Below are positions 1 to 59,431 of a stretch of 59,431 nucleotides of DNA, one piece after another; position 1 is the stretch's first letter; each line of letters begins with the position of its first letter. Made by a program: the position numbers and the translations under genes. Where the stretch lies: assembly GCA_021731815.1 (NCBI GenBank), contig JAKFWO010000011.1:1-59431 (forward strand). The letters are read 5' to 3'. The stretch comes from Hyphomonadaceae bacterium. Lineage in GTDB: Bacteria > Pseudomonadota > Alphaproteobacteria > Caulobacterales > Aquidulcibacteraceae. The notes under the pieces were generated by a model that worked only from the letters and a program-made list of their open reading frames with translations, had not been told where the DNA came from and made no database searches.

Positions 1-133
1 ACAATCGAGTGGGAATGATTCCGCGTCTCTCGCGGACTATCGTAAACGGTCAATAAATCCAACAAATACAATAGCTTGATAATGATTTTCGTTCGGTGTC
101 CGTCGCCCTCTGTCGCGGGCCAACGGAACATTC

Positions 134-286
134 TGACGGTATCGCCTGACGGTATACAAATTGCCTCATCCTGCCTGAAGTCAAAATACCGACAGCCCAT
201 TTTGGCGGCCCGACGGTATTTTTCGGCGTAACGCATTGAAAAAAAGCGTTCCCTTGTCGAAAAGTGGTCATTTTGGCCTGACGGTA
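134..286. repeat. TGACGGTA repeats upstream of integrase (possible arm-type or att sites)
   Basis: The octamer TGACGGTA occurs at 134-141, 147-154 and 279-286, with the close variant CGACGGTA at 211-218 and the inverted half TACCG at 187-191. The first two copies are 13 bp apart. Clusters of short repeats directly in front of a tyrosine integrase gene are typical of integrase arm-binding sites or an attachment site, so I infer that role. The core crossover site and any target tRNA are not visible. The rest of 1-310 shows no credible gene. Confidence 0.4.
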
Positions 287-310
287 AAATTGGTGGGAAG
301 GAGGCGCAAC

Positions 311-1225
311 ATGCTCACCGATATTGCAATCAAGTCGTTGAAATCAATAGATAAACCCTACAAGGCCCCAGACCGGGCCGGTCTCTGTGTGTCCGTCGCG
401 CCGACCGGCACCAAGACCTTCTGCTACGGTTACCGTGTGAACGGGTGCCGCGAGACGCTGACCATCGGACGTTATGGCAAGTACGCGATCACGCTGGCGG
501 CTGCGCGCGAGAAGCTGATCGATGCGAAAAAGCGCGTGGATGAGGGTGTCTCACCCGCGAAGGAAAAGAAGCGGACCAAGGCCAAGGCGAAATCCGAAGG
601 GACATTCGGGGAGCTCGCGGGGCGCTGGCTCGCTGAGAGCGAGATGTCGGACTCGACCCGCGACATGCGTCGGCACATCGTCGACCGTGACCTGATCCTG
701 GCATCGGGCAATCACACCTTGCGCGAAGCGACGAGCGAGGATGTCCGGCAGCGCTGCGACAAGATCAAGAAGCGGGGCGCGCCTTCAACGGCACCCAGCG
801 CCAGCCTGAGCGGACCTCTGCGCGCCCGCTGCTATGAATCGCGCTTTGACGGGTTCGCGTCCCTCCCCTTCCTGAGCTTCTTCCCGCTCGCCGGGACGCA
901 GGCGGCCATCATCAAGGGCCAGCTGCCCACCGACATCGAAGAGACAAAGGTGGATGCAAGTCTGCTCTGGCAGGGCGGGGCGCCGGGTCTTCATCACATG
1001 CTGCTGGTCGGCGCGATCTTCGATGGCGTCGATTATCTCATTGGCAGCGGCTTCGATTTCGCGTCGATCGGCGTCATGGACTATACGGTTGGACCGCAGG
1101 GATTGAGCTTAGGCACTATCCCGGCGATCAGCGTCCTCGTCGCCGTCGCTGGGCTGGTCATACTCGGCTTCCGTGTCCGTCGCACCATCGCGGTCATCCG
1201 CCGCCGTAAGGCGTCGGAAAGTTGA
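311..1225 (+). CDS. Truncated P4-type tyrosine integrase fused to an unrelated membrane segment
   Basis: The ATG at 311 follows a good ribosome site (GGAGG) and gives 304 residues. Residues 1-90 match the DUF4102 N-terminal domain of P4-like integrases (LTDIAIKSLK, TLTIGRYGKY, AREKL). Residues 96-160 look like the core-binding domain and end at KKRGAPSTA. The catalytic domain with the Arg-His-Arg-Tyr residues is absent. Instead residues about 165-304 form an unrelated stretch with hydrophobic segments near 226-245 and 268-288 and a basic end (RVRRTIAVIRRRK). I do not recognise that part. The product cannot be an active recombinase, so this is most likely a deletion scar of a mobile element. 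Its 3' end overlaps the end of the convergent SulP gene by 32 nt. Confidence 0.7.
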   Translation: MLTDIAIKSLKSIDKPYKAPDRAGLCVSVAPTGTKTFCYGYRVNGCRETLTIGRYGKYAITLAAAREKLIDAKKRVDEGVSPAKEKKRTKAKAKSEGTFGELAGRWLAESEMSDSTRDMRRHIVDRDLILASGNHTLREATSEDVRQRCDKIKKRGAPSTAPSASLSGPLRARCYESRFDGFASLPFLSFFPLAGTQAAIIKGQLPTDIEETKVDASLLWQGGAPGLHHMLLVGAIFDGVDYLIGSGFDFASIGVMDYTVGPQGLSLGTIPAISVLVAVAGLVILGFRVRRTIAVIRRRKASES

Positions 1226-2909
1226 AGGTCGCGGCGTTAAGCGCGTCCGCGACGTTGGCAGCGACAAGCGCGTCAGAAAAATCAGGGAGATGGGCGCGCA
1301 AGCTTCTGTGATTGCCTGGGCTGAGCCCGGTGAACCATATGCTGACGCCGCTTCGACCGGCTGCGTCCAGAATGTCGCCGATTGTTCTGGCCCCGGAGGC
1401 GTCGATGTAAGGGACTTTCGTGAAGTCGAGGATGACCGTGCGGTGTCGATCGCCGATCTTGTCCAGAATCGATCCTATATTCGCGGCTGCGCCGAAAAAC
1501 AGCGCGCCGGAGAGGTGGTAGACCACAGTGTCGCCATGGCGTGCTGTGCGTTCGTCATAGGGTGCGCGGTCGCCATTTGCGATATCGGCCCTGTCGGGCT
1601 CGACCAGAGGTGTGCCCGGTTCAACACCCGCCGTCTGTGACATGCGATGGATGAACAGGACCGAGCCGAGCGCAAAGCCTATAATGATCGCCTCGGTGAG
1701 ATCGCGGAACACGGTCAGGCCGAACGTGACGAGCAGCACCGCGGCATCCCCGCGCGATGCCCTCACAAGTCGCACAAAGGCGTGACGCTCGAACATGTTC
1801 CACGCAACGACGGCAAGCACTCCGGCCAGTGCGGCCATGGGAATGAACGCGATGAGCGGCGCGGCCAGCGCCATGAGCAGCAGGAGAAACACCGCATGCA
1901 TCATGCCGGCGACCGGCCCGTGCGCGCCGGCGCGAATATTGGTCGCCGTGCGCGCAATCGCTCCGGTGACGCAGATCCCGCCAAAAAAGGCCGAGCCGAT
2001 ATTGGCGACACCCTGACCGACCAGTTCGCTGTTCGAGCGATGGTGCCGTCCCGTCATACCATCAGCGACCACGGCAGACAGCAGTGACTCGATCGATCCA
2101 AGCAGCGCAAAGGACAGTACCGCCGGAAAAACCTCGACGGCCTTTTGAATTGACATCTGCGGCAGGGAGGGCGCTGGAAGGCCGTGCGGCATCTCGCCGA
2201 ACCGCGAACCGATCGTGGCGATGTCGAGCCCGGCCAGCACTGTCACAAGGGCTGCGCCAGCCACAGCGATGAGGATGCCCGGCCATTTCGGCGCAAAGCG
2301 CTTGAAGGTAAAGATCAGCACCATGGTCATGAGCGCGATGCCGAAGGCGCCGGGGCTGGCTGTTGGGGCGACCTGCCAAAGCGCAACCAGCTTTTCGACG
2401 AAGGGGCCTGGTTCATCGCCCGCAAGCGTCAATCCGAACAAATCCTTCAACTGGCTGGCGAGGATGATGACTGCGATCCCGGCGGTGAAGCCAACCGTCA
2501 CGGGGTAAGGAACGAACTTAACGAACACACCGAGCCGAAGGATTCCCGCCGCCACCAGCAACACACCGGACAACAAGACAGCGAGGATCAGGCCATCCAT
2601 GCCATACGTGGCTGCGGTGGTGTTCACGAGGACGATGAAGGCCCCGGCCGGTCCGCCGATCTGGAACCGGCTGCCGCCCAGAAGGGAGACGAGGAAGCCG
2701 CCAATGATCGCGGTCACCAGGCCCTGAGCAGGGCTCGCGCCAGAGGCGACTGCGATGGCGATCGACAAGGGCAGGGCGACGATGGCGACTGTAAGGCCTG
2801 CGATCATGTCGGCCCGCAGATGGCGGCCGTTGTAACCTTCCCTCAAAACGGTCACCAGCTTGGGTGCAAACAAGTCGCTAAATGTGGGCTTCGAGGATAA
2901 TTGGGTCAT
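1194..2909 (-). CDS. SulP family anion transporter with STAS domain
   Basis: Inner-membrane SLC26/SulP-type carrier of 571 residues. The N-terminal two thirds is a multi-span membrane domain beginning DMIAGLTVAIVALPLSIAIA, the usual SulP start, and containing the conserved glycine-rich QIGGPAGAF region. The C-terminal part is a STAS domain (VILDFTKVPYIDASGARTI). The substrate (sulfate, bicarbonate or a dicarboxylate) cannot be told from the sequence. The ATG at 2909 was chosen because the SulP homology begins there; the longer reading frame adds about 100 residues without family resemblance. The gene starts 2 nt after the DUF983 stop codon, so translation is probably coupled. It is the last gene of the MarR-DUF983-SulP set. 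Confidence 0.88.
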   Translation of the reverse strand: MTQLSSKPTFSDLFAPKLVTVLREGYNGRHLRADMIAGLTVAIVALPLSIAIAVASGASPAQGLVTAIIGGFLVSLLGGSRFQIGGPAGAFIVLVNTTAATYGMDGLILAVLLSGVLLVAAGILRLGVFVKFVPYPVTVGFTAGIAVIILASQLKDLFGLTLAGDEPGPFVEKLVALWQVAPTASPGAFGIALMTMVLIFTFKRFAPKWPGILIAVAGAALVTVLAGLDIATIGSRFGEMPHGLPAPSLPQMSIQKAVEVFPAVLSFALLGSIESLLSAVVADGMTGRHHRSNSELVGQGVANIGSAFFGGICVTGAIARTATNIRAGAHGPVAGMMHAVFLLLLMALAAPLIAFIPMAALAGVLAVVAWNMFERHAFVRLVRASRGDAAVLLVTFGLTVFRDLTEAIIIGFALGSVLFIHRMSQTAGVEPGTPLVEPDRADIANGDRAPYDERTARHGDTVVYHLSGALFFGAAANIGSILDKIGDRHRTVILDFTKVPYIDASGARTIGDILDAAGRSGVSIWFTGLSPGNHRSLRAHLPDFSDALVAANVADALNAATFNFPTPYGGG

Positions 2910-2911
2910 GA

Positions 2912-3292
2912 TCAGCGGTCTCCTGAACGGATACCCAGCGCCCAAAGCGCGCCGATAAACCCGCCCTTCACACGGGGAAGCGCCAGCAGAACCCCGCCGA
3001 TCATGGAGACCACTGCGACGGAGAGCACCAAAGCGATGGACAAGCCGCTGAAGGTCACAAAGAGCGTCAGCGGGACAAGCACAGGTCCAAGCAGGAGGAT
3101 GGTCAGCCAGGACGGACCGTCTTCTGCCTGGATGTGGGCGTAATCCTCGCCGCACACGGCACATTGCGACACCGGCTTCAGACAGGATGAAAAAAGACGA
3201 CCCTTGCCGCATGCGGGGCACAGATGGCGCACGCCGCGCCAGATGGCCCGACCTGTGTGCGGGCGAGATTGGTTCGGACTTTTATTGGGCAT
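2912..3292 (-). CDS. DUF983 family membrane protein
   Basis: 126 residues, the usual size for DUF983. Near the N-terminus are two CxxC-type pairs (CPACGKG and CAVCGEDY), which probably bind zinc. Two hydrophobic helices follow (about residues 64-85 and 88-110), and the protein ends in a short basic tail. The family function is unknown. The ATG at 3292 lies inside the end of the MarR gene (11 nt overlap), and the stop codon is 2 nt from the SulP start. The three genes are therefore almost certainly one transcription unit, and this protein may assist or accompany the transporter. Confidence 0.85.
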   Translation of the reverse strand: MPNKSPNQSRPHTGRAIWRGVRHLCPACGKGRLFSSCLKPVSQCAVCGEDYAHIQAEDGPSWLTILLLGPVLVPLTLFVTFSGLSIALVLSVAVVSMIGGVLLALPRVKGGFIGALWALGIRSGDR

Positions 3293-3731
3293 CGGGCGCT
3301 GTCTGTCTTTGAAGGCGCGTCTTCAGCTTGAGCAGGCCGCTGCGCAGCTTTTCGCGTTCTTCGGGCGAAAAATCGCCAAGCAAATCCTGGCGCAGCGCCT
3401 CGCTCTCGGCTTCAAGCTGTTGCAGGAGATGGGTTGCCTTTTCTGTGAGGTGGAGCGGATTGATCCGGCGATCGGCGGCGTCGGCGCGGCGTTCGACGAA
3501 CCCGCGATCGACCAGCCGATCGACCAGTTTGCCCGTCGCTGCAGCGCCCAGTTCCAGTCGTCCGGCAAGTTCGCTTTGAGTGATACCGGGTTGCTCATGC
3601 ACTTGGCTGATCGCCAGCCATTTCGTTCGCGTCAGATTGTAGGGCGCGGCCCGGCGATCAATTTCGAGGCGCAGCAAGTGTGCGACATCATGGATCAGCG
3701 ATCCGACCAGATCATCCTGTTTGGTGAGCAT
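3282..3731 (-). CDS. MarR family transcriptional regulator
   Basis: Winged-helix regulator of 149 residues from the ATG at 3731; a TTG at 3740 would add three residues. The MarR fold is clear: an N-terminal helix, helix-turn-helix (TQSELAGRLELGAAATGKLVDRL), the wing (RADAADRRINPLHLTEKA) and a C-terminal dimerisation helix. An inverted repeat lies within 20 nt upstream, so it probably represses itself and the two downstream genes until a ligand binds. The ligand is unknown. The set sits next to an integrase scar and may be cargo of the former element. Confidence 0.85.
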   Translation of the reverse strand: MLTKQDDLVGSLIHDVAHLLRLEIDRRAAPYNLTRTKWLAISQVHEQPGITQSELAGRLELGAAATGKLVDRLVDRGFVERRADAADRRINPLHLTEKATHLLQQLEAESEALRQDLLGDFSPEEREKLRSGLLKLKTRLQRQTAPDAQ

Positions 3732-3748
3732 GGGAGACAAATACTATG

Positions 3749-3765
3749 TATGCATAAGATATGCA
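3749..3765. promoter_or_regulatory. Probable MarR operator
   Basis: TGCATA (3751-3756) and TATGCA (3760-3765) form a perfect 6-3-6 inverted repeat, overlapping a second palindrome TATGCATA (3749-3756). It lies directly in front of the MarR gene, where autorepressing MarR proteins usually bind. Binding is inferred from position and symmetry. Confidence 0.5.
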
Positions 3766-4239
3766 AGCATCCGGATTCTTCGTCAGGCTGTCGGAGAGGT
3801 CAGCGTTCACATCGGCGGCCGCGAGTGTTCCCCCTGTCATCCGTTCCCGGAGCGACCGGGCAAATAGCAAGCCAGGCCTGCGGCTCATGGAAATTTCCCG
3901 CCTGGCTTTAACCCCTTAGTCACGATCCCTGCCCTCTGGTGCCGCATGCGGTGTCCGCCACCCGCGATCCAGGATTCGAGTTCCAACGGATTGACCAGAT
4001 CTTTTCGGGGATTTTTTCCGGCGCATTGACCCGGAGAAAAATGAGGCTCATGTCACCATTTGTTCCGTTTCTTCGTCCGTTCCTTTCCGTCATCTTCAAA
4101 AAACGCCGATCCTGAACTCATCTTTGGACGCGAACCGCAAATGTCATTGGTGCGCCCTCCGCAAACACTGGCGGGCACCCAAAAATACGTATAACGCTTG
4201 ACGCTTGTCCCCTTCCTTGCGCCATTTCATGAGGAACCG
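3766..4239. other. Non-coding gap before aconitase, with one hairpin
   Basis: No credible gene is visible between the MarR promoter and acnA. A stem (AAGCCAGGC at 3869-3877 with GCCTGGCTT at 3900-3908) is followed by a T and could be a weak terminator or the end of the former mobile segment. The promoter of acnA must lie in the distal part. I do not see a convincing -35/-10 pair. Confidence 0.4.
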
Positions 4240-6942
<2,703 letters not shown>

Positions 6943-7000
6943 GCAAAATGCCGATGATATGAATCATCTGATTTGCTCTATTTCCTTGTTGCCGCATCGC

Positions 7001-7221
7001 TTTTGCCGAAAACCGGTTCCCGCTTTTCGGCGCGATGCTCTGTTTCCTTGCTGTCGCATCGCTTTTGCCGAAAACCGGTTCCCGCTTTTCGGCGCGATGC
7101 TCCAAGCGCTGGCGCACGCTTTTGCCGAAAACCGGTTCCCACTTTTCGGCGCGGTGCTCTGTTTCCTTGCTGCCGCATCGCTTTTGCCGAAAACCGGTTC
7201 CCACTTTTCGGCGCGATGCTC
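7001..7221. repeat. Four tandem REP-like palindromes (119-bp super-repeat)
   Basis: A 40-bp core occurs at 7001-7040, 7063-7102, 7120-7159 and 7182-7221. Each core contains the inverted arms CCGAAAA and TTTTCGG around CCGGTTCCC. Two kinds of linker alternate (22 nt and 17 nt), so the larger unit is 119 bp and is present about twice. The elements sit between the convergent ends of acnA and the next gene. The core resembles palindromic intergenic repeats familiar from Rhizobiales. The gap 6943-7000 also holds a small hairpin (GATGAT/ATCATC). Confidence 0.85.
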
Positions 7222-7274
7222 CAAGCGCTGGCGCACGCTGGTTTCCGCTGGGCCAAACCTGGCGACGGGGGAAA

Positions 7275-8249
7275 TCAGCGCGGTGCGGACAGGCGCAGCC
7301 CCAGACGGGCCTCCGCCCCTGCAAGCCAGCGGCAGGCGGTCAGCGGGTCCTCGCTGTGCAGCGGGAATTGCTGCCCGATCAAGGCGGCATCGGCGGGGTC
7401 GAGACATGCCTTGGGCCCGGCTTCGTCGAGTGCGAGATAAGGCTGGCCGGCGGCGGTCAATCCATAGGTCACGCCGATGCCGCGCGGGCGCGTGCGCCAG
7501 CAATAAGGCATGGCCTTGAAGTCCGGGTTGCAAAACGCCCGATAGGTGGCGAGCAGCGCGACCTTGCCCTCGCGCTCCAGATTGCGGGCGGCGAGCCAGT
7601 CCACAACCATCTGCATGCGCGCTTCCTGGCCGGGATTGTCGCTCGCCGGGGTGAGGTCGATGAAAATCCGCGAGCCCTCCGGTGTGCGGCGGGCGAGGAG
7701 CAAAGGCTGGGTTGCCGCGCCCTGCACGCCCACATCGAGCCGGATGCAATCGGGAATTTGCCGCAGGGGGGCTCCGAAATGGAAGCAATCGGCGGTCTCG
7801 CTGATGCGAAACCCGACCAGCCCGCGCGAGGCGCTACGTGCGAAATGTGCAGCCGCCTCGCGGGCTTCCACATGGGGCGCAAAGGTTGCAAAGGCAAAGG
7901 GCTGCCGCAAACGGGCCAGATCGGTGTCGGCCGCGTCACTGCTTTGGCGGGCACCGCGGGCACGGGCATCCTCGGAAAAGCCCCACCACCAGATGGCAGC
8001 GAATGCCATGGTCCCCAGCAAGGCAAGCGCGCCGATCAGCCGCCCGAAGCCGGCCCAGTCAAATCCGTGCCTGACCGTGCTGTCGATTGGCGGGGGCATG
8101 TCCTCGCGGGCATAGCTTGCGGGCATGGAGCGCTCCAAAAGCCCCGCTCCGGCACCTGTCCCCGGGCCTGATCCGGAATCCGAACCGGAATCCGAACCGG
8201 TATCCGACCCGGAATTCGAAATCGACGCACTGCCAAAACCGTCCGCCAT
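7275..8249 (-). CDS. Single-pass membrane protein of unknown function
   Basis: 324 residues. The N-terminal 35 residues are a low-complexity Gly-Ser-Asp repeat encoded by 12-bp DNA repeats. One transmembrane helix lies around residues 70-90 (LIGALALLGTMAFAAIWWWG), after a cytoplasmic-type segment, so the C-terminal 230 residues are probably periplasmic. That part has cysteines (TADCFHFG, FCNPDFKAMPYCW, KACLDPAD, TACRWLAG) that could form disulfides. I do not recognise the family. It is convergent with acnA and is transcribed toward the repeat cluster. The start could be later than 8249, because the low-complexity leader is not needed for the fold. Confidence 0.6.
   Translation of the reverse strand: MADGFGSASISNSGSDTGSDSGSDSGSGPGTGAGAGLLERSMPASYAREDMPPPIDSTVRHGFDWAGFGRLIGALALLGTMAFAAIWWWGFSEDARARGARQSSDAADTDLARLRQPFAFATFAPHVEAREAAAHFARSASRGLVGFRISETADCFHFGAPLRQIPDCIRLDVGVQGAATQPLLLARRTPEGSRIFIDLTPASDNPGQEARMQMVVDWLAARNLEREGKVALLATYRAFCNPDFKAMPYCWRTRPRGIGVTYGLTAAGQPYLALDEAGPKACLDPADAALIGQQFPLHSEDPLTACRWLAGAEARLGLRLSAPR
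8170..8217. repeat. 12-bp tandem repeat inside a coding region
   Basis: Four 12-bp units of the type GAACCGGAATCC run from 8170 to 8217, inside the N-terminus of the membrane protein gene. They encode the Ser-Asp-Ser-Gly repeats. The unit length keeps the reading frame. Confidence 0.8.
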
Positions 8250-8381
8250 GCGACCCTCGCCCCGTCCGCGTCCAACAGCGATCCAGCCCGAATCTGAACC
8301 TGGCTGCGTGTCAGGATAACCGGAGAATTGGGCAAGAAAAGGGCGGGCCTCAGCGAATGCCCCGGCACCATTCGGCCGGAA

Positions 8382-9116
8382 TCATTGCGCCTCGTCGCGC
8401 CGCGAGACCTTGGCGGCATACATGGCTTCATCGGCGCGCGCCAATGCGGTTTCGGGATTGTCTCCCTTTTCAAGGCAATAGACGCCCCAGGAAAAGCCGA
8501 TGGGCAATACCGCCCCTTCGAACCGCGGCGGATGGGCGGCCAGATGCGCGCTCAATTGCTGCGCTTTGGTCTGCGCCTGATCCTGATCGGCCTGGGTCAG
8601 AATGATTGCAAACTCATCACCCCCGAGCCGCCCGACATAATCCGACGCGCGGACCTGGCCGAGAAAGCTCTCCGACACATGTCGCAACACCAGATCGCCG
8701 GCCGCATGGCCAAATCCATCATTGACATGCTTGAAATCATTGAGGTCGATATAAAGCAGACTCGATTGCACCCGGTAGCGGGCGGAAAAAGAAATGACCC
8801 GCGACAATTCCCGGACAAAGGCGCGGCGATTGAGCACCGGCAGAAGTGAATCGCGATCGGCCGCTTCCTCGGCCTCCTTGAGGCGGGCGCGCAAATCCTC
8901 GGCTTCGTTGCGAAATTTTTCGATATCGGCCAGCAGGCGGCGCACCAGCTTGCGCATGGCCGGCGTCAGCTCCGCTTCATCCACGCCCGAGATGATCCGC
9001 GGTGCCCGGCGCGCCATCTTGCCGGGCCGTGTGGATTGCGTTCCACTGTCCGCCGGTTCTGTGACTTTGGCATTCATCCGCGGATTCTTTTTCGGGCCAT
9101 TGCCAAATTGCATCAT
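8382..9116 (-). CDS. GGDEF-domain diguanylate cyclase
   Basis: Synthesises c-di-GMP from GTP. The 244-residue protein has a disordered N-terminus, a coiled coil (about residues 55-88) and a complete GGDEF domain with the signature at 165-169. An RxxD inhibitory site (RASD, 156-159) lies five residues before it, so product inhibition is expected. No sensor or membrane domain is visible. The start at 9116 has GGAGG just upstream; the longer frame has none and extends into the region before the dehydrogenase gene. A near-CtrA box lies 30-50 nt upstream of the start. Confidence 0.88.
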   Translation of the reverse strand: MMQFGNGPKKNPRMNAKVTEPADSGTQSTRPGKMARRAPRIISGVDEAELTPAMRKLVRRLLADIEKFRNEAEDLRARLKEAEEAADRDSLLPVLNRRAFVRELSRVISFSARYRVQSSLLYIDLNDFKHVNDGFGHAAGDLVLRHVSESFLGQVRASDYVGRLGGDEFAIILTQADQDQAQTKAQQLSAHLAAHPPRFEGAVLPIGFSWGVYCLEKGDNPETALARADEAMYAAKVSRRDEAQ

Positions 9117-9276
9117 GTGCCCTCCATCTATTGCTCCTCGCAAACTTCCCTTAAAAGCGCGTAAATGGCCGTCCACCGGGCCGTGGTGCAGCGAGTTGAT
9201 GCATGGGAATGCGCGTCGGTCAAATCGATGAATCGCAATCAATTGCGGCGCTCTCTTACCCCCAGCGGAGAGATTC

Positions 9277-10437
9277 ATGGCAGTGATGAATTATCTGACC
9301 CGCTGCCATTTCGATCATGGAGCGATCGCGCAATTGCCGGTTTTGCTGCGTCAGTCGGGCATAAGCCGGCCAATGCTGGTCACCGATCGCGGCGTGGAGA
9401 GCGCCGGACTGGTGGCGCGCGCGCGCGCCACCCTGAAACACCCCCCCGCGGCGATCTTTGCCGATTGCCCCGCCAATCCGACTGAGGAAGCTGCCGAAGC
9501 CGCGGCCGGGCTCTATCGTGAATCGGGTTGTGATGGCCTGATTGCGCTCGGCGGGGGCTCACCGATGGATCTCGCCAAGGCAATCGGGCTCCTCGTGACC
9601 CACGGCGAAAAACTGGCCGATCTCGGTGCCGCGGCACGCGGCGGGCGCATCATCCGGCCCATTCCGCCGCTCATTGCCATCCCCACCACCGCCGGGACGG
9701 GCAGCGAGGCATCGATCGGTGCCGTGCTCGTTCTGCGCGACGGGCGCAAGGAAATTTTTGTCTCTCCCTTTCTCATCCCGACCATTGCGCTATGCGATCC
9801 CGAACTGACACTCGGACTTCCGCCGGCTTTGACCGCGGCCACCGGTATGGACGCCGTCGCCCATTGCATTGAATCCGTGCTATCGCCCGCCATTCATCCG
9901 CCGGCCGAAGCCGTGGCGCTCGACGGACTCAACCGCGCGGTCAATGAGGGCCATTTGCTGCGCGCTTTCCGGGACGGCACCGACCGCGATGCGCGCTGGC
10001 ATATGATGATGGCGAGCTTCGAAGGGGCGCTGGGCTTTGTCAAAGGGCTGGGGGCGGTGCATGCGCTCAGCCATTCGCTCGGCCGGCTCAGGGAGTTCAA
10101 TCTCCATCACGGGACGCTCAATGCGATCCTCATGCCGCATGTCCTGCGCATGCATGGCGGTGCGGCCCCGGAAAAGATGCAGCGCCTCGCGAATGCGATG
10201 GGCGTGGCAGGACCCGGCTCTACGGGCGTTCCGAATGGAAGCGTGGTGGCCGACGCCATCGACGGACTCAACCGGGATCTCGGCATTGCGCCGGGCCTGC
10301 AATCACTCGGCCTGCCGGAAGCCGTGTCGGACGAGACCATCGGCCTGTGCCTTGCCGATCTCGCTCATCTCACCAATCCAAGGCCATGGATTGCAGCGGA
10401 TTACCGCGCGCTCTATCGCGTCGCCTGGCCGGGCTGA
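9277..10437 (+). CDS. Iron-containing (group III) alcohol dehydrogenase
   Basis: NAD(P)-dependent dehydrogenase of 386 residues. The nucleotide-binding motif GGGSPMD is at 92-98, and PTTAGTGSE is at 136-144. The metal ligands fit the family: Asp192 and His196 in GMDAVAHCIES, His262 in AVHALSHSLG and His277/278 in NLHHGT. The substrate (short-chain alcohol, lactaldehyde or another) cannot be assigned. It is divergent from the GGDEF gene and stands alone, ending just before the convergent fliJ. Confidence 0.9.
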   Translation: MAVMNYLTRCHFDHGAIAQLPVLLRQSGISRPMLVTDRGVESAGLVARARATLKHPPAAIFADCPANPTEEAAEAAAGLYRESGCDGLIALGGGSPMDLAKAIGLLVTHGEKLADLGAAARGGRIIRPIPPLIAIPTTAGTGSEASIGAVLVLRDGRKEIFVSPFLIPTIALCDPELTLGLPPALTAATGMDAVAHCIESVLSPAIHPPAEAVALDGLNRAVNEGHLLRAFRDGTDRDARWHMMMASFEGALGFVKGLGAVHALSHSLGRLREFNLHHGTLNAILMPHVLRMHGGAAPEKMQRLANAMGVAGPGSTGVPNGSVVADAIDGLNRDLGIAPGLQSLGLPEAVSDETIGLCLADLAHLTNPRPWIAADYRALYRVAWPG

Positions 10438-10458
10438 GAAAGACTTTCCTCGCATCCT

Positions 10459-10911
10459 TCAGGAACGCATGGCCATTCGCTGGATCGCCATTTCGTCAAA
10501 GGCAGCGGTTTCGGCCGCCGCCAAAGCCCGTTCCCGCCGGGCTTTGGCCTCATTGGCCAGAAGCTCCACCTTCTTTTCATCGGCAAAGGCCGAGACCAGC
10601 GCCCGGCGCAACACATCCACCCGCTCACCCACTTCCGAGACCTGGGCTTCAAGGGTCTTCTGCTTGTCGCGGCTGGCGCGCAGAAACGCCGCCAGCGACT
10701 GGAGTTCCACCGGATCAACCCGGCCGGACACGGTCGGGTCGGCGGCTGCGGCTTCGGCCGAGCGCGTTCGCTCCAGCGCCTCCACCCCGGTGAGCAGGCG
10801 CATCTTGTCGCCATCGGCAGCCGACAGCGCCTTTTGCAGCGCGTCGATCCGGTGGCGTGCGATCTTGAGGAGTGCCGGGGCTGATTTCATGGCGGTCTGG
10901 GTTCCGTTCAT
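10459..10911 (-). CDS. fliJ: FliJ-like flagellar export chaperone
   Basis: A 150-residue, almost entirely helical, charged protein of the size and composition of FliJ, the stalk protein of the flagellar export ATPase. Sequence identity in this family is low, so the call rests mostly on context: its ATG overlaps the fliI stop codon by 4 nt (ATGA), giving the classic fliI-fliJ pair. No other flagellar gene is in the window. Confidence 0.75.
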
Positions 10912-12236
10912 TTGGAGGCAAGGATGGTGCCGAGTTCGGCGAAGGATTCGTGAAAGCCCTGCCGCTCACCGGGGGCCTGGGAAAGAAAGCGCTCGAGTGG
11001 GCCATTGAGCGCGATCGCGCGGTCGATCTCGGGATCGGCCCCGCGCGCATAGGCCCCGATGCGGATCAGTTCTTCCATGTCGGAATAATGTGCGAGCGCC
11101 CGCCGGGCGGCGGCCACCAGTTTCTGCTCGTCGGGCGTATGGCATTGGGGCATGAGCCGGGAAATTGAGCGCAGCACATTGACCGCCGGATAACGCCCGC
11201 GTTCGGCGATGCGTCGTTCCAGCACCAGATGCCCGTCGAGAATGCCCCGCGCCGCATCCGCCACCGGCTCGTTATGGTCATCGCCATCGACCAGAACCGT
11301 GAAGATGCCGGTGATGGAACCCGAGGCTCTGCCGCCCCCCTCCTGCATGCCGGGGCCGGCGCGCTCCAAGAGGCGCGGCAATTCGGCGAAAACCGACGGG
11401 GTATAGCCCTTGGTGGTGGGCGGCTCGCCCGAAGCCAGCCCGATTTCCCGCTGTGCCATGGCAAAGCGCGTAACCGAATCGAGCAGGCATAATACTTTCA
11501 GCCCCTCATCGCGAAAATGTTCCGCGATCGCCAATGTCATCCAGGCGGCCTGCCGGCGGCGCAAGGCCGGTTCGTCCGAGGTCGCAGCCACGACCACGGC
11601 GCGCTTGAGCCCTTCGGGGCCGAGCGAATCCTCGATGAACTCGCGCACTTCGCGGCCGCGTTCGCCGATCAGGCCGATCACCACGACATCGGCCGCCGCC
11701 CCCTTGGCGAGCATCGACATCAGCACCGATTTGCCGACACCTGAGCCCGCAAACAGGCCCATGCGCTGGCCCTCGCAAATGGCGGCAAAGAGATTGACCG
11801 CCTTGACCCCGAGATCGAGCCGCGGCCCGACCCGCGCCCGCCCATGTGCCGAAGGCGGATTGGCGCGGATGGCGCGGGGCCGGGGCCCGCGCGGCAACGG
11901 CCCCAATTGGTCGGCCGGCGCGCCAAAGGCATCGACGACCCGCCCGAGCCAGCCGGGGGACACGCGAATCTCACTCGATTCCGGCAGAAAAAACACCGGC
12001 GCACCTGGCCGCAATCCTTCCAGCGTTGCAAAGGGCATCAGAATGGCGCGCGATTCGGCAAAGCCGACGATCTCGGCGGCCGGCCCGTCCACCGCCCCGA
12101 GCCGCGCCCGCGCCCCGATGCGCATGGCTTCCAGCGGACCCGTGGCTTCGAGCTTCAGCCCGTTGAGTCCCGCCACCCGGCCGCGAAAATAGCGGTAATC
12201 GGTGCGGGCGATATCGCTGGCCAGTTCGGCAAACAT
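10908..12236 (-). CDS. fliI: Flagellum-specific ATPase FliI
   Basis: Peripheral ATPase of the flagellar type III export apparatus, 442 residues, the usual length. The Walker A motif AGSGVGKS is at 163-170, and the Walker B region [12 protein letters not shown] is near 245-256. [20 protein letters not shown] is the typical FliI/YscN signature. The gene forms a two-gene operon with fliJ, as in Caulobacter, where fliIJ is also separate from the main flagellar clusters. A perfect CtrA box lies 82-96 nt upstream of the start, suggesting cell-cycle control. Confidence 0.95.
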
Positions 12237-12317
12237 GGAGGCTCTCTGCCTTCAACCCCGGGTTCCGGGCGGGATATCCGTCCGGGAAACTGCGAATCGA
12301 GAATTGGGCAGAGCGCT

Positions 12318-12332
12318 TTAAGCAGCAGTTAA
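12318..12332. promoter_or_regulatory. CtrA binding site upstream of fliI
   Basis: TTAA (12318-12321), seven bases, TTAA (12329-12332): the exact CtrA consensus TTAA-N7-TTAA. It lies in the 124-nt gap between mltG and fliI. CtrA directly controls early flagellar genes in Caulobacter, which supports a functional site. Confidence 0.7.
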
Positions 12333-12360
12333 TTTCGGGGCGCGGCGCAGGGCTCCAGCC

Positions 12361-13395
12361 TCATTCCCCGCGTTCGATGGCGCGCCATTTGGCGACATTT
12401 TTCTCATGCTCTTCATAGGTAGCGGCAAAAGCATGGCCGCCCGTGCCATCGGCGACGAAGAACAGATAATCGCTGGCGGGCGGATTGAGCACGGCAACAA
12501 TCGCTTCACGCCCGGGATTGGCGATGGGCGAAGGCGGCAGGCCATCGATCTGATAGGTATTATAGGGCGTGCGGGCATCGAGTTCGCTGCGACGGATCCC
12601 ACGCCCGAGCGGCCGCCCCCCCGAAATGCCGTAAATGATGGTGGGATCGCTTTCGAGCCGCATGCCCTTGCGCAGCCGGTTGACAAAGACCGAGGCGACC
12701 AATGGCCGTTCCTTGGCGAGGCCGGTTTCCTTCTCGACGATGGAGGCAAGAATGAGCGCCTCCTCCATGCTCTTGAGCGGGAGGTCCCTTGCCCGCTTCT
12801 CCCACAGGGGTTCGATGAAATCCGCATGGGCTTCGCGCATGCGGTCGAGGATCGCGGTCCGGGCCTCGCCCCGCGCAAAGGCATAGGTATCGGGCAGCAG
12901 CGAGCCCTCATCCGGGACTTTGGCGATCTCTCCGGTCAGAATGGGATCCGCCAGCAATTTTTCCACGATGAGGACAGAAGGCAGGCCTTCGGGAATGGTG
13001 ATCGACCAGGTAACCACGTCGCCCCGCGCGAGCCGGTCCATGATGGATTTGGCGCTTTCGCCGGACGCGATCCGGTATTCGCCGGCCTTGAAGCGGTAAT
13101 CGGCGCGCAAGGCACGCGCGGCCAGCCGGAACAGGGGTGCCGAACGAATGACCCCGGCTTCCGAGAGCTGCCTCGCAATCGCCCCGGCCCCCGACCCCCT
13201 GGGGATGAACACAAGGGTCGCATCGCCCTCGCGCGCCACCGGGCCGGCCCCGAACAGGAAGCGTTCACCTTCCTGCCAGATGAGTGCCCCCGCCCCCGCG
13301 AGGATGGTCAGCAGCAACAGCACGGCAACAAAGCCGCCTCCGCCGCTCTTCTTGCGTATCGGTTGCCGCGCGCGACCGGTTTTGGCCTTTGCCAT
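12361..13395 (-). CDS. mltG: Endolytic murein transglycosylase MltG
   Basis: Inner-membrane lytic transglycosylase that cleaves nascent glycan strands. It has 344 residues: a basic cytoplasmic N-terminus, one transmembrane helix (about 20-41), a LysM-like region and the YceG catalytic domain. The catalytic glutamate sits in ILASIVEKETG, and the conserved RLRKGMRLESDPTIIYG and YNTYQIDGLPPSPIANPG blocks are complete. It lies 68 nt after fabF on the same strand; acpP-fabF-mltG is a common alphaproteobacterial order. Confidence 0.94.
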   Translation of the reverse strand: MAKAKTGRARQPIRKKSGGGGFVAVLLLLTILAGAGALIWQEGERFLFGAGPVAREGDATLVFIPRGSGAGAIARQLSEAGVIRSAPLFRLAARALRADYRFKAGEYRIASGESAKSIMDRLARGDVVTWSITIPEGLPSVLIVEKLLADPILTGEIAKVPDEGSLLPDTYAFARGEARTAILDRMREAHADFIEPLWEKRARDLPLKSMEEALILASIVEKETGLAKERPLVASVFVNRLRKGMRLESDPTIIYGISGGRPLGRGIRRSELDARTPYNTYQIDGLPPSPIANPGREAIVAVLNPPASDYLFFVADGTGGHAFAATYEEHEKNVAKWRAIERGE

Positions 13396-13463
13396 AATTC
13401 CCCTCTCTGGCCCCTGCCAGGCCGTGTTGTGCCGGCCCCCGCGCCCCGCCGCCGATACCCGGC

Positions 13464-14744
13464 CTACTCGACCCGGTGCAGCACCAAAGCCGCATTGGTG
13501 CCGCCAAAGCCGAAGGAATTGGACAGGGCCGCCCGGACTTCGCGTTTTTGCGCCTTGTGCGGCACGAGGTCAATCGGCGTTTCGAGCGAGGGATTGTCGA
13601 GATTGAGGGTCGGCGGCACGATACCATCGCGAATGGCCAGCGCGCAAAACGCAGCCTCGACCGCGCCGGCAGCCCCCAGCAAATGGCCGATCGCCGATTT
13701 CGTGGAACTCAGCGCCAGCGCGCCGGCGCGATTGCCGAACAGGCGCTCGACCGCGCGCAATTCGATCTCGTCGCCCTTGGGAGTCGATGTGCCATGGGCG
13801 TTGATATAATCGATATCCGAAAGCCCGAGCCCGGAATCCTTCAGCGCATTGCGCATGGCCCGGAAAGCGCCATCGCCGTCCTCGGCCGGGGCGGTGATGT
13901 GAAACGCATCGCCCGACATGCCATAACCCTTGATCTCGGCATAGATTTTCGCACCGCGCGCTTTCGCATGCTCATATTCCTCGAGCACCAGCACGCCCGC
14001 GCCCTCGCCCATTACGAAGCCGTCGCGGTCGCGGTCATAGGGGCGCGAACCGCGCTCTGGCGTATCATTGAAACCGGTCGACAGCGCCCGGCAGGCCAGA
14101 AAGCCCGCAATCCCGATGCGGCAGATCGCCGATTCGGCACCGCCCGCCAGCATGACATCGGCATCGCCATAACGGATGAGGCGGGCCGAATCGCCGATGG
14201 CATTGGCCCCCGAGGCGCAGGCCGTCACCACCGCATGGTTGGGCCCCCGGAATCCGAATTTGATCGCAATCTGCCCCGAAGAAAGATTGACCAAAGCTGA
14301 CGGGATGAAAAAGGGCGACACCCGGCGCGGTCCGTCACGTTCGAGGATCAGCGAGGTCTCGGCGATGGGCGACAATCCGCCGATCCCCGAACCCATCATG
14401 ACGCCGGTGCGTTCGCGCGATTCTGCATCCTGCGGCATCCAATTGGCGTCGGCAACCGCTTCGGTAGCTGCACCCACGGCATAGAGGATGAAATCGTCGA
14501 CCCGTCTTTGTTCCTTGGGGGGAAGGGCCTTGTCGGGATCAAAGGCATGGGGATCGCCCGCGCCGCCGCCCGACCCATCGACACGCGGCACCGTGCCCGC
14601 AATGCGGCAGCCAAGGTCATCGGTCCGGAATCTCGTGATCGGCCCGATCCCGGATCGCCCTTCGATCAGACGAGACCAGCTCGCCTCACGATTGCCTGCC
14701 AAAGGCGTGACGAGACCAATCCCTGTGATGACGACCCTTCGCAT
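13464..14744 (-). CDS. fabF: 3-oxoacyl-ACP synthase II
   Basis: Condensing enzyme of fatty-acid elongation, using malonyl-ACP. The product is 426 residues. The catalytic Cys-His-His triad is visible: Cys in VVTACASGANAIGD, His in INAHGTSTPKGD and His in SAIGHLLGAAGAVEA. The start at 14744 (MRRVVITGIGLVTP) fits the family and has AGGA upstream; a GTG 12 nt earlier is possible. It lies downstream of acpP, with short tandem repeats in the gap. Confidence 0.95.
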   Translation of the reverse strand: MRRVVITGIGLVTPLAGNREASWSRLIEGRSGIGPITRFRTDDLGCRIAGTVPRVDGSGGGAGDPHAFDPDKALPPKEQRRVDDFILYAVGAATEAVADANWMPQDAESRERTGVMMGSGIGGLSPIAETSLILERDGPRRVSPFFIPSALVNLSSGQIAIKFGFRGPNHAVVTACASGANAIGDSARLIRYGDADVMLAGGAESAICRIGIAGFLACRALSTGFNDTPERGSRPYDRDRDGFVMGEGAGVLVLEEYEHAKARGAKIYAEIKGYGMSGDAFHITAPAEDGDGAFRAMRNALKDSGLGLSDIDYINAHGTSTPKGDEIELRAVERLFGNRAGALALSSTKSAIGHLLGAAGAVEAAFCALAIRDGIVPPTLNLDNPSLETPIDLVPHKAQKREVRAALSNSFGFGGTNAALVLHRVE

Positions 14745-14761
14745 AGTGATCCTCACTATAT

Positions 14762-14825
14762 GTCCGACATGGCGTCCGACATGGTGTCTGACATGGTGTC
14801 TGGCCAGTCACGGGCCAGTCACGGG
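14762..14825. repeat. 12-bp and 11-bp tandem repeats in the acpP-fabF gap
   Basis: Three 12-bp units of GTCCGACATGGT type (14762-14797) are followed by two 11-bp GCCAGTCACGG units (14803-14825). They lie between acpP and fabF. No function is evident. Confidence 0.75.
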
Positions 14826-14938
14826 CACAGGATTACCGCGACACCCCGTTCCCGACCCGCAAACACCAGCGGCGCGCTTTGTCCCTCTCCGGTTCCCCGG
14901 AGCACAAAGCGCGCCGCCGATTTCCACGGGGTCGAAGA

Positions 14939-15172
14939 TTATTTGCGGCCTTCGATGAAGGTCACAGCATCCTTGATCTTGTGGATCTTTTCGGTGTCGT
15001 CTTCCGGGATTTCGATGTTGAACTCTTCTTCGAACGCCATGACGAGTTCGACGAGATCAAGGCTGTCTGCGCCGAGATCGTCGATGAAGCTCGCGTCGCT
15101 CACGACCTTTTCCGCTTCGACGTCCAAATGTTCCACAACGATCTTTTTCACGCGATCGAAAACGTCCGACAT
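14939..15172 (-). CDS. acpP: Acyl carrier protein
   Basis: 77-residue acidic carrier of fatty-acid intermediates. The phosphopantetheine attachment serine is in [13 protein letters not shown]. Length and sequence are typical. It is transcribed toward fabF. fabD and fabG, often immediately upstream, are not present here; pcm is the nearest upstream gene. Confidence 0.97.
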
Positions 15173-15559
15173 GTATTCCTCTTTCTTGTCTGATTCAGGC
15201 GAATTCAGGCGATTTTGGCGACCGGAACTCCACTCGCGTCATCATGCCTGAGCATGTTATGGCAAACTAACGATTATATTCCGGAAAATGCAACCCGGTG
15301 GAACAAAATGCCGGGATCGAATCATTGGTGTTCCCTGCCCGTGATGGTCCCAATTCCGTTCCCGCCATTGATTCCCTCGCCTCCTGATACAGTCGGTCCG
15401 GCGAAATTCCTGCTGCCATCAGGTAGCGGGCGTGGTTGTGATCGCCTTTGCGTCGCCTGGCAAGCCGGATCGGGCATAAAATCATCCGACAAAGGCATCT
15501 GATGGCGTGTGGGGGCGCAATATCCAAGCCAGATTTGCAACGGGCACCACCGACACAGG
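15173..15559. other. Non-coding gap upstream of acpP
   Basis: This 387-nt gap between the pcm stop and the acpP start contains no gene I can support; the reading frames in it resemble no known protein. It must carry the acpP promoter, but I cannot point to convincing boxes. Confidence 0.4.
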
Positions 15560-16234
15560 TCACAATTCCCTGGCCAGCCCCGGAACAAAGGCCTGCGTAT
15601 AGAATGGGCAGAGGATTTCGTAATTGGGGGATCCGGTTCCCGACCGGCTGAACCGCGCCAGGATCCCGCCTTTTGCAAGTGCCACGGGCGCGACCATCAT
15701 TCCGTTCGGGGCAAGTGCGCTGGTCACGAAGGCCGGCAGCTCCAGAGACGGAAATGCCCCGAAGGCGACGATACGGTCAACCTGAAATACCCCGGCGGGC
15801 AATGATTCGGACGACAGGGCATCGAGCTGTACACAGGTAACATTGGCAATGGATTGCGATGCGAGCGAAGCCGAGGCCTCGGCCACCAGGGTCCGGAAAC
15901 GGTCACCGGCGGTGACACTGGCGCACAGGCGCGCCGCCACAGCCGATGAATATCCCGACCCAAGCCCCAGCAACAATACCTGATAGTCAGCCTGGATCCG
16001 TGCCGCATCGAGGATGGTGGCAATATCGACCACCGGATTCATGCTCTGTCCGCAGGCCAGCGGCACCGCTTCGCCCGAGGCCGCCGCCGCTGCCCATCGC
16101 TCCGGCGCGAAAGCGGGGCGCAGGATTTCCTCGATCGCTTCCAGCAGGCGCAAATCGCCGATCCCGCGGCCGCGCAGTTCGAGAATGACGCGCGCGGTAT
16201 CGGCAAAGGCCTCCTCGGGGCCTGGCATGGTCAT
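15560..16234 (-). CDS. pcm: Protein-L-isoaspartate O-methyltransferase
   Basis: SAM-dependent repair methyltransferase that restores damaged isoaspartyl residues. It has 224 residues. The SAM-binding motif is VLLLGLGSGYSSAVAA, and the substrate-side loop is GQSMNPVVDIA, where most homologs have a GQTIS-type sequence. Its ATG overlaps the surE stop by 4 nt (ATGA), giving the widely conserved surE-pcm order. The sequence is somewhat divergent, but context makes the assignment strong. Confidence 0.88.
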   Translation of the reverse strand: MTMPGPEEAFADTARVILELRGRGIGDLRLLEAIEEILRPAFAPERWAAAAASGEAVPLACGQSMNPVVDIATILDAARIQADYQVLLLGLGSGYSSAVAARLCASVTAGDRFRTLVAEASASLASQSIANVTCVQLDALSSESLPAGVFQVDRIVAFGAFPSLELPAFVTSALAPNGMMVAPVALAKGGILARFSRSGTGSPNYEILCPFYTQAFVPGLAREL

Positions 16235-17052
16235 TCAGGTCCCGGGCCTGCTCGCCCGACCAGCGCGGGGGCCGGTGGTACAAAGTCTGGCGGCACACAG
16301 GCCGCGCGCATGGCAGCGAGCGTTGCTTCATGCGTCAGATCGAGATGCAGCGGCGTGATCGAGATGCGGCCCTCATAGATCGCCCGCAGATCAGTGCCTT
16401 CGGGCGGGTTGGACAATTTACTGCGATAGCCGATCCAGTAATAGGGATTGGTCCGCAGATCGATCCGGCCCTCGACATACAATATGCGCTCGTCGCGATG
16501 GCCCTGACGGGTGATCTCGACCCCGGCCACTTCGCCGGGCTCACGGTCGGGGAAATTGATATTGATCAGCACATCGGCCGGCCATTGGGCCGCAAGCACC
16601 TTGCGAATCATCTCCGCCCCGAAAGTCCGGGCGCATTCGAAGGGACACGAACCGGGAAAGCGGAAATTCTGCGCCTGGCTGAGCGCAATGGCCGGAACCC
16701 CCATCTGCATCGCCATGGCGGCACCGGCGATCGTGCCGGAAAAGGTGACGTCCTCGGCGATGTTCTGGCCCTTGTTGACCCCCGACAAAACAAGATCGGG
16801 CTTGCGTTCGCCCAGCAATTCCAGCACGCCGAGCAGCACACAATCCGAAGGGCGTCCGGCCACGGCAAAGCGTTGTTCACCCGCCTTGCGCACCCGCACA
16901 GGCTCGGTCAGCGTCAGTGCGCGTGCGGCCCCCGATTGCTCGGTCTCTGGCGCAACGACCCACACATCATCCGACAATTGCCCGGCAATGGCTTCAAGGA
17001 CTTCGAGCCCGGGGCCATGCACGCCGTCATCATTGGTCAGAAGAATGCGCAT
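16231..17052 (-). CDS. surE: 5'/3'-nucleotidase SurE
   Basis: Metal-dependent survival-protein nucleotidase/phosphatase of 273 residues. The N-terminal MRILLTNDDGVHGPGL carries the metal-binding aspartates, SGVNKGQNIAEDVTFSGTI is the conserved central motif, and ALSQA is also present. The start at 17052 was chosen because homology begins exactly there and GGGAG lies upstream; the longer frame adds 24 unrelated residues. It is translationally coupled to pcm. Confidence 0.96.
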   Translation of the reverse strand: MRILLTNDDGVHGPGLEVLEAIAGQLSDDVWVVAPETEQSGAARALTLTEPVRVRKAGEQRFAVAGRPSDCVLLGVLELLGERKPDLVLSGVNKGQNIAEDVTFSGTIAGAAMAMQMGVPAIALSQAQNFRFPGSCPFECARTFGAEMIRKVLAAQWPADVLININFPDREPGEVAGVEITRQGHRDERILYVEGRIDLRTNPYYWIGYRSKLSNPPEGTDLRAIYEGRISITPLHLDLTHEATLAAMRAACVPPDFVPPAPALVGRAGPGPE

Positions 17053-17231
17053 TTCGGCTCCCGCAATGTCCTGTGCCGGGAAAGCATGTTTGCCCGCAAA
17101 GCGCAATGCGATCCGCAACGGCAAGCCGTGTAAGCCGCCGGGGCTACTGCCCGGTGCTGCATGTCAGGCATTGTCAAGCCACGTGCCGGCCCTTATTGTT
17201 GCTCGATAAAACTCGCCTTTTGGAGGGAACC

Positions 17232-20120
17232 ATGCGTCACATGAATTCAATCAAATCCTTGCTGCTGGCTGCCAGTGCCGGTGCCATCGCCGTCGCCATG
17301 GTGCCGGAAAGCCTTGCCCAGAGTGCCGCACGGAAACCCGCCAGGCCTGTGACAACGGCCACGAAAAGCGCGCCGGTCTGGCCGCATGACGTCAGCGATA
17401 TCAAGCCCGATCCGGCGGTCAAATATGGCGTGCTCGCCAATGGCATGCGCTATGCGCTGATGAAGAATGCAACGCCCAAGGGGCAGATTTCGATCAGGCT
17501 GCGGTTTTCGGCAGGTTCGCTGGATGAAAGCGACAAGCAATTGGGCCTCGCCCATTTCATCGAGCACATGGCGTTCAACGGCTCGGAAAATGTCAAGCCG
17601 GACGAATTCGTGCAGAAATTGCAGACGTTTGGCCTGTCCTTCGGGGCCGATACCAATGCCAGCACCGGTTTTGACGAGACTTCCTACCGGCTCGACCTGC
17701 CGCGCAATGATGCCGACATCGTCGATTACGCGATGCTGCTGATGCGCGAAACCGCCGGCCGGATCAGCTTTTCGCCGGAAGAAATTGAAAAGGAACGCGG
17801 CGTCGTGCTCTCGGAAGAGCGCCTGCGCGACGGGCCGGGTTTGCGCACCGCCAAGGCCCAGATCGGGCTCATCCTCAAGGGCCAGCGCGCGGTCGACCGT
17901 TTCCCGATCGGCACGCCGGAAATCCTCAAAACGGCACCGCGCGCCGAATTTCTCGACCTCTATCAGCGCAATTACCGCCCCGACCGGGCGATCCTCGTGG
18001 TGACCGGCGATATGGATCCGGTGGCCATGGAGGCCATGATCAAGCAGCGCTTCGGTGACTGGAAGGGTGTCGGCCCGGCCGCGGCACGCCCTGACCTCGG
18101 GACCGTGGACACAACGCCGTTCATCGCCGCCTTTCATCAGGAGGCGCAGGGCCAGAACGCGATCAGCATCAATGTCGTCAAGCCCTATGTGATGGAACGC
18201 GACACGCTGGCCCAGCGCGAGACCGACACCATCCTTGCAATCAGCCTTGCCATGCTCAATCAGCGCTTCGCGGATATCGCCCGCAAGGCGGATGCGCCCT
18301 TTATCGCAGCTTTTGCCGCCGGCGGCGGCGATTTTATCAAAAGCGCCCGCAATTACAGCGTCAATACCAACCACCAGCCGGGCAAATGGCAGGCAGCGCT
18401 TTCGGCGGGCGAGCAGGAATTGCGCCGCGCCATCGAATTCGGCTTCCGCGACGACGAACTTGCCCGGGTGATTGCCAATATCCGTTCGGAGCTGGAGACT
18501 GCGGTCAAGGGTGCCGATACCCGCCAGACACCTGCGCTCGCCAATGCCATTTTCTCGGCCTATGGCGCGGAGGACGTGCTCACCGATCCGGCGACCGACC
18601 TTGTCATCTTTGATGGGATGGTGAGCAAGCTGACGCTTGCTTCGACCCGGGCAGCCTTGAAATCGGCCTTTGCCGGCGGTGTCACCCGGATTTTTGCTAC
18701 CGGTTCCGAGGCCATTCCCGACGCGCCGGCGACGATCGAAAAAGCCTGGCGTGCCAGCGCAGCCATCCCGGTCACCAAAGCCGCGGAAGAAGCCGCTGTC
18801 GCCTTTGACTATTCCTTTGGCACGCCCGGAAAGGTGGCTTCGCGGACGGAAGCCGCGGATCTCGGCGCGACCTTCATCCGCTTTGAAAACGGGGTCAAAC
18901 TCAATATCCGGCCTTCAAGCGTCGAGAAGGATGTCGTCCAGATTCAGGTTCGCCTCGGCGACGGCACCTTCGCCCTGCCAAAGACCATGCAAGGGCTGGG
19001 TGCGCTCTATGGTCCGGGGGTGATCGAAGGCGGGCTCGGAAAACTGACCGCCGCCCAATTGGACAAGGCGCTGACCGGCCGTCAGGTCGGTGCCGGTTTC
19101 GGGGCGGGTGCGGACAGCTTCACTTTTTCCGGCCGGACCACACCGAAGGATTTTGCGCTCGAGATGGATTTGCTGGCCGCGAGGCTGACCGATCCGGGTT
19201 TCCGGCCTGAAGGCGTGGACCGCTTCAAGGGGCTCCTGCCAAATGTCTTCCAGCAGGTGGATTCTTCAGCAGCCAGCCGCGCGCAGCTTGAACAAGGTGC
19301 ATTTCTGCGCTCGGGCGATGTTCGCTTTCAGGCGTTGCCGACCCCTGAAGGTGCTGCGAAATTCACAATAGCCGACGTCAGGAACTTCCTGACCCCAATT
19401 CTTTCCTCGGCCCCGCTTGAAGTGACAATCGTCGGGGATGTTACGATCGAGGAAGCGATCGCACGGACGGCCGGCACGTTCGGTGCCCTGCCCAGGCGGG
19501 AAAAGGCACCCGCTTTGGCCGCGGATGCATTCGATGTCCGCTTTCCGGCAGCCGGGACAATCGGCAAATTCGAGCATGGCGGCCGCGCCGATCAGGGCAT
19601 CGGGCTCATCGCCTGGAAAACGACCGGCGCGCGCGATATCGGCGAATTCCGCAAGCTGCAAATGCTTCGCGCGGTCCTGCAAAATCAGGCGACCGAAATC
19701 CTGCGTGAGAAACAGGGTGCCACCTATTCTCCGCGGGGGCTCGGCGAGTTCGACGAGGACGCGAAGGATTTTGGCTATGTCGGGATGTCGATCGAAACGC
19801 CGCCTGCCGGGATCGACGGCTTCTTTGTCACCGCCGAGGATGTCGCCAAATCCCTGCGCGATACGCCGATCTCAGCCGAGGCGCTGGAGCGCGCCAAGCG
19901 GCCGCTGATCGAGGGTATCAACACCCAGCGCAAGGGCAATGGCTATTGGCTGGCCGTGCTCAATGATGCCCAGAGCACGCCGGACCGGCTGATGCGGATC
20001 CGCACCCAGCTCGCTTTGCTGGAAGCGGTCACTCCGTCCGATATTCAGGCGCTGGCGCGCAAATATCTGACCAGCGACCGCACGGTGCGCATGATCGTTA
20101 CCCCGCGCGCAGCGAAATAA
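17232..20120 (+). CDS. Secreted two-unit M16 zinc metallopeptidase
   Basis: 962 residues with a signal peptide (about 1-30, ending in ESLAQS). The first M16 domain has the inverted zinc motif HFIEH at 108-112 and the downstream zinc-ligand glutamate region EEIEKERGVVLSE. A second, non-catalytic M16 half follows (from about residue 550). It probably degrades peptides in the periplasm. The start at 17232 has GGAGGG eight bases upstream; the longer frame runs antisense into surE and was rejected. Divergent from surE. Confidence 0.92.
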   Translation: MRHMNSIKSLLLAASAGAIAVAMVPESLAQSAARKPARPVTTATKSAPVWPHDVSDIKPDPAVKYGVLANGMRYALMKNATPKGQISIRLRFSAGSLDESDKQLGLAHFIEHMAFNGSENVKPDEFVQKLQTFGLSFGADTNASTGFDETSYRLDLPRNDADIVDYAMLLMRETAGRISFSPEEIEKERGVVLSEERLRDGPGLRTAKAQIGLILKGQRAVDRFPIGTPEILKTAPRAEFLDLYQRNYRPDRAILVVTGDMDPVAMEAMIKQRFGDWKGVGPAAARPDLGTVDTTPFIAAFHQEAQGQNAISINVVKPYVMERDTLAQRETDTILAISLAMLNQRFADIARKADAPFIAAFAAGGGDFIKSARNYSVNTNHQPGKWQAALSAGEQELRRAIEFGFRDDELARVIANIRSELETAVKGADTRQTPALANAIFSAYGAEDVLTDPATDLVIFDGMVSKLTLASTRAALKSAFAGGVTRIFATGSEAIPDAPATIEKAWRASAAIPVTKAAEEAAVAFDYSFGTPGKVASRTEAADLGATFIRFENGVKLNIRPSSVEKDVVQIQVRLGDGTFALPKTMQGLGALYGPGVIEGGLGKLTAAQLDKALTGRQVGAGFGAGADSFTFSGRTTPKDFALEMDLLAARLTDPGFRPEGVDRFKGLLPNVFQQVDSSAASRAQLEQGAFLRSGDVRFQALPTPEGAAKFTIADVRNFLTPILSSAPLEVTIVGDVTIEEAIARTAGTFGALPRREKAPALAADAFDVRFPAAGTIGKFEHGGRADQGIGLIAWKTTGARDIGEFRKLQMLRAVLQNQATEILREKQGATYSPRGLGEFDEDAKDFGYVGMSIETPPAGIDGFFVTAEDVAKSLRDTPISAEALERAKRPLIEGINTQRKGNGYWLAVLNDAQSTPDRLMRIRTQLALLEAVTPSDIQALARKYLTSDRTVRMIVTPRAAK

Positions 20121-20142
20121 GCGCGCCTTTGCCCGTCCATTT

Positions 20143-20178
20143 CCGGTCCTTGCTTCCTGTCCGGTCCTTGCTTCCTGT
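20143..20178. repeat. 18-bp tandem duplication
   Basis: CCGGTCCTTGCTTCCTGT occurs twice head to tail (20143-20160 and 20161-20178), just after the M16 gene. Inverted, imperfect GGGCAAGGGCCGGAGG-type sequence follows, so the region could fold and end transcription, but this is weak. Confidence 0.8.
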
Positions 20179-20317
20179 CCGCCAGGGGGCAAGGGCCGGA
20201 GGGCAGAAGGGCCGGAAATGCCCGCCCTTGCGCCGGGCTTCTTGTGCCGGGTGATTATTTCTGGTCGAGTGCGGCGAATCGGGCGCATCGGTGACTTGCC
20301 GGTTTGGGGAAAATGAC

Positions 20318-21259
20318 ATGGATCCGGTCCTCAGTTTCGACCAGGTTTCGAAATCCTATGGTGGCGCACCCGCCGTTCGTGAACTGAGCTTCTCGGTCGC
20401 GCCCGGCACGGTGTGCGGTTTTCTCGGCCCCAATGGTGCCGGCAAATCGACCAGTCTGCGCATGATTGCCGGGATCCATGCCCCCGATGCGGGGACAATC
20501 CGGCTGCTCGGTGCCCCGCCCAACCACAAGACCCTGAAGCGCATCGGCTTTCTGCCGGAGGAGCGCGGGCTCTACAAGAAGATGCGCGCGGATGCCGCCA
20601 TCGCCTATTTCGGCGCATTAAAGGGTCTGTCGGGTGCTGATGCCCGCAAGCGCGCGCGCGAACTTCTGGAAGCCGGCGGGCTTGGGGCCCATCGCCGCAA
20701 GCTGGTGAAAACCCTGTCCAAAGGCATGGCGCAGAAGGTTCAAATTCTTGCTGCCATTGCCCATGATCCGGAATTCGTCATTCTGGACGAGCCCTTTTCC
20801 GGGCTCGATCCGGTCAACCAGAAATCCTTTGAGGAAATCGTGCGCGATCTGCGCGCACGCGGGCGCACGGTCCTGTTCTCGACCCATGTCATGGAACATG
20901 CAGAACGCCTGTGCGATTCCATCGTGCTGATCGCCAAGGGCCGCAAGGTCTTCGAGGGCGGGGTGGAAGAAGCACTGGCGCTCGCCCCGCGCTCAGCTCT
21001 GGTGGAAACCGATGCCGGCTTTGACCTCGCGGGCATTTTGACCACCCGGAATTTTTCGCTGCGTGGTGCGATATTGTCCGTTGCGGAGCAAAATCTGCAG
21101 CGCGCCGAAATCGTGCTGGAAACCGACAGTGATTCCCGTCGCCTGCTCGCGGCGCTCGTCGAGGCACAGGCTCCATTGCGCCTGTTCGAGCCGAGAAAAC
21201 CGCATCTGCATGACGTCTTTGTCCGGCTGGTCGGCGAAAATGCCACTCCCGCCGGATGA
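20318..21259 (+). CDS. ABC transporter ATP-binding protein (NatA-like)
   Basis: 313-residue ATPase of an ABC-2 type exporter. Walker A is GPNGAGKST, the signature region is TLSKGMAQKVQ, Walker B is FVILDEPFSGLD, and the H-loop is in STHVMEHAE. A C-terminal extension of about 90 residues follows, as in NatA-type subunits (DUF4162-like). The start at 20318 has GGGGAAAA upstream; a GTG at 20291 would add nine residues. The permease gene follows after 60 nt. Confidence 0.92.
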   Translation: MDPVLSFDQVSKSYGGAPAVRELSFSVAPGTVCGFLGPNGAGKSTSLRMIAGIHAPDAGTIRLLGAPPNHKTLKRIGFLPEERGLYKKMRADAAIAYFGALKGLSGADARKRARELLEAGGLGAHRRKLVKTLSKGMAQKVQILAAIAHDPEFVILDEPFSGLDPVNQKSFEEIVRDLRARGRTVLFSTHVMEHAERLCDSIVLIAKGRKVFEGGVEEALALAPRSALVETDAGFDLAGILTTRNFSLRGAILSVAEQNLQRAEIVLETDSDSRRLLAALVEAQAPLRLFEPRKPHLHDVFVRLVGENATPAG

Positions 21260-21319
21260 CCGGCACCTGACTCCGATCTGCGCCCCGCCCTCTCGAACTG
21301 ACCAACCAGGATTATCCCG

Positions 21320-22828
21320 ATGCGCGAAATCTTCCTGATCGCCCGCCGCGAATATCTGGCTTATGTCACCGCGTGGGGGTTCTGGCTCCAGATCATCGCG
21401 CTGCCGATTTTCGGAATATTGGGCGGACTGGTCGGGGGACTCGCCGCCAATTCCGATCCGGTGCGCAGCTTTGCCATCATCGAAACAGGCAGTGAATGGA
21501 CGCAAGTGATCGATGCCGCCCTTGTAAAAGACATCAAGGACCAGACCGAAGACAAGCTCGACGAAATCGCGCTCAATTCCGGCCTGCCCGAAGATCTTGC
21601 CGAGCAGGCGGGAGAGGCGTTTGACGCGGCACCCGATATTGAGGCTGCGCTGGCCGCCTGGCGCAATGTGGTCGGCGATCGCCTGCCCGCGAGTTTGCAG
21701 AGTGCCCTGAAACCTGCGCCGGCGCGCTTCCGGCGCGTGGCACCGCCCGAAACCAGCATCGAGGGCCTGCGACCATTCCTGATCGGCGAGAAAACGCTCG
21801 CCAATGGGACGAAGGAGGGCGACAAGCTCTATGCTGCGCTCATCCTCAATTCGAAGCCGGGTTCGATCGGACCCGAGGCGCAATATTGGTCTGCCAATCT
21901 CACCAATCCGGCGCTGCGGCAGTTTCTCAATGCGGCGCTCTATGATGGCGCGCGCGAAAAATCCCTCTCAAATGCAGGTCTGACACGGGATAACATCACT
22001 GCGATCGGAAAAATCAACACGCGAATCAAATCCTTCAACCCCAAACGGGTCGCCGAAGCCGGAAATTCAGCCTCCCAGGCGGTGACGTTTCGCGACCAAT
22101 TGCCCTTCATTGTCGGCATGATCATGACCTATGTCCTGTGGTCGGCGGTGCTGGGTGTGGCCAATACGCTGTTGATGGGGGTGATGGAGGAACGGTCGAA
22201 CAAGATCCTTGATACCCTGCTGACCTCGGCCAGTCCGGGGCAGATCCTGATCGGCAAGCTTGCGGGGGTGGCGGCGGTCAGCCTGTCGCTGCTGGCAAGC
22301 TGGGGGATCATGGCGGCCGGTGCCGGGATGTGGGCTGCCTCGGGCGGGGCGGCCGGCATCGTGCAATCGGCGGCCGAGACGGCCTTCAATCCCGCTTTGC
22401 TCGGGATTTTCGCGACCGGCTTCATTTTCGGCTATCTCATGTATGGCTCGATGTTTCTTGCCATGGGCTCGCTGTGCGAAACGCTCCAGGAAGCGCAATC
22501 GCTGATGACGCCCATCCTGTTCGTGATGATGGCACCCTTGCTGGTCATGGTGTTTGCCTTGAGCAATCCGGATCTCGCCTGGATCAAGATCATGTCCTGG
22601 ATCCCGATCTTCACGCCCTTCCTGATGCTGGTGCGCGCTCCTGCCGGGCTCGAATCCTGGGAAATCCTGGGCATGATGGCGCTCATGCTGGTCACAACCG
22701 GGGTCATGCTCTGGCTGGCGGGGCTGGTGTTCCGGGCCGGTGCGTTGCGGCGCCTCAATGCCGCCGATCTCGGGCGCTTTTTGGGCGTGCGCACGAAGAA
22801 ACCGGCATCGGCAACACCCGAATCCTGA
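21320..22828 (+). CDS. ABC-2 type transporter permease (NatB-like)
   Basis: 502-residue membrane partner of the preceding ATPase. One N-terminal helix (WGFWLQIIALPIFGILGGLV) is followed by a soluble extracytoplasmic domain of about 240 residues and then five or six helices. This is the layout of NatB/YhaP sodium-exporter-type permeases. MGVMEERSNKILDTLLTSASP is the typical ABC-2 coupling motif. The real substrate is unknown. Confidence 0.9.
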   Translation: MREIFLIARREYLAYVTAWGFWLQIIALPIFGILGGLVGGLAANSDPVRSFAIIETGSEWTQVIDAALVKDIKDQTEDKLDEIALNSGLPEDLAEQAGEAFDAAPDIEAALAAWRNVVGDRLPASLQSALKPAPARFRRVAPPETSIEGLRPFLIGEKTLANGTKEGDKLYAALILNSKPGSIGPEAQYWSANLTNPALRQFLNAALYDGAREKSLSNAGLTRDNITAIGKINTRIKSFNPKRVAEAGNSASQAVTFRDQLPFIVGMIMTYVLWSAVLGVANTLLMGVMEERSNKILDTLLTSASPGQILIGKLAGVAAVSLSLLASWGIMAAGAGMWAASGGAAGIVQSAAETAFNPALLGIFATGFIFGYLMYGSMFLAMGSLCETLQEAQSLMTPILFVMMAPLLVMVFALSNPDLAWIKIMSWIPIFTPFLMLVRAPAGLESWEILGMMALMLVTTGVMLWLAGLVFRAGALRRLNAADLGRFLGVRTKKPASATPES

Positions 22829-22872
22829 GAGGCAGGCCGGAATGCGGGGGTGAAAACCGCCCGCTTCCGCGA

Positions 22873-23889
22873 TCAGGCACGCTGGCGGCGGTCCTCGGAA
22901 TGGTCCCAATCGGCCAGTAGCGCGCGCAATGCCGAGATGAAGGCGATCGGCTGATCAAGCAGAACATGGTGCCGCGCCTCCGGGATCGACACGAAGGGGG
23001 CGGAGCGATTGAGCAATTGGCTCATGTAATCGCGAACATCATCGGGCATCAGCACCGATTCCGCACCGCGAATGATGGCGATCCGGCATTTGGTCTCGCG
23101 CAGCAATTCGGCGGGATCACGCCGGACATCGAAATGGTTCCAGATCAGGGGATCGAATTTCCAGTGCCAGCCGCAATCATGGCTGCCTTCGATCGGCGTG
23201 CGCGCCAGCGAGTGGCGGGCGATGTAATCGAGAATGAAATGATTGTCGCAACGCTGTTGCGGTGCCAGCCGGAAGCGCGCCAGCGCCGCCTCGAGCGTGG
23301 GATAGACCTTGTTGGGGCGGGCTGTGCGCGGCGGACCGCTCCATTTGCGCTCGGGCGGATTGACCGGGCTGTCGACGATGATCTCGCCGGCCAGACGTTC
23401 GCCATAGACCGCCCCCGCAAGGATGGTCACAAAGCCGCCAAAGGAATGGGCAACGATGATCGGCGCGCGGTCGGCGGCAAAAAAGCCCGCATGTTCGCAG
23501 ACCGCCATTTCCTCCTCGGCGAAGGTTGCCATGTCATAGCGCTCGCGGCGGTCGGAATCGCCCATGCCGGTAAAGGTCAGGGCGGCAACGCGATAATCAT
23601 CGACAAAAAACGGCGCGATGAAATCCCACCAATGGGCATGGGCCCCATTGCCGTGGACGAATAGCAGGCCCTGCTTCAAATGACCTGCGGCATCATGGGC
23701 CTTGCCCCAGAGCTGATAGGTCACGCGGGCACCGGCCACCCCGACCGAAGCATGCTCACAGGGCTGGGCGATTGCGTTCTGAAACCAGTCGGGTGCCGGC
23801 GGAACCGACCCCTTATAGGGCGCGAGCGGCCCCTGTTCGGAGGGCATTTCGCGCGGCTGTTCGCGAACGATGGGCGGGCTTCGGGTCAT
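22873..23889 (-). CDS. Alpha/beta hydrolase
   Basis: 338 residues with a canonical alpha/beta hydrolase core: oxyanion region FVHGNGAHAHWW, nucleophile serine in VAHSFGG, acid region RGAESVLMPDD and catalytic histidine in EARHHVLLD. Substrate unknown. The start at 23889 has GGAA upstream; the reading frame extends further but runs into the end of the Deg protease gene. The gene follows the protease by 46 nt on the same strand and may be co-transcribed. Confidence 0.88.
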   Translation of the reverse strand: MTRSPPIVREQPREMPSEQGPLAPYKGSVPPAPDWFQNAIAQPCEHASVGVAGARVTYQLWGKAHDAAGHLKQGLLFVHGNGAHAHWWDFIAPFFVDDYRVAALTFTGMGDSDRRERYDMATFAEEEMAVCEHAGFFAADRAPIIVAHSFGGFVTILAGAVYGERLAGEIIVDSPVNPPERKWSGPPRTARPNKVYPTLEAALARFRLAPQQRCDNHFILDYIARHSLARTPIEGSHDCGWHWKFDPLIWNHFDVRRDPAELLRETKCRIAIIRGAESVLMPDDVRDYMSQLLNRSAPFVSIPEARHHVLLDQPIAFISALRALLADWDHSEDRRQRA

Positions 23890-23935
23890 GGAATTTCCGG
23901 TCGGTTTGAGGATTTGTGGCCAGTTCGCAGAAAAC

Positions 23936-25453
23936 TCATTTCCCCTTGGGCCGGACAGCCACGAATTGCGCTTCTCCCCCCCGGGACAGATAGATTGCGA
24001 CCGGTTTTCCGGGTTTTGCGGCTTCAATGGCCTGTTTCTGCGCCGCCGCAGCATTGGCGACCCGCTGAAAGCCAATTTCCACCACCACATCGCCAATTTT
24101 CACCTTGGCTGCGGCATCTGAACGCGGATCCACCGCCTGAACCAGCGCACCCTCGACATGTGCCGGGATCTGATATTGGCGGCGCGCGCCGGCATTGAGA
24201 TCGGCAAAACCGAGTCCGAGTGCTGCCCCCGCCGATGCCGCATTTGACACCGCCGCCACCGCTTTGGGGGCGGTTTTGGGCCGGGAAGCGGGATCGACAT
24301 ACAAGGCAATGACGGCTTCCGACCGCGCGAGCTTTCCGGCGCGAATATAGTCGATGGCCACTTTCTTGCCGATCGGTGCCTCGGCCGAGAGCCGGGTCAG
24401 GCTGCGCGTATCGCTGACCGCCTGGCCGTCGAAGCGCAAAATGACATCCCCCACCCTTAGCCCGGCTTTGGAGGCAGGGCCATTGGGCGAGACTTCGGTG
24501 ATTACTGCCCCGCCCGCATTGCTGAGCCGCAAGCCCTGGGCGAGCTCGGCATCGACGCCTTGCGTCGCCACGCCAAGAAAGCCGCGCCGGACCTCGCCCT
24601 TTTCGGCCAATTGCCGGGCGATGGATGATACGAGATCCGAAGGCGCGGCGAAGCCGATCCCGACCGAGCCACCGGTCGGCGAGAAGATCGCCGTATTCAC
24701 CCCCACCACATCACCCGCCAGATTGAACAGGGGTCCGCCCGAATTGCCTTTGTTGATGGCGGCATCGGTCTGGATGAAATCGTCGAACCGGCCGGTCGAA
24801 ATGTCGCGATTGCGCGCCGAGACAATGCCCGCCGAGACCGAGCCCCCGAGCCCGAACGGATTGCCAATCGCCAGCACCCAATCGCCGACCTTCAGCCCTT
24901 TGGAATCGCCCCAGCGGACAAAAGGCAGGGGCCCCCTGGCGGCCACTTTCAAGACCGCGATATCGGTGGCGGGATCGGTGCCCAGCAAGCGGGCGGGCAG
25001 GGTCTGGCCATCGGAAAACGCGATTTCAAAGCTCTCGCCCTTCTCCACGACATGGTTATTGGTGACGATGAGGCCCGTGGGGTCGATGACAAAGCCCGAG
25101 CCCAGCGAACTCACCGGCCCCTTTTCACCGCGGCCGAACAGATCGTTGAAGCGCTCAAGCGCGGAGCCGGGGGCAAATCGCTCGGTCAATTCGCTGTCAT
25201 CGATGGCGGCCCGCGCCGAAATATTGACCACCGCCGGCAGCAGCCGGGCCGCAAGGCCCGAAAAACTTTCAGGGGCCCCCGGGCGGGGAATTGGAATCGT
25301 GGCCGGCGCGGATCTGGCCGGCGGGGCGGGCGTGGTTTTTTGCACCCGGGCAGCAGCGAGCGAAGGCAGTACAAGACCAAGCATCAGCAAGATCGCGCCA
25401 ACGCCCGGCACTGACCGCCCGATCCGGTTCGCTTCGATCAAATCCTTGCCCAC
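23936..25453 (-). CDS. Periplasmic Deg/HtrA-type serine protease
   Basis: 505-residue envelope quality-control protease. An N-terminal hydrophobic export signal (about 15-35) and a Pro/Ala linker precede the trypsin-like domain. The catalytic triad is complete: His134 (NNHVV), Asp164 (TDIAVL) and Ser238 (GNSGGP). Two PDZ domains follow, the second being less regular. The start is a GTG at 25453 with GGGAG upstream. DegP/DegQ/MucD assignment within the family is not possible by eye. It is divergent from nfuA. Confidence 0.94.
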   Translation of the reverse strand: MGKDLIEANRIGRSVPGVGAILLMLGLVLPSLAAARVQKTTPAPPARSAPATIPIPRPGAPESFSGLAARLLPAVVNISARAAIDDSELTERFAPGSALERFNDLFGRGEKGPVSSLGSGFVIDPTGLIVTNNHVVEKGESFEIAFSDGQTLPARLLGTDPATDIAVLKVAARGPLPFVRWGDSKGLKVGDWVLAIGNPFGLGGSVSAGIVSARNRDISTGRFDDFIQTDAAINKGNSGGPLFNLAGDVVGVNTAIFSPTGGSVGIGFAAPSDLVSSIARQLAEKGEVRRGFLGVATQGVDAELAQGLRLSNAGGAVITEVSPNGPASKAGLRVGDVILRFDGQAVSDTRSLTRLSAEAPIGKKVAIDYIRAGKLARSEAVIALYVDPASRPKTAPKAVAAVSNAASAGAALGLGFADLNAGARRQYQIPAHVEGALVQAVDPRSDAAAKVKIGDVVVEIGFQRVANAAAAQKQAIEAAKPGKPVAIYLSRGGEAQFVAVRPKGK

Positions 25454-25654
25454 AATATAGCTCCCGAAGCCATTTTCATTTTCGCGATGCGCCCGTACCG
25501 GTCATTGGCCCGTCACGTCGCACTGCTCAAGTGTGGCCCGCCTTGGTCAAAATTGCAAAGCCCCTTCGCGCGCCTGCTGCGGCGGGCTTGTTTTTCGCGG
25601 ACAAAGTCTTAGTTCCTGACCAGGATATTCACCGCTCTCCGCACTGGTCACTCC

Positions 25655-26236
25655 ATGTTCATCGAAACCCAATCGACCCCCAATCCCGAGACCCTGAAAT
25701 TCCTGCCCGGGCGGGAAGTCTTTGCGGGGCGTGCCATCGAGTTCACGAGCCCGACGGCAGCGGAAATGTCGCCGCTGGCCCGAAGCCTGTTCGGCATTAA
25801 CGGGATTACACGGGTGTTTCTCGGTCCCGATTTCATCACGCTCACCAAATCGGGCGATGCCGATTGGCCAGAACTGAAACCAGCGGCGCTTGCGGCCATT
25901 CTGGACCATTACGAATCCGGTGCTCAGGCCCTTTTGACCGGCGATGACGGAGACAATGGCGAAGATCGTCATGCCGAGGGTGACTATGAGGGTGAAGCCG
26001 CCGAAATCGTTACCCAGATCAAGGAATTGATCGACAGCCGCATTCGCCCTGCCGTGGCGCAGGATGGCGGCGATGTGTTGTTCCATGCCTGGCACCATGA
26101 AACGGGAACCGTCTATCTGCGGATGCGCGGGGCCTGCGCCGGCTGCCCTTCCTCACGCATGACACTCAAGGCCGGCATTGAGAACATGCTTCGCCATTAT
26201 GTACCCGAGATCTCCCGCGTCGAGGCGGTGAGCTGA
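25655..26236 (+). CDS. nfuA: NfuA-type iron-sulfur scaffold protein
   Basis: 193 residues with an N-terminal NFU domain (FIETQSTPNPETLKFLPG) and a C-terminal NifU domain. The cluster-binding pair Cys161-x-x-Cys164 is in GACAGCPSS, with the conserved VAQDGGD before it. This alphaproteobacterial/mitochondrial NFU1-type architecture carries Fe-S clusters to target enzymes. It is monocistronic, with repeats after its stop. Confidence 0.95.
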   Translation: MFIETQSTPNPETLKFLPGREVFAGRAIEFTSPTAAEMSPLARSLFGINGITRVFLGPDFITLTKSGDADWPELKPAALAAILDHYESGAQALLTGDDGDNGEDRHAEGDYEGEAAEIVTQIKELIDSRIRPAVAQDGGDVLFHAWHHETGTVYLRMRGACAGCPSSRMTLKAGIENMLRHYVPEISRVEAVS

Positions 26237-26249
26237 GCCTTCGAGCCCC

Positions 26250-26305
26250 GATATTCCCGACTGGATATTCCCGACTGGATGTGCCCGACTGGATGTTCCC
26301 GACTG
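26250..26305. repeat. 14-bp tandem repeat, four copies
   Basis: Four 14-bp units of GATATTCCCGACTG type run head to tail from 26250 to 26305; the third and fourth differ by one to two bases. They lie directly after the nfuA stop. Confidence 0.85.
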
Positions 26306-26348
26306 GGCCGGCGCGCCAGACACGATCCACAGAAACGAATGACAGGCA

Positions 26349-26378
26349 CAAAAAAGGCTGGGTTTCCCCAGCCTTTTC
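26349..26378 (-). terminator. Rho-independent terminator of the small lipoprotein gene
   Basis: GGCTGGG and CCCAGCC form a perfect 7-bp stem with a short loop at 26356-26373. On the minus strand it is followed by a run of six T, about 60 nt after the lipoprotein stop. The A/T flanks are good enough on both sides that it may also stop nfuA transcripts. Confidence 0.8.
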
Positions 26379-26434
26379 CGTTTTCATCGTCCAATCGCCG
26401 GCGATCGGTCACAAGACCAGCCGCCGATAAGCGA

Positions 26435-26704
26435 TTATTGCTTCGGTGCTTCAGTCGCCGGAGCGGCTGGAGCTTCAGCAGCCGGAGCCGCGGTCGCGCC
26501 GTCAGCAGCCGGAGCAGCAACGGTACCGTCAGCAGCCGGTGCTTCCACGGCCGGAGCTTCAGCAGCGGGCGCTTCCGCGGCCGGAGCTTCAGCAACCGGT
26601 GCATCCACCGGTGCGGTTTCTTCGGCCTTCTTGGCACAGGCGGCAACGCTCAAGGCGAAGCCGGCGGCCAGGACGATCGACAATGCTTTCAATGTCGTTT
26701 TCAT
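26435..26704 (-). CDS. Small Ala/Pro-rich lipoprotein
   Basis: 89 residues. A lipoprotein signal peptide (MKTTLKALSIVLAAGFALSV) ends in the lipobox VAAC, so the mature protein starts at Cys25 or so. The rest is a low-complexity Ala-Pro-Glu repeat (EAPAAEAPAAEAPA) without a folded domain. It resembles the disordered linkers of envelope lipoproteins; no function can be given. The start at 26704 has GAGAGG upstream and its own terminator follows. Strong coding-strand evidence comes from the signal peptide. Confidence 0.75.
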   Translation of the reverse strand: MKTTLKALSIVLAAGFALSVAACAKKAEETAPVDAPVAEAPAAEAPAAEAPAVEAPAADGTVAAPAADGATAAPAAEAPAAPATEAPKQ

Positions 26705-27193
26705 GTCCCTCTCCTCTAAACATTGGAGGACCGCTGAACAAAAGCCAGCAAGCCCGCCAGGCACACCCGAAACGCCCCTGCTTGAGAAAACCATTTTCGT
26801 CAAGTGAACGTTCGAACTATTGTGGCGCTACGCGTTTAAACGAGGATGCCGGTGCAATGCAACGGGCCCCCTGTAGATGCACCTGACGTGAGTGATGGAC
26901 CCGCCGCGATCGGGGCGACATATTTTTGGCCTGTACTCCGAAACCAGATCCGTTTTCACATTGTAATTTCATATCTTTTTTGAGTTTCTGGAGCTCGGGC
27001 ACCCGACTTGCCGAAAATCCATCAACCCAATATTGCATAGAAAACACATCTAGATACGCTCAAAATGCATAGTAAAAACCCCGGTCCCGCGGAATTTTCA
27101 CGGTGAATTGAGGGCTGCGAACGCGTCCGCCACAGAGTGATTCGATCGTGGTACGACCGAAATCAATCAAGTGTCGGCCCTGAAGTCACAAAT
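26705..27193. other. Non-coding gap upstream of the lipoprotein gene
   Basis: Nearly 500 nt between the lipoprotein start and the rplQ terminator. I see no gene, tRNA or clear repeat. The composition is more AT-rich around 26940-27110 than its surroundings, consistent with promoter or unassigned sequence. Confidence 0.4.
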
Positions 27194-27230
27194 AAAAGCA
27201 CCCCTGCCTGAAGGCGTGGGGTGCTTTTTT
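27194..27230 (-). terminator. Terminator of the rpsM-rpsK-rpoA-rplQ segment
   Basis: AGCACCCC and GGGGTGCT form a stem at 27197-27225, flanked by A-rich and T-rich runs on either side. It lies about 50 nt after the rplQ stop and fits a bidirectional intrinsic terminator. Confidence 0.8.
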
Positions 27231-27277
27231 GGTTTGCGATGGACAGCGAGGCCCGACCACGGAGGAGATGGGCCGGC

Positions 27278-27694
27278 TCAGGCCGCTTCGGCTTCCGCCG
27301 CGATGCGCGCGCGATCCACCGCGCCCTTGGCTTTCTCATCGCGTTCGACGAATTCGATGACCGCCATGGCGGCGTTATCACCAAACCGGAACCCTGCCTT
27401 GAGGATCCGGATGTAGCCACCCGGGCGGGTGCTATAACGGGGCGCCAGGACATCCATGAGCTTCTTCGTCATCGCTTCATCCCGCAGCCGTGCGGCGATG
27501 ATCCGACGCGAATGCAGCCCGCCGCGCCGGGCGAGAGTCACGAGCTTTTCCACCACCGGGCGCAATTCCTTGGCCTTGGGCAGAGTAGTTGTGATCTGCT
27601 CATGCTGGATGAGCGCAGCCGCCATATTCGCAAACATCGCAGTGCGGTGCGAATGGGTGCGGTTCAGTTTCCGAAAAGCATTGCCGTGGCGCAT
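27278..27694 (-). CDS. rplQ: 50S ribosomal protein L17
   Basis: 138 residues with the family start [20 protein letters not shown] and the conserved [14 protein letters not shown] segment. The C-terminus has the short Ala/Glu extension common in alphaproteobacteria. It is the last gene of the ribosomal segment, 30 nt after rpoA, with a strong terminator behind it. Confidence 0.98.
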
Positions 27695-27724
27695 TTTAAT
27701 CCCCGTTCAGGCGCGGAGCGCGTC

Positions 27725-28744
27725 CTAAATCGCGTCCTCATATTTCTTGGCGAGATCGTCAATATTTTCAGGCGGCCAATTGGGCACTTCCATGCCCAGA
27801 TGCAGGCCGATCGAAGACAGGACTTCCTTGATTTCATTCAGCGATTTACGTCCGAAATTCGGCGTGCGCAACATTTCGCCTTCCGATTTCTGGATCAAAT
27901 CGCCAATATACACGATATTGTCGTTCTTCAGGCAATTGGCCGAACGGACCGACAATTCCAGCTCATCCACCTTTTTGAGCAGAATGGGATTGAATCCGAG
28001 TTCGGGCTCATCGCGCTTCTTGAGCGCCTCGCGCGGTTCCTGGAAGGTCACAAAGATCGACAATTGATCCTGCAGGATGCGCGCGGCATAGGCCACGGCG
28101 TCCTCGGGCTTCAAAGCGCCATTGGTTTCCACTTCGAGGATCAGCTTGTCGTAATCGAGCACCTGGCCCTCACGCGTCGTTTCGACCCGATAGGCGCATC
28201 GCCGCACCGGGCTATACAGCGCATCGATTGCGATCAACCCGATCGGGCTGTCCTCCTGGCGGGTGCGGTCGGCCGGGACATAGCCCTTGCCATTGTCCAC
28301 CGTGAGTTCCATGCTGACGCTGGCACCTTCGTCGAGCGTGCAGATCACATGATCGGGGTTCAGCACCTGGCTGTCGCCAACCATCTGGATCTGGCCGGCG
28401 GTCACCGGACCCTGCCCCTTGGCGCGCAGCAACATGCGCTTGGGGCCCTCGCCCAGCATGCGAATGGCCACCTGCTTCAGATTGAGGACGATATCGGTCA
28501 TATCCTCGCGTACCCCGGGCAGCGAGGAAAATTCGTGCAGCACGCCTTCAACCTGCACCGAAGTGATCGCCGCCCCTTGCAGGGATGACAGCAGCACACG
28601 GCGCAGCGCATTGCCGATGGTGATCCCGAATCCGCGCTCCAGCGGCTCAACCACCAGTGTCGCCCGGCGCTGGGGATCGAAATCATGTTCCACGGCAGGC
28701 TTGGACGGACGGATAAGGTCTTTCCAATTCTTCTCGTTCACCAT
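27725..28744 (-). CDS. rpoA: RNA polymerase alpha subunit
   Basis: 339 residues: N-terminal assembly domain ([20 protein letters not shown]) and C-terminal domain for DNA and activator contacts ([33 protein letters not shown]). The start at 28744 ([15 protein letters not shown]) matches the usual alphaproteobacterial N-terminus; upstream ATG/TTG codons lie inside a repeat element and lack a ribosome site. Confidence 0.97.
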
Positions 28745-28759
28745 TGCGAATGCGTCTCC

Positions 28760-29091
28760 CTGGAGCATGTTCAAGAAAATCCGAGCCGGATTCTCAGTCT
28801 GAAAATGCCCGGTTTCAATAATTCAAAGTGCGTTCAGACAAAACCGGATCCAATTTGTCTCCGCGCGCCCTGGACGGGTGCAGGGCTGACGCCCCGCCTT
28901 CTTCACAGATATTCGGCGCAGGACGCGCCGGGCTTCATTCCTTGGTTGTTCAACCGAATGGGAACAATTCTCCACCAGAGCGCGTTTAGAAAAAGTGGAG
29001 TCCGGTTTTTCGCCTGAACGCGCGCTGAATCATTGAATCTGAGCATTTTCAATTCAGACATTCGGCTCGGATTTCCTTGAAAATGCTCCAG
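28760..29091. repeat. Three REP-like palindromes filling the rpsK-rpoA gap
   Basis: A perfect 12-bp inverted repeat, GAGCATTTTCAA and TTGAAAATGCTC, occurs at 29041-29088 with a 24-nt loop. A degenerate copy in opposite orientation lies at 28760-28810, just before rpoA. Between them (28978-29025) is a third palindrome with arms GCGCGTTTAG/CTGAACGCGC and the core AAAAAGTGG...CCGGTTTTT. The gap 28745-29136 is otherwise empty. Confidence 0.8.
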
Positions 29092-29136
29092 GCGCCTGTG
29101 CGCCGTACCCGGTGATTTTCGGAGATTCGAAAAAAT

Positions 29137-29529
29137 CTAGACGCGGCGGCGCTTGGGCGGGCGGCAGCCATTATGCGGAATAGTGGTGACGTCGCGGATC
29201 GAATTGATCGTGAAACCAACCGCCTGGAGCGCACGCAACGCCGATTCGCGTCCCGAGCCCGGGCCCGAGACATTGACATCGAGCGTGCGCATTCCGTGTT
29301 CCTGCGCCTTTTTGCCCGCATCCTCGGCAGCGACCTGAGCGGCATAGGGAGTGGATTTGCGCGAGCCCTTGAACCCCATTGTGCCCGATGACGACCAGGC
29401 AATCGTGTTGCCCTGCTCGTCGGCAATGGTGATCATGGTATTGTTGAAGCTCGCATTGACATGCGCCACGCCTTTGGAAATATTTTTGCGTTCCTTGCGT
29501 CGGACGCGGGTCGTTTCTTGTTTGGCCAT
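29137..29529 (-). CDS. rpsK: 30S ribosomal protein S11
   Basis: 130 residues with the diagnostic [15 protein letters not shown] start region and the C-terminal [12 protein letters not shown], a near-invariant S11 end. Order rpsM-rpsK-rpoA-rplQ is conserved, but both neighbouring gaps are unusually wide (206 nt and 392 nt). The 29530-29735 gap shows no gene. Confidence 0.98.
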
Positions 29530-29735
29530 GTCAGTTCTCTACGCCTGTTTCCTGTATCCGTTCGACGGCTGAAATATGTCCCGATCCCGGAGGTCAGGAC
29601 CATAATCCTGGCTTGATTTCCGGAAAGACCGTCCCCGGCTCATGAATTCCTTGTTTCCACATTGCCGGGCAGCATAAGCGAAACCTGGCTGTGGGTCCTG
29701 TGCACATTCCACATCCGCCGAGCCGAAGCTCAAAT

Positions 29736-30116
29736 CTATTTGCGTGTGGCCTGTTTCTTCCCGGCGATCGGCTTGGCCGGTCCCTTGCGGGTCCTCGCAT
29801 TGGTGTGGGTTCTCTGGCCGCGTACCGGCAGCCCCTTGCGGTGGCGAAGGCCGCGATAGCAGCCCAGATCCATCAAGCGCTTGATATTGACGGCAACTTC
29901 ACGACGCAAATCGCCTTCAACCTTGAAACTGCCATCAATGGTTTCGCGGATGCGCAGAACTTCGGAATCGGTCAGTTGATTGACACGGCGCGCCGCCTCA
30001 ATGCCGAGCTTGTCCACGATCTCGCGGGCACGCGTTGCCCCGATGCCGTGAATATATTGCAAGGCGATCACTACGCGCTTGGTGGTCGGAATATTTACGC
30101 CTGCGATGCGGGCCAC
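29736..30116 (-). CDS. rpsM: 30S ribosomal protein S13
   Basis: 126 residues starting [20 protein letters not shown], with [13 protein letters not shown] and the C-terminal [21 protein letters not shown] typical of S13. It is the first gene of this segment visible here. secY and adk, which often precede it, are not adjacent: a repeat-rich stretch of about 850 nt lies upstream. Confidence 0.98.
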
Positions 30117-30186
30117 GTGCCGAACTCCGAAATATTGCGCCCGAAAGCGCCAAAGCCGCCCAGGGCAGCGTAAACCTGATCAATAT

Positions 30187-30293
30187 GCGCCTTGCAGCGC
30201 AGGACTTGTTATGTCCGCGCCTTGCAGCGCAGGCCTTGTTGTGACCGCGCTTTGCAGCGCAGGCCTTGTTGTGTCCGCGCCTTGCGGCGCTGC
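30187..30293. repeat. 30-bp tandem repeat, three and a half copies
   Basis: Units start at 30187, 30217, 30247 and 30277 (last one partial). Each contains GCGCCTTGCAGCGC, itself a short palindrome, followed by AGGCCTTGTTGTG. The repeat lies upstream of rpsM. The apparent open frames through it arise because 30 is divisible by three. Confidence 0.85.
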
Positions 30294-30643
30294 GATCATA
30301 TTGGGCCTCTCAACATTGGCCCCAATGATCCTGACCCCGGCGCGAAAGACAAGATCGACGACCCGACGACCTCTATCCGGTCCGGCCAATTTCAAACCGG
30401 TCCGGTGATGCTCGTCAGCCAACGAATTGTCCGACAAAACACCAACCCTCACCACGGCCTCATGGCCGCAGCCCGCGTCTGCTCCGACGATCACGCGACG
30501 CCGAGCTGGGTCTTTTACACTCAACGGGTATAAGGTCAAGAACCCAAAGCGGCCTGGCAACCTCTATGAAGCAGCGACGAAGCTGAGTTCCGGGAACAGT
30601 ACCGACCGCCAATTTGCCGGCGGCCATGCATGATACCTGAGTT

Positions 30644-30769
30644 GAGGCAAACCGACCCCCGCCGCAAACCGACCCCAGAGGCAAACCGACCCCAGAGGCA
30701 AACCGACCCCAGAGGCAAACCGCATCCGGCAGGTAGCGCATCCAGCAGGTAGCGCATCCGGCAGGTATC
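30644..30769. repeat. Adjacent 17-bp and 16-bp tandem repeats
   Basis: Four and a half units of GAGGCAAACCGACCCCA run from 30644 to 30722; the second unit is slightly diverged. They pass directly into three units of GCATCCGGCAGGTAGC (30722-30769). Two unrelated tandem arrays therefore touch each other. Confidence 0.85.
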
Positions 30770-30965
30770 GCCGGCGGACCTGGCCGCATTCACCTGAACC
30801 GGGAATTCGTCCGGGCGTTCCGTGCCGCTCGGGGCTCACCCGCGCGGCCGGACTGGTCGCGGTGGTGCCTGCCGGCTTTTATCAGCCTGCAGGCGCCACG
30901 ATTGCGCCAGATCCAGCTCCGCGAGGAACCTCCTCCCGACAAAGACCGGGCCTGCTCGACAATCC

Positions 30966-31280
30966 TTAATTCGTTTTTGTCTGGGGCTGATATTTCTTGT
31001 CATAGGCGGCGATCAGCGCCTTGTATTTCTTCTGCGCCGGTGCCCATTGGGCATTAACCCGTGCGATTTCCTTGCTCAAACATCTGGCATAGACATTGGC
31101 TGCAGTGATTCCCGGCACCATGACATCCGACAGGGCCTTCAGTTTGTCCGGCTTGATATTGTCATCCGTCACTTCGCCCACAACCGGCGGGGCCGGCGGC
31201 GGCGCACATTTCGAGGCCTGCGCAAAAGCGGGGCCGGCGATCAAACTGGCAGCGCATACCGCCATCACAAAACGCTTCAT
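30966..31280 (-). CDS. Small secreted protein of unknown function
   Basis: 104 residues with a clear signal peptide (MKRFVMAVCAASLIAGPAFA, cleavage after AFA). The mature part is short, helical and lysine-rich, with two cysteines (SKCAPPPAPP and YARCLSKEI) that could pair. I do not recognise the family. It stands alone between the repeat region and tonB, on the same strand as the TonB complex genes but about 200 nt downstream. Confidence 0.7.
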   Translation of the reverse strand: MKRFVMAVCAASLIAGPAFAQASKCAPPPAPPVVGEVTDDNIKPDKLKALSDVMVPGITAANVYARCLSKEIARVNAQWAPAQKKYKALIAAYDKKYQPQTKTN

Positions 31281-31477
31281 TTCTTGCCTTCCTCATACAA
31301 ATTTTCTGGCCAAATGCGCCGGGAACGGGCTACCCGCTCCGACGAGGCTGCGTGATGCACAGATCTCCCCACAGCGCCGAAGGACCTTTGGGGCCTCCTG
31401 ATCTGATGCGAGAACCGCGGCACTTTTCCGCCAGAATCTGGACCATTGCGCCACAATCCCCGCCAGACGGACTCGCC

Positions 31478-32134
31478 TCATTCTTCCGGCAGCGTCCACC
31501 GCACCTTCAGCGTCAAACGGCCGCCGGCAACCGGCTCGCCATTCAATTGCTGCGGCTCGGCCTCGAGCCGCTTCATCGCTGTAATATGCGCCTGCCCAAA
31601 GCCATAGCCGGCCGGGTCTTCCTCGACCACCTGACATTCGGTGAGCTTGCCGCGCTCATTCACGATACAGGCAATCGTCGAAGTGCCCTCTTTCTCCAGC
31701 CGTTGCGCGCGCTCCGGATAATTATCGGCAAAGTCGGAAGATTGCGGCTTGCGCTTCCACTTCACGTTTTTCGACTGGATCGTTCGCGGTCCCGCCGGGG
31801 CGGCCGGTGGCGGCGGCGGAGCGACGGCTGCCGTCGGCGGTGCCTTGATCGGTTCTTCGACCGGAGGGACCGGCAGCGAAGGTGCTGTCGCGGCCACATT
31901 CTGCGCCGGGCGCGGCTGGAAGCGGGGAATTTCAATTTCCGGCGGCGGTGGCGGCGGTTCCAGATCCGGCGGAGGCGGCGGCGGCGGAGGCGGCGGAATA
32001 TCGATGTCGACGATGAAATCTTCCTGGGCGAATTTGAACTCGCGCAGTTCGAATTCCTTCAGCGCCAGATAGCCGAACGCCGCTGCGTGCAGGCCCAAAA
32101 CACCACCGATGACAAAGGGTGCATTCTTGTTCAT
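31478..32134 (-). CDS. tonB: TonB family energy transducer
   Basis: 218 residues. One N-terminal transmembrane anchor (about 7-25) is followed by a periplasmic proline-rich spacer (runs of 10 and 6 prolines, residues 47-115) and a C-terminal TonB domain (PERAQRLEKEGTSTIACIVN). It transmits proton-motive force from ExbB/ExbD to outer-membrane receptors. It starts 9 nt after the second exbD, in one operon. Confidence 0.93.
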   Translation of the reverse strand: MNKNAPFVIGGVLGLHAAAFGYLALKEFELREFKFAQEDFIVDIDIPPPPPPPPPPDLEPPPPPPEIEIPRFQPRPAQNVAATAPSLPVPPVEEPIKAPPTAAVAPPPPPAAPAGPRTIQSKNVKWKRKPQSSDFADNYPERAQRLEKEGTSTIACIVNERGKLTECQVVEEDPAGYGFGQAHITAMKRLEAEPQQLNGEPVAGGRLTLKVRWTLPEE

Positions 32135-32143
32135 GATCCTGCC

Positions 32144-32569
32144 CTATTTGATTTTGTCTTCGGCGACGAGATTTAGCTTGTAATATTGGTTATCCTGAAG
32201 TGTATTGAACACTTCCTTGATATACCGATATTCAACTTCGGCATCCGCGCGGAAGAACAGACGGGAATCAATCGAAATCTTCTGACGGTGCAAGGCCTCG
32301 CCCAAATCCTCGACCTTAACGGGGAAGTCACCGATATAGACCCTACCATCTTTCTGCAGCGTTACATAGATGGGGTCGTCGGGATTCTTTTTGGCCTTGA
32401 CCTGGGTTGATGGCAATTCCACCGGAATGCTCACCGAGGCCAAGGGGGCCACCACCATGAAGATGATCAGCAAAACCAGCATGACATCGACGAATGGCGT
32501 AACGTTGATTTCATCATTCATCTGGATATTGAAGCGGCTCTGCTGCCCGCCGCCGACTTTCGCGCCCAT
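32144..32569 (-). CDS. exbD: ExbD/TolR family biopolymer transporter (second copy)
   Basis: 141 residues. The start INVTPFVDVMLVLLIIFMVV holds the single transmembrane helix with its essential aspartate, followed by the periplasmic domain (RLFFRADAEVEYRYIKEVF). The start at 32569 (MGAKVGGG) aligns exactly with the first exbD; a longer frame adds 18 residues. It lies 81 nt after the first exbD and 9 nt before tonB. Confidence 0.93.
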   Translation of the reverse strand: MGAKVGGGQQSRFNIQMNDEINVTPFVDVMLVLLIIFMVVAPLASVSIPVELPSTQVKAKKNPDDPIYVTLQKDGRVYIGDFPVKVEDLGEALHRQKISIDSRLFFRADAEVEYRYIKEVFNTLQDNQYYKLNLVAEDKIK

Positions 32570-32650
32570 GGAACTTTCTCCTGTACGGGAGCGATCGCTT
32601 CGGCGTGAGTGCAGATCCGGCAACCCGGTCCCACACTCACGCCGATTTGA

Positions 32651-33091
<441 letters not shown>

Positions 33092-33094
33092 GGC

Positions 33095-34003
33095 TCAGTT
33101 CCCGCGATCGAGATTGCGCGAAATCGCGTTCATGAGTTCGGATTTGAATTGCTCCGTCCCCGTCCCATAGGTCGCGATCTGGCGCTGGAAGATATTGTAG
33201 AAAATTGCGGCCGGGATGGCGGCAAACAGGCCGATCCCGGTGGCCAGCAGCGCTTCGGCGATACCAGGCGCGACGACGGCGAGATTGGTCGTGTTGGATT
33301 TCGCGATCCCGATAAAGGAATTCATGATCCCATAGACCGTGCCGAACAGGCCGATAAACGGACCCGAGGATGCGGTCGAGGCCAGAAATTGCAATCCCTT
33401 CGACAGTCGCGTGGACAAGGTGGCCTGCTGGCCGTCAACGGCGGCAGTCACGCGTTCCAGCAAATGGGCGCGGGTGTGGTCGGAGATCGGAATGCCCGCC
33501 TGACGCGTACGCTCCATTTCATCGACCGCGGCCAGCGCCATCTGCGCCTTGGGGTCTTCCCGATACATCGGCTTGCGGGCCTTTTCGCCCATTTCGGCGA
33601 GCGAACCGGCCTTGCGGAAATCGGCTTCAAATGAGGCCGAGGATTTCTTCAGCGAACCGAAATCGAGGAATTTCAGGATAAGCAGCGCCCAGGACCACAC
33701 AGAAGCGAGGATCAGGCCGATCATCACGATCTTGACCACGACGTCCGCATTATTGAACATCGTCAAGACATTGAGGTCCTCGAGCTCTTCCTGGGCTTCT
33801 GCGACCACCGCTTCATTGACCTTCGGTGCATCTGCAGGAGCCGGAGCTGCAGCGGCCGGGGCTTCGGCGGCCGGCACTTCGGTCGCCGGCGGAGTCGCTT
33901 CCGGGGTCTGGGCTGCGGCACCAAGGGCACCGAAACCGAACATCACGAGGCCGGCGATGGCCGCCAGCATGCCTTTGCGCTTGAAGAACATTGCGTTCAC
34001 CAT
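33095..34003 (-). CDS. exbB: ExbB-type proton channel with secreted N-terminal extension
   Basis: 302 residues. A cleavable signal (AGLVMFGFGALGAAAQ) and an Ala/Pro-rich periplasmic segment (about 35-80) precede the MotA/TolQ/ExbB core. That core has three helices: VVVKIVMIGLILASVWSWAL, then the large cytoplasmic loop, then FIGLFGTVYGIMNSFIGIA and GIAEALLATGIGLFAAIPAA. The start at 34003 (MVNAMFFKRK) has AAGAGA upstream. First gene of exbB-exbD-exbD-tonB. No clear Fur-type box was seen upstream. Confidence 0.92.
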   Translation of the reverse strand: MVNAMFFKRKGMLAAIAGLVMFGFGALGAAAQTPEATPPATEVPAAEAPAAAAPAPADAPKVNEAVVAEAQEELEDLNVLTMFNNADVVVKIVMIGLILASVWSWALLILKFLDFGSLKKSSASFEADFRKAGSLAEMGEKARKPMYREDPKAQMALAAVDEMERTRQAGIPISDHTRAHLLERVTAAVDGQQATLSTRLSKGLQFLASTASSGPFIGLFGTVYGIMNSFIGIAKSNTTNLAVVAPGIAEALLATGIGLFAAIPAAIFYNIFQRQIATYGTGTEQFKSELMNAISRNLDRGN

Positions 34004-34700
34004 TCTCTTTCTGGTTCTGCTTCCCACATTCGGCCCGCCTCGCGGACCGAACTTCCCAAAATGATGTCCAGACCCCCGAAGAGGAAACCTGGATTGCGGC
34101 TCTTTCATGTCCGTCGAACCAGATGCAAGGCGGGCAATTCACCCCCGCCAATCATCCGCTCCTGTCTGGCACCCGCAGGCTTTAACCCGCTTGTCGTGTC
34201 AGCCAGTCACGTCGCAGTGCCAAAACCGCCGGCTGCGCAGAGCGCAAAAGCAATTTCAGCCATTCGACAGACGGATCGGACCGCAACAGATGACATCATC
34301 CGCCCGCGACGACCCTGCTTCCCCGGTTTTCCCGGTCTGTTACCTGAACCTTTTCAGGTAGTTCGCGACCCTCATCCAGCAATTACAAGTAGGATCAATC
34401 GCTACCTGGCTTCCGACCCCATGGCGCATTCGCCATATTGTCGGGGCCAAATTGTCGGGGCCATATCGCCGGTGTCTTCCCCGTTCCGGCTGCCGCGAGG
34501 TCCGGGGGTCCCAAACCTCCGCCAAACCAAAACAGGCCCCCTGTCACCCCTAAACGGACAGGCAACCATGTCAAGCGCGCGCAGGGTTGGCAAGCTGCGA
34601 TTTCTGTCGCACTCCCGACTATATTGCACCGCAGCATTACTCACCTGTCCAGGCGCTTCCTTGAGATAATTCTTGCGCCGACGCTGGATTTTACCCGTAT
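34004..34700. other. Non-coding gap upstream of exbB
   Basis: About 700 nt without a recognisable gene. A 14-bp duplication (ATTGTCGGGGCCAA/T) lies at 34437-34464. The exbB promoter must be in the low-coordinate part and the end of the yacG transcript at the other end. Short frames here show no family resemblance. Confidence 0.45.
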
Positions 34701-34907
34701 TCACGACATATTTTCACCGGCTTCCGGTTCGGGCGCGTCGTCTTCGTCCCCGGCCGGAAGCCGGTAGGTTCCCGCGAACCAGTGATGCAGATCACGGTCG
34801 GTGCAAGCCGCCGAACAAAAGGGCCGGAACGCGAATTGCACGGGTTTGCCGCAAACCGGACAGGGCCGTGGAGACGGCGAAACAATTTTCCCGGGCTCTT
34901 GCGGCAT
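34701..34907 (-). CDS. yacG: DNA gyrase inhibitor YacG
   Basis: 68-residue zinc protein with the diagnostic CPVCGKP and FCSAACTDRDLHHW motifs, four cysteines in a zinc ribbon. Acidic, disordered C-terminus. It starts 3 nt after the ribonuclease gene and ends the infA-maf-rng-yacG transcription unit, a common alphaproteobacterial arrangement. Confidence 0.93.
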   Translation of the reverse strand: MPQEPGKIVSPSPRPCPVCGKPVQFAFRPFCSAACTDRDLHHWFAGTYRLPAGDEDDAPEPEAGENMS

Positions 34908-34910
34908 GGC

Positions 34911-36041
34911 CTATTCCCTCTCCAGATCGAAATCCTTTCCCGGCACCAGAAATGGAACCGGGCGGCTGTGTGGATCGGGGTGAAATTTGCCCGACGGCCC
35001 CGCGATCCAATAGCGCCCGCCATGGCGGGCGACGATAAACTCTTCCCCGGCCTTCCACAGGCCACGCAGATGGCCGGTTCGTGCCATGTCCAGATCGCGG
35101 GAAAGATGCAGCAGGAACCGTCGGCCGGGTTCGGCGCGCAGTGCACTGTCAAGCGCACGCAGCGCCTGCAGGGCCCGACGGCCTGGCGCGGACAGCGCCT
35201 CGCCCAATGCCCGGCGCGCGCGCTTGCGGGTAAAGACCACGAGCCCGTAAGGGGCGCTCCTGATATCGGAAGGCGGATCGGGCGCATGCCGAAACCCGGC
35301 CATCAGGGCCGCCATCAGGGCGCCGGAATCGGCGCGTTCCCGGCCCGCGGGATCAATGACGATCAGCCCCGCGGCCTCCTTCAGGCGGATCGCGCGGGCC
35401 ATGACAGTGCCGGCCGCGCGATTGGCCGCGAGCATCCCCTGCCCGCCCCGCCCTGCCCCGGAATCCACATCGATTGTCCAGCAGGCACGGGTGGATTCGA
35501 GGCTGATCGTCCCTCCCTCGGGAAGTGGCCAGACCGGGGACGTAATCGCTTCCCGGGCACGATCGACCCAGGCGCGCGCGTCCTCACCGTCAAAGGCCGT
35601 GACGCGGCTGGCACCGGGAAAGGCGGAAGCCATGGCGTCCGCTGTCGCAGGGCCCGGGACCAGCAGGCCGGTTCCTTCCGGCGGGGCATCATTCAGCCGC
35701 GCGAGAATCGGCCCCTTCTCCGCATGGCCTTCAGCCACGATGCGAAAACGCGCGCGCTGGCCCTCGGGCGGCGCTTTGGCCCCACGACGGAGGGGCAAAA
35801 GCGCCTCGCCCCCCGGGCCGAGGTCAACGAATATTCCCTGGCCCCCTGGCACCGAAGCGACCACCCGGCCGCCCCAGATTTCCCCGACGCGCGGACGATG
35901 GCCCCGGTCGTGAAAACTGTCGAGCCACAAGGCGGCCGGCGCACCGTCTTCTACAAGCAGGACTGAAATCTCGCCCGGGGCTTCGTCGATCAGGATGTGC
36001 CGAACCGGGGCGGGGCCAGGTGGTGCAGATCCCGTGCTCAC
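34911..36041 (-). CDS. Short ribonuclease E/G family protein
   Basis: 376 residues from a GTG at 36041 whose GTGA overlaps the maf stop by 4 nt. A degenerate S1-like RNA-binding segment (VGEIWGGRVVASVPGGQGIFVDLG) precedes the RNase E/G catalytic region (TIDVDSGAGRGG, GLIVIDPAGR). Compared with E. coli RNase E the first aspartate motif is kept; the second reads IDPAGR rather than IDFIDM. The CPxCxG zinc-link motif is missing, so the tetramer interface of RNase E is absent. Activity is likely but not certain. Confidence 0.82.
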   Translation of the reverse strand: MSTGSAPPGPAPVRHILIDEAPGEISVLLVEDGAPAALWLDSFHDRGHRPRVGEIWGGRVVASVPGGQGIFVDLGPGGEALLPLRRGAKAPPEGQRARFRIVAEGHAEKGPILARLNDAPPEGTGLLVPGPATADAMASAFPGASRVTAFDGEDARAWVDRAREAITSPVWPLPEGGTISLESTRACWTIDVDSGAGRGGQGMLAANRAAGTVMARAIRLKEAAGLIVIDPAGRERADSGALMAALMAGFRHAPDPPSDIRSAPYGLVVFTRKRARRALGEALSAPGRRALQALRALDSALRAEPGRRFLLHLSRDLDMARTGHLRGLWKAGEEFIVARHGGRYWIAGPSGKFHPDPHSRPVPFLVPGKDFDLERE

Positions 36042-36619
36042 AGCCCATAGACCCCGAGCAGGGCTGCCGTCTCGAACAGCGGCAACCCGACCACACCCGA
36101 CCATGATCCGTTCAAATGCTGCACAAAGGCTCCGGCGCGGCCCTGCACGCCATAGCCACCGGCCTTGCCACGCCATTCCCCGTTTCCGAGATAGTACTCG
36201 ATCTCCGCCTCGCTCAGCCGCTTGAAGCGCACGCGGCTGAGCGAGAGGCGGGTGCGCAGCACGCCGTCCGGCCCGATCAATGCCACGCCGGTCGCCACCT
36301 GATGGGCGCGGCCGGACAGCAATTCGAGGCAATACCGCGCTGCGTCAGCGCTTTCGGCCTTGGGCAAATGACGCCGCCCGCAGGCGACGATCGTGTCGGC
36401 GGCCAGCACGACGTGATCGGGATACATCCCGGCCCCCGTCTTGGCCTTGGCTTCGGCCAGACGCAGGGCACAATGGCGGGGAAGTTCGCCGGGCAGCGCG
36501 CGCTCGTCGATTTCCGGATTGAGGATGATCGCAGGGACCCGCCCGATCGTGGCCAGCAATTCCAGCCGACGCGGCGAAGCCGAAGCAAGGGCAAGCAATG
36601 GCGGCGTCACGCGCAGCAT
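36038..36619 (-). CDS. maf: Maf-type nucleoside triphosphate pyrophosphatase
   Basis: House-cleaning enzyme hydrolysing non-canonical or excess nucleoside triphosphates. 193 residues. The family start LLALASASPRRLELL binds the triphosphate. VVLAADTIVACG carries the catalytic aspartate, and GGYGVQGRAGAFV is typical. It starts 6 nt after the infA stop and overlaps the ribonuclease gene by 4 nt. Confidence 0.95.
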   Translation of the reverse strand: MLRVTPPLLALASASPRRLELLATIGRVPAIILNPEIDERALPGELPRHCALRLAEAKAKTGAGMYPDHVVLAADTIVACGRRHLPKAESADAARYCLELLSGRAHQVATGVALIGPDGVLRTRLSLSRVRFKRLSEAEIEYYLGNGEWRGKAGGYGVQGRAGAFVQHLNGSWSGVVGLPLFETAALLGVYGL

Positions 36620-36625
36620 GCCGGG

Positions 36626-36844
36626 TTATTTGAAGCGATAGGTGATCCGGCCCTTGGTGAGGTCATAGGGCGTCATCTCGACCTTGACCTTGTCGCCGGC
36701 CAGAACACGGATGCGGTTTTTGCGCATTTTTCCGGCCGTATGGGCGATGATCTCGTGGCCGCTGTCGAGCGTGACACGAAACGTGGCATTGGGCAGCAAT
36801 TCCGCCACCATGCCGTCGAATTCAAGCAATTCCTCTTTGGACAT
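36626..36844 (-). CDS. infA: Translation initiation factor IF-1
   Basis: 72-residue OB-fold protein that binds the ribosomal A site during initiation. The sequence [19 protein letters not shown] through [13 protein letters not shown] is a typical full-length IF-1. First gene of the infA-maf-rng-yacG unit. The 171-nt gap upstream to the NlpD-like gene should hold the promoter. Confidence 0.98.
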
Positions 36845-37015
36845 CCGCTCCCCTGATCTGTTGTGGAATTCCCCCGGCGGTCGCCGGCCCGGAAGTGGTC
36901 GCCCCTATACAGGCTCGCGCTCGCGGCGTCGATGGGCTGCTTGCGAATGACAGCCCCCGGCCAATCGAAATGGCGATCCGCAGCAAAATCTGCCCTGGGC
37001 GCAGCCGGGCCACGC

Positions 37016-38098
37016 TCACAACCGCCCGATCAGGGCCTGGGGATCGACCGGCCGGCCTTTTGGATTACGGATCTCGAAATGCAATGAGTCTTGTGCAGCG
37101 CGCTCCTCGCGGACAATGGATGTCACCCGGGACAGGGATGGCGGACGGCCGGCCTCGGCAATCGCCTGGCCCGGCTGGACCCTGCTCCCCTCCTCCGCGA
37201 GAAACCGGCCCAGATGGGCATAGGCTGTCACCCAGCCGCCTTCATGCCTGAGCAGCATCAGTTTCCCGAAGCCGGGCAAATCCTCCCCGCGATAGACCAC
37301 AATTCCGGCGGCAGCCGCGCTGACCGGGGCTGCCGGTGGCAAGGCCATTTGCAAACCATCGAGACGTTGCCCGCCCGGTTGTGGCCCAAATGAACGCAGC
37401 ACTGCCCCCCGCGCCGGCCAGCGAAACCGGACAGGTCCTGCGGGGCCTGTGCCTGCGCCGGTTGGCGCGGGTGTCGTGGCTCTCTGCGCTGGAATCGCCG
37501 GCACCTGCGAAACGGAAGTCAACACCCGCGGCGCGGTCCTCGCCCCAACCGGATCCGAAGGTCCCGTGCCCGGTGGCGCTTCCTGATTGTCGCGGGCCAA
37601 TGCAGGCAGCATCAGCCGGTCCCCCGCCGCGACCATCCATGGCTTTTCCAGGGCATTCAACAGCGCCAGCGACCGCAGATCGACATTGAAGCGTCGCGAC
37701 ACGGAAAACAGCGTCTCGTCGGCCTCGACCAGATGGATTCGCGGCGGCGGAAGTCGCAGATATTGCCCGACGATCAGAGAGAAGGGGGGCTCCAGCCCAT
37801 TGGCCTCGATCAGGGCACGTAACGGCACCTGACGGCGACGCGAAATGGCAAACAGGCTATCGCCCGGACCCGCCTGCTCATAGCGTTCCGATTCCGGAAG
37901 AACGACCGGTTCTGCTCCCCGGCCTGGCGCGTTCGCAATCGCTGCACGGGGGCGGGCAGGTGCAGCCGGACTCTTTTTCGCGACCGGCACAGCAGGAACC
38001 TGTTCCGAGGGATCCTTGCCCGGCGCATAAGGCGGCCGCGCCGCGGCCCCGGTTGCGAGCACCAGCCACATAAGGAGCACAAAAATCGATTGTTGCAT
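37016..38098 (-). CDS. NlpD/EnvC-like LysM-LytM protein with degenerate active site
   Basis: 360 residues with a signal peptide (1-20), two LysM domains (about 73-117 and 121-165), a Pro/Ala linker and a C-terminal LytM (M23) domain (about 225-350). In active M23 enzymes the first zinc ligand is a His four residues before an Asp, and HxH comes near the end. Here the first is RLDG at 245-248 and the second is SLH (338-340), so at least two metal ligands are lost while TAYAHL is kept. It is therefore probably an activator of peptidoglycan amidases rather than an enzyme. It lies between suhB and infA. Confidence 0.85.
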   Translation of the reverse strand: MQQSIFVLLMWLVLATGAAARPPYAPGKDPSEQVPAVPVAKKSPAAPARPRAAIANAPGRGAEPVVLPESERYEQAGPGDSLFAISRRRQVPLRALIEANGLEPPFSLIVGQYLRLPPPRIHLVEADETLFSVSRRFNVDLRSLALLNALEKPWMVAAGDRLMLPALARDNQEAPPGTGPSDPVGARTAPRVLTSVSQVPAIPAQRATTPAPTGAGTGPAGPVRFRWPARGAVLRSFGPQPGGQRLDGLQMALPPAAPVSAAAAGIVVYRGEDLPGFGKLMLLRHEGGWVTAYAHLGRFLAEEGSRVQPGQAIAEAGRPPSLSRVTSIVREERAAQDSLHFEIRNPKGRPVDPQALIGRL

Positions 38099-38183
38099 GC
38101 CATTCGTGCCCGTTTGTCCCGAGAAATGCGCGTCGAAGGAAGATAGTCGAAACGCCGATTCGCGGAAGTCCCGGGCAGATGCC

Positions 38184-38975
38184 CTATCCGTGCAGTAATT
38201 TGACGGCCGATTCCATCACGCCCGGATTGGCGGCGAGGATCGAGCCCGACACCAAAGGATCGGCGCGGGAATCATCGAGCTCACGCACAAAGCCGCCGGC
38301 CTCGCGCACCAACACGATACCTGCCGCCATATCCCAGGGCTTGAGATTGCGTTCCCAGAACACATCGAACCGCCCGGCGGCGAGAAAAGCGAGATCGAGC
38401 GCCGCCGCCCCGAAGCGACGCACCCCCGCCGTCTCCGCCATGACCCTGCTGAGTTCGGCGGAAAACAATGAATGATCGGGGCGGCCGCGAAACGGAATGC
38501 CCGTGGCAAACAGCGATTCATCGAGCCGGATACGGGCCGAAACCCGCATTCGCCGGTCGTTCCACCAGGCTCCGATACCTTTTTCGGCGAAAAATACGTC
38601 ATCGGTCGCCGGATTATAAACGAGGCCCGATACCAGTTCGCCGTCGCGTTCGAGGGCGATGGAAATCGCAAACTGGGGCAAGGCATGCATGAAATTGAGC
38701 GTGCCGTCGAGCGGATCGACAATGAAGCGATGCGAACGGTCGCTGCCCTCGACCGCGCCGCGCTCCTCCATCAGAAACCCATAGCCGGGCCGGGCGCGGG
38801 ACAATTCCTCATAGAGCACGTTTTCGGCCCGAAGATCGGCGGCGGTCACGAAATCGGCCGGACCCTTTTTGGAGACCTGCAAATGTTCGAGCTCGCCAAA
38901 ATCACGCTTCAGGTCGCGACCCGCCTTGCGGGCAGCAGCAATCATGACCTGCAAGGCGGGGGAAGGGCGCGGCAT
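38184..38975 (-). CDS. Inositol monophosphatase family protein (SuhB-like)
   Basis: 263 residues with the lithium-sensitive Mg-dependent phosphatase motifs: DFVTAADLRAE, MEERG, IVDPLDGTLNFMHALPQFAIS and WDMAAGIVLVREAGG. These bind the metals and phosphate. SuhB also acts in ribosomal antitermination in enterobacteria; whether it does here is not visible. It is monocistronic or upstream of the NlpD-like gene with an 85-nt gap. Confidence 0.93.
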   Translation of the reverse strand: MPRPSPALQVMIAAARKAGRDLKRDFGELEHLQVSKKGPADFVTAADLRAENVLYEELSRARPGYGFLMEERGAVEGSDRSHRFIVDPLDGTLNFMHALPQFAISIALERDGELVSGLVYNPATDDVFFAEKGIGAWWNDRRMRVSARIRLDESLFATGIPFRGRPDHSLFSAELSRVMAETAGVRRFGAAALDLAFLAAGRFDVFWERNLKPWDMAAGIVLVREAGGFVRELDDSRADPLVSGSILAANPGVMESAVKLLHG

Positions 38976-39267
38976 GGATGTACTCGCAGGTCAAAGTTCA
39001 GCCCGTGGGTAGGAAAACGGGCGCAAGGTGCCGGCCCGGTTACGATTTCGGCTCAGGCTGCGCAAGCCCCTGCCTGTGCGGGGAGGGCTGGTCGCAATAT
39101 ATGAAGCCTCGTGTCGACCCTTCCGGAGCCGTGCCACTCGACAACGGGAAATTCCTCGTTCACAACTTCCGCACGGTAAAAGTCCCGAAATGGATTCCAG
39201 AAATTTGCATCCGGCCGAACATGATCCGGCATGTCGGTGCAACACATGTCGGCAGGGGGAATAAGCC

Positions 39268-41807
<2,540 letters not shown>

Positions 41808-41845
41808 TTGTTCGATTGCCGAAAAATCGCGCATCGGACGGGAAC

Positions 41846-41919
41846 TGGAGCGGGTAGCGGGAATCGAACCCGCATCATCGGTTTGGAAGACCGGAGCTCT
41901 ACCATTGAGCTATACCCGC
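41846..41919 (-). tRNA. tRNA-Gly (anticodon UCC)
   Basis: Read on the minus strand: acceptor GCGGGTA pairs with TACCCGC, the D-arm contains AGCTCAATGGTAGAGC, the anticodon loop is CTTCCAA with TCC in the middle, and the T-arm contains GTTCGATTC. The CCA end is encoded. 74 nt including CCA. No tandem repeat follows this tRNA, unlike the tRNA-Leu in this window. Confidence 0.96.
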
Positions 41920-41997
41920 CCGCGCGCATCCATCTGCGCACCCGGCAGGTGCCGCTTTTACGCTGTGCGCAGCTTCAACGTCAATCGCGCGGGCGCA

Positions 41998-42756
41998 TCA
42001 TTCGCCCGGCAATCCGTCATGCACGGCCTGCACGGCCGGATAGACCAGTTCCAGCACAGCAGCGCGCGCGGCATCGAGATTTTTGCCGTCAGCAAACGTG
42101 ACCAGGGCGAAGAAATCCCCCACGCTCACACCGATCCGGTTCTGGAGCACCGCGCTACGATCGGGATGGAAGCCACCAATATAGAGCGGCAAGGGCAGGA
42201 CCACGCCGCCAATGTCCACGCCCGGCGATTCAGCCCGCATCAAGGCATCCGGATTGACCCCGCCTGCGGCGGCTCCACCAACGAGTTCGGTAAACAGGCG
42301 CGAGGATGCCCGCACGGCGATCGCGTCGTCCGCATTTGCGCCGATCACGCGGGATTCACCGATCACGATGCGGGCGATTTCGACGCCGTCGGGGGCGTTC
42401 AACGCACATCCGGGATAATCGGACGCATCGGAATTCTGCTTCCAGCTTCCTGCTTTTGCACCGAGTTTGACGGCAAGGCCCTTCGCATCGATCCCGAAGC
42501 AGGTTTTTGCGCGGTTGGTCAGATAGGCATCGACATCCACCGACGCGCCGGCAAGGCTTCCGGCCTCGTCGGCGGCTTCCTCAAGCGCTTGAACATCCTC
42601 AAGGCTTGCGACTTCTGCCGCTTTCTTGCCGCAGGATGCGAGCGGCAGGAATGAAAGGGCAGCGATACCTGCCGCGAGGAAGAAAGCCCGGGCGCGCGTG
42701 TCCCTTGTCTCCCCGCCAGAAGAATTGCGCAAAAAACCAACTGATCCTGGCCGCAT
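41998..42756 (-). CDS. Putative lipoprotein of unknown function
   Basis: 252 residues from the ATG at 42756, which has a strong GGAGGG site. The N-terminus is long and basic before the hydrophobic stretch AFFLAAGIAALSFLPLASC, so Cys42 would be lipid-modified (lipobox LASC). The mature part is acidic with two further cysteines (KTCFGID, PGCALNAPDG). No known family recognised. It follows ccrM on the same strand by about 100 nt, but there is no sign of a functional link. Confidence 0.7.
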   Translation of the reverse strand: MRPGSVGFLRNSSGGETRDTRARAFFLAAGIAALSFLPLASCGKKAAEVASLEDVQALEEAADEAGSLAGASVDVDAYLTNRAKTCFGIDAKGLAVKLGAKAGSWKQNSDASDYPGCALNAPDGVEIARIVIGESRVIGANADDAIAVRASSRLFTELVGGAAAGGVNPDALMRAESPGVDIGGVVLPLPLYIGGFHPDRSAVLQNRIGVSVGDFFALVTFADGKNLDAARAAVLELVYPAVQAVHDGLPGE

Positions 42757-42858
42757 GTCGCCCTCCATGAATCCCACCCCGGACGACTTGTATCATAGCG
42801 GGATCCGAGCCCGCTGGCTATCGCCAATTGGCCCGTCACCATCGACTTTCCGGAAATT

Positions 42859-44034
<1,176 letters not shown>

Positions 44035-44048
44035 TTAAATTAAGGAAG

Positions 44049-44068
44049 GATTCACGGAATCACGAATC
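44049..44068. promoter_or_regulatory. Cluster of three GANTC methylation sites upstream of ccrM
   Basis: GATTC (44049-44053), GAATC (44057-44061) and GAATC (44064-44068) lie within 20 bp in the region between the divergent ccrM and thiolase genes. In Caulobacter two GANTC sites in the ccrM promoter region link its transcription to the methylation state, so a comparable autoregulatory switch is plausible here. Adjacent TTAA motifs (44035, 44040) do not have CtrA spacing. Confidence 0.6.
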
Positions 44069-44123
44069 CAGGGAAAACCGGCCCGGAAAATCAGCCGGGT
44101 AAACAGGGAACCTTTTTCCGCAC

Positions 44124-44168
44124 GCAGACATTCCGGGCGCAGACACTCCGGGCGCAGACACTCCGCAA
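44124..44168. repeat. 15-bp tandem repeat, three copies
   Basis: Units of GCAGACACTCCGGGC type start at 44124, 44139 and 44154; the first has one mismatch and the last is incomplete at its end. They lie between ccrM and the thiolase gene. Confidence 0.8.
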
Positions 44169-44276
44169 AAGAGGACTCCACTTTTCCCGCCGGTCGAATA
44201 GATTGCGCATCAGGGACATTCAGGGCCAAAGCGCCCGGCCGGCGTGAGCACAAGCGCCCCTTTCAGAGGAAATTCC

Positions 44277-45455
44277 ATGAGCGATTCCATAGTCATTGCC
44301 GCCGCTGCCCGCACGCCGGTCGGTTCCTTCAGCGGCGCGTTCGCGACCACGCCCGCCCATGATCTGGGCGCGATCGCCGTCGGTGCGGCGCTTGCCCGCG
44401 CCGGGGTGGCCGCAAGCGAGGTCGATGAGGCGATCCTCGGTCAGGTGCTGACGGCAGCCCAGGGCCAGAATCCGGCGCGCCAGGCGGCGATCAAGGCCGG
44501 GCTCGCTCATGGCTCGACGGCGATCAGTATCAACCAGGTCTGTGGCTCCGGATTGCGCGCGGTTGCCATGGGAATGCAGCAGATCCTCGCAGGGGACGCC
44601 GATATCGTGGTGGCCGGCGGACAGGAGAGCATGTCGCTTTCCACCCATGCCGCTTATCTGCGGGCCGGCCAGAAAATGGGCGACCTGTCCTTCATCGACA
44701 CCATGATCCGCGACGGCTTATGGGACGCCTTTCACGGCTACCACATGGGCGTAACCGCCGAAAACGTCGCCGAAAAATGGCAGATCACGCGTGACGAACA
44801 GGACCAGTTCGCTACCTCCTCCCAGAACAAGGCCGAGGCCGCCCAGAAGGCCGGGCGTTTTGCCGATGAAATCGTTCCCGTCACCATCAAGGGCAAGAAG
44901 GCCGATATCGTGGTCGATGCTGACGAATATATCCGCCATGGGGCCACCATGGCCGCCGCCGCCAGTCTGCGCCCGGCCTTTAAAAAGGACGGCACCGTCA
45001 CGGCAGGCAATGCATCGGGGATCAATGACGGGGCCGCCGCAATGGTGCTCATGACCGAGGCCAATGCCGCCAGACGCGGGTTGAAACCCATGGCGCGGAT
45101 TGCCTCCTGGGCGACAGCCGGGGTCGATCCCGCGATCATGGGCTCGGGCCCCATTCCCGCGGCGCGCAAGGCGCTTGAAAAAGCGGGCTGGAAAATCGGC
45201 GATCTCGACCTCGTCGAAGCCAATGAAGCCTTTGCCGCCCAGGCGCTGGCGGTCAACAAGGATCTCGGCTGGAACCCGGATATCGTGAATGTCAATGGCG
45301 GGGCGATCGCCATCGGCCACCCGATCGGGGCTTCGGGCGCGCGCGTCCTCACCACCCTGCTGTTCGAAATGGGCCGGAGGGGCGCGAAAAAGGGCCTCGC
45401 CACATTGTGCATCGGCGGCGGCATGGGCATTGCGCTCTGCGTGGAGGCCAGCTGA
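44277..45455 (+). CDS. Acetyl-CoA acetyltransferase (thiolase)
   Basis: 392 residues, a biosynthetic-type thiolase that joins two acetyl-CoA to acetoacetyl-CoA. The nucleophilic cysteine is in [15 protein letters not shown], the second motif is [17 protein letters not shown], and the C-terminal catalytic cysteine is in TLCIGGGMG. The start at 44277 has AGAGGAA upstream; the longer frame adds 11 residues. No phaB or phaC is nearby, so a role in polyhydroxybutyrate cannot be confirmed from context. Confidence 0.94.
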
Positions 45456-45558
45456 AATTCCGGCTTCCCCTCTCACAAGGACAATGGGCAGGGATCCACC
45501 CCGATCGAATCATCGCGGTTCGATCGGGGATTGCTGCCCGCAGCCCTCATGACAATCG

Positions 45559-45573
45559 TTAAGAAATAATTAA
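45559..45573. promoter_or_regulatory. CtrA binding site upstream of chvI
   Basis: TTAA (45559-45562), GAAATAA, TTAA (45570-45573), then C: the full consensus TTAA-N7-TTAAC. It lies 119-133 nt upstream of the response regulator start, in the gap after the thiolase gene. Confidence 0.7.
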
Positions 45574-45691
45574 CCAAACATGAGTAATTTGTTATGGCCA
45601 CCGGAAAGCGGCAATAAATTCGCAACCTTGTGGCACGCGACGGACGCGCGACAGAAAGTCCGCGCCAGCAGAATTCGGAGGTTCCAAACCC

Positions 45692-46402
45692 ATGCTCAGC
45701 ATTGCAATCGTCGAGGACGTCGAGGAAACCCTGCGCACTCTGGAAAGCATGTTCCGGGCAAGGGGGTTCACGATCCGCAGTTATCGTGATGGCGAAACCG
45801 CGCTGACCGCGATTCTGAACACCCCTCCGGATCTCGTGCTGCTCGATCTCGGCCTGCCGAGGATGCACGGAATCGACGTGTTGAAACGTATCCGGCAATC
45901 CTCCGAGATGCCGGTCATCGTCCTCACCAGCCAGGACACGGAATCAGACGAAATCATCACCCTGACATTGGGAGCCGATGAATTCATTTCCAAGCCCTAT
46001 TCCGAACGTCTTCTGATGCTGCGGGTCGACGCGGTTTTACGCCGGGTACAGGCACCACGCCCGGTTGCGGGCGAAGAACGCGCCCGTGTGCTCATTCGGG
46101 GGAAATTGCAACTCGACCCCAATCAGCAATGTGCGTTCTGGGGCGAGGCACTGATCAAGCTGACGCCGGGCGAGTTCACGATCCTTGAATCGCTCGCCAC
46201 CCGCGCCGGACATATCAAGAGCCGCAGCAATCTGCTCGATGTCGCCTATCGCGACCAGGATGATGTCGAAGAACGCGTGATTGATACCCATATCAAGCGC
46301 ATCCGTGCCAAGTTCAAGGCCGTCGATCCGGATTTTGAGGCGATTCAAACGGTCTATGGTGCGGGATATTCCTTCAACCAGCCGCCAGCCGCGACGATCT
46401 GA
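45692..46402 (+). CDS. chvI: ChvI-like OmpR family response regulator
   Basis: 236 residues. The receiver domain has the phospho-acceptor Asp52 (LVLLDLGLPRM), the switch threonine in VIVLTSQD and the conserved lysine in FISKPYS. The winged-helix domain carries SRSNLLDVAYRDQDDVEERV and IDTHIKRIRAKFKAVD, which match the ChvI subgroup closely. ChvI controls acid and envelope-stress responses in alphaproteobacteria. The kinase gene follows about 150 nt downstream. The usual neighbour hprK is not present. Confidence 0.9.
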   Translation: MLSIAIVEDVEETLRTLESMFRARGFTIRSYRDGETALTAILNTPPDLVLLDLGLPRMHGIDVLKRIRQSSEMPVIVLTSQDTESDEIITLTLGADEFISKPYSERLLMLRVDAVLRRVQAPRPVAGEERARVLIRGKLQLDPNQQCAFWGEALIKLTPGEFTILESLATRAGHIKSRSNLLDVAYRDQDDVEERVIDTHIKRIRAKFKAVDPDFEAIQTVYGAGYSFNQPPAATI

Positions 46403-46550
46403 ATGATCAGCGGACAATTCCCTTCGCGGCGCGATCCTTCATCCCGGCAGGGTCGGACTATTTCGGTAGCAGATCGGGGCGCCGGACGTATCAGGATCAA
46501 GCCAGTCCCGGCTCCAGGACCGACCCGGTGCGCAAAAACAGCGAACGCCG

Positions 46551-48347
46551 ATGGCGGATGACGGGAAGGCATTCCAATCGGGCGGGTGGCGTATCGGTGT
46601 CGCCGATTCCTCCCGCGCTGATGCCCGGATCCTGACCCAGTCGCCGGTTGCCGTGCCGCGCCGACGGATTCGCAGCCGCCTTTTCGCCGGTCTGCGCTCG
46701 GGCATTGGACGCGCGATCCTGTTTGCCAATCTGGCAATGTTCGCACTGGTCGCGCTTGGATTATTGCTGCTTTCGGAAACCCGCAACGAACTGGTGCGGG
46801 CCCGCCTCGCTTCGCTGGAAGCCCAGGGCGAGCTGATCCGCGCGCAACTGGCCGTGCAGGCCAGCGAAAACATTGCCGATCCACGCCTCAACGAAGCGAA
46901 AGCCCGGGACGTCCTTCTGGCATTGCAGATACCATCCCCGACCCGCGTCAGGATCCATTCAATCACCGGTATTGAAATTGCTGATTCATTCCTGCTCAAC
47001 GACATTGTCGACCGCCAATCAGTCAGCAATCGCGCCCCCGGGCAGGGGATCCTTGCGCCATTCGCCAAAGGGTTGCGGTCTGTCCGCGAGCAAATCCGCG
47101 AATGGAGCATGCGCCGCGCCGGGATTGAGGTGATCGCGAGCCTCGACAGCGAATGGCGGCGGGCGCTGGCAGGCGAAATCATGCGCGGCGAGCGCGCCGG
47201 CGACAAGGGAGAACGGATCGCCTCGGTCTCCATGCCGATCGCGCCGGTAGCGGCGATCATTGGCACGGTAACGCTCGAATCCGCCGATATTGACAGAATC
47301 ATTGCCAAGGAACGCGCAGCAGTGCTCCCCTATATTGCCGGTGCGGCTCTCTTGCTGGCCGGCCTGTCGATCCTGCTGGCATATCTCGTTGCCGTACCGA
47401 TTCTGAGCCTCGCAAAAGCGGCGGAAGCAGTGGCAAGCGGGGCGCACAAGGCGCTCCGGATCGATCGGGCCCTGCGCCGCAAGGATGAAATCGGCGACCT
47501 CGCTTCTTCCTTGCAGGCCATGATCGAAGCCCTGCAAAGGCGCAGCGAGGAATATGCGCGCGAGGCGGTCAACAACGCCCATGAACTCAAAAATCCTGCC
47601 AATGCGATCGGCCTTGCCGCCGACCGCCTTGCCGTGATCCAGGACGATATTCTCAAACAGGCCGAAATCGGCAATATCCGCGATTCCGTTCGACGCCTGC
47701 TCAGGATCATCGAAGGGGTGACCAATCTTGCGCGTTATGTGGATCAATCAGGCACCGCCCCCCGGGCACCGACCAGGATCTTTGATTTATTGGCGGCCAA
47801 TGCCGAAATCATCTGGGGGCCGGATGGAGAATCGCGCGGAGTGCGGATCAATCTTGAGAGCGAGCCCGGGCTCGAATCCGCAACCGTTCTGAGCTGGAAT
47901 GCGGCTACCGACATGCCGGCCCTGCGCCATGTATTCCACAATATTGTGGATAACGCGCTGTCTTTCTCTCCACCAGAGAGCACGATCACCATCCGGCTTG
48001 CACGCAGCCAGATCGCAGCCGGCCGGAGTGCCGGGAGAAAGCCGGGGCCCGAGACCTCCGCACTGGTGGTCACCGTGGATGATCAGGGTCCGGGCATCCA
48101 CCCGGCAGATCTCGAAAATATATTCAAACGCTTTCAATCAGACCGGCCCTCCAGCACGTCGACCGCGATCGGAAGGCAGAATATGAATTCCGGGATCGGG
48201 CTCGATATCGCGCGCACCATCGTGAACGGGCATGGCGGGAAGATTACCGCCGAAAACCGCGTGAATTCCGAGGGGCAAATTATTGGCGCGCGCTTTGTCG
48301 TGGTATTGCCGGAAAATGTGAAGGATGCGGGGTCGTCTTTCCTGTGA
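46551..48347 (+). CDS. chvG: ChvG-like sensor histidine kinase
   Basis: 598 residues. Layout: cytoplasmic N-terminus, transmembrane helix (about 55-75), periplasmic sensor domain (about 76-257), second helix (258-282), HAMP, then the kinase core. The phospho-histidine is His344 in NNAHELKNPANAIG, a variant of the HELKNPLT box. The N-box is HNIVDNALSFSPPES, and the G-boxes are DDQGPGI and NSGIGLDIARTI. It pairs with the ChvI-like regulator directly upstream. Confidence 0.9.
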   Translation: MADDGKAFQSGGWRIGVADSSRADARILTQSPVAVPRRRIRSRLFAGLRSGIGRAILFANLAMFALVALGLLLLSETRNELVRARLASLEAQGELIRAQLAVQASENIADPRLNEAKARDVLLALQIPSPTRVRIHSITGIEIADSFLLNDIVDRQSVSNRAPGQGILAPFAKGLRSVREQIREWSMRRAGIEVIASLDSEWRRALAGEIMRGERAGDKGERIASVSMPIAPVAAIIGTVTLESADIDRIIAKERAAVLPYIAGAALLLAGLSILLAYLVAVPILSLAKAAEAVASGAHKALRIDRALRRKDEIGDLASSLQAMIEALQRRSEEYAREAVNNAHELKNPANAIGLAADRLAVIQDDILKQAEIGNIRDSVRRLLRIIEGVTNLARYVDQSGTAPRAPTRIFDLLAANAEIIWGPDGESRGVRINLESEPGLESATVLSWNAATDMPALRHVFHNIVDNALSFSPPESTITIRLARSQIAAGRSAGRKPGPETSALVVTVDDQGPGIHPADLENIFKRFQSDRPSSTSTAIGRQNMNSGIGLDIARTIVNGHGGKITAENRVNSEGQIIGARFVVVLPENVKDAGSSFL

Positions 48348-48575
48348 CGACAAGCGGCGCGCGATCGCCGGCGGCCTGCGCGGGTGAAATGCCTTTTTGA
48401 AGCAAAATCCCTGTCGCACCCATGTTTCGGCAGCGGTGCCACAAACAGTGAAATTACCGGAATTTTCCGGACAGTTTCCGGTCTGTCCTGCGTTGCCGCA
48501 AAACCGCTTTCCACCGATCCCTTTTGCCGGTATTGGCACGCGGCTTTCACGTCATGCCCGGGGATCTCACAGGCC

Positions 48576-49853
48576 ATGGAAACCACACAGCTTTCCAGCA
48601 CAACCGCGCCCAAAAAGGTCGTGCTTGCCTATTCGGGTGGCCTCGACACGTCCATCATCCTGAAATGGCTTCAGGAGACCTATGGCTGCGAAGTCGTGAC
48701 CTTCACCGCCGATCTTGGCCAAAGCGATGGCGGCACCGATGAACTGGCCCCGGCGCGGGACAAGGCGCTGGGCCTCGGAATCCGGCCCGAAAACATTTAT
48801 ATCGAGGATCTGCGCGAGGAATTCGTCCGCGATTTCGTCTTCCCGATGTTCCGTGCCAATACCGTTTATGAAGGGCAATATCTGCTCGGAACCTCCATCG
48901 CGCGGCCGCTGATCGCCCGCCGCCAGATCGAGATCGCCAATCTGACGGGTGCCGATGCGGTCTGCCATGGTGCGACCGGCAAGGGCAATGACCAGGTCCG
49001 CTTCGAAATCGCCTATTATGCGCTGAAGCCCGACGTGCGGGTGATCGCGCCCTGGCGGGAATGGGCATTTGGAGGCCGGCCCGACCTCATTGCCTATGCG
49101 CGCGCCCATAATATCCCGATTGCGGCGGGCAAGGATCAGGAGGCCCCCTTCTCAATCGACGCCAATCTGTTGCACACGTCCTCCGAAGGACTGGCCCTCG
49201 AGGACCCCGATTGCGAGGTCCCGGACATTGTCAGCCGGCGTGCCGACCGCCGAACCATCACGCCCGAGGAAGCGCCGGACAAAGCGGAAATCCTCACATT
49301 GTCCTTCGAGCGCGGCGATGCAAGCGCCATCAATGGCGAGGCCATGCGGCCGCATATAGTGCTGCAACGACTCAACGAGGCCGGAAAACGCCACGGAATC
49401 GGCGGGCTCGACCTTGTGGAGAACCGCTTTGTCGGCATGAAATCCCGCGGGTTTTACGAAACACCGGGCGGCACGATCCTGCTCGCCGCCCATCGCGGGA
49501 TCGAGCAATTGACCCTCGACCGCGGGGCCGCGCATCTCAAGGACGAGCTGATGCCGCGTTACGCCGCGCTCATCTATAATGGCATGTGGTTTTCCCCCGA
49601 GCGCGAAATGTTGCAGGCCGCCATTGACGCGAGCCAGCGCGATGTGAGCGGCGATGTCCGCCTCAAGCTCTACAAGGGCGGGGTCTATGTGATCGGGCGG
49701 AAATCGGTGTTCTCGCTGTATTCCAAAGCGCTGGTCGGCTTCGACGCGGCGGGTGGTTATAACCAGAAAGACGCGGAGGGCTTTATCAAGCTCAACGCGC
49801 TACGCTTCCGGATCCGGGCATGGCGGGACCAGAATCTGCGGCGCAATGAATGA
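48576..49853 (+). CDS. argG: Argininosuccinate synthase
   Basis: ATP-dependent arginine-biosynthesis enzyme that joins citrulline and aspartate. 425 residues from 48576. The PP-loop is [18 protein letters not shown], and the citrulline/aspartate motifs [13 protein letters not shown] and [18 protein letters not shown] are present. The start was chosen because homology begins there; the longer frame (from 48384) has no resemblance. It is not clustered with other arg genes. Confidence 0.97.
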
Positions 49854-49873
49854 GCGCGCCGGGTTTCAGAGGA

Positions 49874-50398
49874 TCATTGCCCCGTCGAGCCAAACCCGCC
49901 GGCACCGCGCTCTGAATCGGGCAAATTATCGACCTCATCGAAACATGCCCGGATCACCGGCGCGATGACCATTTGGGCAATGCGCTCGCCGCGGCGGATG
50001 ACGAAAGGCTCCGCCCCCAGATTGACGAGAATGACGCCGATTTCGCCGCGATAATCGCTGTCGACTGTGCCGGGGCTGTTGAGGCAGGTGATGCCCCATT
50101 TGAGCGCAAGGCCCGAACGCGGGCGTATCTGTGCCTCGAAACCGGGCGGAAGCGCGATGGCAAGACCGGTGGGAATGAGGGCCCGCCCGCCCGGTGCCAG
50201 CGTGATCGGGGCGCCGGCAGCATTGGCGGCCCGCAGATCCATGCCCGCCGCGCCGTCGGTCTCATAGGCAGGCAAAGGCAGGTCCGGATTATGGGCGAGG
50301 CGCCGAACCGCGATGGTCACCGTTCGGGGATCGCGGGCTGGAAATGTCTCGCCAGGCGGCGTCTCATCGCGCAATCGAAAGGCCCGCGAAGTCGTCAT
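49874..50398 (-). CDS. dut: Deoxyuridine 5'-triphosphate nucleotidohydrolase
   Basis: 174-residue trimeric dUTPase that removes dUTP and supplies dUMP. The five motifs are visible: [39 protein letters not shown] and the C-terminal [10 protein letters not shown] arm. The start at 50398 includes a 35-residue N-terminal extension, so a later start is possible. It follows coaBC on the same strand, a common order, with a 153-nt gap. Confidence 0.95.
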
Positions 50399-50551
50399 CT
50401 TGTTTGCCCTGTCATCAGAGTTGTCGTGAGGCCAATCCCGGCGCGCCACACCTGTTACACCTGCTCAGGATCGCGCGGATTCCCGCCGTTGAGAACGCCC
50501 GAAAATCAAATTATCCACAGGTCCAACATGAAGCCGGCATCAGGACCGATA

Positions 50552-51850
50552 TCAGGCGCGGCTGGTTCGACCGCGATTGCCCTCAATGCCCCGCCCGCTT
50601 TCCTCGCCCAAATGCGCCGCCACGGCCGCTGCGAGCCGTGCTGCCGCTTCTGCCTTCGGCATTCGCGGCCAATGCTCGGTCCCTTCGGAGCGAATCAGGA
50701 GAATTTCGTTGTCCTCGCCGCCCATCACATCACCCGAGACGTCATTGGCCAGAATCCAGTCGCAACCCTTGCGGGCGATCTTGGCGCGGGCATGGGCCTC
50801 GATATCATTGGTCTCGGCGGCGAAGCCGACCACGAGGCGCGGGCGGTTCTTTCCCGGCCGCGAGAGGGAGGCGAGAATGTCGGGGTTCTCGACCAGCGCC
50901 AGCGCCGGCGGGGGAGAATCCTTCTCCTTCTTGATCTTGCGGCCGGTCGCGCGCGCCGGGCGCCAATCGGCGACGGCAGCGACGCAGAAGGCGGCATCCA
51001 CCGGCAGGCTCTGTTCGCAGGCTGCGAGCATGTCGCGCGCGCTCTCGACGCGCAAGGTCCGGACGTCTTTCGGATCAGGCAGCGCCGTGGGCCCTGAGAC
51101 CAGAACCACCTCCGCCCCCAGTTCCGCCAAAGCCGCCGCGATCGCATAACCCTGCTTGCCCGAGGAGCGGTTGGACAGAAAGCGGACCGGGTCGATCGCC
51201 TCGAGCGTCGGGCCAGCAGTGACCAGCATTCGCCGACCTGCCAGCGGCCGATCCGACAGACATCGCGTCGCTTCAGGGGCGGGGAGGCGGTGGCCTTCGC
51301 CGGCCTTGAAAAAGGCCTCAATGGCCGCAAAAATGGTTTCGGGCTCGGCCATCCGTCCGGGGCCGAATTCCCCGCAGGCCATGTCGCCGTCTTCGGGGCC
51401 AATCATCATCGCGCCGTCCTCAAGCAGCGTTTCGACATTCCGCTGCACGGCCTTGTGCATCCACATCCGCACATTCATGGCAGGTGCCCACATCACCGGC
51501 TTGTCAGTCGCCAGCAATACAGTCGAGGCCAGATCATTGGCGTGGCCATTGGCGGCTTTCGCCATGAGATCGGCCGTGGCGGGGGCGACGACCACGAGAC
51601 CGGCCGCACGGGACAACTGGATATGCCCCATTTCAGCCTCGTCAGTCAGGCTGAACAAATCGGTATAGACCTTGTCACCGGTCAGGGCGGCGACCGACAA
51701 GGGCGTCACGAATTCCGCGCCGGCTTTGGTCAGGACAGCGCGCGTCGCGATCCCGGCGCGGGCGCAAAGCCGGATGAGCAACAGGCTCTTATAGGCAGCG
51801 ATACCACCGCCGATAATCAGCAATACCCTTCTTTCCGGCGCAAGGCCCAT
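50552..51850 (-). CDS. coaBC: Bifunctional phosphopantothenoylcysteine decarboxylase/synthetase
   Basis: 432 residues catalysing two steps of coenzyme A synthesis. The N-terminal CoaC flavoprotein domain (IIGGGIAAYKSLLLIR, catalytic His in MGHIQLSRAA, PAMNVRMW) is followed by the C-terminal CoaB domain (VTAGPTLEAIDPVRFLSNRS, GKQGYAIAAAL, AVADWRPA). The start at 51850 has AGGA upstream; the longer frame adds 24 unrelated residues. Confidence 0.95.
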   Translation of the reverse strand: MGLAPERRVLLIIGGGIAAYKSLLLIRLCARAGIATRAVLTKAGAEFVTPLSVAALTGDKVYTDLFSLTDEAEMGHIQLSRAAGLVVVAPATADLMAKAANGHANDLASTVLLATDKPVMWAPAMNVRMWMHKAVQRNVETLLEDGAMMIGPEDGDMACGEFGPGRMAEPETIFAAIEAFFKAGEGHRLPAPEATRCLSDRPLAGRRMLVTAGPTLEAIDPVRFLSNRSSGKQGYAIAAALAELGAEVVLVSGPTALPDPKDVRTLRVESARDMLAACEQSLPVDAAFCVAAVADWRPARATGRKIKKEKDSPPPALALVENPDILASLSRPGKNRPRLVVGFAAETNDIEAHARAKIARKGCDWILANDVSGDVMGGEDNEILLIRSEGTEHWPRMPKAEAAARLAAAVAAHLGEESGRGIEGNRGRTSRA

Positions 51851-52392
51851 GGTCGCGGTCCTGAGAGTTTCTGCACTGGCGCTCAAGTGAGGGGCGCTTT
51901 GCTCTGCCCATCTTAGGCCCAATCGGGCAAAAATTCCAGACCGGGAAAGGCGCGCGGCTGAATATCGGTCATAGTGACCCCACGGGTGGGTTCAGCCGGA
52001 GATTCTGTGCGGTTACACGTCGGCCGTGGTCACAGCAAGAGATTGGTTTCATGGTGGAACGATGGCGTGGCAACAGAAGGCGTCAAGGCCGCGCCAAAGG
52101 CGCGCCGCGAAGCGGGTTTAGCCTTGACACTTTCTGTTGCTGCGCAGCAATATTTTCATGAGAACAATTGGTTGCTCCAACATCTGGGCGTTACGTCTCC
52201 GCGCCCGGACATTCGGCAGGGACCGCAATCCGGAACAATTTGTCGAGAGTCAACTTATACGTTTTGCCGGTATCCGATTGGACAGGCCCGATTGGACAGG
52301 CCCGATTGCGCAGGGCCACAGGCCCGCGATCGAATGCCTGCGCCGGTCTCGCCCCCGAAATGCGGGGCTTCTGTTGCCGGGTGCCCCGCGAC
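51851..52392. other. Non-coding gap between coaBC and tmRNA
   Basis: About 540 nt without a supported gene. A 14-bp unit GATTGGACAGGCCC is duplicated at 52276-52303, with a third partial copy. The reading frames here run on into the tmRNA gene and are therefore not credible. Confidence 0.45.
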
Positions 52393-52785
52393 CCCGCCCG
52401 GGAGCGCTAAGTTCCCGGGGCTTGATTCGAGTTTCCCCGGACTGCGTTACGCAGCCAGAAGACCCTCTTCAGCATAGTTGTCGTTGGCAACTATTGAAAT
52501 GGCGTTTGTCGGAGCCATCCGGGCGAAATCCACGTCTTTAGACGTCCGTCGAGCCTGTTTCGGCCCCCAAACATCTCCGCTTGCGCATGATCAACGATAC
52601 CATCCGCGCGGAGCCCGGCATGGAATTGCCGGCATGACCAATATTTCGGGAGCTGAGCCTCGAATGGCACATTCCGTCGATGCATGGTCATCATGGAAAT
52701 GGTGGAGCCGCCGGGAACTGCCCCCGGGTCCGATCCGCTTATTCCACGCAATCTCTATCGCCATAGCCGGATCCAAAGATCCGGC
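52393..52785 (-). ncRNA. ssrA: Two-piece (circularly permuted) tmRNA
   Basis: Rescues stalled ribosomes. Reading the minus strand, the acceptor piece comes first and ends CGGCTCCACCA (CCA at 52702-52700). After an intervening segment the coding piece begins GGGGCCG at 52567, which pairs with CGGCTCC to form the acceptor stem, and continues CAGGCTCGACGGACG. The tag frame runs from 52488 (GCC, preceded by ATAGTT) to the TAA at 52447 and encodes ANDNYAEEGLLAA. This permuted order is the alphaproteobacterial type. A -10-like TATATT (52797-52792) places the start near 52785. The outer ends are approximate. Confidence 0.93.
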
Positions 52786-52874
52786 CCGATCAATATAGCG
52801 CATTTGCGGCCGTGCGAAAGGGATTGTTCTGCGGGTTGGCGAGGAATGGAAGCAATCCCGGAAACCGCGAAAAA

Positions 52875-53285
52875 TCAGGCCGCCCGGCGTTTCCGGCGCA
52901 GCCATTTCTTGCGCAGCCGGCCCTGGCTCGGGCCGTCGTCACGCGCGCCCGTTTTCAAAAGGGTATTCATCGGCGGATTGAGCCCGCGAATGAGGTCTTC
53001 CTCGATGATCTGGCGATCGCTTTCAGTGCGCACCCGTTTGAAATGGCGTTCGGTGGCCCCGGCCTTGAAAAAGGCCTTTTCCCATTTCTCGTGTCCCCAC
53101 AGGCGTTCGCGCAGATTGGCGGCCTTGCCGACATAGACGGGCTTGAGGAAGAAGAACCAGCTTCGCCGCACGAAAACATAAATTCCGCCGGAATCACTCG
53201 GGATATCGCTCCGAAACAAGGCGATGCGAAACCGGTGCCGTTTGCCGGTCTCACCCTTCCAGACATGCCAGCCAAAGGGGATCAT
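52875..53285 (-). CDS. GIY-YIG domain protein
   Basis: 136 residues. The GIY-YIG nuclease-like core is seen in SGGIYVFV and KPVYVGKAANLRERL, with the downstream glutamate segment EEDLIRGLNPPMN. The C-terminus is strongly basic (RLRKKWLRRKRRAA). Such stand-alone proteins are common, and their substrates are unknown. The start at 53285 (MIPFGWHVW) was preferred over a longer frame without resemblance to the family. It is near the 5' end of the tmRNA gene, same strand. Confidence 0.82.
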   Translation of the reverse strand: MIPFGWHVWKGETGKRHRFRIALFRSDIPSDSGGIYVFVRRSWFFFLKPVYVGKAANLRERLWGHEKWEKAFFKAGATERHFKRVRTESDRQIIEEDLIRGLNPPMNTLLKTGARDDGPSQGRLRKKWLRRKRRAA

Positions 53286-53415
53286 GCGCGCACTCCGATA
53301 TCCATGCCTGCATTCTGGCAGGAGGATGATGGAGATCGCGATTCTCCCTGCAGGTCCAGTCACATCTCGCCGGAAGCGCCAAAGGAAAACGACGGATCAG
53401 CGTGTCTGCCTTTCC

Positions 53416-55236
53416 CTACAACCGAAGTTTTCCGGCCTGGATCCGGGCATAGATTTCGGTGTCAAGTGGCACATAACCGCCGGTCGAAGGATGGTCGAAC
53501 AGGATCGGCTCGGCGATCGCATTCGGGTCGAAGCCCTCCGCCACCAGTTCCACCTTGCGATATTTGAAGGTGCCGGTGGTCTCCATCTCCCGGCGCAGAC
53601 GCAAGAACAGCGGGCGCGCATAAGGCGGCAATTGGGCATCGACATGGCGCTTGAGAGCATCGAGCGGCAGATCATGGTCGGCAACGATTACCGCCATGCC
53701 GGCCCGGCCGTCGAAATCGGCGACCCGCACTCCATAGACATTGGCCTCGAGCACGCCGGGAAAAGAAGCCAACACCTCGCCCACTTCGTTGGTGGAGACA
53801 TTTTCTGATTTCCAGCGAAAGGTGTCGCCGATCCGGTCGACGAAATAGAAATAGCCTTCGCGGTCGCGGCGCATCAGATCCCCGGTGCGGAACCAGGCAT
53901 CGCCCTTCACAAACACATCGCGCAGGATTTTCTTTTCCGTCTGGGCGGCGTCGCCGGAATAGCCTTCATAGCGGAAGCGGGCTTCGGAGGCGCGGATCTC
54001 GCCCAGCACTTCGCCGGCTTCATCGAGCGCCGCCTCGATACACAATCCGTCCGGGCCCCGCCGCGGGCGCTCTTCCTCGAGGTCGAATTTGATGATCCGC
54101 ACATTGAAGCGCTTGCGCAGATAATCCGGAATGCGGCCGATTGCCCCGATCCGCCCGTCGAAATTCATCAGCGTGACATTGCCCTCGGTCGCACCGTAGA
54201 ATTCCTGCACATAAGCGACATTGAAGCGGGAATTGAAGCGTTCCCACACTTCAGGACGCATGCCATTGCCGAAAGCGGCGCGCAGCCGGTGCTGTTTGTC
54301 GAGCGGGCTTTCGGGCGCGTTCACGAGATAGCGGCACAATTCGCCGATATAGACAAAGATCGTCGCGCGCTCGGCGATGATTTCGGGCCAGAAATGGCTC
54401 GCCGAGAATTTTCGTCGCAGGACCACGCAGCCCCCGCGTTCGAGCGCGGCCCCCACCCCGCACAATCCACCTGTCGAATGATAGAGCGGCAGGCAGAGAT
54501 AGACACGGTCGGTCTCCCTGGCCTGCAACCCACCGATAAAGCCGCGCAACATGCCCATCACCCGCCAATGCGGCATGCGGGCGGCCTTGGGCGCGCCGGT
54601 CGTTCCGCTGGTATAGACATAAAGCGCGAGTTCGCCGGAAGTGATCCCCGCGCGGTGACCCTCGGGCAGGCGTTCGGGGCTCTGGCCGGCAAGGATGGGG
54701 TCGAGGTCATGGGCCCCCGGAAAATGCCCGCCCAGCGACCAATAGACCCGGTCGGGGCCCAAAAGCTCGCGCGCACTTTCGATGGCATCGGCGAATTCGG
54801 GCGTGGTCACCACATGGCGGGCGTCGGCGATCGTGATGCAATGGGCGAGCGGATGCCCCGCGAGATGCGAATTGATCAGGGCCGTGGCGATGCCGGCCTT
54901 GGTCATCCCGAACCAGAAGGCGACATATTCCGGGCAATTGCCCATGAACAGGGCAACCTTGTCACCTCGTTTCAGGCCTTGCGCCAGCGCCCAGCGGGCA
55001 AAGCGATTGGCGAGCGCGTCGAATTCGGCATAGGTCATGGACCGGCCCTCGAAGCGAAAGGCTTCGCGCCCGGAAAAGCGGTCGACACTGCGTTCCAGCT
55101 CGTCAGCGACCGTCTCGCTGCCCGCGGGACTGAGCGCGCCATAGGCCTTGAGCGTCCGCTGCAGGCCCGAAAGCAATTGATATTCGCGCCGGATCGCCGA
55201 AAACAACCCGGATTTCGATGCCGCTTTTGTGGTCAT
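53416..55236 (-). CDS. Long-chain acyl-CoA synthetase, FATP/FadD6-like
   Basis: 606-residue AMP-forming ligase that activates long or very long fatty acids. The ATP motif YTSGTTGAPKAA, the EFYGATEGNV motif, YFVDRIGDTFRWKSENVSTNEV and the C-terminal lysine region TGTFKYRKVELVAEGFDP place it in the FATP (SLC27) branch rather than classical FadD. Membrane-associated by family. Divergent from the LpxR-like gene with a 290-nt gap. Confidence 0.9.
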   Translation of the reverse strand: MTTKAASKSGLFSAIRREYQLLSGLQRTLKAYGALSPAGSETVADELERSVDRFSGREAFRFEGRSMTYAEFDALANRFARWALAQGLKRGDKVALFMGNCPEYVAFWFGMTKAGIATALINSHLAGHPLAHCITIADARHVVTTPEFADAIESARELLGPDRVYWSLGGHFPGAHDLDPILAGQSPERLPEGHRAGITSGELALYVYTSGTTGAPKAARMPHWRVMGMLRGFIGGLQARETDRVYLCLPLYHSTGGLCGVGAALERGGCVVLRRKFSASHFWPEIIAERATIFVYIGELCRYLVNAPESPLDKQHRLRAAFGNGMRPEVWERFNSRFNVAYVQEFYGATEGNVTLMNFDGRIGAIGRIPDYLRKRFNVRIIKFDLEEERPRRGPDGLCIEAALDEAGEVLGEIRASEARFRYEGYSGDAAQTEKKILRDVFVKGDAWFRTGDLMRRDREGYFYFVDRIGDTFRWKSENVSTNEVGEVLASFPGVLEANVYGVRVADFDGRAGMAVIVADHDLPLDALKRHVDAQLPPYARPLFLRLRREMETTGTFKYRKVELVAEGFDPNAIAEPILFDHPSTGGYVPLDTEIYARIQAGKLRL

Positions 55237-55526
55237 GCTCGTATTTCCGTTCTGGCTGCGCCGGTCGTTCCGGCTGACACATCCTCGTCATAGCGGCTGA
55301 CAGGCGTGAATCGGGATAGCATGAAAGGAATCAAAAAAAAGCAAAGGTGCCGCCCGGCGCGCAGATGCCCGGACCGGGTGGGGTTTTCGGTTGCCTTCCT
55401 CGCTCTCGCACCCCTCCCCCGCGCACAGATTTATCCGCCCCGCGGCGATTTCGCTTTACCCTGTCGGGCGCTTGCCGCTATGCGGAGGGTGCGGCGAAAA
55501 ACCAGCCGATGCCGGACGGGGAAAGC

Positions 55527-56630
55527 ATGATGAAAGAAAAAGGCCGGCGGGCGAAAAAGGGGCACTTGCACCAGGTCGGCCTGTTCGGCGCGGCGGCCGT
55601 GATCTGCGCCGCGGCCCCGGCTCTTGCCGAAACCGGGCCGGAAAAGCCCCTGAAACCGAAAACGATCGCCGAACGCTTTTGCGAGGCCGATGAATTTTCG
55701 GCCTGCGATCCGGTCATCGCCTTTGTCGAAGAAAACGACGCCTTTTTCTCCGGCCAGGACCGCAATTATTCCCAGGGCTTCCGGCTGGAATATGTCACGG
55801 GCGGGCGCCGCATCGTCGGCCTGCCAGGGCTTGCCCAGAAATTCGTGCCCGTCGCCTCCTATCTGACCGGCAAGGAGATCCGCCAGGGTTTCGGGATTGC
55901 GCAAGAAATCTACACGCCGCGCGATCTCACGCTCGTCAATCCCAATCCCGCGGACCGGCCCTATGCGGCCTTTCTCTATTTCTCCGGCACGGCGACCGCG
56001 CGTAACCCGGAGCGGCGCATTCAGGATTCGCTCCAGATCAATCTCGGGATCGTCGGGCCGGCCGCGCTTGGCGAACCCACCCAGCGCAATTTCCACCGCC
56101 TGATCCGCGGGATCGATCCCCGGGGCTGGAGCGCGCAATTGCGCAACGAGCCCGCGGTCGAAATTGTCGGCCAGCGGCAAAAGGCATGGCGGGTGTTCGA
56201 TCTGGGACCCATTGAAAGCGATGTCTCCCTGCATGGCTCGGCGGCGTTCGGCAATGTGCGGATCTATGGCGCGATCGGGGGCACCTTCCGGGTGGGGATC
56301 AATCTGCCCGAGGACGCCTATCCGCCCCGCATCCGCCCCGCGATCAGCGCGCCCGCAAGCTTCAATCCGCGCGGAATTGGCGGGTTCTATGTGTTTTTCG
56401 GCACTGAGGGCCGCGGTATTCTGCGCGACATCTTCCTCGACGGCAATTCCTTCCGCCCGTCGGGCCCGAGTGTCGACAAGCGCAATTTCGTCCAGGACAT
56501 CCAGGGGGGAGCTGCGCTGAATTTCAGCCGGGTCCAGGTCAGCCTGACACTCGTCCAGCGATCGGAAAGCTTTTTCGGCCAGTTCCAGAACGACAAATTC
56601 GGCGCATTGTCGATTCAGGTGGCGTTATAG
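55527..56630 (+). CDS. LpxR-like outer-membrane lipid A deacylase (DUF2219)
   Basis: 367 residues with a signal peptide ending in PALAET (about residue 35). It is predicted to be an outer-membrane beta-barrel ending in an aromatic-poor strand (GALSIQVAL). Family features include the Asn-Asp pair in FVEENDAFFSG, DRNYSQGFRLEY near the active site and the conserved IVGPAALGEPTQRNFH with the candidate catalytic His. LpxR removes the 3'-acyloxyacyl group of lipid A in Salmonella; the same reaction here is inferred. The start at 55527 has GGGGAAA upstream. Confidence 0.85.
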   Translation: MMKEKGRRAKKGHLHQVGLFGAAAVICAAAPALAETGPEKPLKPKTIAERFCEADEFSACDPVIAFVEENDAFFSGQDRNYSQGFRLEYVTGGRRIVGLPGLAQKFVPVASYLTGKEIRQGFGIAQEIYTPRDLTLVNPNPADRPYAAFLYFSGTATARNPERRIQDSLQINLGIVGPAALGEPTQRNFHRLIRGIDPRGWSAQLRNEPAVEIVGQRQKAWRVFDLGPIESDVSLHGSAAFGNVRIYGAIGGTFRVGINLPEDAYPPRIRPAISAPASFNPRGIGGFYVFFGTEGRGILRDIFLDGNSFRPSGPSVDKRNFVQDIQGGAALNFSRVQVSLTLVQRSESFFGQFQNDKFGALSIQVAL

Positions 56631-56727
56631 GCCGGTGGATTTGCAGGCGAGTCGCATGACGGGCGACACGCCATTTCACTCGAACCCATACACATTCTCG
56701 CCCTGAGCTGTTAGGAAATCCCCGATC

Positions 56728-56812
56728 GCGGATATGGCGGAATTGGCAGACGCAACGGTTTTAGGTACCGTCGCCGCAAGGCGTGGGGGTTCAAGTCCCT
56801 CTATCCGCACCA
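56728..56812 (+). tRNA. tRNA-Leu (anticodon UAG)
   Basis: 85 nt. Acceptor GCGGATA pairs with TATCCGC, followed by ACCA. The D-arm contains GGCGGAATTGGCAGACGC; the anticodon stem ACGGT/ACCGT encloses TTTAGGT, anticodon TAG. A variable arm and a T-arm with GTTCAAGTC follow. The long variable arm is as expected for leucine. Its last bases are repeated in tandem immediately downstream. Confidence 0.96.
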
Positions 56813-56923
56813 ATTGGCCGCACCAATTGGCCGCACCAATTGGCCGCACCAATTGGCCGCACCAGTTTTGGCCGCACCAATTGGCCGCACCAGCCGGCCG
56901 CACCAGTTTTGGCCGCACGAAAC
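56805..56923. repeat. Tandem reiteration of the tRNA-Leu 3' end
   Basis: The 13-bp unit CCGCACCAATTGG starts inside the tRNA (56805) and repeats at 56818, 56831, 56844 and 56872. Variants at 56857 and 56898 have 15 bp, one variant is at 56885, and the last partial unit ends around 56923. The CCGCACCA end of the tRNA is thus present nine times. No spacer structure exists, so it is not CRISPR. Confidence 0.9.
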
Positions 56924-56972
56924 TTGACCATACGAACCTTACCGCATTCCGGCACCAACAGGAACCCGCGCC

Positions 56973-58220
56973 ATGGATTTCAACGACAGCCCCGACGAAG
57001 CGGCCTTTCGCGCCCGGGCACGCGCTTTTCTCGAAGCCAATGCGCGCCGGAAATCGCCGGGCGCGCGGCCGGGCGATTCGAGCGGTGCCGATCTCGACCT
57101 CGCCGCCGCGAAAGCCTGGCAGTTGAAAAAGGCCGGGGCCGGATTTGCCGGGCTCGTCTGGCCAAAGGCCTATGGCGGTCAGGAACTCGGCCCGATCTTC
57201 CACATCATCTATGCCGCCGAGGAAGCCGAATATGACGTGCCGCGCGGCTTCTTCGAAATCGGGCTGGGCATGTGCATCCCGACCCTGCTCGCTTTCGCGA
57301 CCGAAGAACAAAAGGCGCGGTTCGCCGGCCCGGCGCTGCGGGGCGAGGAAATCTGGTGCCAGCTCTTTTCCGAACCCGCGGCGGGCTCGGATGTCGCGGG
57401 CCTGCGCATGAAGGCGGAAAAGACCGGCGATGTCTGGCACCTGACGGGGCAGAAAATCTGGACATCCGGGGCCCATTACAGCGATTACGGCATCGTGCTG
57501 GCGCGTTCCAATGTCGATGTCGCCAAGCATCTCGGCCTGACCATGTTCTTTGTCGACATGAAAAGCCCCGGCATCGAGGTGCGCCCGATCAAACAAATGT
57601 CGGGCGGATCCAATTTCAACGAGGTGTTTTTCGATTCCGTGGCCATCCCCGACACACAGCGTCTGGGCGCGCCCGGCCAGGGCTGGTCGGTGGCGCTGGT
57701 CACCCTGATGAATGAGCGCCTCGCCATTGGCGGCTCCACCGGGCCGGATTACATGGAGATCATGGAACTGGCGCGCGGGCTCGGCGTGCTGGGCGATCAT
57801 GCCTTCCGCCAGAAGCTCGCCGATTGGGCGGTGCGGTTCGAAGGGCTGAAACTCACCCGCTTCCGCACCATGACTGCCTTGTCCAAGGGCGAGGTTCCGG
57901 GCCCGGAAAGCGCCATCGGCAAGATCATCGCCGCCCGGCAATTGCAGGAAATCGCCAGCGAGGCGCTCGACCTCGCGGGCGAATATGGCCTGATTTCCGC
58001 GGGCGCGACGGGCAGCGCCGCCCCCGGCACAACCCCCGACACGACAATCTTCCACCACGCCTTTTTCTGGGCCCCGGGGCTCAGGATCGCCGGCGGCACG
58101 GACGAGGTTTTGCGCAACATCATCGCCGAACGTGTGCTCGGCCTGCCCGCCGATCTCCGCGCCGACAAGGACATCGCCTTCCGGGACATCGCCTTCCGGG
58201 ACCTGCCGACCGGCGCATGA
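56973..58220 (+). CDS. Acyl-CoA dehydrogenase family protein
   Basis: 415-residue FAD enzyme of beta-oxidation type. Signatures include LFSEPAAGSDVAGLRMKAEK (FAD/substrate binding), WTSGAHYSDYGIVLAR and GPGLRIAGGTDEVLRNIIAERVLG-like C-terminal FAD contacts (58078-58142). Substrate chain length is unknown. The last 12 codons contain a 15-bp duplication (GDIAFRDIAFRDL region, about 58175-58205). The ATG at 56973 fits the family; the tRNA-derived repeats lie just upstream. Confidence 0.92.
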   Translation: MDFNDSPDEAAFRARARAFLEANARRKSPGARPGDSSGADLDLAAAKAWQLKKAGAGFAGLVWPKAYGGQELGPIFHIIYAAEEAEYDVPRGFFEIGLGMCIPTLLAFATEEQKARFAGPALRGEEIWCQLFSEPAAGSDVAGLRMKAEKTGDVWHLTGQKIWTSGAHYSDYGIVLARSNVDVAKHLGLTMFFVDMKSPGIEVRPIKQMSGGSNFNEVFFDSVAIPDTQRLGAPGQGWSVALVTLMNERLAIGGSTGPDYMEIMELARGLGVLGDHAFRQKLADWAVRFEGLKLTRFRTMTALSKGEVPGPESAIGKIIAARQLQEIASEALDLAGEYGLISAGATGSAAPGTTPDTTIFHHAFFWAPGLRIAGGTDEVLRNIIAERVLGLPADLRADKDIAFRDIAFRDLPTGA

Positions 58221-58272
58221 GACTTGCCGCCCGCGCCTCACTCAGGGTAAGGAATGCGGCGGAGGCGGGCTG

Positions 58273-59208
58273 ATGGTTGACGTTTTCATTTCCTATAAGC
58301 GCGAGGAACGCGCGCGCTGCGAGCGGATCGCCAACAAACTCAAGGCGCTCAGCCTCGATGTGTGGTTCGATGCGCGCCTGCCTTCGGGCAAGAGCTTCGA
58401 CCGCGAGATCGAAACCACGATCAACGCGGCCAAAGCGGTGCTGGTGCTGTGGTCGCCCGCGAGCGTCGAGAGCGAATGGGTGCGCAACGAGGCCGGAATC
58501 GGCAAGAAGCGCAACGTGCTGGCCGCGGCCCGGCTCAGCCCCTGCGAACTGCCGCTCGCCTTTCACGCCACCCATTACGAGGATCTGTTCGAGCCCGATT
58601 TCGCCGATGATCATCCCGGCTGGCTGAAGCTGCTGGAGCGCGTGGGCGGGCTGACCGGCCGTCCGGGGCTTGTGGGCTATTCGAAGGCTCTGGGCGAGGG
58701 TGCCGCCCCGTTGCTGCGCTGGGCGCACGCCAATGCGAAGGATCCGCTGGCGCTGAAAATGGAGAAGCTGGCCGAACGCCTCACGGCCGCCGACGACGCG
58801 GCCGGCGCGATCACCATCCGCAAGGGCGCAGGGCCGGGCGCGGTGGCGGGCGTCGCCCTGACCGCCGCGATCGCTGCCGGCGTCATTTCCGCCGCCTTGG
58901 CCTGGCTCGCCAAGCCCGCCCCGCCGCCGGCGGCGAAGACCCCGCGGGAGGCGGCGCTCGAACTGGTCGGCCGCTGGTATGAGGTGGGCAGCGGCGGATC
59001 ATGCGAAGCCGGCGCGCTTCTGGTAAGCGTTGAGCCCGGCGGGTTGGCCTTTGGCGCCGGCGCTATGCGTGACGGGATCGCGATTGTCGGCGTGCAGGAT
59101 GGCTGGATCACTTTGAGCGATGGCGCCCGGGTTCGGCGCACGGGCGCGAATTTGCAGTTGAAACAAGGGGCGGATGGCACCGTGGCGGAGTTTACTCCAT
59201 GCAGTTAA
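58273..59208 (+). CDS. Transmembrane TIR-domain protein
   Basis: 311 residues in three parts. Residues 1-130 form a TIR domain (VDVFISYKREERARCERIAN). The SxxSxxxxxW-type segment ends in Glu73 (SEWVRNE), the position of the NADase catalytic glutamate. A helical linker (131-188) leads to one transmembrane helix (about 189-212). The C-terminal 90 residues (GRWYEVGSGGSC to the terminal FTPCS) are predicted beta-rich, with Cys244 and Cys310 that could pair in the periplasm; I do not recognise this domain. Start at 58273 with GGAGGCGGG upstream. It overlaps the next gene by 10 nt. Signalling or antiphage effector roles are both possible. Confidence 0.85.
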   Translation: MVDVFISYKREERARCERIANKLKALSLDVWFDARLPSGKSFDREIETTINAAKAVLVLWSPASVESEWVRNEAGIGKKRNVLAAARLSPCELPLAFHATHYEDLFEPDFADDHPGWLKLLERVGGLTGRPGLVGYSKALGEGAAPLLRWAHANAKDPLALKMEKLAERLTAADDAAGAITIRKGAGPGAVAGVALTAAIAAGVISAALAWLAKPAPPPAAKTPREAALELVGRWYEVGSGGSCEAGALLVSVEPGGLAFGAGAMRDGIAIVGVQDGWITLSDGARVRRTGANLQLKQGADGTVAEFTPCS

Positions 59209-59431
59209 AAATGATGATCGCTATGCTTGCCGGGCTCAGTGCGTTGTTGAGCCACGCAACGTCGGCCAGGGCGCAATCCCAAGCGAGGTGCGTCAATTAT
59301 TATAACGACGTCAGCGCCGCCATCGCCGGTCGCGATCGAACCGCCCTGGTGAATTTGCTGAAGCAACCCGCTGCGCAGCGCTGCGAGCCAGAGGCGCAAA
59401 CTGCCAAAGCCGCCGCAGATCGCCTGGACCC
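59199..59431 (+). CDS. Secreted protein, N-terminal part only
   Basis: The frame is open to the window end (77 codons seen). The start MQLKMMIAMLAGLSALLSHA gives a signal peptide, with likely cleavage after SARA. The mature part begins QSQARCVNYYNDVSAAIAGR, with Cys near residues 31 and 66. The ATG at 59199 overlaps the TIR gene stop and has GGAG nine bases upstream; an alternative ATG lies at 59211. Family unknown. Translational coupling to the TIR protein suggests a shared function. Confidence 0.65.
   Translation, partial: MQLKMMIAMLAGLSALLSHATSARAQSQARCVNYYNDVSAAIAGRDRTALVNLLKQPAAQRCEPEAQTAKAAADRLD

Follow-up and report, generated by a model that had tools for sequence, protein, structure and literature searches.

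A candidate CtrA box upstream of a divergent chvI-chvG-like gene pair in a Hyphomonadaceae bacterium

An intergenic region of a Hyphomonadaceae bacterium, in which a full CtrA box lies in front of two genes resembling chvI and chvG, raises the question of whether the cell-cycle regulator CtrA could act directly on an envelope-stress system. A preliminary description of the region had proposed such control and had added that the connection was not known to be established. In agreement with the latter remark, searches of open-access literature, read as passages of main text, did not turn up any account of an action of CtrA on chvI or bvrR. The region was analysed as part of a window of 59,431 nucleotides, the whole stretch of contig JAKFWO010000011.1 from position 1, to which all positions refer unless another contig is named.

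The box and its surroundings

The box, GTTAA-GAAATAA-TTAACC, occupies positions 45558 to 45575 (full stretch GTTAAGAAATAATTAACC). Its core, TTAAGAAATAATTAA, covers 45559-45573, with the C that completes the consensus at 45574 and a preceding G at 45558, so that TTAA-N7-TTAAC is matched exactly on both the + and the - strand (as GTTAA-N7-TTAAC). The exact consensus match that had been claimed for 45559-45573 is therefore present in the sequence, with the C at 45574 and in both orientations. In the + orientation, TTAACCA agrees with 7 of the 8 letters of the extended half-site TTAACCAT, in the form in which it is used in PMC11527210. The box is intergenic, lying between the end of a thiolase gene (45455) and the response-regulator open reading frame, and 117 nt separate its end at 45574 from the chvI-like start codon. 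The reported distance of 119-133 nt between the core and the regulator likewise held, the ATG being at 45692.

The gene order is thiolase, box, regulator (45692-46402), sensor kinase (46551-48347) and then argG. The thiolase gene (acetyl-CoA acetyltransferase-like; 44277-45455, + strand) is co-directional with the regulator. About 1.6 kb from the box, on the opposite strand, lies the gene for the CcrM DNA methyltransferase (42859-43968, - strand), which has a match in 60 of 61 genomes. A further CtrA-type box between ccrM and the thiolase gene (44040-44055; 71 nt from the former and 221 nt from the latter) has one mismatch when read toward the thiolase gene and two when read toward ccrM.

Spaced half-sites of this type are rare in the window, where TTAA-N7-TTAA occurs twice against an expectation of 0.04 (none of 100 shuffles reached two). 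The second occurrence (12318) belongs to a one-mismatch CtrA-type box on both strands (12317-12333), about 80 nt before fliI, which encodes a flagellar/type III ATPase (10908-12236, - strand).

A candidate promoter was read by eye at 45570-45598 on the + strand, with TTAACC (45570-45575) as a -35-like element followed after 17 nt by TATGGC (45593-45598) as a -10-like element. A sigma-70 consensus scan of 45400-46600 returned no promoter, a result that says little because just 0.5 was expected by chance. Also by eye, a long GC-rich inverted repeat was found between the thiolase gene and the box (45486-45539), consisting of 11 paired bases (45499-45509 with 45519-45529) and 6 more outside them. 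It is not followed by a T-run on the + strand, and hairpin scoring of the region returned just a small hairpin at the left edge of the repeat, on the - strand. An RNA element at 45400-45750 was considered and rejected: the sole Rfam hit at E values up to 1 was an animal microRNA family falling on the long inverted repeat (E 0.0045; 26.7 bits, with a gathering score of 90), which was taken as a chance fit. A scan of the window for the SciP motif gave 121 hits versus 149.7 expected, and the chvI locus holds 17 GANTC sites versus 20.95 expected. Elsewhere in the window, a 13-base unit, GCACCAATTGGCC, is present in tandem copies at 56807-56901, and TTGCAGCGCAG occurs three times at 30-base steps at 30192-30262.

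A divergent regulator and kinase

The two genes downstream of the box encode an OmpR-type regulator and an adjoining membrane kinase with HAMP, histidine and ATPase domains. The regulator (236 aa, 45692-46402, + strand) comprises a receiver and an OmpR-type winged helix (Response_reg, Trans_reg_C). The sensor histidine kinase (598 aa, 46551-48347, + strand; start codon provisional) has Sensor_TM1, HAMP and HATPase_c domains in Pfam, with HisKA at 23.2 bits, under the cut-off of 26.9. Its top NCBIfam match was the ChvG model NF058527 at 325.5 bits, short of the equivalog cut-off of 740. This cut-off is a strict test, as the CcrM of the same genome also falls under its own Caulobacter-based cut-off (602.6 versus 830 bits).

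The regulator has diverged strongly. Its identity to the ChvI of 58 relatives is 43-50%, whereas the relatives share a pairwise median of 72% and a minimum of 58% among themselves. The CcrM encoded by this genome does not stand out in this respect, with a median identity of 66% to 29 relatives (the best of 59) and of 67% among those 29. At 26 of the 86 positions that are invariant in at least 55 relatives, the regulator carries a change; likewise, 38 of 112 positions conserved at 95% or more are altered here, whereas single relatives differ at a median of 0 and at most 21 (an incomplete row). Within its own genome the regulator is by a wide margin the gene nearest to ChvI, the next match reaching 38% identity. 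Among the matches listed from 385 genomes of the class, none other than the regulator itself exceeded 50% identity. When named genomes were scanned for the regulator, 17 loci were obtained, all of them distant, with a best segment at most 41% identical, and in a tree the regulator sits on a single, very long branch whose position is not settled. A horizontal origin was considered and set aside, because with at most 50% identity among the listed class matches and a long branch no source is supported.

The neighbourhood differs as well. A ChvG-like sequence adjoins the best ChvI match in 49 of the 58 relative loci (about 1.5 kb examined on each side), and neither ccrM, nor argG, nor this thiolase was found in any of them over the same span. 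The naming of the pair as chvI-chvG is thus borne out in that ChvI and ChvG are its best matches and the architecture agrees, but the pair is very divergent, misses the NF058527 cut-off and shows atypical identity. We therefore call it ChvI/ChvG-like, with orthology likely. Its role in acid or envelope stress in this organism is one that we infer from these resemblances.

In the related Caulobacter crescentus ChvGI system (PMC9731502), the regulator and kinase genes likewise lie together and have a role in envelope and osmotic stress. There, however, hprK belongs to the same operon, whereas this genome has no HprK match. Loss of hprK was examined as a possible mark of the lineage and discarded, as just 11 of 61 genomes have an HprK match (6 of these over the cut-off), so that its absence is not special.

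The CtrA motif in this genome and before chvI in relatives

A CtrA gene is present in the genome (G000:C5:26440-27108; NF045991 at 365.8 bits, above the family cut-off of 350); a match of its product to the receiver domain of the solved structure 4qpj added nothing further. About 95 nt before ctrA (G000:C5:27203-27223) lies a TTAA-N11-TTAAC pair on both strands, possibly an autoregulatory site with unusual spacing.

The exact motif TTAA-N7-TTAAC occurs at 5 places in the genome (2,531,755 bases in 48 contigs). When the spacer was varied from 0 to 25, 32 places were found in total, 5 of them at spacer 7 and 27 across the 25 other spacers, which have a mean of 1.08 places each (excess at spacer 7: Poisson p = 0.005, binomial p = 0.007). 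Spacer 7 is enriched in this genome, at about five times the mean of the other spacer lengths. A different control pattern, the motif read backwards, gave 24 matches versus 6 for the motif itself; the spacer control was preferred because TTAA, which includes a stop codon, seldom occurs in coding sequence.

With up to one mismatch allowed, the motif is found at 50 places genome-wide, 47 of which are intergenic according to a simple gene caller. One of the 3 others is the exact box before a SEL1/coiled-coil gene that we call podJ-like; this box overlaps the end of the upstream open reading frame. Neighbouring genes were read from their translations, and 20 were checked with Pfam, two of these without a hit. 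Leaving chvI aside, 15 of the 50 places adjoin flagellar, chemotaxis, pilus or cell-cycle genes, and 34 have other neighbours. The flagellar and chemotaxis neighbours are fliI, fliF, flgB-like (two sites), fliX, fliN, motB, cheA and two flagellins; the pilus neighbour is cpaB; and those connected with the cell cycle and division are ccrM, the podJ-like gene, a DivIC/FtsB-like gene and chpT. The sites of chpT (610 nt) and of the second flagellin (680 nt) are far from their genes, while the distance from site to start ranges over 28-155 nt for fliX, fliI, motB, cheA, flgB-like, ftsB-like and podJ-like, a range that includes the 117 nt at chvI. The presence of CtrA together with 15 of 50 near-boxes at CtrA-type target classes indicates that this genome makes use of the motif, and the box at chvI appears to be a further site within a functioning CtrA regulon. 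Two of the exact boxes have no obvious cell-cycle target beside them. One (G000:C24:17787-17802; L055, 3488) lies between a gene resembling those of TonB-dependent receptors and a DUF7482-domain gene, and the other (G000:C4:79774-79789; L161, 6775) between a pabB-looking gene and a DegT-type aminotransferase gene.

Conservation of the box was assessed in 60 relatives, none of the same genus as this bacterium, by scanning 300 nt upstream of chvI in 58 of them (34 of 36 from the same family, f1, and 24 of 24 from other families of the order; G003 and G025 had no clear chvI match). Expected counts were taken from 30 dinucleotide shuffles per sequence. No exact box was found before chvI in these 58 relatives, while up to one mismatch was seen in 3 (2.1 expected) and up to two mismatches in 20 (14.3 expected). 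By contrast, the same scan before ccrM in 59 relatives (G005 had no ccrM match) gave 2 exact boxes, 27 with up to one mismatch (1.7 expected) and 52 with up to two (14.8 expected). Eight of the 27 are near-identical boxes from one genus (g5), and at other spacers 2 to 10 of the 59 ccrM regions reach one mismatch. The negative controls were at chance, with 1 of 29 for argG (1.27 expected; the 29 best of 57 relatives with a match) and 0 of 29 for the thiolase (0.23 expected; the 29 best of 60).

Within family f1, the 250 nt before chvI showed no peak at spacer 7: none of 34 loci had a box with up to one mismatch, and 10 of 34 had one with up to two, versus 5-14 at other spacers. In other orders of the class, none of 26 new loci, drawn from 166 genomes with a match, had a box with up to one mismatch (0.53 expected). 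In the set of genomes surveyed, an exact box precedes chvI here only. Judged by the preliminary description's own yardstick, presence of the box in relatives, this result speaks against a conserved CtrA-chvI link, and such a link is not supported.

Candidate control of chvI and an element in family f3

How, then, might the box act? CtrA~P would bind both half-sites beside the -35 position of the chvI promoter. With TTAACC as the -35 and TATGGC, 17 nt on, as the -10, transcription would start near 45605 and the 5' end of the box would lie near -45. CtrA would then turn on chvI-chvG at a late stage of the cell cycle, in the manner of other promoters with a full box, and production of the envelope-sensing pair would keep pace with division. 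According to Zhou et al. 2015 (PMC4287350), the 5' end of a full TTAA-N7-TTAA motif in Caulobacter lies near -35 and such motifs activate expression in predivisional cells, the box beginning at -39 for ctrA P2 and at -49 for podJ P1, where the spacer is N6. Direct activation of chvI by CtrA through this box is, on balance, somewhat probable judging from the sequence. Binding itself, activation rather than repression, the timing and any benefit are features that we infer.

In favour of CtrA are the exactness of the box, its rarity, its intergenic position with a spacing to the start codon that is typical of such targets, the presence of a CtrA gene and the occurrence of the same motif beside well-known target classes. 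Against it stand the absence of conservation in relatives, the two exact boxes without an obvious cell-cycle target and the 35 of 50 near-boxes, that of chvI included, that do not lie beside a textbook target. The proposal of direct control made in the preliminary description therefore keeps its local and genomic basis but finds no echo in the relatives, and we consider the box probably functional and the case plausible as that of a lineage-specific candidate CtrA target.

The box might instead be a chance match in an intergenic stretch, with no regulatory role at chvI, which we consider unlikely, if quite conceivable. With about one exact place for each of the other spacers, roughly one among the five exact matches may be due to chance, and the 58 relatives show no conservation while ccrM, scanned alike, gives 27 of 59. 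However, the match is exact, with G/C flanks on both sides, a TTAACCA half-site and a promoter-like position; moreover, the relatives belong to other genera, have other neighbours around chvI (about 1.5 kb) and encode a protein from which this one has strongly diverged, so that a rewired promoter would not be expected in them. A palindrome bound by some other regulator, whether ChvI itself in autoregulation, another OmpR-type protein or a MucR-type binder, appears very unlikely. The sequence comes close to a palindrome, autoregulation is common among OmpR-type regulators, and the DNA-binding half of this ChvI is changed at positions that are invariant in relatives; yet the box fits CtrA exactly, spacing included. 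Autoregulation through the Caulobacter ChvI motif, TTGC-N3-GCAA (PMC9731502), was rejected, as this motif is absent from 45456 to 45691 even with one mismatch, the nearest copies being at 43902 and 47302. A shade less likely again is that CtrA, once bound to the box, acts as a repressor of chvI or obstructs a different start site. According to PMC4287350, Caulobacter CtrA half-sites over the -10 have a repressing effect, and at ctrA a single full site is probably an activator of P2 and a repressor of P3, but the most usual position of full sites there is -35, with an activating role.

Activation of chvI by CtrA would differ in part from its nearest known counterparts. The full-site promoters of C. 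crescentus share TTAA-N7-TTAA in the promoter region and the target classes flagellum, ccrM and podJ-like, whereas here the candidate site precedes a chvI-like gene, and no chv- word occurs in the main text of PMC4287350. In Hyphomonas neptunium, CtrA ChIP-seq gave the same consensus, TTAA-N7-TTAAC, with 211 of 222 sites intergenic, but the main text of PMC7200025 contains no chv- word. Conversely, CtrA is not mentioned in the main text on Caulobacter ChvGI (PMC9731502). In Brucella, CtrA and BvrR, the ChvI homologue, are both bound upstream of omp25 (PMC10538546), so that cell-cycle and envelope regulators also meet there in alphaproteobacterial envelope control; the meeting point in that case is a shared target gene, whereas in the present bacterium the envelope system would itself be the target of CtrA. 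If true, this would be a clear case of rewiring, in which a fast-changing regulator with new neighbours gained a cell-cycle input. The wider proposition, that a ChvGI-type system has been rebuilt in this way and drawn into the CtrA regulon, with envelope surveillance as an output of the division programme, is decidedly unlikely.

A CtrA-like element upstream of chvI was also observed in one related family, f3. The signal was first noticed in 6 genomes and then sought in more, giving 58 genomes of 22 genera (2 of 60 had no match). Boxes with up to one mismatch were found at spacer 7 in 11 of 58, compared with 0-4 (mean 1.5) at the other spacers from 2 to 13, and boxes with up to two mismatches in 34 of 58, compared with 9-22 (mean 14.3); weighted by genus, the value at spacer 7 was 14.2 of 22 versus 2.2-8.4 at the others. 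In the last 25 genomes, the signal held at up to two mismatches (14 at spacer 7 versus 2-10) and failed at up to one (4 at spacer 7, 4 at spacer 8 and 3 at spacer 9). The commonest form is TTAA-N7-TTGA rather than the full consensus (L308-L362 together with L061, L066 and L069, upstream of chvI).

At 44 of the 58 f3 loci, a homologue of one divergent gene lies upstream of chvI. The boxes with up to two mismatches fall between the two genes at 34 of these 44 loci, and none is found at the 14 loci that lack the divergent gene, which indicates that the box probably serves the divergent gene, or both genes. Most likely, then, the element belongs to the divergent gene or to both, with no evidence for CtrA control of chvI alone, and its recurrence was dropped as support for control of chvI because it follows the divergent gene (34 of 44 versus 0 of 14). 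No such divergent gene is present in the window, where the upstream gene is co-directional and stops short of the box. For one example of the divergent protein, the first 75 residues gave no Pfam hit, and the gene may be an unrecognised CtrA target. The shared divergent promoter with its CtrA-like box could represent a second, weaker instance of the rebuilding considered above.
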